DNA of 62,020 bases, from IMG/VR virus record IMGVR_UViG_3300032073_000028, positions 1 to 62,020 of that record; one strand, 5' to 3'. The position numbers and the translations under genes were made by a program. Numbering within the stretch: the stretch's first letter is position 1; the number at the start of each line of letters is the position of its first letter. Below, one piece after another: positions 1 through 62,020 of this stretch. Below the pieces are notes generated by a model, which did not search any database, had not been told where the DNA came from, and saw nothing but the letters and a program-made list of their open reading frames with translations. Source of the DNA: a virus.

Positions 1-3000
1 CAGCAGTTGTTTTTCCAATTTGACCAAGTGATTCTGAAACTTCTTGAGCAATAAGACCATATCGAGTTCTTTTTTTAGTACTCTCTTTTAAACTATATTG
101 TACTGGTCTTAATGAATTTATAAAATTTAAACCAAGTTCCGAACCACTAATGTGTTCTTTAATTTTTATATCAGATTGATTATTGAAGTTATCTGCATAT
201 ATTTCATCCCACCATCTACTGGTATTACCCATATCTCTAGTTGAATTTCCAGAGTTGTAATAAGCAGCGTCGATATCCCCTCCTACATATAAAGTACTTC
301 TAATATTTCCTAGTGTGGTTTGGTCTGAGTTATAATTGAATTGTTGTATGTTGACTGAACCACTGGAGACTTGAATATATTTGGCAGTTAAATCAGAAGT
401 TGTTGCAGCTGAATCTCCTTGAATAGCTACTTTTCCACCTTTTACATTAATAAGTGTTGGTTGAGACCCCCAACCTGTACCTTGTCTTTCAATCTGAACA
501 TATTTTGTTGAATCATTTAAAACTTGTAATCCTCTTGAAGTTAATTCAACAACATTTGATGGTATAACAATAGTCATATAAGAATTAGAAGAAGATAGTG
601 TATATGTTATTGAACTTGGTGTTGTTGTATAATAAGTTGTAGTACCATTACCACTTGAGTCATAATCAATTTTATATCCACTTGAAGCTGCAATCTTGAT
701 ATAATATTGAAATTTATAAGTTCCTGCATCTAGTGTAATACTCTTACTTTGTTGAGCCCAAGAAGATACTTCGTTATATGAAGTATCACTATAATAATTA
801 CCATTACGATTTTGCCATTGGTTATTATATCCAGTATTTACTGATTCCCAATATTGAGTTGTTGTGTATGCACCTCGATGATTACCAGACCATACCAAAA
901 CATCAGTTGTGGCACTTGTTGATTGATTTACTGCTCTTACATAGAAGTAAAAATAATGAGTTCTTGGCCCTCCACTTTGGAAAAAAGATGGATGGGTCTG
1001 TCCAGCATATGCTGGTGAGTAATTCGGATAATCGGTATAACCACCATTTGTAGATGCAGGTGTACTTATATCTATTGCCTGAGGTCTCCCAACTGTTAAG
1101 TCATAAGTTCCAGTTTGTTCTATCGTATATGTTGTTGCTGTTAAAGTTTCTGCTACCTCAGTTCCATAAACTAAATAATTATTATTTGCATCACTTGTTG
1201 GTAGATTAGGTGTTGATGCAACATAATCCATATCGTTTATAGAAACATTTGTACCTGCAGTTGATGACCACTCATTTGCTGGTTTTAATCTTAATTTAGT
1301 TTCAGAACCAGTTTTAAATAGTATTTCAGGTACAACAGGGTCTAAAATCATATCATCATTTACAGAAACAAATTTTCCACCAGAAGATGATTCTTGTGCT
1401 TCCCATAATCCCACAACACCTGATGTTAATGAAATTGCACCTGATACAATTGCATCTTGACATGTCATGTTTCCTTCTATATCAACTGAAAATTTTGGAT
1501 TTGTTAAATCTGTACCTACTGATATAGTACTACCAGCAAGTGTACCTCCTTGTATCTGTGAACCACTTATTCTACCATGTACTAATAATGATGATGAACC
1601 TTGATTCCATCGTAAGAAACCTGTACTACCACTTAATTCGAAATCACCACTACTTGATAGATATGATGTCCAATCTGAATTAGCATAATATCCAAGATTA
1701 TCTGCACCTAAAAATAATCCAACCCCACTTGGTGATACATTTTTAATTAGTTTACCAGTGACCGGGTCTACCGAACCACTAGCTCCAGCTGCAGTAAGAG
1801 CTGAATTTGCAGTTCCTTGAGCAGCAGTTGCATCTGATTGAGCATTAGAAGCAGTTGATTGAGCATTATTTGCTGCCGTATTGGCAGTATTTGCGGTTGT
1901 AGTTGCAGTTGCAGCAGATGCAGTTGCGTCATTTGCAGTTCCTTGGGCATCATTTGCGGCTCCTTGAGCAGCAGTTGCGGTTGATTGGGCATTAGAAGCA
2001 GAAGTTGCAGCATTTCCTGCTGCCGTAGTTGCGAATGTTTGTGCATTTGATTGAGCAGCAGATGCGGATGCAGCTGCTCCAGCTCCGAAATCTACTGCAG
2101 ATGTTGAACCTGCTTGTATCGTTATTGCACCAGCAATATTTAATGAACTACCATTCCATTCTAAGTAATTTGAATCAGAACTACTGCCTAAAAAGAATTC
2201 ACCACTCGAACTTAAGTAAGCTTTCCAATTTGATGAATCGTAATATCCTAAGTTGTTTGAACCTAAATACAAACCAGCTCCACTTGGAGATGCGGTTTTG
2301 ATTACTCTTCTTGTTGTTGGGTCTACTGAACCACTACTTCCTGCTGCAGTTAGAGCTGAATTTGCTGTTGATTGAGCAGTTGAAGCATTAGTTACTGCAG
2401 TATTTGCAGTTGATTGAGCGTTTGAAGCTGAAGTTGCTGCGTTTGTTGCTGCCGTACTTCCACTCGTTACAGAATTAGCTGCTGCGGTACTTGCAAAAGA
2501 TTGAGCGTTGGATTGGGCGGTAGATGCAGCGGTTGAACCACTCGTTACCGCATTTGATGCTGCGGTTGCAACAGAAGTATTAGTTGCAGCATTACCACCA
2601 GCAGTAATTGTTATAGCACCTTTTATACTTAAGTTACTACCATCCCATGTAAGGAATCCATCTGAAACCCCACCCTTCAAACTCATTACATTACTATTAC
2701 CATCTTTTCTTCCTATATAAATTCCATTGGCAGAATCGTATGAAGTAATTCCACCAATTGCCATATATGGGTTTTGACTAGTTCCTGCGTTTGAGGTATC
2801 TGAGTTTAATGCGATTACTGGATAACCAGAACCACTTGTTCCTATATTTACTGTTCTATTTGCATATACATCTTGAGAAAATAAAACATCTGTTGCAACT
2901 GAACTAAATGTTGCTCCAAATGATTCCCAATATGTGGCGTGTGAACCACCTGATGTTGGTTGTTGGTTTGCATTAGATGCTGTATGAGATGATTTGGCTA

Positions 3001-5833
3001 AATAATATTCTCCAGTAGAACCTTGTACAACATCTCTTCTTAATGATGAAGATACATATTCTATATTTAATCCCCATACTCCTCGATATGTTACACCAGG
3101 CCCTGGTGGACCAGGTAAACCATCTGCTCCATCTGTTCCATCTGTTCCATCTTGTCCATCTTGTCCATCTTGTCCATCCGAACCAATATTACCTGCAATT
3201 GCTTTTGTATAATTTACTACTTGTTGGTGGTCGGTTATATCTCCACTACCATCTTTATAATTTAAATTAATAGTTAGTGAGGCACTATCTGAATTAAATG
3301 ATGCAAGTGAATATTCATTTTTAGTTGGAGTAGCATTTGTTGGAACACAACCAGAACCAGTAATACCAACAATATCAAATCTGTTATTCGTAGATAATCC
3401 TTGTTGATGTTGTATTGTTTCTGAACCTATTCTAAATGTTACTGAACCACTACTATCACCTAGTGATGATACAGCACTTTGTGAAGTTGCGTTAAATGTT
3501 TGATTGTTTGTTGTAGTATTAAAACTAATACCATCTAATTTCTTAACTGGTGATACTGAAACTCTATCTGTAAATACAGAACCAAATTCATCAGAACCAC
3601 TAAACTCATATGTTGTATTTCCTGCTCCAAATGAGTAATCAGATGCATTTAATGTAAAAGTTGTTATACCATTTACTGTTGAACCTTGTGTAAGACCAGG
3701 TTTACCACTTCCACTATTTACTGTAAGTGTTGTTGTATCTGATGCAAGGTTTTTTCTTTGTGCTTGTATTGTTATACTTTGACCACTTGGGTCTACTGAT
3801 AAATCAGTTGCCTTATAAAAGAATTGATTTTGATTTGATGTTACAATAAGTGCAGATGCAGGTTCACCATCTTCAAATCTTGTGATTGTTTCAAATTCTT
3901 CTTTATCTTCTATTGATGCAGTATAAGTAATAGAACCTACAATTTGTGAACTAAGTGAACCACTAAACGATGCAATTGTTAAAACATTGTTAGTATTTAA
4001 TGCACCAGGATAAGCTTCTCCTTGAGATGAATAAACTGTTGGGTTTATGAATACACCATTTTTATCGAATGCTGCAGATGCAAATGTAATTGAACCAGTC
4101 AATCCATTTGAAGTTACTCTGAATCTTGATTGTTGGAATGGTGGATTACCTAGTGAACCACTTGAGAATCTAAATGCAGTTCTATCAGTTTCAAATTCTA
4201 ATAATCTAACATTTGATGTTGTTGTTAAATTTCCACCACTAAAGTTTTTTGATTTGTTTACTTCTACTGGTATAAAGTTATTATTTATATCATAGAATTC
4301 AAATTTAAAATCAAAGAATTCTGAATCTAATTTTCTTGGTACTTCTTGTACAAGTGTAAATTCATCTGGTGAAAATGATGTTTCTTGTGCATTTCTAAAA
4401 GATACATTTGATATGTACCAATCATCACCATTTACTTCTAATACTAATCTTGCACTACCAGAGTTAGTTGAAATAATATTTTTACTAACATCAAATTTTT
4501 GAAGAGTGTCATCAGAACCACTAATTATTTCTATGGATTGTGTAAAAGAAGAACCACTTAAATATGCGTGTATTTGTTTAGATGAATTTACAGAACCTGA
4601 TAATTTTGTTTTAAATGAAATATTATATTCTATATCATTTCCAATATCTAAAGATTCTGATGTGTATATTAATTGTGTTCCACTTCCACCATAATTTATT
4701 TTTACACCATTTAATAATTGTGTATTATCTAGTGTGACTGGGTGAGCATCTGATGATGTAATCCAATAATTAGATAAATTGTAGTTATTAAATATACCAT
4801 ATGAAAGTTCAGTATCTGCAGTTGTTGTTATATCTTTTAGTAATTCTGTTGATTCTAGTTTCTGTTCTTGTACGAGTGTAAAATCACCTGTTTCATTTCT
4901 TGATTTTCTAAATACTTTTATTCTTGCAACATCACCAACGAATGATTTTAAGTTTGTTATTTTTATTTTAGCAAATGAACCAGTTAATGCAGATTCAACT
5001 ACTGTAATTCCTTCTTCATTATCAAATGATGATGTGTATCCAATATTTGTAAATCCAGTTACTAATCCATCTGAACCAGTATGTGCACTATCTACTAAAA
5101 CTTCTGTTTCACTTAGTGCCTCTTTTACAGTTGGGTTATAATTTAAACTTGGGAATGATATTGTACTTTCATCGATTGATGAAGTAAAGTTGGGACCAGA
5201 GTTAACTTTTAATCTATATAATACTCCTCCCCCATAATTACTATAATCTGTTCCAGCTTCTGGTTGGAAAGGAATTCCATCTAAACTACCACTCTGAGTT
5301 ACTGTTGGTATTGTTTTGGTAAATAATGGTTTTGATATTTCTTCAATAGAAATCTTAGGTCTTTTGAAAAATCTAACTCTTGTTTCGTTGGCAAGATTTC
5401 TATTGATGTTAAGTTGTTTTTCCCACTTAACATTGTAGATGCCTTTCCAATTATCTGGTACATCTATTTTATTACCCTCATCATCAAAATATGATTTTAG
5501 TTCTCCAAGTATGGTAATTTTACCTAATCCAATAGGAGTATCTTCATATACATAAACTCCAACTACTTTAGATAATCCTTCGTAATATTGAGGAACTCCT
5601 TGACCTGGTTCGAAGTATATTGGATTACCATTTACATCTAAAACTTCTATTTTTATTTCAGTAGTTTCTTTTAGACACTCAGAACCTTCAATAAGAAATC
5701 CATTCTTACCACCAGTAAGGTTTTCACCTAATTCAGTAATTCTAAAGTATGTTGAGTTTGGATTGGTATCATTTAGAAATACACCAAATTTACTCAAATT
5801 CTCTAGGGATGAAAATTTTTTGATTATTGCCAT
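1..5833 (-). CDS. Giant tail fibre / adhesin with S74 chaperone domain (3' end cut by window)
   Basis: The frame stays open from an ATG at 5833 to the window edge, giving about 1,944 codons without a stop, so the C-terminus lies outside. From N to C: a beta-rich N-terminal virion part, a collagen-like stretch near 3100-3180 (GSDGQDGQDG then GLPGPPGPG), then three related modules of the type GLYLGSNNLGYY...LEWNGSSL separated by Ala/Ser/Asn/Thr-rich stalks (about 1770-2640). The last visible residues (SDIKIKEHISG, then RYGLIAQEVSESLG) match the start of the peptidase S74 / endosialidase intramolecular chaperone, which in known fibres trimerises and then cleaves itself off. An ATATTTATA motif lies 5 nt before the ATG, followed by AAGG. 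Role as receptor-binding fibre is inferred from this architecture. Confidence 0.85.
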   Translation of the reverse strand, partial: MAIIKKFSSLENLSKFGVFLNDTNPNSTYFRITELGENLTGGKNGFLIEGSECLKETTEIKIEVLDVNGNPIYFEPGQGVPQYYEGLSKVVGVYVYEDTPIGLGKITILGELKSYFDDEGNKIDVPDNWKGIYNVKWEKQLNINRNLANETRVRFFKRPKISIEEISKPLFTKTIPTVTQSGSLDGIPFQPEAGTDYSNYGGGVLYRLKVNSGPNFTSSIDESTISFPSLNYNPTVKEALSETEVLVDSAHTGSDGLVTGFTNIGYTSSFDNEEGITVVESALTGSFAKIKITNLKSFVGDVARIKVFRKSRNETGDFTLVQEQKLESTELLKDITTTADTELSYGIFNNYNLSNYWITSSDAHPVTLDNTQLLNGVKINYGGSGTQLIYTSESLDIGNDIEYNISFKTKLSGSVNSSKQIHAYLSGSSFTQSIEIISGSDDTLQKFDVSKNIISTNSGSARLVLEVNGDDWYISNVSFRNAQETSFSPDEFTLVQEVPRKLDSEFFDFKFEFYDINNNFIPVEVNKSKNFSGGNLTTTSNVRLLEFETDRTAFRFSSGSLGNPPFQQSRFRVTSNGLTGSITFASAAFDKNGVFINPTVYSSQGEAYPGALNTNNVLTIASFSGSLSSQIVGSITYTASIEDKEEFETITRFEDGEPASALIVTSNQNQFFYKATDLSVDPSGQSITIQAQRKNLASDTTTLTVNSGSGKPGLTQGSTVNGITTFTLNASDYSFGAGNTTYEFSGSDEFGSVFTDRVSVSPVKKLDGISFNTTTNNQTFNATSQSAVSSLGDSSGSVTFRIGSETIQHQQGLSTNNRFDIVGITGSGCVPTNATPTKNEYSLASFNSDSASLTINLNYKDGSGDITDHQQVVNYTKAIAGNIGSDGQDGQDGQDGTDGTDGADGLPGPPGPGVTYRGVWGLNIEYVSSSLRRDVVQGSTGEYYLAKSSHTASNANQQPTSGGSHATYWESFGATFSSVATDVLFSQDVYANRTVNIGTSGSGYPVIALNSDTSNAGTSQNPYMAIGGITSYDSANGIYIGRKDGNSNVMSLKGGVSDGFLTWDGSNLSIKGAITITAGGNAATNTSVATAASNAVTSGSTAASTAQSNAQSFASTAAANSVTSGSTAATNAATSASNAQSTANTAVTNASTAQSTANSALTAAGSSGSVDPTTRRVIKTASPSGAGLYLGSNNLGYYDSSNWKAYLSSSGEFFLGSSSDSNYLEWNGSSLNIAGAITIQAGSTSAVDFGAGAAASASAAQSNAQTFATTAAGNAATSASNAQSTATAAQGAANDAQGTANDATASAATATTTANTANTAANNAQSTASNAQSDATAAQGTANSALTAAGASGSVDPVTGKLIKNVSPSGVGLFLGADNLGYYANSDWTSYLSSSGDFELSGSTGFLRWNQGSSSLLVHGRISGSQIQGGTLAGSTISVGTDLTNPKFSVDIEGNMTCQDAIVSGAISLTSGVVGLWEAQESSSGGKFVSVNDDMILDPVVPEILFKTGSETKLRLKPANEWSSTAGTNVSINDMDYVASTPNLPTSDANNNYLVYGTEVAETLTATTYTIEQTGTYDLTVGRPQAIDISTPASTNGGYTDYPNYSPAYAGQTHPSFFQSGGPRTHYFYFYVRAVNQSTSATTDVLVWSGNHRGAYTTTQYWESVNTGYNNQWQNRNGNYYSDTSYNEVSSWAQQSKSITLDAGTYKFQYYIKIAASSGYKIDYDSSGNGTTTYYTTTPSSITYTLSSSNSYMTIVIPSNVVELTSRGLQVLNDSTKYVQIERQGTGWGSQPTLINVKGGKVAIQGDSAATTSDLTAKYIQVSSGSVNIQQFNYNSDQTTLGNIRSTLYVGGDIDAAYYNSGNSTRDMGNTSRWWDEIYADNFNNQSDIKIKEHISGSELGLNFINSLRPVQYSLKESTKKRTRYGLIAQEVSESLGQIGKTTA

Positions 5834-5838
5834 ACCTT

Positions 5839-5847
5839 TATAAATAT
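5839..5847 (-). promoter_or_regulatory. Candidate late promoter motif ATATTTATA (fibre gene)
   Basis: ATATTTATA on the coding strand, 5 nt upstream of the fibre ATG. It is one of 12 exact intergenic copies in this window. Assignment as a late promoter is inference. Confidence 0.45.
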
Positions 5848-5887
5848 TGAGTTATTTAATAAGTGTATATATATTCTATGGAAACCT

Positions 5888-6052
5888 ATGGGAAAATATT
5901 CTACTATACAAATTACAAAAGAAACACTTAAGTTGTTAAGTGATTACTGTGCAGATAATGGTTACAGTAAAAGTGGATTAATTGAAAAATTAATTAAAGA
6001 TAAAGTTAAAAAAGAAGTACCTTCTCAGAATGTGTTAAGAGTTAATACTTAA
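5888..6052 (+). CDS. Small ribbon-helix-helix (CopG/Arc-type) DNA-binding protein
   Basis: This 54-residue protein (starting MGKYSTIQITKETLKLL) has the layout of a ribbon-helix-helix repressor. A short N-terminal strand (YSTIQI) is followed by helix 1 (TKETLKLLSDYCADN) and helix 2 (SKSGLIEKLIKDKVKKE). Such proteins dimerise and bind operators through the strand. It is the only convincing plus-strand gene in the window. It lies divergent from the fibre gene and convergent with the Mre11-Rad50 gene, whose 3' end it overlaps by 11 nt. The ATG at 5888 is chosen because the upstream in-frame sequence lacks another start giving the RHH strand. It may be an autoregulator or control the adjacent transcription units; targets are unknown. 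Confidence 0.7.
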   Translation: MGKYSTIQITKETLKLLSDYCADNGYSKSGLIEKLIKDKVKKEVPSQNVLRVNT

Positions 6053-9000
6053 CATTTGAAAATCCTTTTTCTTTCTTAATTTCAACTAAATCATCTACAA
6101 CATCTCGCATTGAATCAATATGAGATATTACCATAACGAAATCAAACTGAGTTTTAAGGTATGTGAACAACATAAATAAAGATTGTAGGTTCTCACTATC
6201 TAAAGTACCAAATCCTTCATCTATTACAAGGAAATTAGGTCTAGGAAGATTACATACATTAATAAGTGCAACTCGAATTGCTAATCCACTAATGAATCTT
6301 TCCATTCCACTACACATTTCTAAACTCCATCTCTGGTCTCCATACACTAAATAGGCATTAATGTTTTTACCATCGATTTCTAACTGCATTCCAAATTCTA
6401 CGATTTGTCCTAATATATTGTTTACCTCACCTTCTAACATTGGAAGTGCCTTTTCTATCAGTTCATAGGATACACCATCTCTACTTAAAGCATTTAAATA
6501 GAAATCATATAGTTTACTCTGTGCTTCTAAGTTTTTTACTTCTTGTATTCTATCTTCTATAATTTCTTTTTGATTCTGAAGTGCAGATATTTTACCATTT
6601 AATTGTAATATATCTTTGTTATTATTTTTTATATCTTGTTTTATAACATCCCACTCAGAACGAACATTTACTATCTCATCTCTTATTTCTTTGTTCTTTT
6701 TAATTTGTTTTTCGTTCTTATAATATTCTTTAACAAGTTGCTCTTGTTGACCAAATTGTGTAATATACTTGTATTCTTCAGTTTCGGTTGTTGATAACTT
6801 GTTGATAAGTCCACTCAACTCTCTATCTATCTTATCTTCTTTTTCTTGAGCTTCTTTAAAGTTTTTCCATTCTTTTTCATAACCTTTTAAAGAATCTATT
6901 TCAACATTTATATCTAACTTTTCTTTTCGTAATGACTGTAATTCTGATTCCTTTTCTTGTATTTCAGATTCAACTTTTTCTTTTGTATCTAGTATAGATT
7001 TAGAGTTTTCCATACAAACATCACATTCTTCGTTGTATTTATGAGAATCTAAATGGTCTTTTCTATCGTACAAAGATTCTAATTTTATATTTACTTTTTC
7101 GATATCAGATTCTACATCAGATAATTTTATCTTTTTTATCTTTAAAATACCAATACTATTTTCTAATACTTCTTCATCAAATTTATCAAGTATTTCTTCT
7201 AATTCAAGTTGTAGTTCTTCTCTATGACTAATTCTATCTTGAATAGAATCTTTTTGTTTTGTTGTATCATCCTTTTTCTTTTCTAGGATTCTTAATCTTT
7301 TTTCTAACTCTTCAATCGATACACCACTATCTGCGTTTAGGTTAACAATCTTCTCATTTAACTTGATTATTTGCTTATTAAGTTTTTCTTCTTCTTTCTT
7401 ACATTTATCTTGTTGTATCTCTAATAACTTGTAGGCAGATTTCTCCCCCTTTAACTTTGTATCGATTTCGGCCAATTTCGTCGTAAAATCGTCAGACTTA
7501 AACTTTCTGATAAGTGTTGCATTATCTCTGTTTTGTTCACTTGCTTGTTGATATAATTTATCAAAGATATCTACTCCAATAAATTGAGAAAGAGTTTCTT
7601 TTCTTTCGGATTGTGATTTATCAATAAATAAAGCATTGTTACCTTGTAGTGAAAGAGTAGTTAATACAAAATCCTCAAACTTACCTAAATACTTTTCAAT
7701 GTTCTTATTTGTTTCTCTTCGTTGTTCACCATTAAGTGATTCAAGTACTCCTGCATCTTCTTTCCAAAAGTTAACATCAACTTTAAGATTAGTTCCTCTT
7801 CGTGTCCATTTAGCAGTTCTTTCAATAAAGTATTGTATTCCATCTATTTCAAAGTTAAACTTACAATAGAATTTATCCTTACGATTATTAAGAATATTTT
7901 TAGATGATGTAGTACGAGATGTTTTATCGTAAATACAAAAACATAGTGCATCAAATAAAGATGATTTACCACTTGCGTTTGGAGCAAAGATTCCTATGAT
8001 ACCTTGTGCCTTATCGAATCTTACCTTATTATCTTCACCATACGAGAACATATTAGAAAAATGAAATTCTTTTGGTGTCCATAATATATTACCAGCAGAA
8101 TCTGAATCATCTATTCGTGAGTTTAATTCTGTATTTATTTCTTGAATACTATCAAGTTCTTCTGAATCTAATAGATATTGTCTTTCTAAATAATCTCTGA
8201 TAAGTTGGTTTTGGAAGGTTTCATCCTTGACATTACCAACAATATTTTTATTTATTTTTTGATTTGTTTTAAGTTGTCCGATTGTATCGGTTCTTGTTAC
8301 AGTAACCTCTTGAACCTTAAATAATTTTTTTAACTCGGTGATACATCGTTTCATATCACTAGCCTCAGTTTTTGTAAACCTTAATCGTAATCTTGGATGT
8401 TTAGGTAGTTTTGTACCTATCTCATCGTAAACCCATTGTGGTATCTTTCCTTTTACTACATCAACAGTTAAGAATCCATAATCATTATGAAGATGGTGTT
8501 CAGTAAATGTTCGTGTTGGAATATCCCAAAGTAAGTATCCATGATTTTCTAGTAACTCTCCATGATTTTGTTGAATCATAGAACCAGCATAAGCTATATG
8601 TTCGTATCCTTTACCAAATGTTTGTCTTTTGTGAATATCACCCAACATGGCCATATCGAATCCATCAAACATATCCACTTGGAATGAGTTAGAAGAAACG
8701 GTATAGCCGATATCTGTTTGAGCTTTGTTTACTGGTCCATGAAATAGACAGATTGTATTTTCTCCATCAATGGTATCTCCCTTAGGCCAATTTTCCTTGT
8801 TATCCAATATAGAATAGACAACGAAATTAAGATTATGAATAGGGTAAACACCAGTGTCACGAAGATAATGAATTCTATCATTTCCAAGATTTTTGATAAT
8901 AGGCGTAAGTACATCTAGTCTGTGGGAATTATTTAAATTACAATCGTGGTTACCTGTGATTAATACAGTTTCTCTTAACTTCGCACACTCTGTGAGAAAC

Positions 9001-9200
9001 CAGCTTATTTCGTGTACGAGTTCGGGTGACATCTCTGTTTTTGCATGAGCGATATCACCAGCAATATAGATGAGGGAATCTTCTATATTATCTTCTTTAA
9101 CTTCTTTTAGGAATCGTTTAAATACTATTTTGTATTCTTTGTGTCTTTGTAGATTACGAATATGTAAATCTGCTAAGTGATAAACCTTAGTTATTATCAT
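6042..9200 (-). CDS. Fused Mre11-Rad50 (SbcD-SbcC, T4 gp47-gp46) recombination nuclease
   Basis: This 1,052-residue protein joins two subunits that are normally separate. Residues 1 to about 330 are an Mre11/gp47-type metallophosphoesterase with DLH (11-13), GDIAH (48-52), GNHD (83-86), a later FHG and GDIH. Residues about 390-1052 are a Rad50/gp46 ATPase: Walker A near 405 (APNASGKSS), long coiled coils, a zinc hook CDVC near 726, the signature SGMERF and Walker B VIDEGFGTLD near 995. In T4 the pair resects DNA ends for recombination-dependent replication. It overlaps the upstream gene by ATGA, so the two are probably translationally coupled. Function is confident. The fusion is directly visible as one uninterrupted frame. 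Confidence 0.93.
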   Translation of the reverse strand: MIITKVYHLADLHIRNLQRHKEYKIVFKRFLKEVKEDNIEDSLIYIAGDIAHAKTEMSPELVHEISWFLTECAKLRETVLITGNHDCNLNNSHRLDVLTPIIKNLGNDRIHYLRDTGVYPIHNLNFVVYSILDNKENWPKGDTIDGENTICLFHGPVNKAQTDIGYTVSSNSFQVDMFDGFDMAMLGDIHKRQTFGKGYEHIAYAGSMIQQNHGELLENHGYLLWDIPTRTFTEHHLHNDYGFLTVDVVKGKIPQWVYDEIGTKLPKHPRLRLRFTKTEASDMKRCITELKKLFKVQEVTVTRTDTIGQLKTNQKINKNIVGNVKDETFQNQLIRDYLERQYLLDSEELDSIQEINTELNSRIDDSDSAGNILWTPKEFHFSNMFSYGEDNKVRFDKAQGIIGIFAPNASGKSSLFDALCFCIYDKTSRTTSSKNILNNRKDKFYCKFNFEIDGIQYFIERTAKWTRRGTNLKVDVNFWKEDAGVLESLNGEQRRETNKNIEKYLGKFEDFVLTTLSLQGNNALFIDKSQSERKETLSQFIGVDIFDKLYQQASEQNRDNATLIRKFKSDDFTTKLAEIDTKLKGEKSAYKLLEIQQDKCKKEEEKLNKQIIKLNEKIVNLNADSGVSIEELEKRLRILEKKKDDTTKQKDSIQDRISHREELQLELEEILDKFDEEVLENSIGILKIKKIKLSDVESDIEKVNIKLESLYDRKDHLDSHKYNEECDVCMENSKSILDTKEKVESEIQEKESELQSLRKEKLDINVEIDSLKGYEKEWKNFKEAQEKEDKIDRELSGLINKLSTTETEEYKYITQFGQQEQLVKEYYKNEKQIKKNKEIRDEIVNVRSEWDVIKQDIKNNNKDILQLNGKISALQNQKEIIEDRIQEVKNLEAQSKLYDFYLNALSRDGVSYELIEKALPMLEGEVNNILGQIVEFGMQLEIDGKNINAYLVYGDQRWSLEMCSGMERFISGLAIRVALINVCNLPRPNFLVIDEGFGTLDSENLQSLFMLFTYLKTQFDFVMVISHIDSMRDVVDDLVEIKKEKGFSNVKY

Positions 9201-10453
9201 AAATTGTTATTTAATAAGTTTTTGAAAGTTTCAACTTGTAAGTGATACAAATCTCTCATTAGATTATTGTTGTGTTCTAATTTTTCTCTACTTTGATTAT
9301 ATAGTTCGTGTATTTCTTCTATTGGAAGTTTTCCTAACCTTACTATATTTTCACTTGCCTTTATTGTTCTTTCAAGGTTGCATTCAATATTATCATATGA
9401 TGTATCTATTACATCTTCAAACAAATTAAACCCAAGTTTTTTAAGTGTTTTTAGTAATCCCTTCTGTCCTATAAATAAAGGAATGTTATATGACATAAAA
9501 GGTTTAAATATTTTTTCTGATGTATATATTTGTCCATCGTAGTTTGATAAACTTGTACATCCTATTATTTCAATGTATGCATTAGATGTATATGGGAGTG
9601 TAAATGCATATTGGTCTACATTTGAAAGGTTTGGAATGTAATCTAATACTATTGGTAAATCTTCTAATAAAGATTTATGTTCTTCTTCTGTATATGCACC
9701 TTTTAATATTTTTTGTTTCCAATCCTCAACATTTCTTATTCCTAAATTAGAATGATATTCGGTTAACTGAGAAACTTCTGATAAAAAGTTATTAAAATTT
9801 ATATCTCTTTCTTTTTCTTGATTACAGTTTTCATCAAATATATTATATGCATTGTAAGAGAAGAATGAATCTTTTAGTAAATCATTATCTCTTAATGTTT
9901 TATGAATCATACTTCGTTGAAACTTATATACCCCATTATATGATAAAAACTTTTTTGCCCTTTTCATATCTGGATATCTTCTAAATACTACTTGTGCCAA
10001 CCATCTTAAATCTTGATACCCTCCATTACAAACATAAAAATTATAATGTTGTTTTACTTTTCTTGTTGCCCACAATTCACCATATGTTGGTGTTAATATT
10101 TTTAAACCATCATTTTTATAAGCGGAATCACAACTATAACCAGTATCAGGATGTATGATTATAATATTCTTACAATTTAACTTTTCTGTAAAAGATGCTA
10201 ATTCTCTTTCGTTTAATAATTGGCCATTATTTCTTTTTATATAACTAGAATCTATTATTAAACTATCTGATGATTTTACTAATGAGTTTATATATTCTAT
10301 ATTAGTTTCATTTGATAAATACGATTCAAAATCTAAATCAGATTCAGTAGTATTTTCTACGATAGTATTATATGGCAACCCTGTCGATTTTAGTAAATCT
10401 TTCCATTGAACATATAATCCTTGATTATATGGCATCTCTAATGTGTGAATCAT
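9197..10453 (-). CDS. Putative glycosyltransferase-like phage protein
   Basis: 418 residues, no signal peptide or membrane segment. The C-terminal part contains EKIFKPFMSYNIPLFIG followed by LKKLGFNLFEDVIDTSYDNI, a pattern found in a family of phage proteins that resembles the nucleotide-sugar-binding end of fucosyltransferase/exostosin-like enzymes (an EK-x-x-KP motif, then a 'G-x-L-x-x-L-x-x-LGF' stretch). The N-terminal half is not recognised. It starts in the ATGA of the primase stop and its own stop overlaps the start of the Mre11-Rad50 gene by ATGA, so it sits inside a replication/recombination operon without obvious logic. The sugar-transfer role is an inference from motif resemblance only. 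Confidence 0.5.
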   Translation of the reverse strand: MIHTLEMPYNQGLYVQWKDLLKSTGLPYNTIVENTTESDLDFESYLSNETNIEYINSLVKSSDSLIIDSSYIKRNNGQLLNERELASFTEKLNCKNIIIIHPDTGYSCDSAYKNDGLKILTPTYGELWATRKVKQHYNFYVCNGGYQDLRWLAQVVFRRYPDMKRAKKFLSYNGVYKFQRSMIHKTLRDNDLLKDSFFSYNAYNIFDENCNQEKERDINFNNFLSEVSQLTEYHSNLGIRNVEDWKQKILKGAYTEEEHKSLLEDLPIVLDYIPNLSNVDQYAFTLPYTSNAYIEIIGCTSLSNYDGQIYTSEKIFKPFMSYNIPLFIGQKGLLKTLKKLGFNLFEDVIDTSYDNIECNLERTIKASENIVRLGKLPIEEIHELYNQSREKLEHNNNLMRDLYHLQVETFKNLLNNNL

Positions 10454-11394
10454 AACCCTTTTAGTTTTTGAAAAACTACATCTTCAAATGCAGTTTTCTT
10501 TGTTTCTTTTAACTTTTCATTTACTTTAGTGAATCCCATCTCACCAGCATCTTTTCCACTTGGTAGAACATTTGTAACAGTTATACCATTATTCATAAAG
10601 TAACTTACATAATAAAGTGCTTGTTGTTGTGCATCTTCATCTAATAATATTTTTATTTCTTTTATTCCTTTTTTGTAAATAGTATCCATTAATATTTTTG
10701 GGATAAATTTACCTAGTAGGGGGATTGCGTTTCTTTTAACAGCCATGGCATCAAATACACCTTCTACTAATGTTAATGGTTCGTTCCAATTTATTTGATT
10801 TTCGAAGATTGTAACATTTTTTGAAACTGGCGGATTTTTATATTTAAACTTTTCCTCATCAAATACAGACCTCGCGATGAAGTAATTGAGTCTATTATCA
10901 GAATCATAGGAAGGAATAATAATCCTACCAGAATACATACCACCATCACAATACCCAATATTATATCTGATAATATCTTCTTTAGTAATACCTCTATTTT
11001 TAGCATACTGAAGTGATTTTTTATATATTGGATTAAATAGTCCTTTTGGTTTTTCCAATAATGATTTAAATTCACGAGGTAACCTAAGTTCTACTTTTTC
11101 TTCTTCAGTAGGTGCAGATGATATAATATAATCATCTCCATATATTTCGAAAACTTTTCGTATTCTTTTCGAATCAGTATGTAATCTTTTAAGAAGAGTT
11201 TGAATCTTCTTACCTTTTGCGTCACAAACCCAACAATGCCATTGTTGTGTGTTTAAGTTTATTTGTAGTTTCTTTTTATGATGATGACAGAATGGACAAT
11301 GGTGTGCCTGTTCATTTCCTCTTAAGGATGTACCTACCCCTAAAACATCATCTAAGATACTAATTATAACCGATTTATCTCGTTGTGAGAGCAT
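10450..11394 (-). CDS. DnaG-type DNA primase (T4 gp61-like)
   Basis: 314 residues. An N-terminal CHC2-type zinc ribbon is visible (C33-x2-C36 and C54-x2-C57, CPFCHHHKKK...WHCWVC). A Toprim core follows, with VEGVFDAMAV near residue 211 and the acidic ILLDEDAQ motif near 250. It makes the RNA primers for lagging-strand synthesis at the phage fork. At 314 residues it is close to the compact phage primases rather than cellular DnaG (about 580-650). A host-type promoter (11414-11445) lies 20 nt upstream, and the glycosyltransferase-like and Mre11-Rad50 genes follow with ATGA overlaps, making a three-gene replication/recombination operon. Confidence 0.92.
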   Translation of the reverse strand: MLSQRDKSVIISILDDVLGVGTSLRGNEQAHHCPFCHHHKKKLQINLNTQQWHCWVCDAKGKKIQTLLKRLHTDSKRIRKVFEIYGDDYIISSAPTEEEKVELRLPREFKSLLEKPKGLFNPIYKKSLQYAKNRGITKEDIIRYNIGYCDGGMYSGRIIIPSYDSDNRLNYFIARSVFDEEKFKYKNPPVSKNVTIFENQINWNEPLTLVEGVFDAMAVKRNAIPLLGKFIPKILMDTIYKKGIKEIKILLDEDAQQQALYYVSYFMNNGITVTNVLPSGKDAGEMGFTKVNEKLKETKKTAFEDVVFQKLKGL

Positions 11395-11413
11395 AATTTA
11401 TACAATATACAAA

Positions 11414-11445
11414 GCTAATATACAACAAATAATTGACAATACCAA
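11414..11445 (-). promoter_or_regulatory. Bacteroidetes-type promoter for the primase operon
   Basis: On the minus strand: TTG, 20-nt spacer, TATATTAGC, ending about 20 nt before the primase ATG. It matches nine other sites in the window with the same 20-nt spacing, and resembles the Bacteroidetes -33 TTTG / -7 TAnnTTTG pattern. Confidence 0.8.
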
Positions 11446-11446
11446 A

Positions 11447-11902
11447 TTAAATTACACTTTTTTTGTCTAAAAGTATAGAAAAATGTATTGAATACCTAAT
11501 TCCCTCTGTGACTGGTGTTATGTAATGATTATCATTTCTTCCAAAAGTGAATAAGTCTCCTATATTAGAAGATAACTTTTCTTTTTCTACCACAAACTCA
11601 CCTCCAGAGAAATCTTCGTTTAGAAGGTATCCAGCACTTAAATAGCCTGGATATGATGAGGCATCTGTATGTTCATTAAAAAAATCACCCTTTTTATATA
11701 ATAGAAGTGTAATCCAATCTGTTGGTATATAGTTTTTGTTTAACTCTTTTACTTCTTTTTTAATCATATCATTAAACCAACTAAATATTGGTGTATTGAT
11801 ATCTGTCTTTAAATGTTTTTTATGTGGAAAATTTACTGATTCAAAAATTAAATTTGATTCTTCAATTTGTTTTATTAATTTAACACAATGTTCTTTTTTC
11901 AT
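11447..11902 (-). CDS. 2OG-Fe(II) dioxygenase (prolyl-4-hydroxylase-like)
   Basis: 151 residues with the iron triad of the 2-oxoglutarate/Fe(II) oxygenase fold: H78-T-D80 in FFNEHTDAS, a distal H126 in NDNHYITPV and the 2OG-binding R136 in EGIRYS. GYLLNEDFSGGEFVV is the typical core strand. These enzymes hydroxylate protein or nucleic-acid substrates; marine phages often carry them but the substrate is usually unknown. Its start overlaps the stop of the GIY-YIG gene as TAATG. A second, unrelated-looking family member is at 54104-54682. Confidence 0.85.
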   Translation of the reverse strand: MKKEHCVKLIKQIEESNLIFESVNFPHKKHLKTDINTPIFSWFNDMIKKEVKELNKNYIPTDWITLLLYKKGDFFNEHTDASSYPGYLSAGYLLNEDFSGGEFVVEKEKLSSNIGDLFTFGRNDNHYITPVTEGIRYSIHFSILLDKKSVI

Positions 11903-12294
11903 TATTCTAAATCCTTCTTGAAAAATTTACCAAGTAAGTTATCATTTAATGATTCTTCTCTTTCTAAACAATCGTGTCTAAATTGTTCTTTTAACTCATA
12001 ATAAGTTAATGCTTTTTTGGTGAAACAAAATCTAAGTATTTGTTTATATACCTCACCCCAACCTTGTACTTCTTTATTGGATGAATTATAATTTACCCAT
12101 TTTGATTCTTTTATAACCTTTCGTTTTCTTTTGTATCCTTTTAGTGGGGGAAGTGTTCTACGAGAATATAGTGATTTTTTACCTATATAAAACTGATTAG
12201 TTTCTTTATTAGTAATTTTGTATATAAATCCTATTGACCCCTCAGGCATATCAGAAAGTTCTGTTATTACCTTGCCTTCATAATACCAAGCCAT
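11902..12294 (-). CDS. GIY-YIG-like small nuclease domain protein
   Basis: About 130 residues. The N-terminus shows a GIY-YIG-like pair, GFIYKITN and FYIGKKSL, as in Seg-type phage endonucleases and related proteins. A basic stretch (RRTLPPLKGYKRKRK) and a helical C-terminus follow. I prefer the ATG at 12294 (MAWYYEGK) over an in-frame TTG 6 nt upstream. Overlaps the sulfotransferase 3' end by 17 nt. It could be a homing endonuclease, but there is no intron or split gene next to it, so a nicking or host-DNA role is equally possible. Confidence 0.65.
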   Translation of the reverse strand: MAWYYEGKVITELSDMPEGSIGFIYKITNKETNQFYIGKKSLYSRRTLPPLKGYKRKRKVIKESKWVNYNSSNKEVQGWGEVYKQILRFCFTKKALTYYELKEQFRHDCLEREESLNDNLLGKFFKKDLE

Positions 12295-12841
12295 AGTCAA
12301 AATTTTTAAAATCCTTTCTGTATTTATTTCTTACGAACTGTACAACTTTAGGATTTGTGTAACATCTATTTTTGTAATAATCATACATATCCATTTGTGG
12401 GAATGTATTCCTTATACTATTTTGATTTAACAGAGGTATGCTTTTTAAATCAATATCTATTTTACTTCCGATTTGTTTTAAATCTTCTTGTAAGGTTTCA
12501 TACTTACCTATATAATCTATTCTATCTAACTTTCCATTATACTCTAACCAATCTGTTTGAGTATCAAAAAAGTAATCCCATTTTTCGTGGGTATCTATAA
12601 ACTCTTCAATTGGTATTTTACCATTTTCTCTAATATGAGAATAATACAATGAGGCAAAACGAGTAAATGGATTTCTTACAAATCCAAAAACATATTTACC
12701 TAATAAGTTTCTTTGTGAGTTTAATTTACCATGTGTTGCTAGATGCTCACAATTATGAGTTTCTAAAACATTTGAAATTGATGTACCTGCTGTCTTTGGT
12801 ACATGAACATATAACCAGTGGTTTGATAAAAGTAAAGCCAA
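12278..12841 (-). CDS. Sulfotransferase (Sulfotransfer_2-like), TTG start
   Basis: 187 residues with both PAPS-binding motifs of sulfotransferases: the 5'-phosphosulfate loop VPKTAGTS (14-21) and the 3'-phosphate motif VRNPFTRFAS (55-64). These enzymes move sulfate from PAPS to a carbohydrate, lipid or protein. The frame has no ATG near the motif: a TAG stop of the preceding small gene lies in the same frame, followed by TAT then TTG, so TTG at 12841 is the likely start. Probably coupled to the 59-residue gene upstream. In a phage it may decorate virion or host surface sugars; the acceptor is unknown. Confidence 0.8.
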   Translation of the reverse strand: MALLLSNHWLYVHVPKTAGTSISNVLETHNCEHLATHGKLNSQRNLLGKYVFGFVRNPFTRFASLYYSHIRENGKIPIEEFIDTHEKWDYFFDTQTDWLEYNGKLDRIDYIGKYETLQEDLKQIGSKIDIDLKSIPLLNQNSIRNTFPQMDMYDYYKNRCYTNPKVVQFVRNKYRKDFKNFDYGLVL

Positions 12842-12844
12842 ATA

Positions 12845-13024
12845 CTATCTTTTTACTGAATCTGAGTATTTGCTTAGGTCTACTTTACCACCTCTAGCTT
12901 TTTCTAAGTTTGAAGGTTTTCTTAAATCTTTACCACCATCTAAGTCAATAGGAGTTTTATCTGCTCCTTTGTTTGGTAGTTTAGAGTGGTCTGAACCTTT
13001 GTATAAATCTTCTATTGATGCCAT
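12845..13024 (-). CDS. Small charged hypothetical protein (59 aa)
   Basis: MASIEDLYKGSDHSKL..., hydrophilic and Lys/Asp-rich, no membrane segment. It ends in TAG, one codon before the TTG start of the sulfotransferase in the same frame, and starts 1 nt after the stop of the next upstream small gene. Family not recognised; its position just downstream of the tail-appendage block could mean a small virion or chaperone protein. Confidence 0.6.
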   Translation of the reverse strand: MASIEDLYKGSDHSKLPNKGADKTPIDLDGGKDLRKPSNLEKARGGKVDLSKYSDSVKR

Positions 13025-13025
13025 T

Positions 13026-13205
13026 TTATTCTTCTATTATTTCTTTTACTACTCTTGCTTCAGCATTTTCTTTGATGTAGTCTTGTTCCCATATACCTTC
13101 ATCATACATGAAGAATGGGCCTTCACCTTGTTCTGCAATCCATGCGTGTCCGTCATCGACTGTTTCTAATACTTCTTGTTTGTTGTTTAATACTTGATGT
13201 GCCAT
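13026..13205 (-). CDS. Small acidic hypothetical protein (59 aa)
   Basis: MAHQVLNNKQEVLETVDDGHAW..., acidic, with a central aromatic GEGPFFMYDEGIWEQDY stretch. It starts 4 nt after the stop of the 385-residue tail protein and is followed after 1 nt by the next small gene. Tight spacing supports translation. No family recognised. Confidence 0.6.
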   Translation of the reverse strand: MAHQVLNNKQEVLETVDDGHAWIAEQGEGPFFMYDEGIWEQDYIKENAEARVVKEIIEE

Positions 13206-13209
13206 AATA

Positions 13210-14367
13210 TTATGTGTCTATTTTTATTAAAAAATTAATTGGATAATCAGGTAGTATCTTTACTGGTCTTGCAACTTTTGCAATTGCCAGTAACTCCGAA
13301 TTATCATTATATAACCCTATGGATGTTACATAGGTTGTCAGATATGAGCCAGTTGGGTCTAAAGAACTACTTGAATCATAATCATCGAAACTACCTGTTG
13401 CGTTTCCATAGCTACTATAAATATAGGATTTTTTTCTTGGAGTAAAATCTTTTATCGTTTCAACATAAGGATTACCCTTTTCATCTGTCATCGTGTGTTC
13501 AAAAGATGAAGTTGTTATATTAAAATAATCAACTGCAGATGGGTTTGTTGAAGTTGTAAATTCTCCTGCCTCTACGCTTACAAGAACCTCTAATTCTGAT
13601 ATTGTTGTTGTTGATTTAAATGATAAATCAAAGTTTTGTAATAAATCTGGGTTTGTGCCAGTATCTAATACCAAATCACCACTTTGTTGAAATAGTTGTC
13701 CATATGATACTGATGTTCCTTCTATTTGGTTTAATATTGTAAGTGGAGATGAAAATGCCAATTTACCAGTTTGGGTATCGATTGTTACTAATGTTGGGTT
13801 TGGTGATTCTAATGTACCTTCATATGATACTTCTGTTTCACCAGTTTGAAAATCAACTGATTCTATTAATAATTCCGAACTTGCACTATCTGCTAAAGTA
13901 ACAATACCAGTTGAGAAATCATAAGAATTAAATAAATATTCTGGATTAGTGTTTGTAATTTGACTTGAACCTTCGGTATCAACAATGGTTAATCCACTAC
14001 CACTATCTACTAATTCGAATGAACCAGGTAATACACCTTCTCCTTTTATACATTGTGAAAAGGAAAGAACACTCATTGTATCAGGTGCTTCAAAAATATA
14101 CTTTTGGTCTTTTGTAAAACCACCTGCTGTTTGGAATAATGATGCCGATGGATGATAATATCTTGCCTTTGTTGAATTATACAATCCATTAATAGAAAAC
14201 CCAGCAAAACTACCAGATGCACCAACCTTTGGGTCGGTATCTACATCATATGTACCGTCTACATTATATACTTTAAATACGGTGACATCGTCTTGTGTCA
14301 AGTTAACTGTTTTGTTAACTTGGAATGTTCTCCTAGTGACTTGGTCTTGTGGTATCTTTTTAAACAT
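13210..14367 (-). CDS. Tail-appendage structural protein, paralogue C-terminus
   Basis: 385 residues, Ser/Thr/Asn/Gly-rich and beta-strand-rich, typical of a virion appendage protein. Its C-terminus (TSIGLYNDNSELLAIAKVAR...INFLIKIDT) closely matches that of the adjacent 397-residue protein (TSVGLYNDSSELLAVAKTSQ...VLIKVKLDF), so both share a C-terminal domain. It has its own unit: a terminator at 14397-14421 and an ATATTTATA motif at 14380-14388 lie just upstream, with an AAGGAA ribosome-binding site before ATG 14367. Exact position in the virion unknown. Confidence 0.7.
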   Translation of the reverse strand: MFKKIPQDQVTRRTFQVNKTVNLTQDDVTVFKVYNVDGTYDVDTDPKVGASGSFAGFSINGLYNSTKARYYHPSASLFQTAGGFTKDQKYIFEAPDTMSVLSFSQCIKGEGVLPGSFELVDSGSGLTIVDTEGSSQITNTNPEYLFNSYDFSTGIVTLADSASSELLIESVDFQTGETEVSYEGTLESPNPTLVTIDTQTGKLAFSSPLTILNQIEGTSVSYGQLFQQSGDLVLDTGTNPDLLQNFDLSFKSTTTISELEVLVSVEAGEFTTSTNPSAVDYFNITTSSFEHTMTDEKGNPYVETIKDFTPRKKSYIYSSYGNATGSFDDYDSSSSLDPTGSYLTTYVTSIGLYNDNSELLAIAKVARPVKILPDYPINFLIKIDT

Positions 14368-14379
14368 AATATTCCTTTA

Positions 14380-14388
14380 TATAAATAT
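14380..14388 (-). promoter_or_regulatory. Candidate late promoter motif ATATTTATA
   Basis: It lies between the terminator at 14397-14421 and the ATG at 14367, exactly where a new transcription unit should start. Late-promoter role is inferred. Confidence 0.5.
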
Positions 14389-14396
14389 ACTGAAAT

Positions 14397-14421
14397 AAAA
14401 AACCCCACTCTTGGTGGGGTT
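14397..14421 (-). terminator. Intrinsic terminator after the 397-aa tail protein
   Basis: On the minus strand an 8-bp stem AACCCCAC/GTGGGGTT with a 5-nt loop is followed by TTTTTTATTT. It follows the stop of the 14443-15636 gene by about 20 nt. Confidence 0.85.
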
Positions 14422-14442
14422 AGTAGTTTGAGAAGTTACTTT

Positions 14443-15636
14443 TTAGAAATCAAGTTTAACTTTGATTAGTACTTCTTTATCGAATGATTTTGCTATTGGT
14501 TGAGATGTTTTTGCAACAGCCAATAATTCTGATGAATCGTTATATAACCCTACTGAAGTAATAAATACTTTAGGGTCTTTCTTAAATGCCTCATATCTAA
14601 GTGAGTTATCAGAACCACTTATGAATGTTGGATTGTTAGAGTAGTTATATTCTCTATTTGTTGCTCTAACAAAGTAATGTGATGTAGATACATTTTCAGT
14701 TCTTCTTGCCTCAAAATCTCCACCATTTACTATTGCATCATATAATTTTCCATGATTTTCGTATTCTGCATTTACTGCCAAGTTTGGTTCAACACCAATT
14801 GATGCAGATATTGCAGTTGGATTAAGAATAAGTAATCCTTGGTCTGGATAAAACTTACCATATCCTTGTCCATTTGAAGCAGTTGTTGCATATACTGTTG
14901 CAGCTGAATCAGTTCCTAAGTTAAGTGAACCACTTACTACATCAAATACTCTACCAGCTTTTCCAACTTTATCTGAGAATTTCTTTCCACTATTATCGAT
15001 AAGTGTTGTAACAAATGGTGCATGAGAACCACTAATCTTCAATGACCAGTTACCTGGGTCCATTGATTCTTTATATCTTGCTCTTGCAATGTTTACAACA
15101 TAAATATCTGGAATATCTACTGTATCTGTACCATCTGTACCTAATACTGTAAATAATGTATCTGTTTGGTCAAGTAGTACACTTCTATATTGATTATAAG
15201 TAGCTTTTGAATTAAGTTTTGCGTCATCACTATTTGCTAAAGAAATAGAACCACTTCCACTTACATGTCCATATGCCACTGCGAACTGTGTAGAGGATGT
15301 TGCTGCTGAATTATGAACATTATAGTAATAATCTCCACTTGCTGCTAATGTTTGTGCTGATGATGTAAAGAATGTTGTTAATGAACCAGTATCTCCAGTC
15401 CAAAGACCAGTTGTTACTACTTCTATCTTACCCGTTACTGTATCGAATTCTCCAAATTTCTTGAAGATACCATTATTGATGTTTCCTCCTGCAGTAGATA
15501 TTTTATCACCGCCTTGAAGATACTCATTCAAAATATTTACTAACTGTTCCGATTGTACGGCTCCAGTCGAACCATTCAAATATGATTGAATAGCCGATGT
15601 TAGATTTCTTCCGTCTTGTCCTGTTATTTGTGGCAT
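14443..15636 (-). CDS. Tail-appendage structural protein
   Basis: 397 residues. N-terminus MPQITGQDGRNLTSAIQSYL is helical; the rest is Ser/Thr/Gly-rich beta structure. The C-terminal TSVGLYNDSSELLAVAK motif is shared with the downstream 385-residue protein. An AAGGAAAA ribosome-binding site precedes the ATG, and a strong terminator follows, so this is the last gene of the large baseplate transcript. Related proteins occur beside baseplate genes in marine T4-like phages, from general knowledge; the function is not assigned. Confidence 0.7.
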   Translation of the reverse strand: MPQITGQDGRNLTSAIQSYLNGSTGAVQSEQLVNILNEYLQGGDKISTAGGNINNGIFKKFGEFDTVTGKIEVVTTGLWTGDTGSLTTFFTSSAQTLAASGDYYYNVHNSAATSSTQFAVAYGHVSGSGSISLANSDDAKLNSKATYNQYRSVLLDQTDTLFTVLGTDGTDTVDIPDIYVVNIARARYKESMDPGNWSLKISGSHAPFVTTLIDNSGKKFSDKVGKAGRVFDVVSGSLNLGTDSAATVYATTASNGQGYGKFYPDQGLLILNPTAISASIGVEPNLAVNAEYENHGKLYDAIVNGGDFEARRTENVSTSHYFVRATNREYNYSNNPTFISGSDNSLRYEAFKKDPKVFITSVGLYNDSSELLAVAKTSQPIAKSFDKEVLIKVKLDF

Positions 15637-15654
15637 ATCTTATTATTTTCCTTT

Positions 15655-16278
15655 TTAAGCTACATATGTTACTGTTACAGGTATGGTTTGTGAACCACCA
15701 GTTTCATTACCATATACTGTAATTGTTGTTTGTATTGTTGATGTAAGGTTAGGATTTGGTATAAACTTAAATGTTCTACCAGTAACTACAGCTGCTGTTG
15801 TTGTAACTTCATCTCCTAAAAATATTGGAGCAGTTCCAGTTGCAGTTGTTGTACCACTACCTATAATACTACCAGCCTCTTTGTTTGCCAATACAACAGT
15901 ATAACCTGCTGAAGTGTTTCCACTTGGTGAAGTAGTTGGTGTTAATGCAACTTCTCCCTCATCTTGACTAACAGAAATGTTAGGTACACCAAAAGAAACT
16001 TTTGGAATACGAGTTGTATTCTTTGGTAATGTTACCAATTTATATCTCATTACTTGAGTTTCATCTGGTGATGCCTCAAGTACTGGTATTGCCTTTATTG
16101 CTGAATCATAGAATGCTGAACCCTTTGGGTGAGCCGGTTCGTATAAACCATAATCTATCTCATCATCAGCTAAGGCGAATTGTGTGATGTTCAATCCTTG
16201 ACCGGCAGCTAATTTCTCTCTACCTTTCTTTGTTAAGATTGCATCTACTGTTATTGAAGTGTTATCTAAATAAGCCAT
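15655..16278 (-). CDS. Conserved virion structural protein
   Basis: 207 residues. The N-terminus ITVDAILTKKGREKLAAG followed by FALADDEIDYGLYEP is a signature of a protein conserved among marine T4-like phages, where it lies close to baseplate genes. The C-terminal half is an Ig-like, Thr/Gly-rich beta region. A strong AAGGA ribosome-binding site precedes ATG 16278 and an ATATTTATA motif lies 28 nt upstream. The exact role is unknown; a tail or collar appendage component is likely. Confidence 0.7.
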   Translation of the reverse strand: MAYLDNTSITVDAILTKKGREKLAAGQGLNITQFALADDEIDYGLYEPAHPKGSAFYDSAIKAIPVLEASPDETQVMRYKLVTLPKNTTRIPKVSFGVPNISVSQDEGEVALTPTTSPSGNTSAGYTVVLANKEAGSIIGSGTTTATGTAPIFLGDEVTTTAAVVTGRTFKFIPNPNLTSTIQTTITVYGNETGGSQTIPVTVTYVA

Positions 16279-16305
16279 AGTTTGTTTTCCTTTTACCTTT
16301 CAGTA

Positions 16306-16314
16306 TATAAATAT
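16306..16314 (-). promoter_or_regulatory. Candidate late promoter motif ATATTTATA
   Basis: In the 57-nt gap between the 2,190-residue protein and the 207-residue structural gene, 28 nt before the latter's ATG. Confidence 0.45.
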
Positions 16315-16335
16315 AACAATTTTTAAAAATAAATA

Positions 16336-19300
16336 TTATTCAACATCTAATATCGGTTCTCCACTACCTCTTCCACTATCTGAAACTTTCAATGTGTTAG
16401 GATTAGTAACAAAAGTTTCGAATGCAGGACCACCATCAATTGTGGTTGCCTGAGTTTGTTTACACCCATTGAAGTATGAGTTTTCTAAACCTGTCGAGGT
16501 ATCCTTAGTATAAATATAATGTGAACCAAGATTACCATCAACTGGTTGTACTGTTACAATATCTCCTCCAACGGCTGGAGCCGAACCAGATATAGATACA
16601 TATGTTAAAATCTTTTTTTGACTAGTTACTGCAGTGTCTGTTGTTCCACTTGTTTGGTCAGAACTATTATTTAATATTGGGAATGTATCTGTTACATTCT
16701 TAGTTATCATATAATATTTTCTTCTTTCTTTATCTCTACCATTTGGTGTTAAGAAGGTTACAATAGAGTGTCCATTCTTTGCAGTTATACCATATCCTTC
16801 GTTATAATAATCTCCATTATCATCTGCAGGTATTGTTTCAAACATATCCCTTACATATTGTCCTGTTGCAGAACCAGTTGCTGTTGCAGGTATATTGAAT
16901 ATTAAAGAACCTTCGTTATTGTTATTAGATAGTATAGTTGTAGAAACTGGTGTTGCTCTATTTGAACCAGTCACTAATCCTTCAACAGATAAATGAGATG
17001 CACCTATTTGGTCTACAAAATCATAATCCATTGTAGTTTCATAAACTGTATGAGAACCACTTATGTTATCTATAATAGAATAATCCAATGTAGTTTCATA
17101 ATAATCTTCCGAACCACCGAAATCTGGTGTGAATACTGAAGATGTTAATACTGCAGTAATTGGTTCTGTACTTGATGATATAGATATAATTGAGTTTTTA
17201 GATATATCTTCTGTACCAACTAATTCTTCAAATATAATTCCACTAGGTCTTTTTCTTTGTTGTTTATTTCTTTCAAGTAAATGAGGTTCAATTAATAATC
17301 CAGTTGTTGTTTTTGACCTACCAGGTAATAAAGTTCCTATAGCATCAAATAGTGTGTTATCTATATATTTTACTAAATTATAGAATCCATCATAGTTTAT
17401 TGTATATTTCTTAAAGAACTTTCTTCTGAAAGCTTTTAGTTCATTATAATCCTCATCGTAGTATGAACATGGGTCTCCAATAAAATCATCGATTTTAAAT
17501 GTACCACCTAATGCTTTAGTAATATCTCTATTAATATTATTTGTTGGAGATATGAATATACCTATTCTATCAGAATCAGTAGCTTGATTCTTTAATCCAG
17601 ATTTAGTTGCTCTTGCAAATGGTGATAGTTCTGAATCAACATTTTGTGTTGTTAACCTAACTTTATCTGCTGCTGCAAGTCCTGTTGCTGGTACAACTCT
17701 TGTTCTTTCAACTGTTTTCTTTTCAAATGAACCAAATGGATAAGTACTACTTGTTATGAATCCACTCATGGAAACAAACTGTTCACCATATAAAGTATCT
17801 GCACTTGGAGCAGTATTTTGATATGAACCACTTGGTGAGAATGAAGATGATTCTGCTATGTTTTCTGCTTTCTCAAAATCTAATCTTATAAATAAATCTT
17901 CAGTTGAAGAAGAAATTGAGTTACCATTGTACATATCAGGTGCCAAGACATGCTCATCAAATATAGATTCTGATAAAGCAGTTCTCCATAGTTTAATGTT
18001 ATCTATTGATGCACTAAACCCTCCAAACACTATTTCAGAACCACTTTCCCAACCAGATTCTCCATATGCAACTTGTACCGATGCTGATACTTGTGCTCTA
18101 ATTCTTTCTTGGAATGGTTCTTTTGCAAAAATATCAAATACCTCATTTACTGAACCTGAACTATAAGTTCTTCTTATCATGAAAGTATTTATAGTATCAC
18201 TAAAGAACGGCAATGAATTTGTTTCAATTGATTCTGCAATACCACTACCACTTATATGAAATTTAAATTTAGCAAGTGAACCAGTATCGTGTATAAGTTC
18301 AAGATACATTTGGTCATTTCTGAATATTACTGCATCTTCTTTTTCTTCTGTTTGTACAGAGAATTCTATTGTATGTGGATAACTAGAACCAGAATGCCAT
18401 GGAATTGTTACAAATGAATTTGAATTTGTTTTTAAACCAAAAGTATCTACTGTCTCAGTATATTGAGTTGGTTGAGATATATTAGTTGGAGGTGGTCCAC
18501 CAAATTCTTGTATTCTTAAAATACCCTCACTTATACCATAAGTTGATAGAATTGCTTTTAATCCTCTTGATGTACCTTTTGATTTGTAGATATAAGGTAG
18601 ATTATTTAATATTCTTCTCCATATCTGATTTTGTCTTTGTTTACCAGTCATTATAGAACTTGTTGTTCCATCTGTTCTTGCCTGGTTTTGATTGTTGTAT
18701 TGTCCTAATGCAAATTCCCATAAAGGTGCAGTATCCATTGTGGATTTAGGTTGATACCCAAATGAACGCAACATTTCTCTAACTAACTCATCAGATACAC
18801 CATTGTTTAATTTTTTATGTTCTAATTTTCTAGCTCTATTTATATTTTCAGTATATGCCCACAATATATCAAAGTGGTGTCCTATCATATCTAAGAATAA
18901 AATAAAATCAGCATTTTCTTTATCATCTTTAACAAACTGAGGTATATTGTTTGGTAAATAGTTTGGATTGTAGTAATCGTATTTACTTCCACTAATACCA
19001 GTTACATCATACCAATTTATTGCATCACTACTACCAGTACTTAATAATATACCATTAGAATTTTTTGGATAAGAAAGAGAACCAGTATCTGTATATAAGA
19101 ATTCTTCAAATCCATCAAATCCTGCAATTATTTCATTTATTTTTCTTATTTGTCTTTCTTTTTCAGCAACTACTGTTAATGAAGTTGATGCGTTATCTGA
19201 AGTTTCTAACGAAGCAGAAACATTGTTATAGTTTTCAATTGAAGATACTTTGTACCAAAAGTTTTTTATTCTTTCTTCTCCTGAACCAAAGTGACTGAAT

Positions 19301-22300
19301 CTATCCCACGCAATAACTTGTGATGAACTTTCATATTCTAGTGATTGAGAATTATAAGTTACTGCCCCACTAATATATGATATATCTAATTTTTTTGTAT
19401 CTATACCACTTTGAGAAACAAATGTGTTTACTAATGAAGCATTACTATTTGTTCCACTAGCCAACATTTCATCAAATAATTCGTATCCCATACCACTTGA
19501 TACATCCAAACTAAAGTTTGGTGCTGCAAGAGGTGGACAATAATCTTTATCACTATCTCTTAATATTACCTCATGTACTTGAGGTTGAGATTGAATTTTT
19601 GTAATCCAAACTTGTTGATTAGGTTGTACTGTTGTGTTAAGTGGTTCGTATAATTTTAATACAAGTGCATCAAACCCTTCACCATCTACTTGTTTATTAG
19701 TTGGTCTTTTTGTTAATGGGTCTATTTCGTATTTTCTAAATGTTTCTGTATCTACTTCCCAATTAGAAATTACTTCGTTGTTTGCAGAACCAAAGTGTAC
19801 TAAGTGATTTAAATATTTTGAATTAAATTCATCAAATGCATCTTCATTTAAATTTCTAGCAACAGCATCACATAAATCTTTAATTACTTTGTTTCTATTT
19901 AATTTTAAATCTCCTTCATCAAATTTTATTACAATTTCTTCTATCTTCCCTTCAAGAGATTCTTTTTCACCTTTTCCAAATGGTTGTAATAAAAATTTAA
20001 AAGTGTATATATCGCCTTTTTTAGTAAACTTGTTTGTGTACTTTATAAGGTCTTTTACATTTAGTTTTACTAAAGATTGTTTTGGATGTTGAAATCCAAT
20101 TGGTGTACTTTTATCGTGTAACCAAATTCTTACATAATCTGTAAATACTGATTGATATGAAAAACTAAATGGAACATCTAATCCAATAAAATCTGCACCC
20201 TTTATTTCTTTAGGGTAATTTATTTTTCTAATATCAGGAAAATAAGTTATAGATTTACTAACTACATTTACTATTACTGTTTTTTCTGTTCCTTTTTCAC
20301 CCTTTGGGCCATATGGACAGAATGTATATTCATATCTACCTACCCCTTGTGTAAAGAAAGAAGATTTTAATGTAAAACTTCCTGCGGTAGGAAGGTTATC
20401 TAATCCTCTAAATCCTTTTGGTCCTCTTATACTAATATAAGATGCATCTTTGGTTGTATATGGTACATCAACTCGTGTATCACCACCTGTGTTAAACTCT
20501 ACTGTTGTAAATGCTGGAAATACTTGTGGTTGTTTTGATTCTTCTACTTTTCTTGATAAAGTAAATTCCCATTCATATGTTGTATCATATCCTAAAAGAG
20601 TTTGTTTAGTTATTAACTCTAGTGGTATTGAAATTCCATTAGGAGAAGTTTGTTCACATTTTTCAAATAATATACCATTTTTGATTTCAACAGATACACT
20701 AAAATTTGGATATCTATCTAATATTGTTTGATAATTCGTTGAATGCCAATCATCATCTCCAAGAGTGAATTTTCTTACTACTGCTCCACCTACATCATGA
20801 ATATTTAATGTACCCCAATTATCTATTCCTCTTTCAGTAGATTGTGATATTTTTAAAATTGGTGGTACTTTTGGGTCTGGTGGAAGTTCTATTTTTCCAT
20901 ATGAGAATGGTAAATGTACATGTCCAACTTCATCTTTAATTCTTAATGTACCACCATATTCTCCTAATGGATATGTTCCAAATGTTTTATTATTTTCTAA
21001 AATGATAAGATTGTATCCATCAAGTTTTAAAACATATCTTTCTTTTGAAGCTGCTGCACCATTTTTAATACCATTAACTGAACCGATTACTTGACTAATT
21101 TTCGGATTCCAAGAAACAGATGCAGTTCTTGCTACACCATATGTTTTACTATTACCTGCAAGTGCATCTGTTGCAGGGTCTCCACTCATTCGTGGTGATT
21201 CTAATCCTTTAATAGTAGAAGTTATTGTATCAACTTTACCATTTGCATTAGCACCCGCGTCATAAAATAGTTGTATAGTTAATCGTGTTGGGTCTGGTTT
21301 AGGTGGTTCATCAATTGGTGGTTGTTCGTATTGTTGAACAATTGTAAAATCACGAGTTAATCCTTCTGTGTTAGTAACTCTAACTGTTGCTGTTCTTTTA
21401 AATGTTGTACCACTACCATCTGGTACAGGTCCTGCTTGAAAGTTTATAAAGTTACTACTTGTACCTTTTGAACCTTGTTTTGGAATTGATATCCAATCTC
21501 CTCCGTTTAAAGCAGCAAGTGTGAAATCTGATGTTGATGTAATACTTAAATTAAATTGACCAGCATCTCTTCCAACAGTTCCTATTGTTGGTGCTACAGT
21601 AAGTTCTTTAGTAGTTGGAAATACAAATACTAATCCATTAAATGGAATTTCATTAAATTGTAAATCCTTTATTCCATTAGTGGTTGTTCCTAAAAACTGA
21701 GTTACCTCATTTGAACCTCTAGGTCTCCATTGGTCATTTGGTGATGTTTTTTGATATAATTGGTATCGTAAATCATTACCATACAAACTTGGTAATTGTT
21801 CTAATTTATAAAACCAAGTAGAATTTTTTCCACCCTGTCCTTCTGCTCCCCATGTTGCAATTAACTTTGTACTTGTTGTTGTTTCTGCAGGATAGTGAAG
21901 TGTTTTAGTTTTTATAGATGGGTAATCTGCATCTAACGAATCTATACTACTGTTTACTCTAAATGTATTTGGTGCACCAAATCCAGCTGCATATTGAAAT
22001 TTTAATTTTATAGTTCCACCTGTAGGTGTTGGAACTTTAGGTCTACAACGAGCAGGTTCTACCATTGTTGCACCTAGTTTTCTACCATCATAACCAATCT
22101 TTACTGCTGCACCATCTATCCAATACCATTGATTTGCTCCATTATATACAGGTTGTGATTGACTAAATGATGGAGCCGAACCATAAAATTGTTGGTGAAC
22201 AAAGTTATCACCCATATCTTGAGATACATACACTCCAACTGGATTACCTGTTCCTTGTGCTGCAAACGCAGCACATTCATCAGCATATGGACCATTAATC

Positions 22301-22908
22301 ATTAATAGATGTGATGCTCCAATCGCAGGTGGTGTTGGGGTGAATGTTGGTGTAGGTCCTCCCTCCATTGGTGAAAATACTGATTCAAACCCACTCGTGG
22401 AAACTCTCTCTCCAGTATTCATTGTTGAAACTGGTGTCATTGCTTGTCCAGATGCAACAAGTGCATTAGTTGCAGGTGATGAAAAGTTTGCAACAATAGG
22501 TGTACCCAAATTTTCTACTACTGAATCTGTATATGCTGCATCAGTTGGTAACCCTCTAACACCAGTTCTTTGAGGTGGTACAATTGCGGCTTGTGGTGGT
22601 GAAAATGTTTGTATCGGTGGCACCGGCGGTGTTGGCGGCGGTGGCGGTGGTGGAGGTGGTAATTGTACTATTGGTGGTGCCGGCGGTATTGGTGGCACAA
22701 ATATTGGTGGTGCCGGAGGCGGCGGTGTTGGTGTTACATTAAATGTTGGTGGGGGTGTTAATATAGGTGGAAATGTTATAGGAGGAAAATTACTCCAATC
22801 TATTTTAAATGGTTTAATATTAAATGGATTGGCTAAATCCTTGACAGTATTCTTGTTGCTTTTTCCAAAGTTTCCAAAATTTAATCCTGTAAATGGAATA
22901 TTATACAT
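16336..22908 (-). CDS. Giant virion protein with polyproline, BACON-like and lectin-like domains
   Basis: 2,190 residues. From N to C: a proline-rich region (about 41-110) including nine consecutive prolines; a segment with a small lectin-like look (about 195-290); a BACON-like domain at about 436-527 (GGDWISIPKQG...RTATVRVTN...DFTIVQQY), a fold common in Bacteroidetes glycan-binding proteins; several Ig-like repeats; a central helical region (about 1200-1400) with FGSGEERIKNFWYKV resembling marine T4-like structural proteins; a concanavalin-A/LamG-like domain (about 1490-1645, ending in FSASIDNIKLWRTAL); and a Ser/Thr-rich C-terminus. Probably a long baseplate-attached fibre or host-glycan-binding adhesin. 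Domain calls are from motif reading only. Confidence 0.8.
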   Translation of the reverse strand: MYNIPFTGLNFGNFGKSNKNTVKDLANPFNIKPFKIDWSNFPPITFPPILTPPPTFNVTPTPPPPAPPIFVPPIPPAPPIVQLPPPPPPPPPTPPVPPIQTFSPPQAAIVPPQRTGVRGLPTDAAYTDSVVENLGTPIVANFSSPATNALVASGQAMTPVSTMNTGERVSTSGFESVFSPMEGGPTPTFTPTPPAIGASHLLMINGPYADECAAFAAQGTGNPVGVYVSQDMGDNFVHQQFYGSAPSFSQSQPVYNGANQWYWIDGAAVKIGYDGRKLGATMVEPARCRPKVPTPTGGTIKLKFQYAAGFGAPNTFRVNSSIDSLDADYPSIKTKTLHYPAETTTSTKLIATWGAEGQGGKNSTWFYKLEQLPSLYGNDLRYQLYQKTSPNDQWRPRGSNEVTQFLGTTTNGIKDLQFNEIPFNGLVFVFPTTKELTVAPTIGTVGRDAGQFNLSITSTSDFTLAALNGGDWISIPKQGSKGTSSNFINFQAGPVPDGSGTTFKRTATVRVTNTEGLTRDFTIVQQYEQPPIDEPPKPDPTRLTIQLFYDAGANANGKVDTITSTIKGLESPRMSGDPATDALAGNSKTYGVARTASVSWNPKISQVIGSVNGIKNGAAASKERYVLKLDGYNLIILENNKTFGTYPLGEYGGTLRIKDEVGHVHLPFSYGKIELPPDPKVPPILKISQSTERGIDNWGTLNIHDVGGAVVRKFTLGDDDWHSTNYQTILDRYPNFSVSVEIKNGILFEKCEQTSPNGISIPLELITKQTLLGYDTTYEWEFTLSRKVEESKQPQVFPAFTTVEFNTGGDTRVDVPYTTKDASYISIRGPKGFRGLDNLPTAGSFTLKSSFFTQGVGRYEYTFCPYGPKGEKGTEKTVIVNVVSKSITYFPDIRKINYPKEIKGADFIGLDVPFSFSYQSVFTDYVRIWLHDKSTPIGFQHPKQSLVKLNVKDLIKYTNKFTKKGDIYTFKFLLQPFGKGEKESLEGKIEEIVIKFDEGDLKLNRNKVIKDLCDAVARNLNEDAFDEFNSKYLNHLVHFGSANNEVISNWEVDTETFRKYEIDPLTKRPTNKQVDGEGFDALVLKLYEPLNTTVQPNQQVWITKIQSQPQVHEVILRDSDKDYCPPLAAPNFSLDVSSGMGYELFDEMLASGTNSNASLVNTFVSQSGIDTKKLDISYISGAVTYNSQSLEYESSSQVIAWDRFSHFGSGEERIKNFWYKVSSIENYNNVSASLETSDNASTSLTVVAEKERQIRKINEIIAGFDGFEEFLYTDTGSLSYPKNSNGILLSTGSSDAINWYDVTGISGSKYDYYNPNYLPNNIPQFVKDDKENADFILFLDMIGHHFDILWAYTENINRARKLEHKKLNNGVSDELVREMLRSFGYQPKSTMDTAPLWEFALGQYNNQNQARTDGTTSSIMTGKQRQNQIWRRILNNLPYIYKSKGTSRGLKAILSTYGISEGILRIQEFGGPPPTNISQPTQYTETVDTFGLKTNSNSFVTIPWHSGSSYPHTIEFSVQTEEKEDAVIFRNDQMYLELIHDTGSLAKFKFHISGSGIAESIETNSLPFFSDTINTFMIRRTYSSGSVNEVFDIFAKEPFQERIRAQVSASVQVAYGESGWESGSEIVFGGFSASIDNIKLWRTALSESIFDEHVLAPDMYNGNSISSSTEDLFIRLDFEKAENIAESSSFSPSGSYQNTAPSADTLYGEQFVSMSGFITSSTYPFGSFEKKTVERTRVVPATGLAAADKVRLTTQNVDSELSPFARATKSGLKNQATDSDRIGIFISPTNNINRDITKALGGTFKIDDFIGDPCSYYDEDYNELKAFRRKFFKKYTINYDGFYNLVKYIDNTLFDAIGTLLPGRSKTTTGLLIEPHLLERNKQQRKRPSGIIFEELVGTEDISKNSIISISSSTEPITAVLTSSVFTPDFGGSEDYYETTLDYSIIDNISGSHTVYETTMDYDFVDQIGASHLSVEGLVTGSNRATPVSTTILSNNNNEGSLIFNIPATATGSATGQYVRDMFETIPADDNGDYYNEGYGITAKNGHSIVTFLTPNGRDKERRKYYMITKNVTDTFPILNNSSDQTSGTTDTAVTSQKKILTYVSISGSAPAVGGDIVTVQPVDGNLGSHYIYTKDTSTGLENSYFNGCKQTQATTIDGGPAFETFVTNPNTLKVSDSGRGSGEPILDVE

Positions 22909-22920
22909 ATCTTTTTTTTA

Positions 22921-23427
22921 TTATCCTCCGTATTGTCCAAATATTGAGTTGATTCCTTGTAACATTGGGTTAAATTTCATAGCCCCTGCATCACCTGTTG
23001 GCCCTGGTATACCTATATTCTTAGGTATAGTAATTGGTCCAAATGGTTTTATATTTATTGGATAAGTTTCAAAATCCAATTTTATTTGAGATGCGTCAAA
23101 TGGTGGTAAATTTAAATTAGCCAATTTAGATAAATCTATATCGGGTAAAGTAATTTCTGGTAAACCTCCTGAAATTTTTGGAAGTTTTATATTAGCTAAA
23201 CCTTCTGAAATCATTGCAGGAGTAATTTTAGGTATTACGATTGGTGGTAATAATGGTAAAGTTTCATCGGTATAAACGAGGTTATTAGCGTTACTTATAG
23301 GCGGTGTTACCTCTTTTACTTCAGGTGCTGGTGTTGGGTATGCTATCCCTACATTCTGTTTAAAGTAAATAGTTTTACTTAAACCATCTGAATTCCTAAA
23401 TATTATTTTAACGCTTCTAAATGCCAT
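22921..23427 (-). CDS. Proline/isoleucine-rich virion-associated protein
   Basis: 168 residues. A short N-terminal beta region (MAFRSVKIIFRNSDG) is followed by a low-complexity segment of repeating I/L-P units (LPKISGGLPEITLPDIDL), then a GIPGPTGDAG collagen-like tail. Sits between the 467-residue and 2,190-residue structural genes with 12-15 nt spacing. An ATATTTATA motif lies 3 nt before its ATG, so a transcript starting there would be almost leaderless. No known family. Confidence 0.6.
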   Translation of the reverse strand: MAFRSVKIIFRNSDGLSKTIYFKQNVGIAYPTPAPEVKEVTPPISNANNLVYTDETLPLLPPIVIPKITPAMISEGLANIKLPKISGGLPEITLPDIDLSKLANLNLPPFDASQIKLDFETYPINIKPFGPITIPKNIGIPGPTGDAGAMKFNPMLQGINSIFGQYGG

Positions 23428-23430
23428 ATC

Positions 23431-23439
23431 TATAAATAT
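23431..23439 (-). promoter_or_regulatory. Candidate late promoter motif ATATTTATA
   Basis: Ends 3 nt before the ATG of the proline-rich gene and lies in the 15-nt gap after the preceding gene. Confidence 0.4.
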
Positions 23440-23442
23440 TCT

Positions 23443-24846
23443 TTATCTGTATTCTCCTATGTTTAAATCGTCTCTATCTACTACCATGTCTACTTCGCCA
23501 GGGAGAGGGATATTTCTACCTCCTCCTCCTCCACCAGTTCTTGTAACAGGCCCAGGGTCATAATCCATACCAGTTCCTCTTGGTGGAGGTGGTGCGTCAT
23601 CAACTTTTATTTGCTCTTGTGTAGGAAGATATTTAAATCTATAATCTGTATTACCTCCTTGTAAAGTTGATTGATTTGCTAGTATCCAATCGTTTCCACC
23701 ACTTTCGTATTCGATTGTTACTGTTACTGGAGAACTTGAATTTACACCTATTTCAACTCTACCACCTTGTATAATACCAGTTGATAGTTGTGCAGGACTT
23801 ACTGTTAAGAAAGATAATGGGTCTGATGTATCCTCGTTTAGTATTTCATCTTCTATATCTTCTACATCTTCTTCAAAATCAATTGATTCAGTAATTCCTG
23901 TATCTGTTGATTCAAACTTAGTATCTCCTTTTATTTCTTTTATTATTTCTCTTACATCTACACTTGGGTCTAACACCATTGTAGTATAAGTTTCATCTTG
24001 TACATTCCTTTTTGGTAAATGTACATCTATTAAATTACAAGTTATCTCTAAAATATTTTTTAACAATTCACCGATATCTAAAAAAGTATCGTCTGCATTA
24101 GGATTTGGTTGACCATAATTTATTGCATCTCTAGGGTCAAAGAATTTACCTTGAGTATAATATTTAATTGCTTCTTTAACTTTCTTAGTTACTAAAATAA
24201 AAAGTTGTTCAAGACTATTAAGTTTGAATTCTTTTAAAATTTGTAATCGATACTCTTTAGAATGTTTGTTAATAAAACTTCTTATTATATCTTCAACTTT
24301 TATACTTTCAAGAAACTCATCTATATGATATATAACATCATCTCTAAATGATTTTCCTTTTGCAAATCCATCATATTGTTTAAATAATTCTTCATCAACT
24401 TTACCATCTGCTTTAGTAACTGGTACTAATCTAATTTCAGTTCTTGATGGTGCTATTTCATGAATGTATAATTTTTCTGTATTGTGTCTACCTACTCTAT
24501 TGTTTAGTAGTTGAAACTGTACTTTAAATAATCCTAGATTATATCCTGCCTCTTTTAATAATTTTTCAACATCAATAAAATACTCTTCTACACCATCTCC
24601 GGCATCTTTTGATAGGAAGTACTCATTTATATTTTGTATGTTAATAGAGATGTGTCTAGTCAACTCTCCTGATTCTCCTTGTGGTAATTGATTATCACTG
24701 GCATCGTATATAGTAAATTCGATTATATCTTCTTTACCTTTACCGAAGTTAGATTCACGCATACCTCTTTGGATTATTTCTAGGTCTTTTCCTAATAATC
24801 TTAAGCCGGTTCTTGTATCTATATTTTTAAAATCTTCTACTGCCAT
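23443..24846 (-). CDS. Baseplate-region structural protein
   Basis: 467 residues. The N-terminal 170 residues are mixed alpha/beta (FTIYDASDNQLPQGESGELT, then KVQFQLLNNRVG), followed by a helical middle (DVIYHIDEFLESIKVEDIIRS) and an Ig-like C-terminus with a Gly-rich tail (RTGGGGGGRNIPLPG). The N-terminal pattern recurs in proteins beside gp6 in marine T4-like phages. It sits 5 nt from the 378-residue gene. Function in the virion is not established. Confidence 0.65.
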   Translation of the reverse strand: MAVEDFKNIDTRTGLRLLGKDLEIIQRGMRESNFGKGKEDIIEFTIYDASDNQLPQGESGELTRHISINIQNINEYFLSKDAGDGVEEYFIDVEKLLKEAGYNLGLFKVQFQLLNNRVGRHNTEKLYIHEIAPSRTEIRLVPVTKADGKVDEELFKQYDGFAKGKSFRDDVIYHIDEFLESIKVEDIIRSFINKHSKEYRLQILKEFKLNSLEQLFILVTKKVKEAIKYYTQGKFFDPRDAINYGQPNPNADDTFLDIGELLKNILEITCNLIDVHLPKRNVQDETYTTMVLDPSVDVREIIKEIKGDTKFESTDTGITESIDFEEDVEDIEDEILNEDTSDPLSFLTVSPAQLSTGIIQGGRVEIGVNSSSPVTVTIEYESGGNDWILANQSTLQGGNTDYRFKYLPTQEQIKVDDAPPPPRGTGMDYDPGPVTRTGGGGGGRNIPLPGEVDMVVDRDDLNIGEYR

Positions 24847-24851
24847 AATTT

Positions 24852-25988
24852 TTAATCCATACTACTATCTGTACCTACCTCAACACTAAAAGATGTAGGG
24901 CCGGGAGTATTTTCTGCGTAATTTTTTACTTTATAATCTCTGGTATATGTTACTTTATGTTCTAGTTGATTACCTTGTTGGTCTGTAAATTTTAAATCAA
25001 TATATTGATTTTTTCTCCATCCACTATTTTGACTTTCTTTCCACCCACCTGGTCTTTTTACTCCAATTGTAAGTGTGGTAGCTCCTGGCTTACCACATTT
25101 ACCTAAATCATCGTTCCACTCTGTTCCCGCAGGAACATTAAAGGATGCTGGTATATAAGTTCGTGTGGCATTATCTGGTCTTGCTGTATTTGATTTAGAA
25201 CATTGTACTGTTTTTGGAGTTGTACCGAAGTTATAGAAAACAAGTTCTTGACCATTAGGTCTTTTGTAACTTCCATAATCCCAATCAAAGAATAGTCCAG
25301 GTTTAGTTGGCATACCAACATTTCCAACTGGAACTTTCATAGCAAAATCTCCTACTTCATCTTGTATTGAAGAATTCATATAGTTTGTTGCTATTACATT
25401 TTCTACTTGTGCATTTAAAGCTTGAATTGCTAATAAAGATGCTTGTAATTGAGCCTTGATAGCTTCAAATCTAGCTTCAAGAGATACTCTTTCAATAGCT
25501 TCTTGTGTTGAGCGTTCTACTGCTTTTTGTAATTCAATTACAGTATCTTTAAATTGGTCAGATAATGATATGTATAAGTTTTCTAATTCTGATAATGAAA
25601 GTTCTGCAGAGATTTTTAATTCTCTTTGGGTATCTCTATCAGCTGTCATAGCAATCAAATCTGCAGTTAAATCATTTACATTAGTTTCTAAATCTTCTAT
25701 TTCTATTGATTGAGATGCAATTGTATCTAATGCCTCTTCGTATATACTTCTTAAAACAACATCTGGTAAATCTTTTCTACTTCTTACTAACTCATCTACC
25801 TTAATATCTAAGGCCTTTTCAACTTCTTTATTAATGTATTTAGGAACTTCTAAAAACCCAACCGATTCACCATCTTTTTTGTTTTTTGCAAGGGAAATTT
25901 GTCTAGTATTGTTTTCTTCATACTTGACTGTATCTGAACTACTGCTTACTATTAGTTGTTCTGCTCTTTCCTTGTCTCCTAATGCCAT
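24852..25988 (-). CDS. Coiled-coil structural protein
   Basis: 378 residues. Residues about 85-195 are a long coiled coil (ETNVNDLTADLIAMTADRDT and following), and the C-terminal 150 residues are beta-rich with a GVKRPGGWKES...KNQYIDLKFTD pattern. This stalk-plus-head plan suits a short tail fibre or baseplate extension. It lies 5 nt downstream of the DNRLRE-like gene. Family not recognised. Confidence 0.65.
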   Translation of the reverse strand: MALGDKERAEQLIVSSSSDTVKYEENNTRQISLAKNKKDGESVGFLEVPKYINKEVEKALDIKVDELVRSRKDLPDVVLRSIYEEALDTIASQSIEIEDLETNVNDLTADLIAMTADRDTQRELKISAELSLSELENLYISLSDQFKDTVIELQKAVERSTQEAIERVSLEARFEAIKAQLQASLLAIQALNAQVENVIATNYMNSSIQDEVGDFAMKVPVGNVGMPTKPGLFFDWDYGSYKRPNGQELVFYNFGTTPKTVQCSKSNTARPDNATRTYIPASFNVPAGTEWNDDLGKCGKPGATTLTIGVKRPGGWKESQNSGWRKNQYIDLKFTDQQGNQLEHKVTYTRDYKVKNYAENTPGPTSFSVEVGTDSSMD

Positions 25989-25993
25989 ATCTA

Positions 25994-27052
25994 TTATTTA
26001 ACCACTTCAAATGTTATATCATCATCAAAATATTCAACAGTTCCACTTCTTTCTATTTTAAACTCAACCTTATAATCTCGATTGATTTCAAAATTTAAAA
26101 GATTTAATTTAAAATAATTTCCACTTGCATTACAAGATATTTTTGAATAATCACCAAATGGAATTATAATATCGTTACTGTTTAAATCAGATATTTGATA
26201 ATATGATGAAGTTGGTAAATAATTTACATCATTGTATGCAAAAGTATTTGAAAAAGTTCTTGATGGATATAATTCTCTACCATGAACCTCTATTTTAGGT
26301 GTTGAGCCTACTTTGTATGATTTCTTTAATCTTTTTGTATTTATTTTAATATCATCAGTTAGAGTTACTGCTGATAATGAACCTGTATTAAATTCAGAAT
26401 CATCCCAACCTACTCTTATTTTTGGTTGGTGTATTGTATGAGTTTCTTTTGAGAAGAATTTTAATTGACCATAATCATTTGTATCATCCTCAAATGTTTT
26501 AGTGTGTTTAACTATAAACCCATTATTTGGAAGAGAACCACTCACCCATGAATCTATTGCAGAAAGTACATCTACATTTAAATCAGATGATTCATATGAG
26601 AATGATTGTGATGCTGCAGAAGCAGTAAACCACATACCACCATTTCCATTATATGAACCAGTACTTTCTAGTGATGCAGAACCAACTAACCATTTAGAAC
26701 CACTTGCTCTATAATTCCAAGTAACTCCATCAGTAGTTATATCATCGAATCTAGTTCCTAATCCCATATCCCATGATTCAGATACTGGATAAATCTCAAT
26801 TGTATAATCTAAAGGAATTTCATTTGATTCGCATTCTTTAAGAATTAATTCTGCTGAACTCATTGTTACTGAACCATTATCAATTGATGATGATAATCCT
26901 CCAATATCAAATTTTACAAGTGAACGAGCAGTATCTTTTAATGAACCATAATAAACTTTAGACACTTCAAGTACTTCATCCAAACCAGTATTCTGTGTCG
27001 GTTGTTGTAAGTATATACTTGCGTCCTTTGATGATGTAACAAAATAATACAT
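25994..27052 (-). CDS. DNRLRE-like domain virion protein
   Basis: 352 residues. The N-terminal 210 residues follow the DNRLRE / CBM96-like jelly-roll plan: SSKDASIYLQ, LVKFDIGG, SSAELILKECES, YTIEIYPVSESWD, TWNYRASG. This fold is common in surface carbohydrate-binding proteins. The C-terminal part is beta-rich. It overlaps the gp6-like gene by one base and is therefore likely co-translated with the baseplate. Possible role: a carbohydrate-contacting module of the baseplate. The domain call is by pattern. Confidence 0.65.
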   Translation of the reverse strand: MYYFVTSSKDASIYLQQPTQNTGLDEVLEVSKVYYGSLKDTARSLVKFDIGGLSSSIDNGSVTMSSAELILKECESNEIPLDYTIEIYPVSESWDMGLGTRFDDITTDGVTWNYRASGSKWLVGSASLESTGSYNGNGGMWFTASAASQSFSYESSDLNVDVLSAIDSWVSGSLPNNGFIVKHTKTFEDDTNDYGQLKFFSKETHTIHQPKIRVGWDDSEFNTGSLSAVTLTDDIKINTKRLKKSYKVGSTPKIEVHGRELYPSRTFSNTFAYNDVNYLPTSSYYQISDLNSNDIIIPFGDYSKISCNASGNYFKLNLLNFEINRDYKVEFKIERSGTVEYFDDDITFEVVK

Positions 27053-29079
27053 TATATGATTCTTCCTTTTATATCTTGGTTAGGGTACTTCAACTCAAAT
27101 ATAGATGGGTCTAACGAAGGATAAATTATATTATTCTTTGTTGCATCTACAAAATTATATGAGCGTGAAGAGTAATTCCCACTACACTTGTTTTTAAATT
27201 CTAATTTCGAAACCGAAACTACACCTTCTATATTTGCAAGGATTAGTTCTACTTCATTTATGTTAATTGTGTCATTAAATGTCCAATTATCTATATTAAA
27301 ATAATCTTGTAAAGCAATATTACAGTTTGTAAGAACTTCTCTTCTGTTGTATCCAGTCAATGCAGTTACATCAAACTCTATTGCAAAATTGATTACATAT
27401 CCGTCAACGATGTTCAATCCATCAGTAATCATTTTATAGTTATTTAAATATCTTTTTAAGTTTTCTTTAACAGCACCATTTAATGTTGTTAAGTTTTTAT
27501 CTGAGTTATATCCAAGAGTATAAATGTTAATACTAAATGGATTTGAGGCATCTGATGCTCTATTTTGTTTACCTTGTAAAAATAAATCTACATTTGCTTT
27601 TACTTCACTTTCAGGTAACCCAGCATTTTTTTCAATTAATTTTATAAATTCTTCTTGATTATCTGGTGATGCCAATGTTGCTGCTGGTGAGTTAGCATCT
27701 AACTTACTATCTTGTATAACGAATGCCTTAGCAACAGAACCAAACTTCGAAGGCATTGCTAAACATCTAACTTGATAATCTTGTGCAGTTACTGCTCTGT
27801 TTTGAGCTCCAAAGTAAGCCAATGCATTTTCTTTTATTTCTTTTATAGTTTCTGCACCTCTACCACCTGTAGCAGGTATTTCGTTTTCACATGCAACTGA
27901 GTTTGTAACTGTATTAAATAAAAGTGCTTCTGCAGAAGTAAATGAAGTTACATCATTTTCATACTCTATACTTGTAATTTGTTTTATATCACCTTTTTTT
28001 ACATTTGAAGTAATACCACCACCTACAAAGTATTTAACTGTTACTGTTGTGTTTGTTGGTGATTGTCCATATGATTTTGTTTTTAAGAAATTTGCTGGGT
28101 CATAGTATTCAGTTAATCTATTATCTGAACCAGCTAAACCTAATCCTATGTTATCAAAATTTGGTACTATTAGTTCATCGTTTACATTACTATCACCACT
28201 ACCAAATTGAATTGTTGTTGAATAATCTTCATTTATAACTGTTGTAAATCTTCTTGGAGTTCTTAGTGTTTTTAAAATAGATGGTACATCCTCTCTGAAC
28301 TGAAACAAATCAGGTTCGTTTGCAGCGGTATTAGGATAATCTATATAAACAAGTTCTTGTCCAAGATAAGGTACTTCGTAGTATTTGTTTGAATTTGCAT
28401 CTCTAACATCATATATTGATATTACATCAGTTTCTTTTAAATCTATTCTTGCGAAATCAGCATTTGGTCCAAAACTAATATCAGATTCTTTTAATATAGC
28501 AGATATTGCCTTTACTTTCTTTTTTACTAAATAGTATTCAGGGTCATTTGTACTTGTGTTTCTTGAAAATACTGTTATTTCTCTTCCACTTGATTCATTA
28601 AAATCTAATAGTTCTTGTGTTACAAAGGTAACTCCACCAATTGATGTTGCAACCATTCCCTCTTTTACTCTTAAATAAAATTTAGTATCTGGTTCGTAAT
28701 CACTTGTTGAACCACTTTTATATTTTGATGGTACAAGTTGATAAATTGATAATTCAGTTACTGCAGGAGATGTAACTTTAGTTTTATATCCTAAATATTT
28801 TGATAATGCTAATACATTTCTTTTATCTTCTGCATATGGCATTAATGATTCTTTAAGAGTATCATCAATGTAGTATCCTAGAACATCACCTATATAAGAT
28901 GCCATTTCAATAAACATCATACCAGGTGAAGATTCGTTAAAATCTGCATGTGTCTTTGGAAAATAAGTTTTTGCAAACTCTATAAGATTTTCTCTAAAAG
29001 ACTTAAAATCTTTATTAAGGTATTTTAGTGATTTACCTTTATCTTTAAAGTTTGAATTTACTGAGTTATTTATTGCCAT
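27052..29079 (-). CDS. Baseplate wedge protein, T4 gp6 / baseplate J-like
   Basis: 675 residues, the usual length for gp6. The N-terminus has the family hallmark: KYLNKDFKSFRENLIEFAKTY, then FNESSPGMMFIEMASYIGDV and LGYYIDDTLKESLMPYAEDK. The C-terminal half matches the baseplate J core (RAVTAQDYQVRCLAMP). gp6 forms the inner ring of the wedge and links neighbouring wedges. It lies 1 nt downstream of the gp25 gene, the classic gp25-gp6 order. Confidence 0.93.
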   Translation of the reverse strand: MAINNSVNSNFKDKGKSLKYLNKDFKSFRENLIEFAKTYFPKTHADFNESSPGMMFIEMASYIGDVLGYYIDDTLKESLMPYAEDKRNVLALSKYLGYKTKVTSPAVTELSIYQLVPSKYKSGSTSDYEPDTKFYLRVKEGMVATSIGGVTFVTQELLDFNESSGREITVFSRNTSTNDPEYYLVKKKVKAISAILKESDISFGPNADFARIDLKETDVISIYDVRDANSNKYYEVPYLGQELVYIDYPNTAANEPDLFQFREDVPSILKTLRTPRRFTTVINEDYSTTIQFGSGDSNVNDELIVPNFDNIGLGLAGSDNRLTEYYDPANFLKTKSYGQSPTNTTVTVKYFVGGGITSNVKKGDIKQITSIEYENDVTSFTSAEALLFNTVTNSVACENEIPATGGRGAETIKEIKENALAYFGAQNRAVTAQDYQVRCLAMPSKFGSVAKAFVIQDSKLDANSPAATLASPDNQEEFIKLIEKNAGLPESEVKANVDLFLQGKQNRASDASNPFSINIYTLGYNSDKNLTTLNGAVKENLKRYLNNYKMITDGLNIVDGYVINFAIEFDVTALTGYNRREVLTNCNIALQDYFNIDNWTFNDTININEVELILANIEGVVSVSKLEFKNKCSGNYSSRSYNFVDATKNNIIYPSLDPSIFELKYPNQDIKGRII

Positions 29080-29080
29080 T

Positions 29081-29512
29081 TTATGTACCTAATGTAAATG
29101 TGATTGTTTGTAAACTTATAGCTTCACCAACTCTAAATTTAAGTTCAACATTTACTTTGTTTCTATCTTTATTACTATCTGATATATCTATAAATATATC
29201 TTCAATCGTTATATAAGGTAACCATTTTTCAACTGATTCTGTTATCGTATCAGTTATTTTATTTTCAAATTCTGAATCTATTGGTTCAAATAAAAGAGAT
29301 TGCAATCCACTACCAAACTGTGGTTGTGCTATTCTTTCTCCTTTTTTTGTTAGTAATAGGTTTTTTAAATTACTTTTTGCCTGATTATATGATGTGAAAT
29401 TTTGTTCAAAGAAACCACCATCACCATTTTTTAATGGTAATGATAATCCTACTGCGTAATCGTTAAATTCTTCAGTATCAATTACTACCTTCTTTGAAAT
29501 CTCATATGCCAT
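29081..29512 (-). CDS. Baseplate wedge protein, gp25-like
   Basis: 143 residues. The conserved gp25/GPW segment is visible: LLTKKGERIAQPQFGSGLQS followed by LFEPID, with the ITDTITESVEKWLPY helix. It bridges gp6 and the sheath initiation in contractile tails. Located directly upstream of gp6 in the same operon. Confidence 0.93.
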   Translation of the reverse strand: MAYEISKKVVIDTEEFNDYAVGLSLPLKNGDGGFFEQNFTSYNQAKSNLKNLLLTKKGERIAQPQFGSGLQSLLFEPIDSEFENKITDTITESVEKWLPYITIEDIFIDISDSNKDRNKVNVELKFRVGEAISLQTITFTLGT

Positions 29513-29515
29513 CTT

Positions 29516-30028
29516 TTAATCCTGTCCAGGTCTCCAGTTTTTTTGTTTATTAAATGCTTTTACTAAAGAACTATTATCTCTATTTAAAACTCTATCCAAT
29601 CCTGCAAGTCCAGTTTTTACACCCAATCCTTGTGGTTTTGATGCTCCACCTGCTGCAAGATTTCCATATCCCATTTGATGAGCCATTGAATGTTGCAGAT
29701 TCGGTGGTACACCTCCTCCCATCGCAACACTAGTGCTGTTAAATTGTACTTGTTTATCCATTTGGTTAAATGGTTTTGTACTTGCAATTGCCTCGTTAAG
29801 GACTGAATTCTTAGAATAAGTTTTTCTTTCCTCGTTTAATACCGATTCTGCAAGTGAAAACGGGTCTACCTCTGCTTGAGGTTGTATGGTTTTAGATTTC
29901 TTAAATTTTAGTTTAATTTGTTCTTCAAGAATCTTAGGAAAAGTTTTAGTTAGAAACTTCTCTTGTTGTTTTGCAACTTCAGCTTCTACCAATACTTTTA
30001 CTAATTTAGCTATTTTCTTCGCTTCCAT
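29516..30028 (-). CDS. Hypothetical virion-associated protein
   Basis: 170 residues. The N-terminal half is a basic amphipathic helix (MEAKKIAKLVKVLVEAEVAKQQ), the C-terminal half is Gly/Ala/Gln-rich and probably disordered, with a SVLNE-x-type repeat (AESVLNEERK and NSVLNEAIA). It lies 3 nt before gp25 and after an ATATTTATA motif. It could be an assembly factor; no family recognised. Confidence 0.6.
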   Translation of the reverse strand: MEAKKIAKLVKVLVEAEVAKQQEKFLTKTFPKILEEQIKLKFKKSKTIQPQAEVDPFSLAESVLNEERKTYSKNSVLNEAIASTKPFNQMDKQVQFNSTSVAMGGGVPPNLQHSMAHQMGYGNLAAGGASKPQGLGVKTGLAGLDRVLNRDNSSLVKAFNKQKNWRPGQD

Positions 30029-30056
30029 AATTCTTAATTAAGTTTGTTTATCTTTA

Positions 30057-30065
30057 TATAAATAT
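30057..30065 (-). promoter_or_regulatory. Candidate late promoter motif ATATTTATA
   Basis: In the 58-nt gap upstream of the 170-residue gene, 28 nt before its ATG. Confidence 0.45.
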
Positions 30066-30086
30066 TAATTCTTTATATTTTGAGGA

Positions 30087-30644
30087 TTATTGGGGAACAG
30101 AATATCCAGTCCAATTAATTATAGCAGGTAGTGGAGAAGGTGTTGGAACTGTTGGGTACATTGAGTTTGTTACTATCAAACCTTGTACTGTCATTAAATG
30201 TGATTGTATTCCTAATACCAGTATATCAACAAAAGTTTCTGTTTTTAAAACTGGTGGTGTTGGTAACTCCACACTCCACTCGCCAGGGTTTATTATAATA
30301 TGTGTCATTGTTTGAATATTTGATAGTGTACCTGGTGCTGGTAGAACTGGTAGAGGGAATAATGCTCCTTGAGAAGCAATCCAATATGCTTTAAATGCAA
30401 CACCCCAATCTCCAATAGTTAATTGACCTTCTTTTTTATAATTGTTCATTCTTAGGAAAACCTTTAGTAGAGTATCCATTGTTTGAGTATTACCAGTTTG
30501 TATTGGTACTTGATATATCATATCAAATCCACTTTTGATAAGTGCATCATATTCTCTTACAAGAAATTCAGCAAAATCATCACTACTACTTGGCTTTGAA
30601 TCCATGTATTGTATTACATTTTTTTTGAATAATGATATGGACAT
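30087..30644 (-). CDS. Conserved phage protein of the baseplate block
   Basis: 185 residues, with a helical N-terminus (DFAEFLVREYDALIKSGFDM) and a Pro-rich C-terminus. Overlaps the hub gene as TAATG. Its place between the gp5-like and gp25-like genes suggests a hub or wedge component or its chaperone, but no family is recognised. Confidence 0.6.
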   Translation of the reverse strand: MSISLFKKNVIQYMDSKPSSSDDFAEFLVREYDALIKSGFDMIYQVPIQTGNTQTMDTLLKVFLRMNNYKKEGQLTIGDWGVAFKAYWIASQGALFPLPVLPAPGTLSNIQTMTHIIINPGEWSVELPTPPVLKTETFVDILVLGIQSHLMTVQGLIVTNSMYPTVPTPSPLPAIINWTGYSVPQ

Positions 30645-31927
30645 TAGTTCGTGTAATTATTTGGAGATAATATTTCTTTTAACTTATTCTTGATTGTATT
30701 ATATTTTGGTGCATTTACTGGTGGACCAGAAGGCCCTGCTGGTGTTGGATGTGTTTCACTTGCCAACTCTGTAAGTAGTTCACTTAATAAATCTACTAAT
30801 ACATTTCCTCTTACAAGTTGTTCTTCAGAATCATCTCCTATGTTAATCCTACCTTGTCCAGCCAGAATACTAAAATCGTTATCGGTAGTTGTTATGTTTA
30901 TATTATCACCAGTTGTTATATCAATACCAAGTGCGTTATCAATTGACATTCCTTTATCTGAAATAAACCCATAATTTCCTTTAGAATAAAAAATCATTTC
31001 AGCATTTTTTGAGGAAAATATTAATCTACCACTACTAATTAGTAATTGGTCTCCTTTTAATTTATCTGCAGATGGATACTCTTTAAATGTATCTGGTGTT
31101 GTTTCAAAATCAGATGTACCTTTATCATCAACTGTACCAGGTATAAAGGGTAATTGATAATCTCGTGAACCCATTACAATACTAGAACCATCTCTGTTTA
31201 CATCTTCTTCAGTTAATCCTCCTATTTTTTGTTGTTGAAACTCACCTTGTGATTCTCTTGATGGGTCTGATTCTCTATTTCTTATTATAATAGTTGGTGA
31301 GAATTTATTATCATTATTATTATATCCACTAAATCTTATAGATTGTCCAAATCTTGATTCTAATAAAGTATCGCCTTCATATAATTTTAATTTATGTATC
31401 TTAGGGTCTGATTCAAAGTAATCTCCATAATCTCCTTTGTTACTTGTATCACCTCCTTGTGGTTGACTAACACCAGTTGCTGAGTTACTTCCATATGTTG
31501 AACTTTTGCCTGGTTTATCTGCATTACCAAAACTTTCTCTATATACTTTTAATCCTTCGTTGGAAATATTTGGAGTTCCACTTGTTTCTAATCTAGTATA
31601 GAATTTTTTTCCTGCAATCCTTACTATATTTACTTCTTCACCAAGTATAGGTAAAGTTCTTAGCGTATCATCTAAAGGATAAATAATTGGTAAATCATCA
31701 TCTTGTACTTCTGAATTAGATAGTGTTCTAGCACGAACCCCACCTACCTTACCAGTGTGTACATCAGAAGAAGCCACACCATCTACACTACTTACTTGTG
31801 CAAACTTTGGTAATGATTTATTAGTTTCATCTAATATTACATCTATTACTATACCAATATCGCTTTGGGTTTTGTTCTTCCTTACCTCTTTGGAGGTTTG
31901 TACATTATTATCACCAAATCTAAACAT
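30644..31927 (-). CDS. Baseplate hub / spike OB-fold protein (gp5-like)
   Basis: 427 residues. The N-terminal 150 residues form the OB-like module of phage spikes (IGIVIDVILDETNKSLPKFA, then IYPLDDTLRTLPILGEEVNI). A central region has YELPFIPGTV-type loops and the C-terminus contains SSGRLIFSSKNAEMIFYSKG and NINITTTDNDFSILAGQGRI, a beta-helix-like needle repeat. No lysozyme domain is visible, unlike T4 gp5. It overlaps the coiled-coil gene by 8 nt and the 185-residue gene by TAATG. Confidence 0.85.
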   Translation of the reverse strand: MFRFGDNNVQTSKEVRKNKTQSDIGIVIDVILDETNKSLPKFAQVSSVDGVASSDVHTGKVGGVRARTLSNSEVQDDDLPIIYPLDDTLRTLPILGEEVNIVRIAGKKFYTRLETSGTPNISNEGLKVYRESFGNADKPGKSSTYGSNSATGVSQPQGGDTSNKGDYGDYFESDPKIHKLKLYEGDTLLESRFGQSIRFSGYNNNDNKFSPTIIIRNRESDPSRESQGEFQQQKIGGLTEEDVNRDGSSIVMGSRDYQLPFIPGTVDDKGTSDFETTPDTFKEYPSADKLKGDQLLISSGRLIFSSKNAEMIFYSKGNYGFISDKGMSIDNALGIDITTGDNINITTTDNDFSILAGQGRINIGDDSEEQLVRGNVLVDLLSELLTELASETHPTPAGPSGPPVNAPKYNTIKNKLKEILSPNNYTN

Positions 31928-32336
31928 TCTCGTTAACTTTCTGTTTTAGTTCTTCAACTTCGTTTGTTAGTTCATCAACTTTAGCATCTTGTTGTTCTGA
32001 TACTTCGTTTACTGTATCTTCTAATTGATTCAATAATTGTTCTTTTTCTTTATCACTAAGGAATCCAACATCACCTTCGGTTTTATCTTTTGAGGCAATC
32101 ATTCTTTGTGCAATTGCTGCCATCTTAATTAATGATTCATCGTTTCTTACTGATGTATCAACTAAATCTTTTATGATTGGACCGATTACTGCCATATCAC
32201 CAGAGTGTCTAATTACCTTTTTCATTTCTGCAATTAGTTCTGATATTCTATTTTTCTTATTTTGCTGGTTATCGTAGATGTCTTTAAACAATCCACTCAA
32301 ATCTTTGCCAGGAAATAATTCAAAATTTGTACTCAT
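31920..32336 (-). CDS. Coiled-coil baseplate-region protein
   Basis: 138 residues, almost wholly helical, with a C-terminal heptad region (QLEDTVNEVSEQQDAKVDEL). First gene of the baseplate transcript: preceded by a terminator and an ATATTTATA motif, and overlapping the hub gene by 8 nt. A scaffolding or hub-cap role is possible; family unknown. Confidence 0.6.
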   Translation of the reverse strand: MSTNFELFPGKDLSGLFKDIYDNQQNKKNRISELIAEMKKVIRHSGDMAVIGPIIKDLVDTSVRNDESLIKMAAIAQRMIASKDKTEGDVGFLSDKEKEQLLNQLEDTVNEVSEQQDAKVDELTNEVEELKQKVNENV

Positions 32337-32358
32337 AATTTTTATATATTATCTTATA

Positions 32359-32367
32359 TATAAATAT
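32359..32367 (-). promoter_or_regulatory. Candidate late promoter of the baseplate operon
   Basis: ATATTTATA between the terminator at 32375-32402 and ATG 32336. This terminator-motif-gene order repeats at 14380, which supports promoter function. Confidence 0.5.
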
Positions 32368-32374
32368 CATAAAT

Positions 32375-32402
32375 GAAAAAACCCTACTTTTTACAGTAGG
32401 GT
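32375..32402 (-). terminator. Intrinsic terminator after the holin-like gene
   Basis: An 8-bp stem ACCCTACT/AGTAGGGT with a 6-nt loop, followed on the minus strand by TTTTTTC. It lies about 37 nt past the 76-residue gene. Confidence 0.85.
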
Positions 32403-32438
32403 CTTTTACTTTACTCAGAATTAATTTTTATTTAATTC

Positions 32439-32669
32439 TTACTTTTTAACGATATGGTATAGTACAAAAGCACCTACGAGTCCTAATAGACCCTCAGCAC
32501 TTAAACTTCCTAAAATAGCCATAATGTTATCAACTACTGATACTTCTGGCCAGAAAGGGATTTTCGCACCTTTGAATAATACTTCAAATACTACTCCTAA
32601 CGCGATGATACTAATACCGATTTTTGTTAATTCATCAGCCCAATTGCCGATTTTCTTCAAAAATTCCAT
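32439..32669 (-). CDS. Small two-helix membrane protein, holin-like
   Basis: 76 residues with two hydrophobic helices (IGISIIALGVVFEVLF and GLLGLVGAFVLYHIV) and a basic C-terminus VKK. Size and topology fit a small holin. The ribosome-binding site GAGGAGAAAC is one of the strongest in the window, implying high expression. It is monocistronic, ended by a terminator. The lysozyme-like gene lies 3 kb upstream in the same direction, consistent with but not proving a lysis role. Confidence 0.6.
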   Translation of the reverse strand: MEFLKKIGNWADELTKIGISIIALGVVFEVLFKGAKIPFWPEVSVVDNIMAILGSLSAEGLLGLVGAFVLYHIVKK

Positions 32670-32814
32670 ATGTTTCTCCTCTGTTTTTAATTAAAAAGAT
32701 AACCTCTTCCTTCTTCAAAACTTCGGACATGTCACTAATAACTATGATATATATAAACTAAAAAGTATGTTTTAGATTTTAACACCTAATGAGTAAACAA
32801 TAACAGGTGTCAAA
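32670..32814. other. Intergenic region upstream of the holin-like gene
   Basis: It contains an AT-rich leader and the holin-like gene's SD sequence. No TTG-N20-TATATTAGC site or exact ATATTTATA is present. A TTTATATATATC stretch near 32740 could be a weak promoter. An imperfect palindrome, GGACATGTCA, occurs near 32725. Confidence 0.4.
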
Positions 32815-32841
32815 CAAAAAACCCAACCTTACGGGGTTGGG
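32815..32841 (-). terminator. Intrinsic terminator
   Basis: 7-bp stem CCCAACC/GGTTGGG with a 6-nt loop, followed on the minus strand by TTTTTTG. It ends the carbamoyltransferase operon or the putative small RNA. Confidence 0.85.
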
Positions 32842-32928
32842 CTTTGATACTAATCTCTTTGAATTACGATTAGTTTTTTAGAGTAACTAAGCTCTTAAAA
32901 CTTAATGCTTTCGAATACTCTAGTCTAT
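32815..32928 (-). ncRNA. Putative structured small RNA downstream of the carbamoyltransferase
   Basis: About 110 nt without an open frame, running from an ATATTTATA motif at 32930-32938 to an intrinsic terminator. Three helices are visible on the minus strand: an outer AGAGTA/TACTCT stem enclosing AAGC/GCTT, a 7-bp ACTAATC/GATTAGT hairpin, and the terminator stem CCCAACC/GGTTGGG. It could be a phage small RNA, or a structured 3' UTR of the carbamoyltransferase that protects the mRNA. No family recognised. Confidence 0.45.
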
Positions 32929-32929
32929 A

Positions 32930-32938
32930 TATAAATAT
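32930..32938 (-). promoter_or_regulatory. Candidate late promoter motif ATATTTATA
   Basis: Begins 2 nt after the carbamoyltransferase stop (TAG TAA) and points into the putative small RNA at 32815-32928. Confidence 0.4.
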
Positions 32939-32940
32939 TA

Positions 32941-34677
32941 CTATATGTTCTCAGAAAGTATTTTTTTAGAAAGAAATAAATTACCAAGAACTAAATAATC
33001 CATATCACACTTCATAAATGTATCAATTGCTTCTTGTGAATCTTTAACCATTGTCTGGTCTTTAAGATTGAATGAAGTATTTAGAAGTATTGGATAGTTA
33101 GTTATACTTTTAAATTCATTTAGTAATCTGTATATTCTTGGATTAGAATCATACTTTAAAGTTTGTACTCTAGCAGAACCATCGGTGTGGGTAATTGCTG
33201 GTAACTTTTCTCTGTGTTCCTTTTTTACTTTTACAATCTGATTCATGTATGGAATATAATATGGTGGAGTAAAGTATTTTGTTCTATCTTCAAATGTTAC
33301 CATAGGTGCAAATGGTCTGAATCCTTCTCTTTTCTTTACAACCATATTTACTCGTTTCTTCATTTGAGAATCTCTTGGGTCTGCCAAGATAGAACGATTA
33401 CCTAATGCCCTTGCACCAAACTCTAACTTACCTTGTACCCACCCTATGATATTACCTTCAGAAATAAGTTTGGATATTTTTCTAAATAAGGTTGAATCTG
33501 GTATAACTTCCCAAACTATTTTATCTTGATTTTTTCTACATACTTTAATAAATTCTTGATTGTTTTCTTCTGGTCCTAAAAATGGTGATTGATTATCTAT
33601 CTCATACCACTTATCTTTTGATTGTGTAAAATAGTAGTGTAGTGCTGCACCAATTGCAGAACCAGCATCAGATGGAGCAGATGGTATCCAAACATTTTCG
33701 AATTTACTTTTTTCTTGTATCTTACCATTTGCAGTTCCATTGTAAGCACAACCACCACTTAAACAAAGATTTATTTCTTTTGTTTCTTTTTGTAAATGGT
33801 TTAATAAATGAAAAAGTATTTTTTCATATGCATGCTGCAGTGCTGCTGCTATATTTTTATGTTTATTTGTTATTCTTTCGTTTGGTAATCTATTTGGTAT
33901 TTCTAATAACTCTGATAATTTATGATTGAACATAACTTTATCTGAATACTCGTATGTAAAGTATTTCATATTTAATTCAAACCCACCATCATCAGTTAGT
34001 GTATAAAGTTTATCAAACTTTTTATGATAAAATACTTCAGTACCATATGGTGCTAATCCCATAACCTTATACTCACCTTCATTTGGTTTGAATCCAAGAA
34101 ATGCTGTGATTGTGGAATATAACATTCCTAGTGAATGTGGAAACTTAATAGATTTAATTGGTTTCTGTTTGTTTCCATCAAAAGATGTAAGTGTGGTTGT
34201 TTCGTATTCACCAACACCATCTACTGTAAGAACTGCTGAGTTTTTGAATGGGGATGTAAAATATGAATATGCTTTATGAGAATCGTGGTGATTACCATAA
34301 ACTATATTTACATTAGGATGTACATATTGTTTAAATAAATTATCTATATCGTTATTTGGATTACGATGTTTCCATAGCAGTTTTAAATTACCTATTGGAT
34401 TTTTAAAAAAAGTTTTTCTTGCAATATCAAGTATTCTTTTTCTTTTTTCCTTTGGATTCTCATAGTAACATACTGTACTAATATCTGTATTGTGGAGTTT
34501 ATTATTTTGTAATATCCACTTTATTGATTGTATTGGAAAAGTACTATCGTGTTTTATACCACTAAATCTTTCTTCTTCAACTGCTGAAATAACCTTTCCA
34601 TTCTGAACTAAACATACAGCCGAATCATGAAATCCAAACGAAACTCCTAATATGTATTTATCCTTTCCAAAACTCAT
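32941..34677 (-). CDS. NodU/CmcH-type carbamoyltransferase
   Basis: About 578 residues. The N-terminal HSP70-like domain has LGVSFGFHDSAVCLVQNG and EEERFSGIKHD; the C-terminal YrdC-like domain region has LSGGCAYNGTANGKI and GWVQGKLEFGARALGNRSIL. This family transfers a carbamoyl group from carbamoyl phosphate via carbamoyl-AMP to hydroxyls of sugars, antibiotics or, in some phages, modified nucleobases. I prefer ATG 34677 (MSFGKDKY) over a GTG 21 nt upstream; it then overlaps the sigma-factor gene by 20 nt. The gene ends with a double stop, TAG TAA. Acceptor unknown here. Confidence 0.85.
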   Translation of the reverse strand: MSFGKDKYILGVSFGFHDSAVCLVQNGKVISAVEEERFSGIKHDSTFPIQSIKWILQNNKLHNTDISTVCYYENPKEKRKRILDIARKTFFKNPIGNLKLLWKHRNPNNDIDNLFKQYVHPNVNIVYGNHHDSHKAYSYFTSPFKNSAVLTVDGVGEYETTTLTSFDGNKQKPIKSIKFPHSLGMLYSTITAFLGFKPNEGEYKVMGLAPYGTEVFYHKKFDKLYTLTDDGGFELNMKYFTYEYSDKVMFNHKLSELLEIPNRLPNERITNKHKNIAAALQHAYEKILFHLLNHLQKETKEINLCLSGGCAYNGTANGKIQEKSKFENVWIPSAPSDAGSAIGAALHYYFTQSKDKWYEIDNQSPFLGPEENNQEFIKVCRKNQDKIVWEVIPDSTLFRKISKLISEGNIIGWVQGKLEFGARALGNRSILADPRDSQMKKRVNMVVKKREGFRPFAPMVTFEDRTKYFTPPYYIPYMNQIVKVKKEHREKLPAITHTDGSARVQTLKYDSNPRIYRLLNEFKSITNYPILLNTSFNLKDQTMVKDSQEAIDTFMKCDMDYLVLGNLFLSKKILSENI

Positions 34678-35377
34678 TATTCTCTGTTGTAAATTCACCT
34701 GATTCTAGGTATTCATTTAGTATTTTCTTTTGATGTTGTTTCATTATGTTTACAACTTTAGTAATGTAGTGTGTTTTAACATCTGTCATTTCTCTTATCA
34801 AAAGATATAAATGTTTTTTATTAAAGTTTTCAATGTGTTCTGCTCTTCTAAATAATTCTAATACAGCATCTGCAATCTGTATATCTCTTTTCTTTGCAAA
34901 GATTTTAGTTAAATTAACATCCCAATACTTTAACATCAGATTTTTAAACTGTTTCATTTCATTGTTTTCCTGCTCATGATAAAAATCATTTTCTGGATTC
35001 CAAGTTACTGGCATTTCAGATATTAATGAATTTTGTTTCCATCTTTTGTAGTTACCATTATTTTTTAGAATCAAATGGTTCTTTGCAATAATTGTAAAAT
35101 AAGAAAACGCCTTACCTTTACCTTCTTTAAACATATGTATTTTTTCTACCATAGTAGAAACTACTTCTGTTTGAATATCAATTTTTGGAACATCAAAGTA
35201 AGTAAACTTAAATGTATTCAAAACATTTTCTGCAAGTTTTTCAAAAGGATATTTGATTCTTGTTTTATATATTTCGTTTCTTATTGCTGGATTTTTCTCT
35301 TTGTTGTATTCTATGATTGCCTCTTGTGCAGGTGTACCAAAATACATTTTCGATTTTTTTCTTCTTTTTTTAGGCAT
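34658..35377 (-). CDS. Late transcription sigma factor, T4 gp55-like
   Basis: 239 residues, basic N-terminus (MPKKRRKKSKMYFGTPAQE). The sigma region 2-like core is FEKLAENVLNTFKF...VVSTMVEKIHMF followed by GKAFSYFTIIAKNHLILKNN, as in the small phage late sigma factors that recognise an 8-bp TATA-like box without a -35 element. It lacks a clear region 4, as expected for gp55. It lies in an operon driven by the host-type promoter at 36254-36285, so the late regulator would be made early. The candidate target is the ATATTTATA motif. Confidence 0.8.
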   Translation of the reverse strand: MPKKRRKKSKMYFGTPAQEAIIEYNKEKNPAIRNEIYKTRIKYPFEKLAENVLNTFKFTYFDVPKIDIQTEVVSTMVEKIHMFKEGKGKAFSYFTIIAKNHLILKNNGNYKRWKQNSLISEMPVTWNPENDFYHEQENNEMKQFKNLMLKYWDVNLTKIFAKKRDIQIADAVLELFRRAEHIENFNKKHLYLLIREMTDVKTHYITKVVNIMKQHQKKILNEYLESGEFTTENNEFWKG

Positions 35378-35378
35378 A

Positions 35379-35654
35379 TTATGTAGTAGTATTTAGTTCT
35401 TCAATAATTTCTTTAAGTTCTGTAAAAGCAGAACCTACCTCATCATCAGATTCAAATGAACCTCTTATATCAACATCTTGCATTCTTTCGTATGCTCGTT
35501 CAACTTTAGTTCTTATTGCATCTGATTTAGATAACTCCTCTTCAATGTAATCTTGATATTGTTCGTTTTGTCTGTTAAGATTTCGTATTCCTATAAGTAA
35601 TACTATGTTTAGGAGTACAGACACTCCTAATGCTATCATTTCATATAATTCCAT
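35379..35654 (-). CDS. Membrane-anchored coiled-coil protein
   Basis: 91 residues: an N-terminal transmembrane helix (IALGVSVLLNIVLLIGI), then an acidic coiled coil (QYQDYIEEELSKSDAIRTKV). It lies between the secreted lysozyme-like gene (5 nt) and the sigma factor (1 nt). Similar short proteins are seen in marine T4-like phages; a spanin-like role has been neither shown nor excluded. Confidence 0.6.
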   Translation of the reverse strand: MELYEMIALGVSVLLNIVLLIGIRNLNRQNEQYQDYIEEELSKSDAIRTKVERAYERMQDVDIRGSFESDDEVGSAFTELKEIIEELNTTT

Positions 35655-35658
35655 AAGT

Positions 35659-36228
35659 TTAATTTAATTTAATATCGTATCCACTAAATTGGGCCATGTA
35701 CGATGTAATCTTTGTTCCGAATCCATCTTTAAATACTTTTCCATTTTTAAAGTATCTTTTGACAGAACCCTGTCCTCCAAGATGTGCAGCTGCTAAAATA
35801 CCACTTTCAGAAATATAGATATCATTAATGGTCTTTCCACCAAATACATCAATATACTTTTGTAACTTTTCTTTGTTGTGTAATAATAAAGCCATCATTG
35901 CTTCTTCTTGAATGTGTGGATTATTTAGGAATTCTTCTTTGGTTACATTGAATCCTAATCCTTTTAGGGTACTTCTTCCAAACTGGTATTTACCCATATA
36001 CCCCCATCGGTTTGTAACAGTATATCTGTTACCACTTTCTCTGAATCCAACATCATTTAAGAATCGATTTAATTCATCTTCGTGATGTTGTTGTTGTTTT
36101 CTTTCTTTCTCTAACTGTCTTTCGAATTGAAGTTCAGCCATTACAGAAGGTTTGTTGAGTGTCGATGAATCTATAATACCCATCGAACCTAGTGTTAGCA
36201 AACTTGCCAACAATAATGTTTTTCTCAT
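35659..36228 (-). CDS. Secreted lysozyme / lytic-transglycosylase-like protein
   Basis: 189 residues with a signal peptide (MRKTLLLASLLTLGSMGI) and a charged helical linker (ERQLEKERKQQQHHEDEL). The catalytic domain shows FRESGNRYTVTN with candidate catalytic E64, GYMGKYQFG, and AAHLGGQGSVKRYF, a lytic transglycosylase-like pattern. Likely acts on peptidoglycan after export, for lysis. An AAGGAG ribosome-binding site sits before the ATG. It is the first gene of an operon with the membrane protein, late sigma factor and carbamoyltransferase, driven by the promoter at 36254. Confidence 0.75.
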   Translation of the reverse strand: MRKTLLLASLLTLGSMGIIDSSTLNKPSVMAELQFERQLEKERKQQQHHEDELNRFLNDVGFRESGNRYTVTNRWGYMGKYQFGRSTLKGLGFNVTKEEFLNNPHIQEEAMMALLLHNKEKLQKYIDVFGGKTINDIYISESGILAAAHLGGQGSVKRYFKNGKVFKDGFGTKITSYMAQFSGYDIKLN

Positions 36229-36253
36229 AAAGATTGCTCCTTTGATTATATTA

Positions 36254-36285
36254 GCTAATATACAAAACTTTTATGAATTATCCAA
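36254..36285 (-). promoter_or_regulatory. Bacteroidetes-type promoter for lysozyme/late-sigma operon
   Basis: TTG-N20-TATATTAGC on the minus strand, ending 26 nt before the lysozyme-like ATG. The operon includes the gp55-like sigma factor. Confidence 0.8.
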
Positions 36286-36331
36286 ATTTTTTAGAACTTT
36301 TTTTTGGCTGTGTATATCTAAATATAAAATA

Positions 36332-36952
36332 TTATATTATTTGTGCTCCCTCTTCAAGTAGTGGTAATGCCTTTTTATACTTCATAAACTCTGTTTTTCC
36401 ATCAGAAAGTTTTACCATAACTCTTTCGTTTCTACCATATTTTTTTTCTTTTACTATGGTTTGAGTATATCTTCTGATTTCATCAGTAATTAAAATACCA
36501 TCTAAATGGTCTATCTCGTGTTGAGCAACTACACACTCTAATAACCCCTCATCACTAAAATAGTTATGTCCTTCTGTACCTATTTTCTTTGGTTCATCTG
36601 CACCAAACTCTACTGTACCTAAGTTATCAGTTTCTACTGTTATTGATTGTGAACGAACTGTGTGTCGTGGTTTAGTCATCGTTTTAGGAAGAGATAAACA
36701 AGATTCTATATAAACTATACCATCTTCACTTCTCTTCGTTATACGAGGGTTTACAAGTACTAAAGGTTCTTTTGTGTTAATAACACAAACTCGTTTATCT
36801 AATCCTATTTGGTTTGCTGATAATCCGAATCCTTTTTCTTTTTTTAATGCTGTCAGCAATGCTGCTGCAATAACATCTTGTTCTGTTTTATTCTTTGGTA
36901 ACTCTGTAAGTGGCGTTCTTAACTTAGTTACATCTTGTACTATCTTGTTCAT
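36332..36952 (-). CDS. def: Peptide deformylase
   Basis: 206 residues with all three family motifs: GFGLSANQIG (41-50), ESCLSLP (83-89, with Ser in place of the usual Gly) and the metal site HEIDH (145-149). It removes the formyl group from nascent proteins; phage versions are thought to support fast virion protein synthesis. A C-terminal extension (KKYGRNERVMVKLSDGKTEF) goes beyond the minimal phage enzyme. Its ATG overlaps the stop of the upstream 77-residue gene as ATGA. Confidence 0.92.
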   Translation of the reverse strand: MNKIVQDVTKLRTPLTELPKNKTEQDVIAAALLTALKKEKGFGLSANQIGLDKRVCVINTKEPLVLVNPRITKRSEDGIVYIESCLSLPKTMTKPRHTVRSQSITVETDNLGTVEFGADEPKKIGTEGHNYFSDEGLLECVVAQHEIDHLDGILITDEIRRYTQTIVKEKKYGRNERVMVKLSDGKTEFMKYKKALPLLEEGAQII

Positions 36953-37182
36953 TTAAATAATTGTAATTGTTGTGAATCTGTTAATGTTTCTCGTGTTGAT
37001 ACATCTGCTCCCATTTTTCTACGAGTTACAGTTTTACCTCCATCTGGTGATTCATATATCCAACTTCTATCATCTTCTTTGAAGAAGTTTTCTTGTTGTA
37101 ACCAATACAACTGTCTCACCTTTTCACCCAACTCCATATCGTTAGGATATTTTTTTACTAATTCTTTTATATGTTTTTCCAT
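36949..37182 (-). CDS. Small hypothetical protein between deformylase and nucleotidyltransferase
   Basis: About 77 residues from ATG 37182 (MEKHIKELVKKYPNDM); this start forms TAATG with the nucleotidyltransferase stop, so I prefer it to one 36 nt upstream. Helical N-terminus, then SWIYESPDGGKTVTRRKMG, a short beta-hairpin-like segment common in phage proteins of unknown role. Confidence 0.6.
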   Translation of the reverse strand: MEKHIKELVKKYPNDMELGEKVRQLYWLQQENFFKEDDRSWIYESPDGGKTVTRRKMGADVSTRETLTDSQQLQLFK

Positions 37183-37652
37183 TATTCTGCTATGTTTAAG
37201 TATTTTTCTAATAACCAAGATGAAGATTGAATTTTATCACCCAATCCCCATACTGAATCTATTCCATATGAGTTACACACATCATTCTCTGGTGTAGTTG
37301 TTTCTGTTCTATCTCCACCATTACCAAATGCCATATTACCTTCTAACTCACCTCTCTTTTCAAAATGCCATTTGTGTTTTGCATGGTCAATCAAATCAAT
37401 TGCTGTATCATCACCATGTATAAGTGGATTCATTACATAAACATAATCCACATCTCTTAATGATTCCATTATAAACTTTCGTTCACCTTCTTTCATAAAA
37501 GATTTACCTTTCTTTCTCCTTAACCAACTATCGTTGTTAAGTCCTATCCAAACTTCATCAGCCAATTTCTTAGCGTTTTGGATACATTCGATATGTCCTT
37601 TGTGTATGGGGTCGAATCCCCCACTAATTAAAATTACTTTGTACTTTTTCAT
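37182..37652 (-). CDS. Cytidylyltransferase-like nucleotidyltransferase
   Basis: 156 residues. SGGFDPIHKGHIE (10-22) contains the HxGH motif of the nucleotidyltransferase alpha/beta phosphodiesterase superfamily; WLRRKKGKSFMKEGERKFIM is the second substrate segment. Close to the RfaE/glycerol-3-phosphate cytidylyltransferase type. Substrate uncertain: it may activate a sugar, phosphate or nicotinamide mononucleotide. It lies in an ATGA/TAATG-coupled chain with the SGNH-like gene and deformylase. Confidence 0.8.
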   Translation of the reverse strand: MKKYKVILISGGFDPIHKGHIECIQNAKKLADEVWIGLNNDSWLRRKKGKSFMKEGERKFIMESLRDVDYVYVMNPLIHGDDTAIDLIDHAKHKWHFEKRGELEGNMAFGNGGDRTETTTPENDVCNSYGIDSVWGLGDKIQSSSWLLEKYLNIAE

Positions 37653-39862
37653 ATGTTAGTTTTGTCAGTTGAATTCCATGTTGTTCCAAACAACCCCATG
37701 TTTTTTGAATTATTCCATCCTTTAAAGCTTTGTCTATGTCTTGGTCTATCTTTATACTTTACATGATGGTTTAATATTTTTAATAATTTAAATTGAGTTT
37801 CATCTGTATATAATGCGTTTTCTAATACTTTATAATTATCATAAGTTACCTTCTCGTACTTTTTCCATAAATCATGCCAATTAGAAATATCCCATCCTTT
37901 AGTTTTCTCTGAAATTTTTCTTATAGATTTTAATGCTTCTAATACATTGTTTTCTCTATAATTAATATTAAATTCTTCTTTGAGGTATTTAAAATTTAAT
38001 CCCCATTTATCTTCCATTATTTTATAATTCTTGCCTGGAAATATCATATACACCATTGTCCCACAGAATAGTGGTAGTAATGTTTTTTCTGATATATGTT
38101 CTAGTATTCCCATGTAATCATTAAAAGTATGTCTTTTATCATTGATAGTATATGTTTCCATACCAATATTAAAATAACTTTCTCTGTAAGCTTCTATTAC
38201 AGATTCATATGAAATTCCACCTCTATCTAATGTTGAATTATGTCTTTCTTCATCCTTTGGTTTAATATAATCTTCTAGTGATTTACCAATTACTTTTTTT
38301 ATTTCTTCAATATTATCTAATCCATATGTTAATACTTCTTCAGAATTAAATTCACCTCTTATATTTGGTAGAGTTACTTCATTATATTCTACTAAATCTT
38401 CTTCTTTGATATTTCTTGCAGTTATTAAATTTTGATGTGAATTACCAAAACTAAGTAATTCATTTAGTGTATGCATTCTTAAGGCGTTTGGTTTATTTAC
38501 AAAACAACTTATACTATATCCTCTTGGATTATCATTTGGTGTCCATGCGTTTTTAAAATATGAACTTAATGGTTGTGTATCATCTGGTGTCATCACAGGG
38601 TCTGCCTGATATGTTTTTATTAAATAATCTAATTCTGTTCTTTTAATGTTACAATCTAATATAATTAAATCTTCTTCTTTAAATCCCCATTCTTTTATAA
38701 CAACATCTTTTAAAAGTTTTTCTGTTTCTCCTACCCAAGATTCTTGTCTTAACACTACCATTACCTTTCCTCCATTCTTTTTTACTATTGGATACATTTC
38801 TTCGTAGTAATGTTTGTAATCATTAAAATCTGAACCTTGATGAAAAAGTTTATATGAAATATCTAGTAGTTTACAATTATCTGGTGGTACTCTTTTAAAA
38901 GCCAAATCTTTTAGATGTGGTATTGAAACTTGCAAATCAGGTATCCAATCTGAATCATTTGTATGAGGAGAACAAAATTCTATTACCTCCATATCACCAT
39001 TTCTATATTTTCCAATTGCAGGGCCAACATGAGTAGTTTCACCTATAATACTTGTCATTTTATTTGCGAATTTCTTTGCTCCCCAATATCCTAAATGATT
39101 ATCACCAAAATCAATTTCATCTAATATTAACCAACCCATATCATGTGCATGACCCCAAGGATGTGTATAATTAAAATATCTATTTACACATCTTGGATGT
39201 CTTTCCATATCTTGAAACTGATGTACATCTTTGTTAAACCAAACACAATCATCAAATGAACCCATAGAAAATGTATATTCATTTTGCATTCCCATAGAAT
39301 CTAACCAACCTATAAAGTTCATAATCATTCTTGATTCTTCTTTGTGGTAGATTACTTCATCGAAGTGATTATCTATCCAAGTTTGATATCCATCTCCATA
39401 AACTTTATCTAATCTTCTGTTTTCTTTATCTTCAGTAAACCATTCTTTTACTAATGAAAATTGGTATTTTTTCTTTTCTTTATTCCAACTTGCATTACAT
39501 ATACCATGATGGTTTTCTTTTGAAAAGTAAATATCATCTCTTATACCTGGCTGGAATTCAAAATGAAATAAGTGTGCAGAATGAGGTTGTCTAAGATAGT
39601 TCTTTATAATATACTCTGTTGCTTTTCTTATAATCCTTTTTGTTCCACTACCAGATTTTGCATCATTTATAAATTTTGTTGCCTTTAAGTTTTTTGCAAT
39701 AATAGATGCGTAACTACATTCTTCTTGTGATGGCAAATCAATACCATACTTTTCTTTATACAACGGTCTTATATCTGTTCGTGCTGATAATGGTTCGAAA
39801 CCTCCTCCTTTAGTTATGGAAGTTCCACCGAAGTAAAAAATAAATTCATAGTTTTCTTTCAA
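37649..39862 (-). CDS. Large SGNH-hydrolase-like protein
   Basis: 737 residues. Block I is FGGTSITKGGGFEP, a second block is NDAKSGSGTKRIIRKA, and block V is FGDNHLGYWGAKKFAN with the Asp-x-His pair, the arrangement of SGNH/GDSL esterases. The C-terminal half (YMGILEHISEKTLLPLFCG) resembles phage glycosyltransferase-like C-termini. Substrate unknown; removal or transfer of acyl groups on surface glycans is a reasonable guess. The start is TTG at 39862, overlapping the thymidylate synthase stop as TTGA. A smaller SGNH-like protein is at 56095-56913. Confidence 0.6.
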   Translation of the reverse strand: MKENYEFIFYFGGTSITKGGGFEPLSARTDIRPLYKEKYGIDLPSQEECSYASIIAKNLKATKFINDAKSGSGTKRIIRKATEYIIKNYLRQPHSAHLFHFEFQPGIRDDIYFSKENHHGICNASWNKEKKKYQFSLVKEWFTEDKENRRLDKVYGDGYQTWIDNHFDEVIYHKEESRMIMNFIGWLDSMGMQNEYTFSMGSFDDCVWFNKDVHQFQDMERHPRCVNRYFNYTHPWGHAHDMGWLILDEIDFGDNHLGYWGAKKFANKMTSIIGETTHVGPAIGKYRNGDMEVIEFCSPHTNDSDWIPDLQVSIPHLKDLAFKRVPPDNCKLLDISYKLFHQGSDFNDYKHYYEEMYPIVKKNGGKVMVVLRQESWVGETEKLLKDVVIKEWGFKEEDLIILDCNIKRTELDYLIKTYQADPVMTPDDTQPLSSYFKNAWTPNDNPRGYSISCFVNKPNALRMHTLNELLSFGNSHQNLITARNIKEEDLVEYNEVTLPNIRGEFNSEEVLTYGLDNIEEIKKVIGKSLEDYIKPKDEERHNSTLDRGGISYESVIEAYRESYFNIGMETYTINDKRHTFNDYMGILEHISEKTLLPLFCGTMVYMIFPGKNYKIMEDKWGLNFKYLKEEFNINYRENNVLEALKSIRKISEKTKGWDISNWHDLWKKYEKVTYDNYKVLENALYTDETQFKLLKILNHHVKYKDRPRHRQSFKGWNNSKNMGLFGTTWNSTDKTNI

Positions 39863-40677
39863 TTTGATAATGGTGCTTTAATTGTCGGATGTGATTCATA
39901 ATCAATTATAGAGTAATCAAACTCACCTTTAAATAAATCTACTGATTTTAATCTAACTGTTGGTAGTTTGTATGAATCTCTTTTAATTTGTTCGTGTGCT
40001 TGTTCTAAATGATTTTTATATAAATGTATATCTCCCAATGAACCAATTAGTTCACCTGGTTTTAATTCTGTTTCTTCACATAGTAAAAGTAGTAACATCC
40101 CATAAGATGCAATATTAAATGGTAACCCTAAGAAAGTATCAACACTTCTCTGATTCCACATTAAAGATAGTTTACCATCGTTTACATAACATTGGAATCC
40201 ATAATGACAAGGAGGTAAAACCATCTTCTCAAGTTCTCCAACATTCCATGCAGATACTATTAATCTTCTACTGTTTGGATTTTCTTTTATGTTTTTAATA
40301 AGGTCTGAAATCTGGTCTATTGATTTTGTATATCCACCATATTCAGCCATCCAACCTCTCCATTGTGCTCCATATACTCTTCCTAAACTTCCATCATCTC
40401 TTCCACTCTTCTTATAATCACCATCCCATATGTGACAATCATTATCTTGAAGGTACTTAATATCTGTTCTTCCTTTTAAGAACCACTTAAGTTCTGTAAA
40501 GATTTGTCTAACTGCCATCTTCTTGGTTGTAAGAAGTGGAAATCCTTTACTCATATCATGTCTGAAAGTTTCTCCAAAGTAAGATAAAGTACCTGTACCA
40601 GTCCTATCTTCTTTTTCTTTTCCATACATTATGAGTTTTCTTAAAAACCCTTGATATTGTTTATCTACTGTATTCAT
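39859..40677 (-). CDS. thyA: Thymidylate synthase (ThyA type)
   Basis: 272 residues from ATG 40677 (MNTVDKQYQGFLRKL). This start overlaps the upstream membrane-peptide stop as ATGA, so I prefer it to one 30 nt upstream. Motifs: RTGTGTLSYFG, the active-site PPCHYGFQCYV, and QRSVDTFLGLPFNIASY. The Asn in FNIASY is the residue that distinguishes dUMP methylation from the Asp of dCMP hydroxymethylases. It makes dTMP from dUMP, which the dCMP deaminase at 53649 can supply. Confidence 0.95.
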   Translation of the reverse strand: MNTVDKQYQGFLRKLIMYGKEKEDRTGTGTLSYFGETFRHDMSKGFPLLTTKKMAVRQIFTELKWFLKGRTDIKYLQDNDCHIWDGDYKKSGRDDGSLGRVYGAQWRGWMAEYGGYTKSIDQISDLIKNIKENPNSRRLIVSAWNVGELEKMVLPPCHYGFQCYVNDGKLSLMWNQRSVDTFLGLPFNIASYGMLLLLLCEETELKPGELIGSLGDIHLYKNHLEQAHEQIKRDSYKLPTVRLKSVDLFKGEFDYSIIDYESHPTIKAPLSN

Positions 40678-40832
40678 GATGCTGTTATTAATATATAGAG
40701 TACGCAACCAATTAATCCTACAAGAGATACAAATGCAATCTTATAGTTTGATTCCATTTGTTTTCTACTTCTTCCTTGATTTCTAATTTCTTCTAATTGT
40801 TTTTCTACTATTTTTTTTGTTCTTTCATTCAT
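40674..40832 (-). CDS. Small single-pass membrane protein (52 aa)
   Basis: MNERTKKIVEKQLEEIR gives a charged helix, followed by one transmembrane helix (IAFVSLVGLIGCVLYILI). It overlaps the UV endonuclease by 8 nt and thymidylate synthase by ATGA, so it is embedded in a coupled operon. Function unknown. Confidence 0.65.
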   Translation of the reverse strand: MNERTKKIVEKQLEEIRNQGRSRKQMESNYKIAFVSLVGLIGCVLYILITAS

Positions 40833-41772
40833 AACTTGATGTATTTAATAATCCACTATACTCACATTTATTTGAAGTGATGTAAGGTAATATGGATAGT
40901 TCTTTAGCTTTAGCCTCAACCATAACATCAACATCATTACCATATAGATTAGGTAAATCGTTAATATAATCAGAGTGAGCCTGTTCTTTAATCTTTTCGT
41001 TACCTTCGTGTAATCGTTTAGATTCTGAATAGTGTACTATTGGTTTGATACCTTTTGGCCAAGTTGATATTGCCAACTCAAGTGCCTCTTGTTCTGTTAA
41101 TCCACCTGTACAAAACTGATGGTGATGATAATCAAATACAATAGGAATACCAATTCTTTTATGTATGTACATCAAATCTTTTACTGAGTACATAGATGCT
41201 TTATCATCATTCTCTACTGTTAATCTACCTTGTACTGCTGGAGAGAGTTTCTCAAAGTTCTTACAGAATCTATCCATGGCAGATAATTTATCACCATATA
41301 CACCATTACAATGAATGTTTAGTTTGTTGTATGGAGTACGAGATAATCCCAACATATCAAATACTTTACCATGTAATTCTAAATCGGTAATAGTGTTTTC
41401 TACTACATGCTCTCTTGGAGATACTAATACATTGAAGGGGCCGGGATGTGATGTAATACGAATACCATTATCAGTAGCATAATTACCACATGCCTGAAGT
41501 ATAGTTTTGATTCGTAAATAGTATGGAGAGTTTTCAATACCATATTCTGAAGCCCATGGAAATAAATCAGAAGATAATCTGAAACATTTTATGTTATGTT
41601 CGTTGTTCCATTGTAATATAGTAAATAAATCTCTAACATTTTGTAGAGATAACTCACCAGCATAATCAACACCCTTTTCTAAAAAGGTTCGTTTAATCAT
41701 ACTTCTGTTTGTTGTGATTCTTGGTTTCTGTTTACCAAGTGTCATATTAATACAAGCGTATCCTAAATTCAT
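40825..41772 (-). CDS. uvsE: UV DNA damage endonuclease (UvsE/UVDE)
   Basis: 315 residues, the usual length. N-terminus LGYACINMTLG and RLSSDLFPWASE are hallmark segments; the TIM-barrel metal ligands are visible in RITSHPGPFNVL, NIHCNGVYGDK, TVENDD and VFDYHHHQF. It nicks 5' of UV photoproducts to start repair. Driven by the promoter at 41791-41822 and followed by the membrane peptide and thymidylate synthase. Confidence 0.93.
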   Translation of the reverse strand: MNLGYACINMTLGKQKPRITTNRSMIKRTFLEKGVDYAGELSLQNVRDLFTILQWNNEHNIKCFRLSSDLFPWASEYGIENSPYYLRIKTILQACGNYATDNGIRITSHPGPFNVLVSPREHVVENTITDLELHGKVFDMLGLSRTPYNKLNIHCNGVYGDKLSAMDRFCKNFEKLSPAVQGRLTVENDDKASMYSVKDLMYIHKRIGIPIVFDYHHHQFCTGGLTEQEALELAISTWPKGIKPIVHYSESKRLHEGNEKIKEQAHSDYINDLPNLYGNDVDVMVEAKAKELSILPYITSNKCEYSGLLNTSSYE

Positions 41773-41790
41773 ATTTTAAGTTTTATATTA

Positions 41791-41822
41791 GCTAATATAC
41801 AAATAAAAAATGAAATATCCAA
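41791..41822 (-). promoter_or_regulatory. Bacteroidetes-type promoter for the uvsE operon
   Basis: TTG-N20-TATATTAGC on the minus strand, 18 nt before the uvsE ATG. Confidence 0.82.
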
Positions 41823-41834
41823 ATAATTTTGAAT

Positions 41835-42911
41835 TTATTTTTGCTTAATATTTTTTGACCAATATTGTACAGCCTTTGGGTCATTCTGCCAAAGTTTTTT
41901 TATTCTCCAATCGAATAGTGGATGTTCATAATATGGTTTACCACCGAACAATTCTGCTTTTCTAGCAGCAGTTACTAAAGGTGAACCCATATTATCCATT
42001 GAAGCCTTTTCTTCTTTTTTTGAAAAAGTTTTCTTTTTTTCTTTTGGTTCTTCTTCTAAATCTTTTATATCTTCTCCATATAGTTCTCTTCTTTGAACTA
42101 CTTTCTTCTTATCCACAATACCCCTATCAACTTGTAAAGCGTTGTTAAATGCAATTACAAGTGCAACTGCGAGTGGGTCGAATACAAAGATAATAATTAG
42201 AATAAACCAATTGATAATAACATCCATAGGTCTATCTAACAATCCACTAAGATATTGTAGTGGGCCTAGTTCAGATGAAACTCCTTCCATTGATTCAACC
42301 TCTAGTATTTTTAATTGAATTGATTGTAAGGAATCAGCTGCTACTTCTCGTTTCGCCTGAACACTCTTACGATTCTCTTCTTCAACTTCGATACGCTTTT
42401 GTGAAATCCTAAGTTCGGAAGTAGAGATGGTTCGTCTAACGCCCCCAACCACCGAGGTGTCTCGTACTTCGATTGATTGAGATTTTGCATTAGAAAGAGT
42501 ACTAATGTTACTGCTAATTCTTTTAAGTTCCTCATCATATCTTATAACATCATCACCCCAAAACTTTTCTTTTTGTTCTAGGAATGCTAATTGTTTTTCT
42601 TTTATACTGAATTGATTAAATGTATCTTGAAATGCAGAAGTTAGAAATCCATATATACCTAATGAGGTAATTAGAATTAAAATAATAACTGCACCACTTA
42701 GATACAATCTAAATGATTTATTTATCTTATCCCAATAGTTGTATAGATAACCAGCAGTTATAAGTTTGGCTAGTTCTAATGAACTTGCCATAACAATCAC
42801 AGATAGTGCTGCTCCAGCAAATAGTTTAGATAAACCACTTACCGAAAAGAACGCTGCATTAAATGCTACGAACAATGCGGATAATCCTAATAGTAAGGTT
42901 CTAAATTTCAT
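41835..42911 (-). CDS. Polytopic membrane protein with coiled coil
   Basis: 358 residues. Three N-terminal transmembrane helices (about 5-100), a long coiled coil (about 110-210), a further hydrophobic segment WFILIIIFVFDPLAVALVIAF and a charged C-terminus (EEPKEKKKTFSKKEEKA). The C-terminal end is cytoplasmic by charge. Similar proteins occur in marine T4-like phages with unknown function; control of lysis or superinfection is possible. Confidence 0.65.
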   Translation of the reverse strand: MKFRTLLLGLSALFVAFNAAFFSVSGLSKLFAGAALSVIVMASSLELAKLITAGYLYNYWDKINKSFRLYLSGAVIILILITSLGIYGFLTSAFQDTFNQFSIKEKQLAFLEQKEKFWGDDVIRYDEELKRISSNISTLSNAKSQSIEVRDTSVVGGVRRTISTSELRISQKRIEVEEENRKSVQAKREVAADSLQSIQLKILEVESMEGVSSELGPLQYLSGLLDRPMDVIINWFILIIIFVFDPLAVALVIAFNNALQVDRGIVDKKKVVQRRELYGEDIKDLEEEPKEKKKTFSKKEEKASMDNMGSPLVTAARKAELFGGKPYYEHPLFDWRIKKLWQNDPKAVQYWSKNIKQK

Positions 42912-42924
42912 GTGATTTCCCTTT

Positions 42925-43104
42925 CTAAGAGATATCTATCATTTCTCTTGTTTGGTCTGTTAGTTTTGAAACTTCTTGTATGAGTTGTCGTGCAAGTGAG
43001 TTATCAATTTTTCGTACACCAGTAATCCCATCATCCAAGATTTTGGTACGAGAGGAGATTCCTTCTAGTAAGTTGTAAACCTTTTGTTTATAAACATCTT
43101 TCAT
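42925..43104 (-). CDS. Small helical hypothetical protein (59 aa)
   Basis: MKDVYKQKVYNLLEGISSRT..., all-helical, amphipathic, no membrane segment. It starts downstream of the terminator at 43146-43175 and an AT-rich TATTTATT site, and ends 13 nt before the membrane-protein ATG, so it may be first in that operon. Confidence 0.6.
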   Translation of the reverse strand: MKDVYKQKVYNLLEGISSRTKILDDGITGVRKIDNSLARQLIQEVSKLTDQTREMIDIS

Positions 43105-43145
43105 AATAATATAGTTTATTGTATAATAATAAATATTGTATATAT

Positions 43146-43175
43146 AAAAAAAGGGGATTTTTTGAACCCCCTCTT
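43146..43175 (-). terminator. Intrinsic terminator after hsp20
   Basis: On the minus strand AGGGG...CCCCT is followed by TTTTTTTATA. It lies about 23 nt past the hsp20 stop. Confidence 0.75.
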
Positions 43176-43185
43176 TATTAGCCAG

Positions 43186-43194
43186 TATAAATAT
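43186..43194 (-). promoter_or_regulatory. ATATTTATA motif after hsp20 stop (doubtful promoter)
   Basis: Exact motif copy 3 nt past the hsp20 stop, but a terminator follows 11 nt later, so it may be chance AT-richness rather than a promoter. Confidence 0.2.
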
Positions 43195-43197
43195 GTG

Positions 43198-43575
43198 TTA
43201 GTAAGAAATCTTTAAGGATTTACCTTTTTTATTAGTTTTCTTGTCAATTAGGAGAATAAGCAACCCATTATCAAACTTAGCTGTAGATTTAGTTCCATCG
43301 TAATCTTTGCCTACTGTAAGAGTTAAATCTATTTCTTTTACATATACAGAAGAATTCTCTTCTTTGTTAGATTTAATTTTAATCTCTTCTTCAGTAACAT
43401 CTACTGTAATATTCTTTGGGTCATGACCTATAACTGGTATTGTAACTTGTTGTTTACCATCATCTAATGTAGTTACATCAAATGTGTTATTTGCGTTATG
43501 GTAATGTCTTGGTTTGTAATCGGTGTTTAAAAAGACCTCATCTACGAAGTCGTTAAAGGTGTTAAGTGTGTACAT
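43198..43575 (-). CDS. Small heat-shock protein (Hsp20 / alpha-crystallin)
   Basis: 125 residues. The alpha-crystallin domain runs from about residue 28 (NTFDVTTLDDGKQQVTIPVIG) to AKFDNGLLILLIDKK, the conserved G-x-L segment. The C-terminal I-x-I anchor is weak (SLKISY). An ATP-independent holdase, as in T4-like cyanophages. It lies alone between a terminator and a 113-nt leader with two TGACA-GTA-TGTCA palindromes, suggesting specific regulation. Confidence 0.88.
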   Translation of the reverse strand: MYTLNTFNDFVDEVFLNTDYKPRHYHNANNTFDVTTLDDGKQQVTIPVIGHDPKNITVDVTEEEIKIKSNKEENSSVYVKEIDLTLTVGKDYDGTKSTAKFDNGLLILLIDKKTNKKGKSLKISY

Positions 43576-43642
43576 AATTTATTTTTAATTTAATTTAACA
43601 TTCACTCTATATAGTACCAATATCGTACCATTCAATATCACA

Positions 43643-43687
43643 TGACAGTATGTCAGTATTTTTTCTTTTTATCATGACAGTATGTCA
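43643..43687. promoter_or_regulatory. Pair of TGACAGTATGTCA palindromes upstream of hsp20
   Basis: Two identical 13-bp sites (43643-43655 and 43675-43687), each an inverted repeat TGACA-GTA-TGTCA, start 32 bp apart (about three helical turns) and lie 68-112 bp upstream of the hsp20 ATG. The spacing on one DNA face is typical of operators bound by cooperating dimers. Three relatives lie at 61675-61922. Confidence 0.6.
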
Positions 43688-43688
43688 G

Positions 43689-44348
43689 TTAGAATGGTTT
43701 TGAATCTTCCCACTCTTTTCTTTCTTGTCTACAACTCAAGTGGTCTGCCCAATGTAGAACATATGGTAAATCAGTTTTTAATCCATACTCAGGACTTCTT
43801 GCCATGAAATATGGTTTTGTTGCTTCGTTATATAATCCATCCGCTAACATTATACCGAGTTGTTCTTTCTCATTGTATTTAATACCATAGTTGTTTAGAA
43901 GGTTTAATGCACGATGAGTAACATCCATATAGTTTATTTCATCATTGTGTTTATAAACTCTTCCTAAATTTTTTCTATGCCAATCTGATGTTTCTGAAAC
44001 ATAAAGTGGTCCTTCACTATTTCCTAGTTTACCTAAATCGTGATGAAACGCAGCAAACAATAATTCTTCATCAGTAAAATCTACCTTTACTCCACCTTCT
44101 TCATATACCTTCTTTAACTTAAATGCATTTCTTGCTACATTTAGTACATGGTCTATATAACCACCAGCATATGCTGAATGAAATTGTAATCTACCACTTG
44201 CTGGTGCAATTGCAAGTTCTTGTCCTAATTCTTTTTCTGAGTACATATGTAAAAGATTTGTTAATCTTTCACCTTTAAATACTTTTTTTAATGCATCTAT
44301 AAACTTATCATAGTTTTTAGATAGTTGTTCTGCTGTATAGTTTTTCAT
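43689..44348 (-). CDS. HD-domain phosphohydrolase
   Basis: 219 residues with the HD metal site: H67 in GGYIDHVLNVA, HHDLGKLGN (102-110), and ADGLYNEA and HWADHLSCR downstream. This set resembles nucleotidase or dNTPase-like phage HD enzymes. It sits after two unknown genes and the 5'-deoxynucleotidase, which suggests nucleotide turnover. Starts in the TAATG of the upstream gene. Confidence 0.8.
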   Translation of the reverse strand: MKNYTAEQLSKNYDKFIDALKKVFKGERLTNLLHMYSEKELGQELAIAPASGRLQFHSAYAGGYIDHVLNVARNAFKLKKVYEEGGVKVDFTDEELLFAAFHHDLGKLGNSEGPLYVSETSDWHRKNLGRVYKHNDEINYMDVTHRALNLLNNYGIKYNEKEQLGIMLADGLYNEATKPYFMARSPEYGLKTDLPYVLHWADHLSCRQERKEWEDSKPF

Positions 44349-44659
44349 TATTTATAAATTGATTGTTTAGTTAGCATTTCATATAATACTTCTATTTCTT
44401 CTTCTGTTTGACATAACCCTAATCCATTTAACTCATTTAGTTCAACTATAAACTCTCCTTCATTTAGGGCTTTTAATTTTTGATTTGATGGGCTAGATAT
44501 AAAACAAGGAGTATATGGGTCTCTACTATGTTTGGGTAAAGCACATATCCAAAATGAATATGTATTACCTTTTATATCTTCTTCTTTTTCTTCTGTCCAC
44601 CCTTGTTTCTTAAATGTTTCTTGGGTGATAGGAGTACCTCGTAGTTTTATAGGTATCAT
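44348..44659 (-). CDS. Hypothetical protein (103 aa)
   Basis: Small soluble protein. ITQETFKKQGWTEEKEED is a common phage protein start; YSFWICALPKHSRDPYTPCF contains a His/Cys pair. It overlaps the HD gene by TAATG and the lipoprotein gene by ATGA. No family assigned. Confidence 0.6.
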   Translation of the reverse strand: MIPIKLRGTPITQETFKKQGWTEEKEEDIKGNTYSFWICALPKHSRDPYTPCFISSPSNQKLKALNEGEFIVELNELNGLGLCQTEEEIEVLYEMLTKQSIYK

Positions 44660-45135
44660 TCTAGTACTATGTTTATTGATTTAGTTATATACCACTCGTT
44701 TATGGTTGCTGTTAATCTTAATGTATCTCCTATGTGGTTTTGTGTTGGTGCTATAATTGTGTTTATCTCACCTTCATCACCTACATAAGAACAACAATTA
44801 GTTGTAGATACTAATTCGTTTTGATGTGTCCAATATAAATTACTTTCCCAACCTATTTTAGTTGGTTCGGTAACATAACGAACTCTACCTGTTACTCTAT
44901 GAATTGTTTGCCATGAACTATCACTTAAATCTAAATGATAAAATCCATTTCCATCTATTGGTAACCTACCATCTAATTCCATGATTGGTGTTTGTGGTTC
45001 TATATATAGTTCATCATCTGGTGAACAACCCCACATGAATCCTAATAAGAAAAATAATCCTATCAGAAATCCTATATATAGTAAGGAATCAATAGCATAC
45101 TTTTCAGTTAATTTTTTTCTACGCTCGTCTCGCAT
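44656..45135 (-). CDS. Putative lipoprotein, Ig-like
   Basis: 159 residues. A basic N-terminus (MRDERRKKLTEKYAI) and one hydrophobic segment (LLYIGFLIGLFFLLGFMWG) end in GCSPDDE, a lipobox-like Cys followed by the acidic stretch usual in flavobacterial lipoproteins. The rest is beta-rich with a Cys pair NCCSYVG. A surface-exposed phage lipoprotein could block superinfecting phages, but this is only inference. Alternatively, an uncleaved membrane anchor. Confidence 0.6.
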   Translation of the reverse strand: MRDERRKKLTEKYAIDSLLYIGFLIGLFFLLGFMWGCSPDDELYIEPQTPIMELDGRLPIDGNGFYHLDLSDSSWQTIHRVTGRVRYVTEPTKIGWESNLYWTHQNELVSTTNCCSYVGDEGEINTIIAPTQNHIGDTLRLTATINEWYITKSINIVLE

Positions 45136-45138
45136 ATT

Positions 45139-45621
45139 TTATAATAATTCAGTTAATACTTTATCCCAATTATGAAACTCATTCCATTTTTTGTTTTCAT
45201 AATCCCAACCGAACTGTATGTGTTCTCCTTTGAAATCACCAGCTCCATTTTTTATTCTATCATCAATTAGGTAATCGCCTATCAACAAATCTTTTCTATG
45301 TGTTGTAAAAATCTTTTTATGAAACATTAACCCGAAATGTTTTTCTATCCAATATCTTTTATCAGTTAAAGAATCTGGATTACCCCAAGGTGCAGCAGTC
45401 GCGATAAACATATCATATTTATCTGATTCATATAGTTTGTGAACTGCCTCAATACAATCCTCGTAAGGTGGTGGGTCTCTGAATATACCTGGTATATGGT
45501 CAGGACAGTTTTCGAATTTCTTTTCTAAATGTGGATTATCTACAAAAAATTGTTTGTAGTGTGTTTCTAAATCAACTAACACACCATCCATATCTATGTA
45601 TAATATTTTTTTATGATTCAT
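45139..45621 (-). CDS. 5'(3')-deoxyribonucleotidase (HAD fold)
   Basis: 160 residues. HAD motif I is LYIDMDGVLVDLE with nucleophile D10 and D12. Motif II is FIATAAPWG, and YLIDDRIKNGAG is motif IV. This matches the NT5C family, which dephosphorylates deoxynucleoside monophosphates. It overlaps the upstream 105-residue gene by 11 nt and lies in the same unit as the HD phosphohydrolase. Confidence 0.85.
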   Translation of the reverse strand: MNHKKILYIDMDGVLVDLETHYKQFFVDNPHLEKKFENCPDHIPGIFRDPPPYEDCIEAVHKLYESDKYDMFIATAAPWGNPDSLTDKRYWIEKHFGLMFHKKIFTTHRKDLLIGDYLIDDRIKNGAGDFKGEHIQFGWDYENKKWNEFHNWDKVLTELL

Positions 45622-45928
45622 ATGAAAATCCTATTTGTAAATCTGATAATACATTTGCCAACATATCATTCATCATTTGGTTTTCTTTTTTATTTTGGTA
45701 GTATTTTTGTTTTCTTACTATCTTGTTTTGTTTCTTAACAATCTCATTAAGAGCAGATATTACATCTTTTTTAGTATCACCGATGATTCCAACTCTCCAC
45801 TTTACTCCATCAATAGTAAGTGTATCTCCTAAGTTTCTCTCCCACTTAGATAACATATATTGAACACCAGTCAACATAGTTTCACTTTCATTCATTTTTA
45901 CTAATCCTAAATTCATTTCTTTTAACAT
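45611..45928 (-). CDS. Hypothetical protein (105 aa)
   Basis: Basic helical protein; SKWERNLGDTLTIDGVKWRV is a beta element, then a Lys/Gln-rich helix (KKQNKIVRKQKYYQNKKENQ). First gene of the operon read from the promoter at 45959-45990. Role unknown. Confidence 0.6.
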   Translation of the reverse strand: MLKEMNLGLVKMNESETMLTGVQYMLSKWERNLGDTLTIDGVKWRVGIIGDTKKDVISALNEIVKKQNKIVRKQKYYQNKKENQMMNDMLANVLSDLQIGFSYES

Positions 45929-45958
45929 ATTTTTCTCTTTTTATCTCAATCTTACATA

Positions 45959-45990
45959 GCTAATATACGAAAAATATATTAGACTACCAA
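45959..45990 (-). promoter_or_regulatory. Bacteroidetes-type promoter (5'-nucleotidase operon)
   Basis: TTG-N20-TATATTAGC on the minus strand, 31 nt before ATG 45928. Its leader shares CTATGTAAGATTGAGA with the promoters at 46615 and 60204. Confidence 0.85.
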
Positions 45991-45995
45991 ATTTT

Positions 45996-46190
45996 TTACT
46001 GGTTTTTTTGCAAATGTGCGTGGAATCCTAATACTGGTTTATGGTTAACCTTATCTATTATATACTTTAGTTTTACTTCTTTCTGAGTAATCATAGCTTT
46101 GGTAACCTCTAAGGTTTCTACATCGAATTCATTTTCTACCCAATCTTTGAATAGATAGGTTAGTAGTTTAGATTTAATTGTTTTAATCAT
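45996..46190 (-). CDS. Small basic hypothetical protein (64 aa)
   Basis: MIKTIKSKLLTYLFKDWVEN..., amphipathic, basic. No family. Third gene in a three-gene unit from the promoter at 46615. The next promoter's -33 element lies 6 nt past its stop. Confidence 0.55.
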   Translation of the reverse strand: MIKTIKSKLLTYLFKDWVENEFDVETLEVTKAMITQKEVKLKYIIDKVNHKPVLGFHAHLQKNQ

Positions 46191-46208
46191 ATTTTAGGTT
46201 TTAAATTA

Positions 46209-46436
46209 TTATCTGTATAGAGTTACAACTGAACCGAACTCATCATCGAATATTTTAACTAAGTTTTCGTAATCTGAACTCATCATTTTTTCTAACATCT
46301 CTGTGATATAAGAACTACTCATACCAACTTGTTTACCGAATCTTTTAGCATATCCCATAAGAACAAACGCGTTACCATCGGGTCCAGTCAAATCGATTTC
46401 AATTCCTCTATTTAATTTTTCTTTACTTTTAATCAT
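46209..46436 (-). CDS. Conserved small phage protein (75 aa)
   Basis: Contains GIEIDLTGPDGNAFVLMGYA and helical LEKMMSSDYENLVKIFDDEF. A phage protein of this pattern is common in T4-like genomes, with no known role. Confidence 0.6.
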   Translation of the reverse strand: MIKSKEKLNRGIEIDLTGPDGNAFVLMGYAKRFGKQVGMSSSYITEMLEKMMSSDYENLVKIFDDEFGSVVTLYR

Positions 46437-46446
46437 TTAATTTATT

Positions 46447-46596
46447 TTAAAGTTTAATATTGTTTACTGTTTGAATTTCGTTAAGTACTGAATACATAAT
46501 TTTTGGATTCATCATTGAACTCATTAGTTCAAAGTCACCAATAAAGTTTTTGTTTAACAACACTTTTTCTAATTCACTTCTTGATATTTCTTTCAT
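46447..46596 (-). CDS. Small hypothetical protein (49 aa)
   Basis: MKEISRSELEKVLLNKNFIG..., Met-rich helix MSSMMNPKIMYSV. First gene after the promoter at 46615-46646. ATG 46596 follows a leader shared with the 60185 gene, which supports this start. Confidence 0.65.
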   Translation of the reverse strand: MKEISRSELEKVLLNKNFIGDFELMSSMMNPKIMYSVLNEIQTVNNIKL

Positions 46597-46614
46597 AACT
46601 CTCAATCTTACATA

Positions 46615-46646
46615 GCTAATATAAGAAAAATAATCGAGACTTCCAA
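46615..46646 (-). promoter_or_regulatory. Bacteroidetes-type promoter
   Basis: TTG-N20-TATATTAGC, 19 nt before ATG 46596. Leader begins CTATGTAAGATTGAGAGTT, the same as at 60204. Confidence 0.85.
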
Positions 46647-46673
46647 ATTTTTTCGGGCTTTTTTTGCAACTAT

Positions 46674-47357
46674 TTATATGGCGTTTCTATTACCATATTG
46701 TCTATATTTACTGCGTGGATGTAAATAATCGTTTAGTTCAAATGGGTCTAAATCTAATTCCCATTTGTTTATTATTTCAAAAGATTCTATTCTATCCTCA
46801 CCATATAAATCTTCATAGTATGTTATTGGAATATTTAATTGTTCAGATATTACTTTAATAGATTCGTGATGTTGGTCAAATTTATATCTTATAGGTGATT
46901 GTAAATCTATAAAATCTTGTGGGATTGTTTCCCAATGCCATTTATCGTGTGAATTTTTAACAAACTTGGGTTCTTTTGTTCTATCACCTGGCCAGGGTTC
47001 TTTGTGTACTTGATAGAATCTGTACATAAGATTTAACCAACTCTCCCAATGTTCTTGAATATTTTTTCTACTTAATAGAATTACTTTATCAAACTCTTTA
47101 GACCAATCAACATAAAACCCTTGCATTTCTTCATCGGTGTTTACATTTAGGTGGAGTGGTGTTTGATTTATTAAACATTTAATAACCACATTACCTTTAT
47201 CTTCTAATACTTTCAGAGGCCATTTGAACTCTTTGAATTCTTTAAAGATGGGTCTATGATAAAAAGGCTCTGATACCCTTACATCGAATTGTTCTGCGAT
47301 ACCATTTAATAATGATGATGTGCCTGTTCTACCTATACCTAATATTAATACTTTCAT
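46674..47357 (-). CDS. Sulfotransferase-like P-loop protein
   Basis: 227 residues. ILGIGRTGTSSLLNGI is the phosphosulfate-binding loop of sulfotransferases; LLSRKNIQEHWESW is the 3'-phosphate motif; the C-terminal SKYRQYG is also family-like. Overlaps PhoH as ATGA. Substrate unknown. The second sulfotransferase-type gene is at 12278-12841; the two are only distantly alike. Confidence 0.75.
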   Translation of the reverse strand: MKVLILGIGRTGTSSLLNGIAEQFDVRVSEPFYHRPIFKEFKEFKWPLKVLEDKGNVVIKCLINQTPLHLNVNTDEEMQGFYVDWSKEFDKVILLSRKNIQEHWESWLNLMYRFYQVHKEPWPGDRTKEPKFVKNSHDKWHWETIPQDFIDLQSPIRYKFDQHHESIKVISEQLNIPITYYEDLYGEDRIESFEIINKWELDLDPFELNDYLHPRSKYRQYGNRNAI

Positions 47358-48016
47358 GCATATTCTTGTAACAACCTTAATATTTCATCTAATGATTCGT
47401 GTCTGTGATTATCTAGTAAATTAACCGAATACACATATTGTGATTCTTTTACCTTTGGTACTTCGTGTATTGCAGAGTCATTTGGAAACTTTAAATCAAT
47501 CTGTTGTGGGTCTCCAGTTAGTATCATTGTAGAACCCTTTCCTAACCTACCTAGTACCATACTAAGTTGTTGTTTTGTTAAGTTTTGGAATTCATCTACA
47601 ATAACAACTGCATTTTCAAAAGTTCTTCCTCTAAAATGTGATAGAGATACCAATTCAATGTTTTCATCCGATTCCATCTTTTGTAGTATATTTGGTTTAT
47701 TATAAACCTTTCTCATATTAGAACGAATTGGAACTAACCAAGGCTCCATCTTTTCATCAAGTGAGCCAGGTAGATATCCATTATCTTCATTTGATACTGT
47801 TGGTCTTGTTATAATAATTTGATTAATCTTTCTTTGAAAGAACATATCTAAACCTATTTGAACTGCAAGTAGGGTTTTACCACTACCAGCCTTTCCTACT
47901 ACAAAGTTGTAGGGATGATATAAGATGTTTGTCTTTGCCATCTTTTGTTCTTCTGATAGGTTTATTGAAAACTTTACCTTACCTTTTGGTGGTACTTTAC
48001 TTGTATTTAGAGTCAT
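47354..48016 (-). CDS. phoH: PhoH-like ATPase
   Basis: 220 residues. Walker A GKAGSGKT (41-48), RPTVSNEDNGYLPGSLDEKM, Walker B VIVDEFQNLT (138-147) and TGDPQQIDL are all present. Common in marine phages; family proteins are RNA helicase/ribonuclease-linked ATPases, but the phage role remains unsettled. Confidence 0.92.
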   Translation of the reverse strand: MTLNTSKVPPKGKVKFSINLSEEQKMAKTNILYHPYNFVVGKAGSGKTLLAVQIGLDMFFQRKINQIIITRPTVSNEDNGYLPGSLDEKMEPWLVPIRSNMRKVYNKPNILQKMESDENIELVSLSHFRGRTFENAVVIVDEFQNLTKQQLSMVLGRLGKGSTMILTGDPQQIDLKFPNDSAIHEVPKVKESQYVYSVNLLDNHRHESLDEILRLLQEYA

Positions 48017-48025
48017 TTGATTTCC

Positions 48026-48565
48026 TTATCTTTTATAATTTTTTATAAAGTTAAATTGTCTACCACCTATTTTGTGGCAAATCTTTATAGGAGCTTTATT
48101 CCAGCTATCCATGTAACCGTACATATAATCGTGTTCATTTAAAAACATTCTAAACCCATAGTTGTACATTTGTACTCCAGTAGTTCTTGGTATTTTTAAA
48201 TCTTTGCGTATATAAGTTCCTCCCCAATATATTGAGTTCTTAGTTGGTAATGGGTGTACTTCGTTTATCCAATCATATGTAAATACATTAGAAAACCATC
48301 CCCACCCAATTACTTCGTTAAAGTTTTCGTGGAAAAATAAAGTTGATTTAGATACTCCATCTAATCTTTTTTCAATATCTTCAATAGTAGGTCTATCATC
48401 CCAATCAGATAATTGCTCATCAATAGATGATATGATATTTTTAAAGTGAATTTCTGATTCAGTAGTTAATGTATCAACTACTTCTATTCTAAATGAATCA
48501 TCGAAACTTAATGGAGTAAACTCACTTTTATGAATTTGCATTTCATAAAAATCATTTTTTCGCAT
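48026..48565 (-). CDS. GNAT-like acetyltransferase
   Basis: 179 residues. VIGWGWFSNV, YIRKDLKIPRTTGVQMYNYGF (partial Q/R-x-x-G-x-G/A-like loop) and the C-terminal MDSWNKAPIKICHKIGGRQF resemble the N-acetyltransferase fold. The acetyl-CoA loop is weak, so this is tentative. Lies 9 nt upstream of phoH. Confidence 0.5.
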   Translation of the reverse strand: MRKNDFYEMQIHKSEFTPLSFDDSFRIEVVDTLTTESEIHFKNIISSIDEQLSDWDDRPTIEDIEKRLDGVSKSTLFFHENFNEVIGWGWFSNVFTYDWINEVHPLPTKNSIYWGGTYIRKDLKIPRTTGVQMYNYGFRMFLNEHDYMYGYMDSWNKAPIKICHKIGGRQFNFIKNYKR

Positions 48566-48591
48566 AGTAATAACAATTATACTTGTTCTAC

Positions 48592-48600
48592 TATAAATAT
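48592..48600 (-). promoter_or_regulatory. Candidate late promoter motif ATATTTATA
   Basis: In the gap after the 45-residue gene, 26 nt before ATG 48565. Confidence 0.4.
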
Positions 48601-48604
48601 AATA

Positions 48605-48742
48605 TTATAGGTGTTTTGCTTTGAAATAAGTAATAAAAGTAGAAATTAAATTAGTAACCTGAGTTTGTTCATCGCTACTTAGAGCGTGTGTAGTTCTACC
48701 TGTTGTTCTATTTGTTTTTTTGTATATAGTTGGTTTACTCAT
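48605..48742 (-). CDS. Small basic protein (45 aa)
   Basis: MSKPTIYKKTNRTTGRTTHA..., Thr/Lys-rich then an amphipathic helix. It lies 5 nt after the Hint protein stop. Translation is supported by spacing only. Confidence 0.5.
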   Translation of the reverse strand: MSKPTIYKKTNRTTGRTTHALSSDEQTQVTNLISTFITYFKAKHL

Positions 48743-48747
48743 GATTC

Positions 48748-51099
48748 TTATTTGTTGTGTACGATGATTCCATTAGCAACATATGAATGTAATCTATCTA
48801 CTGTTATATTATAAACTTTTTCTTTTGCATCAGAACGAACTATTCTAATATCTTCTATCTCTTTCCATTCAGAGTCTATACATATACTATCTCCTACTTG
48901 AAGTATCTTTGGTTGTTTGTTTGATAGATAAGGTTCTTGGTTCTTATCTGGTACTAATGATTTCCATCCATCTTTCGTTAAGAATGGATGTTCTGGTGTA
49001 AACTCAATACCAGTGTTATCTATTGTATATAGTGATGGTTCATCACCTAATAGTTTACAAGCATCTGCATGAGAGCCAACAAAATGTGAATCATCAGTTG
49101 CAATTACTTCAGCTGAATCTATCTTTCTTCCATCCCATCCTAGTACTTCATCACCTACAACTATATCTTCTATATTTTTAACATCGCCATTTGATAAGGA
49201 TATATGTGTACCTGCTGCAAAACAAGTTTGAGGTACACCACCTGGTGGCATTCTGTTATGTGCCAAGAAATCTTCTACAAAGAAGTTATTGTTACCATCA
49301 ACTTCATCTAGGTTATAAACTGTTGTTGTATCTTCTTGTTCTATTATATCTGTAATAGCAACTCCATATCCATCAAGGTGTAATACTTCATCTCCTATTA
49401 AAATTTGTTCTACATCAATACCACTATCTTCTTTTGTTTGATTAGGGTAATAAGATGAGTATCCTTTTCCACATACAAATAAAGGGTGGTCTGGAGTACC
49501 TGTTAATTCAGTTCCATTTTCAAATACATACTTTACAACATTTTCATTTGATTTGATTCTAATCTTTTTAACTTCTTTATATTCTGAAGTATCGTTATCG
49601 TGATTATATGATATTACTTTATCACCTACCTTTACATCTTCTATGTTTGTAATACCTTTAGATTCTACATGAATCTTACTACCAGCAATAAAACATGGTG
49701 CGTTGTGTACAATAAATGGTGATGATGATGATACGAAATATGTATCAGTATCTTCCACATCGACTCTGTAAAATTTATGTGTATCTATATCACCTGTTAC
49801 AAATATGTTAGATTGTGATATCGATAATAAATCTCCATCCTTATCTATAAGGTAATCATCAGAAGCTGTTATCCAATACGCTGATTTAAATTTAATCTCA
49901 TTTGATTGTGTATTGTATGTTAATAAGTTTTTATTTGATGATACATATATTTCTTCACCAGTTCCTAGTGTTAGTTCGATACCAGTACCATACCAAAGTG
50001 ATGATGATGATAGTGTATCAACAACAGATGATGTTACTATTGAATTATCTGGTAAATCTCTACCATCTTGTGACCAAGATGAAAATACATCGTAATCATC
50101 TGTATCTGGTGAACCACTTAAGAAGAATGATTTAATTGTATCTCCCGTTGATATATCTCCTATTCCAACAAAAGTATTATCTACCTTTTGAATGTTTTCA
50201 GATGATAATATAGCATCTTGTACTAATGGGTTATGTTTTACAAAGTTCGTTGTATATTCAAAGTAATGTTTTATTGGTACATCAACTACTGCAGTGTTTG
50301 ATGATAGTGAAGATATGTTTGGTATATCATACATTGCATCAATCTTATAACTACCTAAACTTACATAGTTTATTTCACTTCCATAAAGAATACCAAATTG
50401 TCTAATTGCTTGTACCTTTCCATTTGAAATTTGAGTTGGGTTAGTATGATATTTTTCTATATATCTATCACTTCTATCTAAATAGTTAAAGAAGTAATCA
50501 TCGGTAATATCTGTTGATGATGAATCTGCAGTTCCTACGAATTTGTGAAATGTTATTGGGGAGTGTCTTTCAGATGAATCTTTTTCTACTATATCTGGAA
50601 AAGTATCACTTGCGTTTACAGATGAAGAAAATGTGTTTCCTTCCCATGCACTACCACTATATCTAAATTCTGGTACAGATGATTCGTTATCGTTATCTTT
50701 AAATATCTTTAGAACTTCTATTCTTTGTTTACAATATGTACTATCAAATATAGCGTTTTCATCATATGCCAATCTTAAGATAAATCTATCTGATTCATCT
50801 GTTACATTTGTTGGATATATTGTGTTTCTATCTTCTTCTATTTTAACTATCTCACTTATAAATGTGGCATCGTTACCGATTACTGAAGTTAGTTTTTCAA
50901 TAAAGTTTCTATGAAATACTTTATAAACAACTGTTAGTTTTGTAATGTTGTTGCTTTGCAATAAAGATATAAACGCTGTAAAATCTAAACGATTATTTAA
51001 TATATCGTTTATCATTGCAGTGTCTGTATTGAACTCTAATAGTCTTAACTTATTAGATTCATCAATAATAAAATCACTTGAAAATAAAGTACCTTTCAT
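48748..51099 (-). CDS. Virion-type protein with tandem self-processing Hint domains
   Basis: 783 residues. The N-terminal part (about 1-370) includes NKLRLLEFNTDTAM and RFILRLAYDENAI, a pattern seen in marine phage proteins with an ATP-grasp-like look. The C-terminus carries Hint modules: Hint 1 from C469 (CFIAGSKIHV) with TPDHPLF to HN614-615, a 10-residue linker, and Hint 2 from C626 (CFAAGTHISL) with TPEHPFLT to HN781-782, then one Lys and the stop. Just before Hint 1, DTDTYFVSSSSPFIVHN looks like the end of a third, degenerate Hint (about 375-466). Such domains cleave or transfer peptides at Cys and at HN. None has a Cys/Ser/Thr after HN, so splicing is unlikely and cleavage more likely. 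Confidence 0.85.
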   Translation of the reverse strand: MKGTLFSSDFIIDESNKLRLLEFNTDTAMINDILNNRLDFTAFISLLQSNNITKLTVVYKVFHRNFIEKLTSVIGNDATFISEIVKIEEDRNTIYPTNVTDESDRFILRLAYDENAIFDSTYCKQRIEVLKIFKDNDNESSVPEFRYSGSAWEGNTFSSSVNASDTFPDIVEKDSSERHSPITFHKFVGTADSSSTDITDDYFFNYLDRSDRYIEKYHTNPTQISNGKVQAIRQFGILYGSEINYVSLGSYKIDAMYDIPNISSLSSNTAVVDVPIKHYFEYTTNFVKHNPLVQDAILSSENIQKVDNTFVGIGDISTGDTIKSFFLSGSPDTDDYDVFSSWSQDGRDLPDNSIVTSSVVDTLSSSSLWYGTGIELTLGTGEEIYVSSNKNLLTYNTQSNEIKFKSAYWITASDDYLIDKDGDLLSISQSNIFVTGDIDTHKFYRVDVEDTDTYFVSSSSPFIVHNAPCFIAGSKIHVESKGITNIEDVKVGDKVISYNHDNDTSEYKEVKKIRIKSNENVVKYVFENGTELTGTPDHPLFVCGKGYSSYYPNQTKEDSGIDVEQILIGDEVLHLDGYGVAITDIIEQEDTTTVYNLDEVDGNNNFFVEDFLAHNRMPPGGVPQTCFAAGTHISLSNGDVKNIEDIVVGDEVLGWDGRKIDSAEVIATDDSHFVGSHADACKLLGDEPSLYTIDNTGIEFTPEHPFLTKDGWKSLVPDKNQEPYLSNKQPKILQVGDSICIDSEWKEIEDIRIVRSDAKEKVYNITVDRLHSYVANGIIVHNK

Positions 51100-51151
51100 C
51101 TATGCTTTTCTTTGTATGAGTTCTTTATATAAGTATCTTGTAAATCTTTTT

Positions 51152-51511
51152 TTATGATATTAAACTCGCTAATTCTTCTTTAAAACTTCTCTTTTCAAAT
51201 CTTCCTTTTCTTTCTGATAAGTAATCTCTTACTATCGCACAGTATTCATAGTGTTCATTTCGTTCAAACCATTTCATACAATATTTCATAGCCAATTCAT
51301 ATTCACTATGGTCTATGTAAACACATATGTTTGTTCTTAGAAGTTTTGCTAATATAAAAGATTTTCTATTATACTTCCATGCCTCATTAATCATATCTAC
51401 CGCCCTAGTATAAAAATCTTCTCCATGATGTTCCATATACTCAGTAATCCATTCCCTTTGATTTGGGATTAGATATTTTCTCCAAGATACTTTTTGGTAG
51501 ATGTTCCTCAT
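51152..51511 (-). CDS. Hypothetical protein (119 aa)
   Basis: Starts at ATG 51511 (MRNIYQKVSWRKYLI), 3 nt after an ATATTTATA motif and beyond the previous gene's stop; a longer start 54 nt upstream would overlap that gene. Helical, with AKLLRTNICVYIDHSEYELA and several Trp/Tyr. It resembles a small family of marine phage proteins whose function is unknown. Confidence 0.65.
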   Translation of the reverse strand: MRNIYQKVSWRKYLIPNQREWITEYMEHHGEDFYTRAVDMINEAWKYNRKSFILAKLLRTNICVYIDHSEYELAMKYCMKWFERNEHYEYCAIVRDYLSERKGRFEKRSFKEELASLIS

Positions 51512-51514
51512 ATC

Positions 51515-51523
51515 TATAAATAT
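51515..51523 (-). promoter_or_regulatory. Candidate late promoter motif ATATTTATA
   Basis: Ends 3 nt before ATG 51511 and abuts the stop of the membrane-protein gene. Confidence 0.4.
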
Positions 51524-51879
51524 TATGTTTTCCACAAAAGTTGAACAGCTAGTATTAAAAAACATAATGCTAATTGTATTAATATTTTTGGAGTTAAGTG
51601 TTCATTGAAGTAATAGCTCGTTAGGATGATGTAGGATACCATTCCTACTACAAATCCAACAAATCTATTTGGCCATAAATTTCCTCCAAAACCTTCTACA
51701 CCAACTCTAGTTGCCTGTAAGAATACCCATGTTAGTGGAATTGCCATCAGATACCAACCCCACCATGATGGTGATTTAGTTGGGTCTTTGAACTGCCAGT
51801 TGTGTTGAAACCATACTGCAGTTTGACCGATTATATAAAGTAGGATGGCCATTCCTATGTAATAGTAATTTAATTTCAT
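51523..51879 (-). CDS. Four-helix membrane protein (EmrE-like look)
   Basis: 118 residues with four hydrophobic helices (LLYIIGQTAVWF, YLMAIPLTWVFLQA, FVGFVVGMVSYIILTSYYF, ILIQLALCFLILAVQLLW). It resembles small drug/metabolite-type membrane proteins and marine phage membrane proteins. Transport function is not demonstrated. Confidence 0.6.
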   Translation of the reverse strand: MKLNYYYIGMAILLYIIGQTAVWFQHNWQFKDPTKSPSWWGWYLMAIPLTWVFLQATRVGVEGFGGNLWPNRFVGFVVGMVSYIILTSYYFNEHLTPKILIQLALCFLILAVQLLWKT

Positions 51880-51901
51880 AACCTTTTATTTAATTTTTTA
51901 T

Positions 51902-53317
51902 TTAACTACCGTATGAGGTTGTATCAGTAGTTTCAGTATCTATGTCTGTTGTTGTATTTGTTACATCAATATTAGTGCCTGTTGATGCAACACCCTCTGG
52001 ATTTTGAGAAAACCAATGAGATGATATTACTGTACCTCTTTTAAATGGTTTAATAAATTGGTTGTCCATATCAGTTGTAGAATCATATAATAATGAATCT
52101 ATATATTGTACAACTTCTCGTTCTCCAATAAGTTGTGTACCACTACTTAAGGAATCTTCCATAGTTACTCCCCACCTAGTTTCATCTTCTTTAAAAGATT
52201 GTATATAGGTTTCCATTTTAGTTTTATTTAATTGTATTCCTGGTATTAGATGAGATGTAAAATATGGATTACCATTATTTCTTGCATAATCAATATCATC
52301 TTTTAATCCTTTACTTATGTATTTATTTCCACTATCTGTGAATATTATCTGAAATCTAAATTGTGTTAATTTATCTCCAAGATTTCTATAAACAACACTA
52401 CCATCTATTGGTTCTATGTATCCAAATGGTCTTGGTAGAGGTATCGGTAAACCTGTGAATTGTGTTGAATTGTATAATCTACTCTGTTGGTTTATTGGAT
52501 TAGTAAATGTACTAGCAGTGTGTTCTACACCATCAGAAATAATTTTATACCTACTTCTTAGTTGTGAAAGAAACTCTCCTATGGGTTTGTTTCTATCCTT
52601 TTTAACAGGATATGTGTTAACGATTGTAACTCTTGGTAAATCAGTATCAATCTTTTTAAATCTGTCTGAGGTAAATGGAAAATCACCAGCTGGTTCACTC
52701 TCTATATCAACATCATTTGGAGTAGGTGGTGGTACAAAAATTGATGGTTCTTGTGGTGCAATATATTCTGGAACTGGAGAGGTTGGTGGAGGTGGTGCCG
52801 GTGTCGGTTGTTGTACCCTTTGTTGTGGGGGTGTTGGTGCAATGTCTGGTGGAAGTACTACATCCACAGGTGTTTCACTAAACTCCTGATTGTACTCTTG
52901 CATTCTACTTAATTCACCACTATTCTCTAATGACTCTCTAGCCTCAGTTGATAATCCTCCTTGTGCATATTGTTGTAATATTTGTGTTTCAGCGGTTATT
53001 TGTGATTGTCCAGCTAATATAGTATTACCCAATGCTGTTTCAATACTACTATTGAATTGAAAGTTTTGAGCTGGTTGGGTTAGTAGGTTTACTTGTTCAG
53101 TAACAGCTTCTTGTATTTCTTGTGGGGAAGCACCTTGTCCTCTTAAATCATTTGCTACTTGTTGAGGTGTTGTAGTTGCTCTTATATTCGCTTGTGTACC
53201 TCCACTTATTACCCAGCGATACTCTGTTGGATTCCAAGCCCACCTCGTACCATCGGGTTGGGTTACTTGTTCGAATGAATACATTCCAGGTCTACCAATT
53301 GGTGAATATAATGCCAT
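51902..53317 (-). CDS. Proline-rich virion-associated protein
   Basis: 471 residues. N-terminal GMYSFEQVTQPDGTRWAWNP, a helical Gln/Ala-rich region, a Pro-rich linker (about 165-215; TPPQQRVQQPTPAPPPPTSP), and a C-terminal folded domain (VVYRNLGDKLTQFRFQIIF). The ATATTTATA motif ends 3 nt before its ATG, as for other virion genes, and the Pro-rich linker resembles those of the 2,190- and 168-residue tail proteins. Probably a virion component. Confidence 0.6.
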   Translation of the reverse strand: MALYSPIGRPGMYSFEQVTQPDGTRWAWNPTEYRWVISGGTQANIRATTTPQQVANDLRGQGASPQEIQEAVTEQVNLLTQPAQNFQFNSSIETALGNTILAGQSQITAETQILQQYAQGGLSTEARESLENSGELSRMQEYNQEFSETPVDVVLPPDIAPTPPQQRVQQPTPAPPPPTSPVPEYIAPQEPSIFVPPPTPNDVDIESEPAGDFPFTSDRFKKIDTDLPRVTIVNTYPVKKDRNKPIGEFLSQLRSRYKIISDGVEHTASTFTNPINQQSRLYNSTQFTGLPIPLPRPFGYIEPIDGSVVYRNLGDKLTQFRFQIIFTDSGNKYISKGLKDDIDYARNNGNPYFTSHLIPGIQLNKTKMETYIQSFKEDETRWGVTMEDSLSSGTQLIGEREVVQYIDSLLYDSTTDMDNQFIKPFKRGTVISSHWFSQNPEGVASTGTNIDVTNTTTDIDTETTDTTSYGS

Positions 53318-53320
53318 GTA

Positions 53321-53329
53321 TATAAATAT
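53321..53329 (-). promoter_or_regulatory. Candidate late promoter motif ATATTTATA
   Basis: Ends 3 nt before ATG 53317; a transcript would be nearly leaderless. Confidence 0.45.
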
Positions 53330-53335
53330 GGGATA

Positions 53336-53509
53336 TTATAATTTACTCTCCACCAATTCGTGGTATGCATCTTGATATGCGTCCACTCTTCTGCCTCTGT
53401 ATTTTTCACTACCCATAAGTTCACCTGCTCTATCTCTAACTTCTTTGAGCATGTTTACTGAATGTGATTCATATAGAATCTCTTCTATTTGTTTTTCTTC
53501 TGACATCAT
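53336..53509 (-). CDS. Small helical protein (57 aa)
   Basis: MMSEEKQIEEILYESHSVNM..., acidic and helical. Its first ATG overlaps the stop of the 46-residue gene as ATGA. No family. Confidence 0.6.
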   Translation of the reverse strand: MMSEEKQIEEILYESHSVNMLKEVRDRAGELMGSEKYRGRRVDAYQDAYHELVESKL

Positions 53510-53646
53510 TGACCTAGTTTTTGTTGTAATCGTTGTAACTTTAACTTATCCTCTTCTGATAGTGGATGTTTGAGTTTTAACTCTATTATCTCATTAACTA
53601 CTTTTTGTATCTCGTTATCTTTCAAGTATTCTTTTATTGTTTGCAT
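53506..53646 (-). CDS. Small helical protein (46 aa)
   Basis: MQTIKEYLKDNEIQKVVNEI..., amphipathic helices, charged. It starts 2 nt after the dCMP deaminase stop and overlaps the next gene by ATGA, so coupling supports translation. Confidence 0.6.
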   Translation of the reverse strand: MQTIKEYLKDNEIQKVVNEIIELKLKHPLSEEDKLKLQRLQQKLGQ

Positions 53647-53648
53647 GT

Positions 53649-54107
53649 TTATATTATACTAACTTCATCGTACCATTGAACATTAACTCCAGCCTCATCA
53701 AACATTTCTAAGCTTCTTTCGGCTGAATCTAACCACTTCTGAGATTTTGCTCCTCTTGAATATCTAGTTACAAATATTCGTTCAATCCCAGCGTTTATAA
53801 TACCTCTTGCACAATCAGCACAAGGTACTCCACAAGTTAAATACATAGTACATCCCTTAGTGGATACGCCAATACGAGCAGCATTATAAATTGCATTTCG
53901 TTCAGCGTGTTCGAACCAGTAATACTTTTCTGGCTTCTCTTGTCTCTTAGGTTTGTTATCATTTATTCCTCTTGGGAAAGAATTGTAACCTGTTGAAACA
54001 ATCTCTTTATCTTTACCAACAATAACCGCACCAATCTGTGTACGCTCATCTTTGGATTTTTCTTTTACCTTTTCGGCTATATTTCTAAAATATTCAACCC
54101 AGCTCAT
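53649..54107 (-). CDS. dCMP deaminase
   Basis: 152 residues. The zinc site HAE (67-69) and PCADC (95-99) is intact, and the sequence around GAVIVGKDKEIVSTGYNSFP is typical of the T4 cd-type enzyme. It converts dCMP to dUMP, feeding thymidylate synthase at 39859-40677. Starts in the ATGA of the 2OG oxygenase stop. Confidence 0.93.
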   Translation of the reverse strand: MSWVEYFRNIAEKVKEKSKDERTQIGAVIVGKDKEIVSTGYNSFPRGINDNKPKRQEKPEKYYWFEHAERNAIYNAARIGVSTKGCTMYLTCGVPCADCARGIINAGIERIFVTRYSRGAKSQKWLDSAERSLEMFDEAGVNVQWYDEVSII

Positions 54108-54682
54108 AACACTGTCTTTTTTATTTCAAATGATTCATGTGGTAGCCACATTACTAATACATATCGTGTACCTGAAATTAGTGGGTGAACTTGATGATAC
54201 AATCGTGAGTCGAACATTACCGCATTACCTCTTTGTTTACTTATTTTAGTTTCGTTATTGTTCGTATCCCAAACAGATAAATCACCACCTTCGTATTCAT
54301 CTTCATTAGATAGTTGTATTAGTATGGTTCTATATCTCCACTCTGTTCCTTTTGAACCCCTATCTTGGTGTCTTTTAAACTTACCACCTTTTGTGTATTT
54401 TAAAATTGAAGCTATGTTTTTTGATTTATCGTAATCTAATTCTTCTTGGTATCTAAACTTTTGAGTTTGTATTATTTTCTTAACTCCAAACTGTTTTAAG
54501 TTTTCTGTTATAAAAGAATCTTTAGGTATTAAAACTTGTCTTTGTGTAGATATTCTAAATGGATTTATACTATGTAGTTCTTGGTCTATACTGTTGACAG
54601 TTTTACTTTCAAACCATCTACCTCCTTCAAGATTCATAATTTGTTCACATTCTTTATCAGTAAATAATCTCTTTTCTATCAT
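54104..54682 (-). CDS. 2OG-Fe(II) dioxygenase
   Basis: 192 residues from ATG 54682 (MIEKRLFTDKECEQIM), preferred because it overlaps the upstream stop as ATGATAG. Iron site HQD (105-107) in FKRHQDRG, EGGDLSVWD, and the distal YHQVHPLISGTRYVL with 2OG Arg 173. Hydroxylase or demethylase of unknown substrate. It is a longer type than the 11447-11902 gene. Confidence 0.85.
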   Translation of the reverse strand: MIEKRLFTDKECEQIMNLEGGRWFESKTVNSIDQELHSINPFRISTQRQVLIPKDSFITENLKQFGVKKIIQTQKFRYQEELDYDKSKNIASILKYTKGGKFKRHQDRGSKGTEWRYRTILIQLSNEDEYEGGDLSVWDTNNNETKISKQRGNAVMFDSRLYHQVHPLISGTRYVLVMWLPHESFEIKKTVL

Positions 54683-54885
54683 ACCATTTCCCAATCTATA
54701 TCTTCTATCATTTCGCAGAACCAATATGTTCCACTTGAATGTTGTGTAAATACAGTATCTACTCCTAACCATTCTTTTACCATCCTTACATCCTTTACTC
54801 TATCCATAGGATATTCTGCATGAATTACATACAATCTACCATTTATGTTTTGTACTGGTCTCTTGAATGATGGGTATCTACTCAT
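54679..54885 (-). CDS. Small hypothetical protein (68 aa)
   Basis: MSRYPSFKRPVQNINGRLYV..., mixed alpha/beta, with DRVKDVRMVKEWLG. It overlaps the upstream small membrane gene by 8 nt and the oxygenase by ATGA. No family. Confidence 0.6.
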   Translation of the reverse strand: MSRYPSFKRPVQNINGRLYVIHAEYPMDRVKDVRMVKEWLGVDTVFTQHSSGTYWFCEMIEDIDWEMV

Positions 54886-55072
54886 CGTTTCCTATTATGT
54901 AATAGTTTCGAATTGCAACCATTAACATAATTACTCCAAACGATTCTAATATATTTAGATTTGACCATATTGGGAATATAGAAATCTTAGTAAAGAATGA
55001 TAAAGCTACAGCAGCTGTAGCAAATAATAACATTCCTTTTGTATAATCGTATTGTGGATTGTTCATATTCAT
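54878..55072 (-). CDS. Small two-helix membrane protein (64 aa)
   Basis: Two hydrophobic segments (GMLLFATAAVALSFF and ILESFGVIMLMVAIRNYYI). Begins 13 nt after the end of tRNA-Glu. Function unknown. Confidence 0.6.
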   Translation of the reverse strand: MNMNNPQYDYTKGMLLFATAAVALSFFTKISIFPIWSNLNILESFGVIMLMVAIRNYYIIGNDE

Positions 55073-55085
55073 GTTTTTAATTTTG

Positions 55086-55157
55086 TAGCCCGTAGGAGAG
55101 TCGAACTCCTCTTTCTAGGATGAAAACCTAACGTCCTAACCGATAGACGAACGGGCC
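55086..55157 (-). tRNA. tRNA-Glu(TTC)
   Basis: 72 nt. Acceptor GGCCCGT/ACGGGCT with one G-U pair, anticodon stem TTAGG/CCTAG with loop TTTTCAT (anticodon TTC), T-arm AGGAG-TTCGACT-CTCCT. Discriminator A. The 3' CCA is not encoded. Confidence 0.95.
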
Positions 55158-55164
55158 AATATTG

Positions 55165-55238
55165 TGGAGGATATCGGAGTCGAACCGATGACCTCTTCGG
55201 TGCAAGCGAAGTGCTCTAGCCAGCTGAGCTAATCCCCC
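55165..55238 (-). tRNA. tRNA-Ala(TGC)
   Basis: 74 nt. Acceptor GGGGGAT/ATCCTCC, D-arm GCTC...GAGC, anticodon loop CTTGCAC (anticodon TGC), T-arm with GGTTCGACTCC. Discriminator A, CCA not encoded. The stop codon of the 55229-55393 gene lies inside its 5' end. Only 7 nt separates it from tRNA-Glu, so both probably come from one transcript. Confidence 0.96.
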
Positions 55239-55393
55239 ATATTTTTATGTTTCTGTTTACGAGTATAGTTTTTCTTACTCTTCACAACTTTCTCGGTCAT
55301 CTTCTTACCGATTTCGTGGGATAATTCGCCGATAGTTATATCGTCCCAATCAACCTTCTCTTGATATCGGTTCTGTTTGTTCTGTTTCTTCAT
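55229..55393 (-). CDS. Small Lys-rich protein (54 aa)
   Basis: MKKQNKQNRYQEKVDWDDIT..., very basic C-terminus (KKNYTRKQKHKNMGD). Its last three codons and stop (GGG GAT TAG) are the first 10 nt of tRNA-Ala. It overlaps the start-side neighbour by 44 nt in another frame, so one of the two may not be real. Confidence 0.5.
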   Translation of the reverse strand: MKKQNKQNRYQEKVDWDDITIGELSHEIGKKMTEKVVKSKKNYTRKQKHKNMGD

Positions 55394-55541
55394 CACTTAC
55401 CAACTCCATTGTTGTGTTACTTCTATTCCTCAGATATTGCTTCTCAGTCCATTGAGGTGTTCTATCTGTCACAAACTCAATAAACTTATTAGTTTGAGAG
55501 TTTTCTGTTTCTTCTTGTATTCTATATCTTAGTTTTCTCAT
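55350..55541 (-). CDS. Small hypothetical protein (63 aa)
   Basis: MRKLRYRIQEETENSQTNKF..., starts 1 nt after the 72-residue gene. Contains RTPQWTEKQYLRNR. No family. Confidence 0.55.
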   Translation of the reverse strand: MRKLRYRIQEETENSQTNKFIEFVTDRTPQWTEKQYLRNRSNTTMELVSDEETEQTEPISREG

Positions 55542-55542
55542 A

Positions 55543-55761
55543 TTAATCGAACCATTGGTCTCTATTAGTTTTGATTTTATATATACCTGTTTTTCTCAAT
55601 ACTTCTCGTTTCTTCTCCTTCATTTCTTTTACTCTTGGATTCTTCTTTCTTTTTTTATGTTCAGACATACCATCAAGATATTCAAGAAATCCATCAAAAT
55701 CTTTTTTACCTAGTTTATCCAATTCCTCATCACTTAGAGGATTCTTAGGGTCATACTTCAT
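55543..55761 (-). CDS. Small charged protein (72 aa)
   Basis: MKYDPKNPLSDEELDKLGKK..., acidic N-terminus and a Lys/Arg-rich middle (EHKKRKKNPRVKEMKEKKRE). It overlaps the previous gene as TAATG. Possible nucleic-acid binding by charge only. Confidence 0.6.
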   Translation of the reverse strand: MKYDPKNPLSDEELDKLGKKDFDGFLEYLDGMSEHKKRKKNPRVKEMKEKKREVLRKTGIYKIKTNRDQWFD

Positions 55762-55979
55762 TATATGTTTTTCGGAATTGAGGTTGCGTTGTTTTGCATC
55801 TTCATATCATTTAAAAGATTTAGAAATTGTTGTTTTGTATATTTTCTTCCATATACATAATATTCCACATCTCCATTCTCTTTTATTATTGCCGGCCCAT
55901 CCCAACTATGGAATTTACTGTCAAATGTGTGATATTGTGTGCCGTTTGATTTAAATGATTTGTATTGTTTACTTCCCAT
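55761..55979 (-). CDS. Small phage protein with WDGPA motif (72 aa)
   Basis: FDSKFHSWDGPAIIKENGDV and YYVYGRKYTKQQFLNLL form the short beta-meander motif seen in many phage proteins (MORN-like). First gene after the promoter at 56008. Function unknown. Confidence 0.65.
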   Translation of the reverse strand: MGSKQYKSFKSNGTQYHTFDSKFHSWDGPAIIKENGDVEYYVYGRKYTKQQFLNLLNDMKMQNNATSIPKNI

Positions 55980-56007
55980 ATCTATTATATTTTTAAAGGT
56001 TTATACA

Positions 56008-56039
56008 GCTAATATACGAAATTAAATCCATATATCCAA
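56008..56039 (-). promoter_or_regulatory. Bacteroidetes-type promoter (small genes and tRNAs)
   Basis: TTG-N20-TATATTAGC, 29 nt before ATG 55979. Downstream are three small genes then both tRNAs. Confidence 0.82.
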
Positions 56040-56094
56040 ATGTTTTACTATCTTTTTTGTCATAACTCTTAATGTCGGTTCGCTTCGGACTTTT

Positions 56095-56913
56095 TTATCT
56101 TGATATATATTGATAGTTTTCTAGTTGTTCTAAGAACATCCATCCTTGTGCACCATGGCCTTTCTCGTTTTGATGATTGTCTAGTATCTTTATATCGTTC
56201 CAATACGAAGGATAGTTGCCCATCCAATCGGTAAAGTTGTCAAACTCCCCAAATTTTAGTAGTCTACTCCCCATACTCTCTTTATAAGTATTCCAAAAGG
56301 GATTTAGGTTTCCTTCACTCTTACTACCGTCATCGTTCCAGTAGAAGTTAAATACATCTCCATCGTTACTCCATGTGTATATGTTGGGATGTAGGTTACT
56401 GAGCGATAGGATTGTATCCCTATACTGTAAAAAGTTAAGCAACTCTTGTATCTGTACCCAAGATTTGTTTTTTTTATTGAACCCTATCTCATCGAGTCTA
56501 TCGACCTCTGAGGTATATAGTGGGTAATCCTTTCTTATGTAGTTGTAGTGCTCGGGTACTATTGTTGACAGAATTTTGGCATCGCTTTTTTCTTGTTCAT
56601 GTAGGGAGTAGTTAGAATCGAGGTTAAAAATTCTTGTTCGATTTCTTGGAGGTTCTTCTATTATAACTAAATCGTTCTTTCTCCAATTCTTAGCAGTCCG
56701 AAGAATCATTTGTTGTGTATATAACCAACCTTCTCCTCCAGTAGCAAAGTGTGTTGCCTCATCTAGTTCACAATGGTTGTTATCCCATATTCTTTTATAG
56801 TCAAGATTAAACTTATTCGCTATAATACCATACCATGTATCATCATGTGAGAGAACTCTATCGTTCCAATTATCAGAGTATGAACAACCGTATATCCAAA
56901 GTTTGTTTTTCAT
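56095..56913 (-). CDS. SGNH-hydrolase-like phage protein
   Basis: 272 residues. WIYGCSYSDNWNDR is a block I-like start, THFATGGEGWLYTQQM a second block, LVIIEEPPRNRTRIF a third, and LDNHQNEKGHGAQGW carries a D-x-H-like block V. This arrangement resembles SGNH esterase-like proteins of phages. Local GC is somewhat higher than neighbours. Substrate unknown. Coupled by ATGA to a 25-residue membrane peptide. Confidence 0.6.
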   Translation of the reverse strand: MKNKLWIYGCSYSDNWNDRVLSHDDTWYGIIANKFNLDYKRIWDNNHCELDEATHFATGGEGWLYTQQMILRTAKNWRKNDLVIIEEPPRNRTRIFNLDSNYSLHEQEKSDAKILSTIVPEHYNYIRKDYPLYTSEVDRLDEIGFNKKNKSWVQIQELLNFLQYRDTILSLSNLHPNIYTWSNDGDVFNFYWNDDGSKSEGNLNPFWNTYKESMGSRLLKFGEFDNFTDWMGNYPSYWNDIKILDNHQNEKGHGAQGWMFLEQLENYQYISR

Positions 56914-56987
56914 TCTCTAAAGAAGGTATCGTATATTCCCCATACTGTTCCTCCTATCATTAGGGCCAATACTATTATCTGTTCCAT
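56910..56987 (-). CDS. Membrane micropeptide (25 aa)
   Basis: MEQIIVLALMIGGTVWGIYD..., a single transmembrane helix. Its stop overlaps the SGNH-like ATG as ATGA, and it starts 4 nt after the next small gene, which supports translation despite its size. Confidence 0.5.
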   Translation of the reverse strand: MEQIIVLALMIGGTVWGIYDTFFRE

Positions 56988-56991
56988 TTTT

Positions 56992-57117
56992 CTATTTAAA
57001 ATATTCCATATCGTACATCTCTTGTAACTTATAACTTATTTCTTTTGGTATCCTAATAAAGAATACCCTCAACCATATATAAATTTTTGTTGGTAATGAA
57101 GGTTTAACTTTTAACAT
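56992..57117 (-). CDS. Small hypothetical protein (41 aa)
   Basis: MLKVKPSLPTKIYIWLRVFF..., basic with a hydrophobic middle. It overlaps the membrane protein upstream by 7 nt and continues the string of small coupled genes. Confidence 0.5.
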   Translation of the reverse strand: MLKVKPSLPTKIYIWLRVFFIRIPKEISYKLQEMYDMEYFK

Positions 57118-57419
57118 AATTCACATTCTGGCATAAACCACCATATTAATAATATTAGAATCATAGCAACTATTGTTACTACCAATTGGATTCCCTTGTT
57201 TTGTGATTCTTTCCAACTTCTCATTTTCAATCCCCAATACACTCCGATTCCAGCAGCCCAATCCATTGCTCTACCTATCCAATCGAATGGTGGTATTTTT
57301 AAAAGAGTTAATAATCCTATAAGGAAACCTGTAAAGTATTCTCCTCCGATAATCAATCCAATAGATGCTACTAAGAAGTACCAACCTATGTATTTCTGTA
57401 AGTGTTGTTTTATGTTCAT
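57111..57419 (-). CDS. Multi-pass membrane protein (102 aa)
   Basis: Three hydrophobic helices (WYFLVASIGLIIGG, YFTGFLIGLLTLL, LVVTIVAMILILLIWWF) and a C-terminal PECELC motif. Family not recognised. Confidence 0.6.
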   Translation of the reverse strand: MNIKQHLQKYIGWYFLVASIGLIIGGEYFTGFLIGLLTLLKIPPFDWIGRAMDWAAGIGVYWGLKMRSWKESQNKGIQLVVTIVAMILILLIWWFMPECELC

Positions 57420-57532
57420 AACTTTTTATTTCGTTTTTTTATTTTATATATAGTTAAGCTTGCTAGTATAGTAATGGGGGTAAGGGGGACAACCTAGTAC
57501 TGAAGAGTGGCCCTACTATAGCTACTAAGCTA
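57420..57532. other. Intergenic region with GGTTG-CCCC leader motif
   Basis: 113 nt without a gene. It contains GC-rich tracts unusual for this genome (a run with GGGGGTAAGGGGG on the plus strand) and a repeat of GTAGCT(T)AGTAG. On the minus strand, AGTACTAGGTTGTCCCC recalls leaders at 60480-60500 and 60750-60770. No clear promoter of the two main classes. Confidence 0.35.
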
Positions 57533-58390
57533 CTAAGGGGTTAAAAATCTTTTTAAAACCTTATTCTCTTTTAGTACATCGAGGTGTACATAGTAACATT
57601 CCCACTCTATTCTTTTCAAGTGATTTACATTTATCGTTTTTTCTTCTCCTGTCTGTTGACAGATAAAATGACCCCAAGGTGATAAAGTATATGCTAGTCC
57701 AGTCTCTTGGTCTAACCATATTCCTTTTAGATATGGGTTATAAATTCTAACATAATCATAACTATCAAAAATAGAGTCCACCGTAGGAGGCCAATAATGT
57801 TCTATCGCAAAGAATCCTATTTTATATTCATCTTGTGCAAGTAGTTCTTTTAACATATGTTCTTCAATTGAGAACGAATCTCCAAAACTTCCTTCAATAT
57901 CAATACCCATAAAGTTAATAAACTTAGGAGCCTTGTTATCTTTCAGTATTGTACATATATCTTGACCACCAACTTTATATGATTCTTTATGCATATCATC
58001 TGCTTTCAGTATAACATGAGATAAAGTGTGAGCTTTTCCTTCAAAAAACGAATGTTCTCCTTGATAATCTCGTGGTACAATGGCTGATGGTGATACTGTA
58101 CACTTACGATTCTTTCTTAAATCATCAATAAACGCCCAATTAGGTTCTATACATAACCCTTTCCAACCCTTATCTTCTAAAGCTTTCGTTTGAGATTGTA
58201 AAATTCCATCAGTAGCACCACAATCTACGAAGTATCCATCACTAATAAATGGGTAAACTACCTCATTAACTAACTTATCGTTGAAAAAATCGTGGTAATA
58301 TTTATCAAATTTAGTACCTTGTATATCTTTTAGGTACTTATCTCCAGTTGAATCCACATCCGAAGTGTCCAAAATTGGCTGTTCTTTCAT
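57533..58390 (-). CDS. FkbM-family methyltransferase
   Basis: 285 residues. The SAM-binding start GYFVDCGATDGILQS, then KGLCIEPN, and NFMGIDIEGSFGDSF are the FkbM-type Rossmann motifs. Methylates hydroxyls of sugars or small molecules; phage substrate unknown. Its N-terminal 53 nt overlap the 3' end of the SAM-synthetase gene in another frame, an unusually long overlap that suggests coupling. Confidence 0.8.
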   Translation of the reverse strand: MKEQPILDTSDVDSTGDKYLKDIQGTKFDKYYHDFFNDKLVNEVVYPFISDGYFVDCGATDGILQSQTKALEDKGWKGLCIEPNWAFIDDLRKNRKCTVSPSAIVPRDYQGEHSFFEGKAHTLSHVILKADDMHKESYKVGGQDICTILKDNKAPKFINFMGIDIEGSFGDSFSIEEHMLKELLAQDEYKIGFFAIEHYWPPTVDSIFDSYDYVRIYNPYLKGIWLDQETGLAYTLSPWGHFICQQTGEEKTINVNHLKRIEWECYYVHLDVLKENKVLKRFLTP

Positions 58391-59294
58391 ATATTGGTTG
58401 TTTTAAATCTAGTTGTTCTATGATTCCATTAGGTGAAAGGTCATATCCAGTCACAAATTGGTGTTCTCCATCCACCAAAGCACTGGCTTGAAGAGGTTGA
58501 TTATACCCAATTGCATACGCAAGTTGAACTATTACCTCCTTAGCCTCCTTCTCTTTTAGTATATCTACGGCTATTTTTCTTGCCATATAAGCAGCTGAAC
58601 GGTCAACTTTACTAGCATCCTTCCCGCTGAACGCTCCTCCACCTAGTGGAACTCGTGGGCCATAGTTATCTACGGCCAATTTTCTACCTGTCAACCCTGC
58701 GTCTGCGGAAAATCCTCCGATATCCCAATCTCCAGCTGGGTTACAATGTAGTGCATCTATTCTATATTGAGGAAATTGAGAGAAAAATTTCTCACATTTC
58801 TTTTCTAACTGTTCTTTTGGAGCTCCTTGAAACGAAGCAACAACTCTTAATGAGTTACCATTCATGGTAATTTGAGTTTTTCCATCTGTTTGGTAACTAG
58901 CATATAGATATCTATTGAGATTTCTAGCCAAAAAATACTCTTGTGGAACATATTCTTGGTTCTCGTTACACGCATAGCCAATCATAATACCTTGGTCTCC
59001 CGCCCCACCAGTATCAACTCCTTGAGATATCTCTGGTGATTGGGTTTCTAAGTGGATTGTAACATCATCTATGTTAGAAATTTGTTTAACTATTCTTTTA
59101 ATATCACCATCGTTGAGTTTTGCTTCGGTGGTAACTTCTCCTGTAATGAACACTTTTCCATGTCCTCCCATTGTTTCTACGGCAACTCTTGAATTTGGGT
59201 CTTGTTCTAAACACAAATCTAAGATTGCATCGGATATCCTATCACACATCTTATCAGGATGTCGTGGGGATACAAATTCTGCAGTTCTAATCAT
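58338..59294 (-). CDS. metK: S-adenosylmethionine synthetase (compact)
   Basis: 318 residues, shorter than the bacterial 380-400. It keeps RHPDKMCDRISDAILD (11-26, with Arg for the usual Gly), GGAGDQGIMIGYA and GGGAFSGKD, the ATP- and methionine-binding loops. Makes SAM from ATP and methionine. Directly coupled to the FkbM methyltransferase, a probable consumer. ATATTTATA lies 28 nt upstream. Confidence 0.92.
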   Translation of the reverse strand: MIRTAEFVSPRHPDKMCDRISDAILDLCLEQDPNSRVAVETMGGHGKVFITGEVTTEAKLNDGDIKRIVKQISNIDDVTIHLETQSPEISQGVDTGGAGDQGIMIGYACNENQEYVPQEYFLARNLNRYLYASYQTDGKTQITMNGNSLRVVASFQGAPKEQLEKKCEKFFSQFPQYRIDALHCNPAGDWDIGGFSADAGLTGRKLAVDNYGPRVPLGGGAFSGKDASKVDRSAAYMARKIAVDILKEKEAKEVIVQLAYAIGYNQPLQASALVDGEHQFVTGYDLSPNGIIEQLDLKQPIYERTANFGHFGCGFNWR

Positions 59295-59322
59295 TGATTA
59301 TTTTTAATTGTTATATAGTATG

Positions 59323-59331
59323 TATAAATAT
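59323..59331 (-). promoter_or_regulatory. Candidate late promoter motif ATATTTATA
   Basis: Between tRNA-Cys and metK, 28 nt before ATG 59294. Confidence 0.4.
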
Positions 59332-59356
59332 CATATAATGATATTCTTGAAAATTG

Positions 59357-59427
59357 AGGTCGAGATAGGATTCGAACCTATGTATATGGATTTGCAATCC
59401 ACCGTATCACCACTCTACCACTCGACC
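59357..59427 (-). tRNA. tRNA-Cys(GCA)
   Basis: 71 nt. Acceptor GGTCGAG/CTCGACC with discriminator U (a Cys identity element), anticodon stem GTGGA/TCCAT with loop TTGCAAA (anticodon GCA), T-arm GGTTCGAATCC. CCA is not encoded. Confidence 0.95.
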
Positions 59428-59433
59428 TTGTGG

Positions 59434-59625
59434 TTAAATAGAAAGATGAGATAATTTTTCTTGTAATCGTTTCATGTGTTTACAAGGTGAATGGGGTCTG
59501 AATTCTCTAGCAGGACATTCACAATCATCTATTTTAAAATCAGTTACTCTTACATTGTAGTAAGATAACTTTTGGGTTTTTTTATTTCGAGAACCCATTT
59601 CTCTATAATACCAACTTTCACTCAT
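59434..59625 (-). CDS. SWIM-like zinc-finger mini-protein (63 aa)
   Basis: From ATG 59625 (MSESWYYREMGSRNKK), which forms TAATG with the upstream stop. C35-x-C37 and C48-x-H50 (DCECPAR...HSPCKH) match the SWIM zinc-finger pattern CxCx(n)CxH. SWIM domains bind DNA or proteins. It is basic N-terminally. Nothing else is recognised. Confidence 0.65.
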   Translation of the reverse strand: MSESWYYREMGSRNKKTQKLSYYNVRVTDFKIDDCECPAREFRPHSPCKHMKRLQEKLSHLSI

Positions 59626-59954
59626 TACCTTAAGTAACTTGGTCCATGATATTCCCACTTATCAGTACCAGCAAATATATTACCTCTACTGTGTTTAGCG
59701 GGAGCTCTGTGATTTTTAGGTTTTAACAAATCTCCAATTCTGACTGGAGAGTACATATTGTAACCTTCTTCCATCGATACAAAACCCCATATAGAGCCTC
59801 CATCGAATATTTTAATGTATTTCTGTCCCTTTCTAAAAGTTAGGGGTGAATACTTAGTACTACCATAGTTTTGCTGGTGGTAAACTTTTCTTTCATTGTT
59901 TACCTTTTCCAACCATACTTGGAATTTAGTTTTAGGATTACCTTTTACTAACAT
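59625..59954 (-). CDS. Conserved phage hypothetical protein (109 aa)
   Basis: YIKIFDGGSIWGFVSMEEG is a beta-hairpin motif, with a basic C-terminus (KPKNHRAPAKHSRGN). Proteins of this pattern recur in T4-like phages. Couples by TAATG to the zinc-finger gene. Role unknown. Confidence 0.65.
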   Translation of the reverse strand: MLVKGNPKTKFQVWLEKVNNERKVYHQQNYGSTKYSPLTFRKGQKYIKIFDGGSIWGFVSMEEGYNMYSPVRIGDLLKPKNHRAPAKHSRGNIFAGTDKWEYHGPSYLR

Positions 59955-59978
59955 ATATTGATTTTAATTAAACTTGAT

Positions 59979-60185
59979 TTATCTTGGTGGGTTTTCAAGT
60001 ACCCATAAATTCTTTTTAGTAAGACCTAACTCAGTCATACTATCTTGTAATTCGAACCTTACCTCATCAGAACTAGGGAAATCTTTCTTCATTTTGATTA
60101 AAGTAGATATCTTGTTCTGAAGATTAGGTATAACTACATTTTCTAACTTATCTTTTTTTTCGCCTCTTATCTTATTGTGGTTCAT
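59979..60185 (-). CDS. Small helical protein (68 aa)
   Basis: Starts at ATG 60185 (MNHNKIRGEKKDKLEN). The 18-nt leader before this ATG is identical to that before ATG 46596, so I reject an in-frame TTG 9 nt upstream. Helical, basic, no family. Confidence 0.65.
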   Translation of the reverse strand: MNHNKIRGEKKDKLENVVIPNLQNKISTLIKMKKDFPSSDEVRFELQDSMTELGLTKKNLWVLENPPR

Positions 60186-60203
60186 AACTCTCAATCTTAC
60201 ATA

Positions 60204-60235
60204 GCTAATATACGAAAAAGAATTGACAGCTCCAA
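60204..60235 (-). promoter_or_regulatory. Bacteroidetes-type promoter
   Basis: TTG-N20-TATATTAGC, 19 nt before ATG 60185; leader CTATGTAAGATTGAGAGTT. Confidence 0.85.
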
Positions 60236-60247
60236 ATATTTTAACGA

Positions 60248-60445
60248 TTATTTTGCATATTTTTTCTTATATACCTCTAAGAACCCATCACCTACTCCCA
60301 TAGCTAGAATCTCTGCATCGTGGGGGATTATAGGTTTGGTAGACCTGGAATTATTGATTCTATCCACATGATATGGGAAAACCTCTACTTTTACCTTTCT
60401 ACCTCTTTTAAGCTTATAAGCTACTGTTGTGTGTTTACCTTCCAT
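60248..60445 (-). CDS. Small basic protein (65 aa)
   Basis: MEGKHTTVAYKLKRGRKVKV..., a beta-strand-rich basic protein; AYKLKRGRKVKVEVFPYHVD then ILAMGVGDGFLEVYKKK. No family. Preceded by a GGTGCCCGTCTCC leader. Confidence 0.55.
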   Translation of the reverse strand: MEGKHTTVAYKLKRGRKVKVEVFPYHVDRINNSRSTKPIIPHDAEILAMGVGDGFLEVYKKKYAK

Positions 60446-60503
60446 TTATAATTAAAATTTAAAACCTTTTGGAGACGGGCACCAATAATACTAATACTAC
60501 AGG

Positions 60504-60734
60504 TTACCATAAGGGAGATAACGAATGTATTCCCCATACAATTAAACTCCAAAATAAAAAACTACCTACTATCATAACAAGACAACCTAAAACAGGCTTT
60601 CTCTGTATATTGTTTGCTTCATCAACTACTTGTTCATAGGACTTGTACATAAAAGGCGGTGTGACACCACGCTTCTTCTTATCCTCATAATCTTTTCTTA
60701 AGTATTCTTTACTATTATTCATAAAATGATTCAT
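60504..60734 (-). CDS. Small single-pass membrane protein (76 aa)
   Basis: Charged N-terminus (YLRKDYEDKKKRGVTPPFMY) and one transmembrane helix (GCLVMIVGSFLFWSLIVWGI) near the C-terminus. Preceded by a GGTTGCCCATCTC leader similar to that of the 60248 gene. Confidence 0.6.
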   Translation of the reverse strand: MNHFMNNSKEYLRKDYEDKKKRGVTPPFMYKSYEQVVDEANNIQRKPVLGCLVMIVGSFLFWSLIVWGIHSLSPLW

Positions 60735-60896
60735 ATTTAAAATTCTTTAAAGAGATGGGCAACCTTGAGTAGTAGTGCAATCTCTATTAATAACTATTAT
60801 TTATACACTTTCTTACACCATAGGTGTAGATAGGGTGTTTTTTCCATAGGGTAAAAAGCTAACCTCAGCCCAAAAGTGTATCCGGGCCCCTCTACC
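60735..60896. other. Noncoding stretch between small membrane-protein genes
   Basis: It contains a palindrome ACACC-ATA-GGTGT near 60817, a 16-codon frame (60797-60847) too short to call, and the GGTTGCCCATCTC leader of the next gene. No main-class promoter seen. Confidence 0.35.
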
Positions 60897-60942
60897 AAAA
60901 AAGGAATGCCTGCAGTAGCAAGAAACCTCGTTGGGTTATTCC
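60897..60942 (-). terminator. Weak terminator-like hairpin
   Basis: GGAAT/ATTCC closes a long loop with an inner AACC/GGTT pair, followed by TTTTTTGG on the minus strand. Overlaps the stop of the 60936-61142 gene. Confidence 0.4.
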
Positions 60943-61142
60943 CTATTCAGGGTCTCCCATAATACTCCTATACCTAGTAGAAGTACGCATGTAAGCATAG
61001 TTTCTAGTGGATTTTGTAGTAGTACAAGTAGTATCCTAAAGAATAAGTTTATAGCATATGGTAGGGCTGTTACTCCTACTACTGTACTTATTATTAAGAT
61101 TACCCAAAAAATTGTATTTGATTTTATTAATCTCTCAATCAT
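60936..61142 (-). CDS. Small two-helix membrane protein (68 aa)
   Basis: Two hydrophobic helices (FWVILIISTVVGVTALPYAI and ILLVLLQNPLETMLTCVLLLG). The promoter -7 box ends 5 nt before its ATG, so the mRNA would be leaderless or nearly so. Early-expressed membrane protein of unknown role. Confidence 0.65.
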   Translation of the reverse strand: MIERLIKSNTIFWVILIISTVVGVTALPYAINLFFRILLVLLQNPLETMLTCVLLLGIGVLWETLNRE

Positions 61143-61147
61143 ACAGG

Positions 61148-61179
61148 GCTAATATACAACAAATAATTGACATATCCAA
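61148..61179 (-). promoter_or_regulatory. Bacteroidetes-type promoter, near-leaderless
   Basis: TTG-N20-TATATTAGC followed by only 5 nt before ATG 61142. Confidence 0.83.
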
Positions 61180-61199
61180 ATATTTGCACGCTTTTATGC

Positions 61200-61230
61200 A
61201 AAAAAAACCAGCTGGATGAGTACAGCTGGT
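61200..61230 (-). terminator. Strong intrinsic terminator
   Basis: 8-bp stem ACCAGCTG/CAGCTGGT with an 8-nt loop, followed by TTTTTTTT on the minus strand. It ends the noncoding transcript from the promoter at 61545. Confidence 0.9.
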
Positions 61231-61541
61231 GAAATTGATTTTACTTAATGTATTCCGCTTGGGAATATGGAGAGAGAATGGTCTCATCTGAGTCAGTTGC
61301 CCGAGTATCTTTCATTTCCTATAAGGACTTATACTGAGAAATAAGGTAGAATAGGTTGGATTTGAACCAACTATTAGAAATATTTCATGTTTCGAACCAC
61401 TTTTTACCTCCACAACAGAGGAATAATACCTTCCCATCCAAAGGAAGTCGAGGAGTAACCCTCTGATTCTTCTTACTATTCTATATATCTTTCAAAGAAC
61501 ATGGATTGTCTAGAGCTTTTCTCAATCAACAATCATATTAC
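61200..61541 (-). ncRNA. Putative structured noncoding RNA with tRNA-like 3' domain
   Basis: About 340 nt between a host-type promoter and a strong terminator, with no open frame of useful length. Visible elements: a boxA-like TGTTCTTTGAAAG (about 61490-61501), an 8-bp helix (TAGAATAG 61476-61483 pairing with CTATTCTA 61347-61354), hairpins at 61430-61447 and 61407-61421, and a T-arm-like GTTGG-TTCAAAT-CCAAC (61355-61371). The enclosed 137 nt is too long for a normal tRNA. It could be an intron-bearing or degenerate tRNA or a novel phage RNA. Confidence 0.45.
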
Positions 61542-61544
61542 ATA

Positions 61545-61576
61545 GCTAATATACGAATAATAATTGACAATTCCAA
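61545..61576 (-). promoter_or_regulatory. Bacteroidetes-type promoter for the noncoding RNA
   Basis: TTG-N20-TATATTAGC, then CTATGTAA. The only product before the terminator at 61200 is noncoding. Confidence 0.83.
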
Positions 61577-61686
61577 GGCATTTCTCATTTATTTTGCATT
61601 TATTTTGCGGATAAACCTTATAAAACACAGAATAGCGTGATGCTGATTAGACTTCCTCTACATAAGAACAGAAGTGACAATATGTC

Positions 61687-61832
61687 ATGTGTTACAATGT
61701 GTTACTTTTCCCCCAAGCATATCCCGATTATGTGTTACAAATAGAAAAAAGTATGCGTACGCCACAAGCAAAGATACGAAATAAAATCGATATTACCAAA
61801 TAAATAACATGACAATATGTCTGATGTGCTAC
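61687..61832. repeat. ATGTGTTAC iteron-like repeats
   Basis: Exact copies at 61687-61695, 61697-61705 (10 bp apart) and 61730-61738, and ATGTGCTAC at 61824-61832. Two follow a TGACA palindrome directly. Confidence 0.5.
61768..61799 (-). promoter_or_regulatory. Bacteroidetes-type promoter with canonical -7 TATCTTTG
   Basis: TTG-N20-TATCTTTGC; this is the one copy that matches TAnnTTTG exactly. It reads into a stretch with no gene before the next promoter. Confidence 0.75.
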
Positions 61833-62020
61833 GAATTACATTATTTGCAAGGATTTCTCGCTTGGTTACATATATGCAAAACCCCATTAGCCTATAAACC
61901 CCTAAGCACTGACAATATGTCATCTCTGGACACATACGCTTGAGGCTCGGAATAATGATGCTATATGTTGCTCACCACTAGCATTATAGGGAAATATGTC
62001 AAAAAATCATTATGATACCC

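Follow-up and report, generated by a model that had tools for sequence, protein, structure and literature searches.

Gene organization and family

A gene on the minus strand of the window (the whole 62,020-nucleotide stretch that was analysed, from IMG/VR virus record IMGVR_UViG_3300032073_000028) encodes a protein of 783 residues in which an ATP-grasp-like body is followed by Hint domains in tandem. Its parts, and a conserved neighbouring gene, are as follows.

48748-51099, minus strand: whole gene, 783 residues, made up of the ATP-grasp-like body, Hint1, Hint2, Hint3 and a lysine (ORF translation, full-length relatives)
50245-51099, minus strand: ATP-grasp-like body of YgiC/YjfC/glutathione-synthetase type, residues 1-285 (AF2, Foldseek, alignment, motif)
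49702-50214, minus strand: Hint1, residues 296-466 (start approximate), with A296 at the Cys1 position and D452, H465 and N466 retained (profile-profile comparison, AF2, Foldseek)
49696-49701, minus strand: Ala-Pro separator between N466 and C469, residues 467-468 (0-12 residues across relatives)
49255-49695, minus strand: Hint2, residues 469-615, complete, with C469, TPDH and H614-N615 (Pfam, Foldseek, family alignment)
49225-49254, minus strand: linker RMPPGGVPQT, residues 616-625 (close relatives conserve the first basic residue only)
48754-49224, minus strand: Hint3, residues 626-782, complete, with C626, TPEH, H771 and H781-N782 (Pfam, Foldseek, family alignment)
48751-48753, minus strand: lone Lys783 after Asn782, then the stop (ORF translation)
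54104-54772, minus strand: 2OG-Fe(II) oxygenase gene, conserved neighbour of the Hint-tailed family (Pfam, neighbourhood counts)

The preliminary description of this DNA had placed two full Hints at C469-HN615 and C626-HN782, with a 10-residue linker between them and one residue left before the stop, and the ORF and its residues agree: the linker is RMPPGGVPQT and the last residue K783. The Hint domains are 133-167 residues long and have no space for a homing endonuclease; an intein bearing one was ruled out because the domains are too small.

The protein belongs to a family that is widespread among uncultured phages of aquatic origin. About 60 distinct relatives that share the body were found in uncultured phages of IMG/VR, by scans with the protein or with alignments of its relatives and by a DNA pattern for HN-K-stop; 53 representatives differ at <88% identity in the N-terminal half. 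No relative was found when GenBank phages were searched with the body, nor in a search of GTDB genomes. The contigs that bear the gene are metagenomic and include large ones, up to 326 kb. After hand correction of four misparsed rows, the 53 representatives divide into 18 with two Hints, 31 with three and four with four.

Hint domains of the tail

The Hint identity of the tail domains is well beyond chance. Hint2 and Hint3 match Intein_splicing (6.4e-15), Hint (1.5e-11), Hom_end_hint (7.8e-11) and PT-HINT (1.1e-9) of Pfam, all above cut-off. By profile the closest solved relatives are the Clostridium thermocellum BIL domain (2lwy, 2.6e-21) and Tetrahymena BIL2 (7e-21); by fold (Foldseek on AF2 models) the full Hints match BIL2, the gp41-1 intein and others with TM 0.83-0.94 of the target. 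The horseshoe Hint fold is predicted by AF2 and Foldseek for Hint1, Hint2 and Hint3. Tandem domains of self-processing type had been proposed beforehand, with any other predicted fold named as the result that would speak against them, and the Pfam, profile and fold matches bear the proposal out. Block A Cys1 and block B T-x-x-H are present in Hint2 and Hint3 and absent from Hint1. Across the family, 82 of the 88 full Hints that were parsed carry T-x-x-H. The block G terminal His-Asn is kept in all three domains and is missing only from the terminal domain of one group of relatives.

A further Pfam match to the Hints, at 48748-49695 of the window, is the AXH family (PF08517, ataxin-1/HBP1) at 2.6e-23. 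A profile built from seven phage Hints also reaches ataxin-1 chains in the PDB; this match (5.5e-13) spans Hint positions 2-106. These matches suggest that AXH is a truncated form of the Hint domain, and no statement of this was found in the open-access texts searched.

The first Hint had been described as a third, degenerate HN end. The HN end does stand before Hint2; what precedes it is a whole Hint domain, at residues ~296-466. A profile of the 53 relatives in this region matches the 84 other tail Hints with a probability of 97.4 (E 1.1e-11); the control, for which the N-terminal region was used, scores 0.1. An AF2 model of residues 1-466 built with the 53 sequences has a mean pLDDT of 88.9, and its Hint1 finds Tetrahymena BIL2 (TM 0.78 of target), inteins and Hedgehog by Foldseek. 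The N-terminal half of Hint1 is easy to miss because Cys1 and T-x-x-H have been lost. In the 53 representatives the Cys1 position holds Gly in 49, Ala in three, Ser in one and Cys in none, and T-x-x-H is not conserved. Asn466 is retained in 53/53, the block-F Asp452 in 52/53 and His465 in 50/53, against a domain mean of 44%; these counts were repeated on sequences not truncated at HN, so as not to select for HN. Lacking Cys1 and T-x-x-H, Hint1 would be unable to form the N-terminal thioester. Since the residues for Asn cyclisation are retained, it is proposed as a natural domain for C-terminal cleavage only, acting much as the laboratory C1A intein does.

The opposite loss occurs at the other end of the tail. 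In seven relatives (L108, L113, L114, L117, L119, L145 and L149) the terminal Hint has Cys1 and no HN, the mirror image of Hint1, and, except in L149, the end of this domain contains VSGLGDNELLN. By its sequence motifs the family thus holds Hints with C-terminal chemistry only, Hints with both halves and, apparently, Hints with the N-terminal half only. The tree of full Hints largely separates first from last positions into different clades. In L029 and L094 the last Hint is 99.3% identical, against 44% for the body and 35% for the first full Hint; as read from such sequence comparison, proteins of the family have swapped their terminal Hints, and modules have also been gained and lost. The domain tree and this exchange ruled out that Hint3 arose from Hint2 by a recent tandem duplication.

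Junctions and linkers

Hint2 opens with Cys-Phe in 53/53 representatives. The separator between Asn466 and this Cys ranges from 0 residues (10 members, with HN/C) up to 12 and its sequence is not conserved; since Asn and Cys are each present in 53/53 beside such variable separators, the chemistry of the junction is fixed and the intervening peptide is not. A functional role for a linker peptide as product was ruled out because the linkers differ in both length and sequence.

The full Hints follow a further rule. Lys or Arg stands at +1 or +2 in 77/77 parsed full-Hint junctions versus 0/53 Hint1 junctions, counts that come from relatives with shared ancestry, for which a Fisher test gives no fair probability; one exception, the YSHNQF junction of L129, lies outside the 77. 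The +1 residue after a full Hint is Lys or Arg itself, or is aromatic or aliphatic with the basic residue next. The 783-residue protein has A after Hint1, R after Hint2 and K after Hint3, and a four-Hint relative, L071, has junctions HN/SP/C, HN/RA/C, HN/KA/C and HN/K-stop. An end one residue before the stop had been called odd in the preliminary description. It is the usual one, for HN-K-stop is found in 37/53 relatives (eight more have HN-K or HN-R plus a few residues) and recurs on unrelated phage proteins. Six further Hint proteins of the same phage genomes, selected without bias for Lys, end their Hints with HNK in five cases and HNAK in one. A cut at the final HN/K would remove only one residue, so the conservation of this ending needs another reason. 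The Lys/Arg rule makes a sharp prediction on the role of the residue after Asn.

N-terminal body

The body is matched by Foldseek at probability 1.00 to YjfC and YgiC of E. coli, a glutathione-synthetase-like effector and homoglutathione synthetase (targets 7uk6, 7uk8, 7uka, 5oet and 3kal), with E-values of 1.6e-6 to 4e-4 and modest TM; the query TM is 0.31 and the rmsd about 8 A. The AF2 model of the body had a pLDDT of 56 with 6 sequences and became good once 53 sequences were used. Sequence profiles gave chance matches only and no ATP-grasp family, and ten phage records compared with the GSP_synth profile (PF03738) gave no hit at E<=10.

The invariant residues of the body are D9, E22, N24, K60, R109, E114, D119, K173, K186 and R233. 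In the same place where YgiC has R-x-D...E-x-N-A-D-T the phage family has S-x-D...E-x-N-T-D-T; the Arg of R-x-D is replaced by an invariant Ser7, and D9, E22 and N24 of this motif are invariant. Cp1B, which is related to YgiC/YjfC, requires R139, D141, E163 and N165 (PMC12568646). YgiC and YjfC carry an annotation as peptide-spermidine ligases, for which a passage of the same paper cites a reference. From fold and motif the body resembles an ATP-grasp ligase, with putative catalytic activity.

Genomic neighbourhood and other Hint proteins

The Hint-tailed gene does not lie within a tail gene cluster; its surroundings are of metabolic type. This and the ligase-like body go against an earlier suggestion that the product is a virion protein, and a virion or tail role was rejected because neither PHROG and Pfam comparisons nor the fold of the body supported it. 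A 2OG-Fe(II) oxygenase gene lies <=5 kb from the family gene in 10/10 genomes and <=2 kb in 8/10, where 0.8 would be expected from random placement (P 6e-8, with relatedness ignored). It is upstream in some genomes and downstream in others, and the linkage is seen in the window (54104-54772) and in G003-G009 and G015-G017. Other recurring neighbours, mostly named by eye, resemble genes for a sulfotransferase, a NodU-type carbamoyltransferase, a nucleotidyltransferase and PhoH. A gene of one such type, a Nol-like carbamoyltransferase (phrog_1601, 7e-117), occupies 32941-34698 of the window.

Hint domains are found on other proteins of these phages as well. Many unrelated proteins (L035-L069; with fibronectin III, FPPFFP-rich and others) bear a terminal Hint and VHNK-stop, an ending that the search pattern demanded. 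In L029 the next gene downstream of the family gene (8457-8942) encodes a stand-alone degenerate Hint-like protein of 161 residues that, by eye, has neither Cys1 nor HN, and a 166-residue ORF corresponding to about one complete Hint lies a few kb downstream of another family gene (L079, G005:C1:49188-49688). Large genomes of the group have a second Hint protein (L019, L080-L082, L183-L187), often with the Hint in mid-protein followed by HNKGG or HNKGT; that of L019 adjoins a tail-sheath-like gene.

Interpretation of the Hint tail

It is moderately probable that the protein is a phage ATP-grasp ligase-like enzyme with a self-processing Hint tail, of which Hint1 would perform C-terminal cleavage only. 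Cyclisation of Asn466 would cut the chain after Hint1 and free the enzyme, with Hint1 attached, from the rest of the tail. Hint2 would cut at Cys469 and Asn615 and Hint3 at Cys626 and Asn782, and the unconserved linkers would be discarded as waste. Cleavage in such an order may mature or relocate the enzyme. Serial cleavage with loss of the linkers had already been suggested, and it fits the fixed Asn and Cys beside unconserved linkers. Proline at -1 usually hinders the N-S shift, and the -1 residue of Hint2 is Pro in members with AP/C and SP/C, which counts against the self-processing reading. Release of an Ala-Pro diketopiperazine, which is only an idea, would free the N-terminal Cys of Hint2; this fits the AP and SP separators and HN/C, not the longer separators.

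The basic residues at the junctions could also suit a tail that attaches the enzyme rather than releasing it. A thioester at Cys469 or Cys626 would be handed on to an amine, which could be the +1 Lys, a lysine in some other protein or a polyamine, and the enzyme would thereby become tethered to a target. The contrast of 77/77 with 0/53 favours such conjugation, as do the likeness of the body to amine-using amide ligases and a nearest solved fold, BIL2, with a reported Lys isopeptide bond (PMC8616854). It is nonetheless rather unlikely, for Arg, which is no acyl acceptor, prevails at internal junctions, and Hint1 separates the enzyme from the earliest site at which a thioester could form. By analogy with BIL2 one may further imagine half-active and fully active Hints in series as a machine that attaches an amide-ligase enzyme to amines: Asn cyclisation in Hint1 would expose or free a junction, and the basic residue of the full Hints, with Lys as acceptor, would yield an isopeptide bond without ATP. 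Such a device is quite unlikely. Splicing of the A-type BIL kind, in which Hint2 (and Hint3) is excised and the short flanks joined without a +1 nucleophile, has in its favour that every other splicing residue is present, that by sequence the C. thermocellum BIL domain matches best, and that BIL domains splice without a C'-flanking nucleophile according to Dassa et al. 2004 as cited in a review (PMC7765530). The spliced product would be near pointless because the C-flank of Hint3 is one residue and the flanks are conserved neither in sequence nor in length, and this course is very unlikely. The preliminary description had thought splicing unlikely from the +1 residues Ala, Arg and Lys; the residues are correct, and the argument drawn from them is weakened by that citation on nucleophile-free splicing and by the BIL2 isopeptide bond.

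Use of the Hints as non-catalytic folding or binding modules, repeated for structural reasons, is unlikely. Degenerate domains exist (Hint1 and the stand-alone L029 neighbour), the terminal Hint lacks HN in one clade, and AXH offers a Hint-like fold usable as a binding domain; against these stand Asn in 53/53 and Cys in 53/53 beside unconserved separators, and T-x-x-H in 82/88, which argue for retained chemistry. That selfish inteins have accumulated in one gene is scarcely credible, even though intein profiles match and terminal modules swap between proteins: the domains leave no homing endonuclease room, lie at the C-terminus and not inside a conserved extein, and have no +1 nucleophile, and the last has no C-extein.

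An ATP-grasp ligase-like body with 2-4 tandem Hints appears to be a new architecture; no mention of it was found in the open-access literature searched, which is weak evidence. In this family the N-terminal and the C-terminal reaction of the Hint were each lost on their own, at different positions; this natural series lets the coupling of the steps be studied with no need for engineered mutants. The combination of Hints with a ligase-like body is directly testable in the laboratory.

Comparison with known systems

Inteins are defined by a +1 Cys, Ser or Thr and a rejoined extein; the +1 residues here are others, and Hint3 has no C-extein. The Hedgehog C-terminal autoprocessing domain (1at0) is likewise a C-terminal Hint on a protein open to release and transfer, and its transfer to cholesterol is a parallel for conjugation. 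The phage protein differs in its conserved terminal Asn and tandem array, and the sterol-recognition region of Hog is absent, since the chain stops one residue past Hint3. With YgiC/YjfC and the glutathione and homoglutathione synthetases the body shares the fold found by Foldseek and the D...E-x-N-x-D-T motif at its start. Compared with YgiC it is missing about 90 N-terminal residues and has S-x-D for R-x-D; it also differs from this type in having no sequence-level match and in being fused to Hints.

The closest solved fold for both Hint1 and the full Hints is BIL2 of Tetrahymena BUBL1 (6y75, 6tmm). There, too, a BIL domain lies within a polyprotein, and the BIL2 thioester is reportedly transferred to a Lys side chain as acyl acceptor, with formation of an isopeptide bond in what was described as a dispensing platform (PMC8616854). 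In contrast to this ciliate system, the phage protein belongs to a prokaryotic virus, has an ATP-grasp-like enzyme as its flank, and has no ubiquitin-like domain detectable by Pfam. The A-type BIL domain of C. thermocellum (2lwy) has the Hint fold, Cys1, T-x-x-H, terminal His-Asn and non-nucleophilic +1 residue in common with the phage Hints, along with an exchangeable position at variable protein ends and no endonuclease. The phage family differs from it in placing 2-4 Hints in tandem behind an ATP-grasp-like body, with the first Hint always Cys-less and Lys or Arg after each full Hint.
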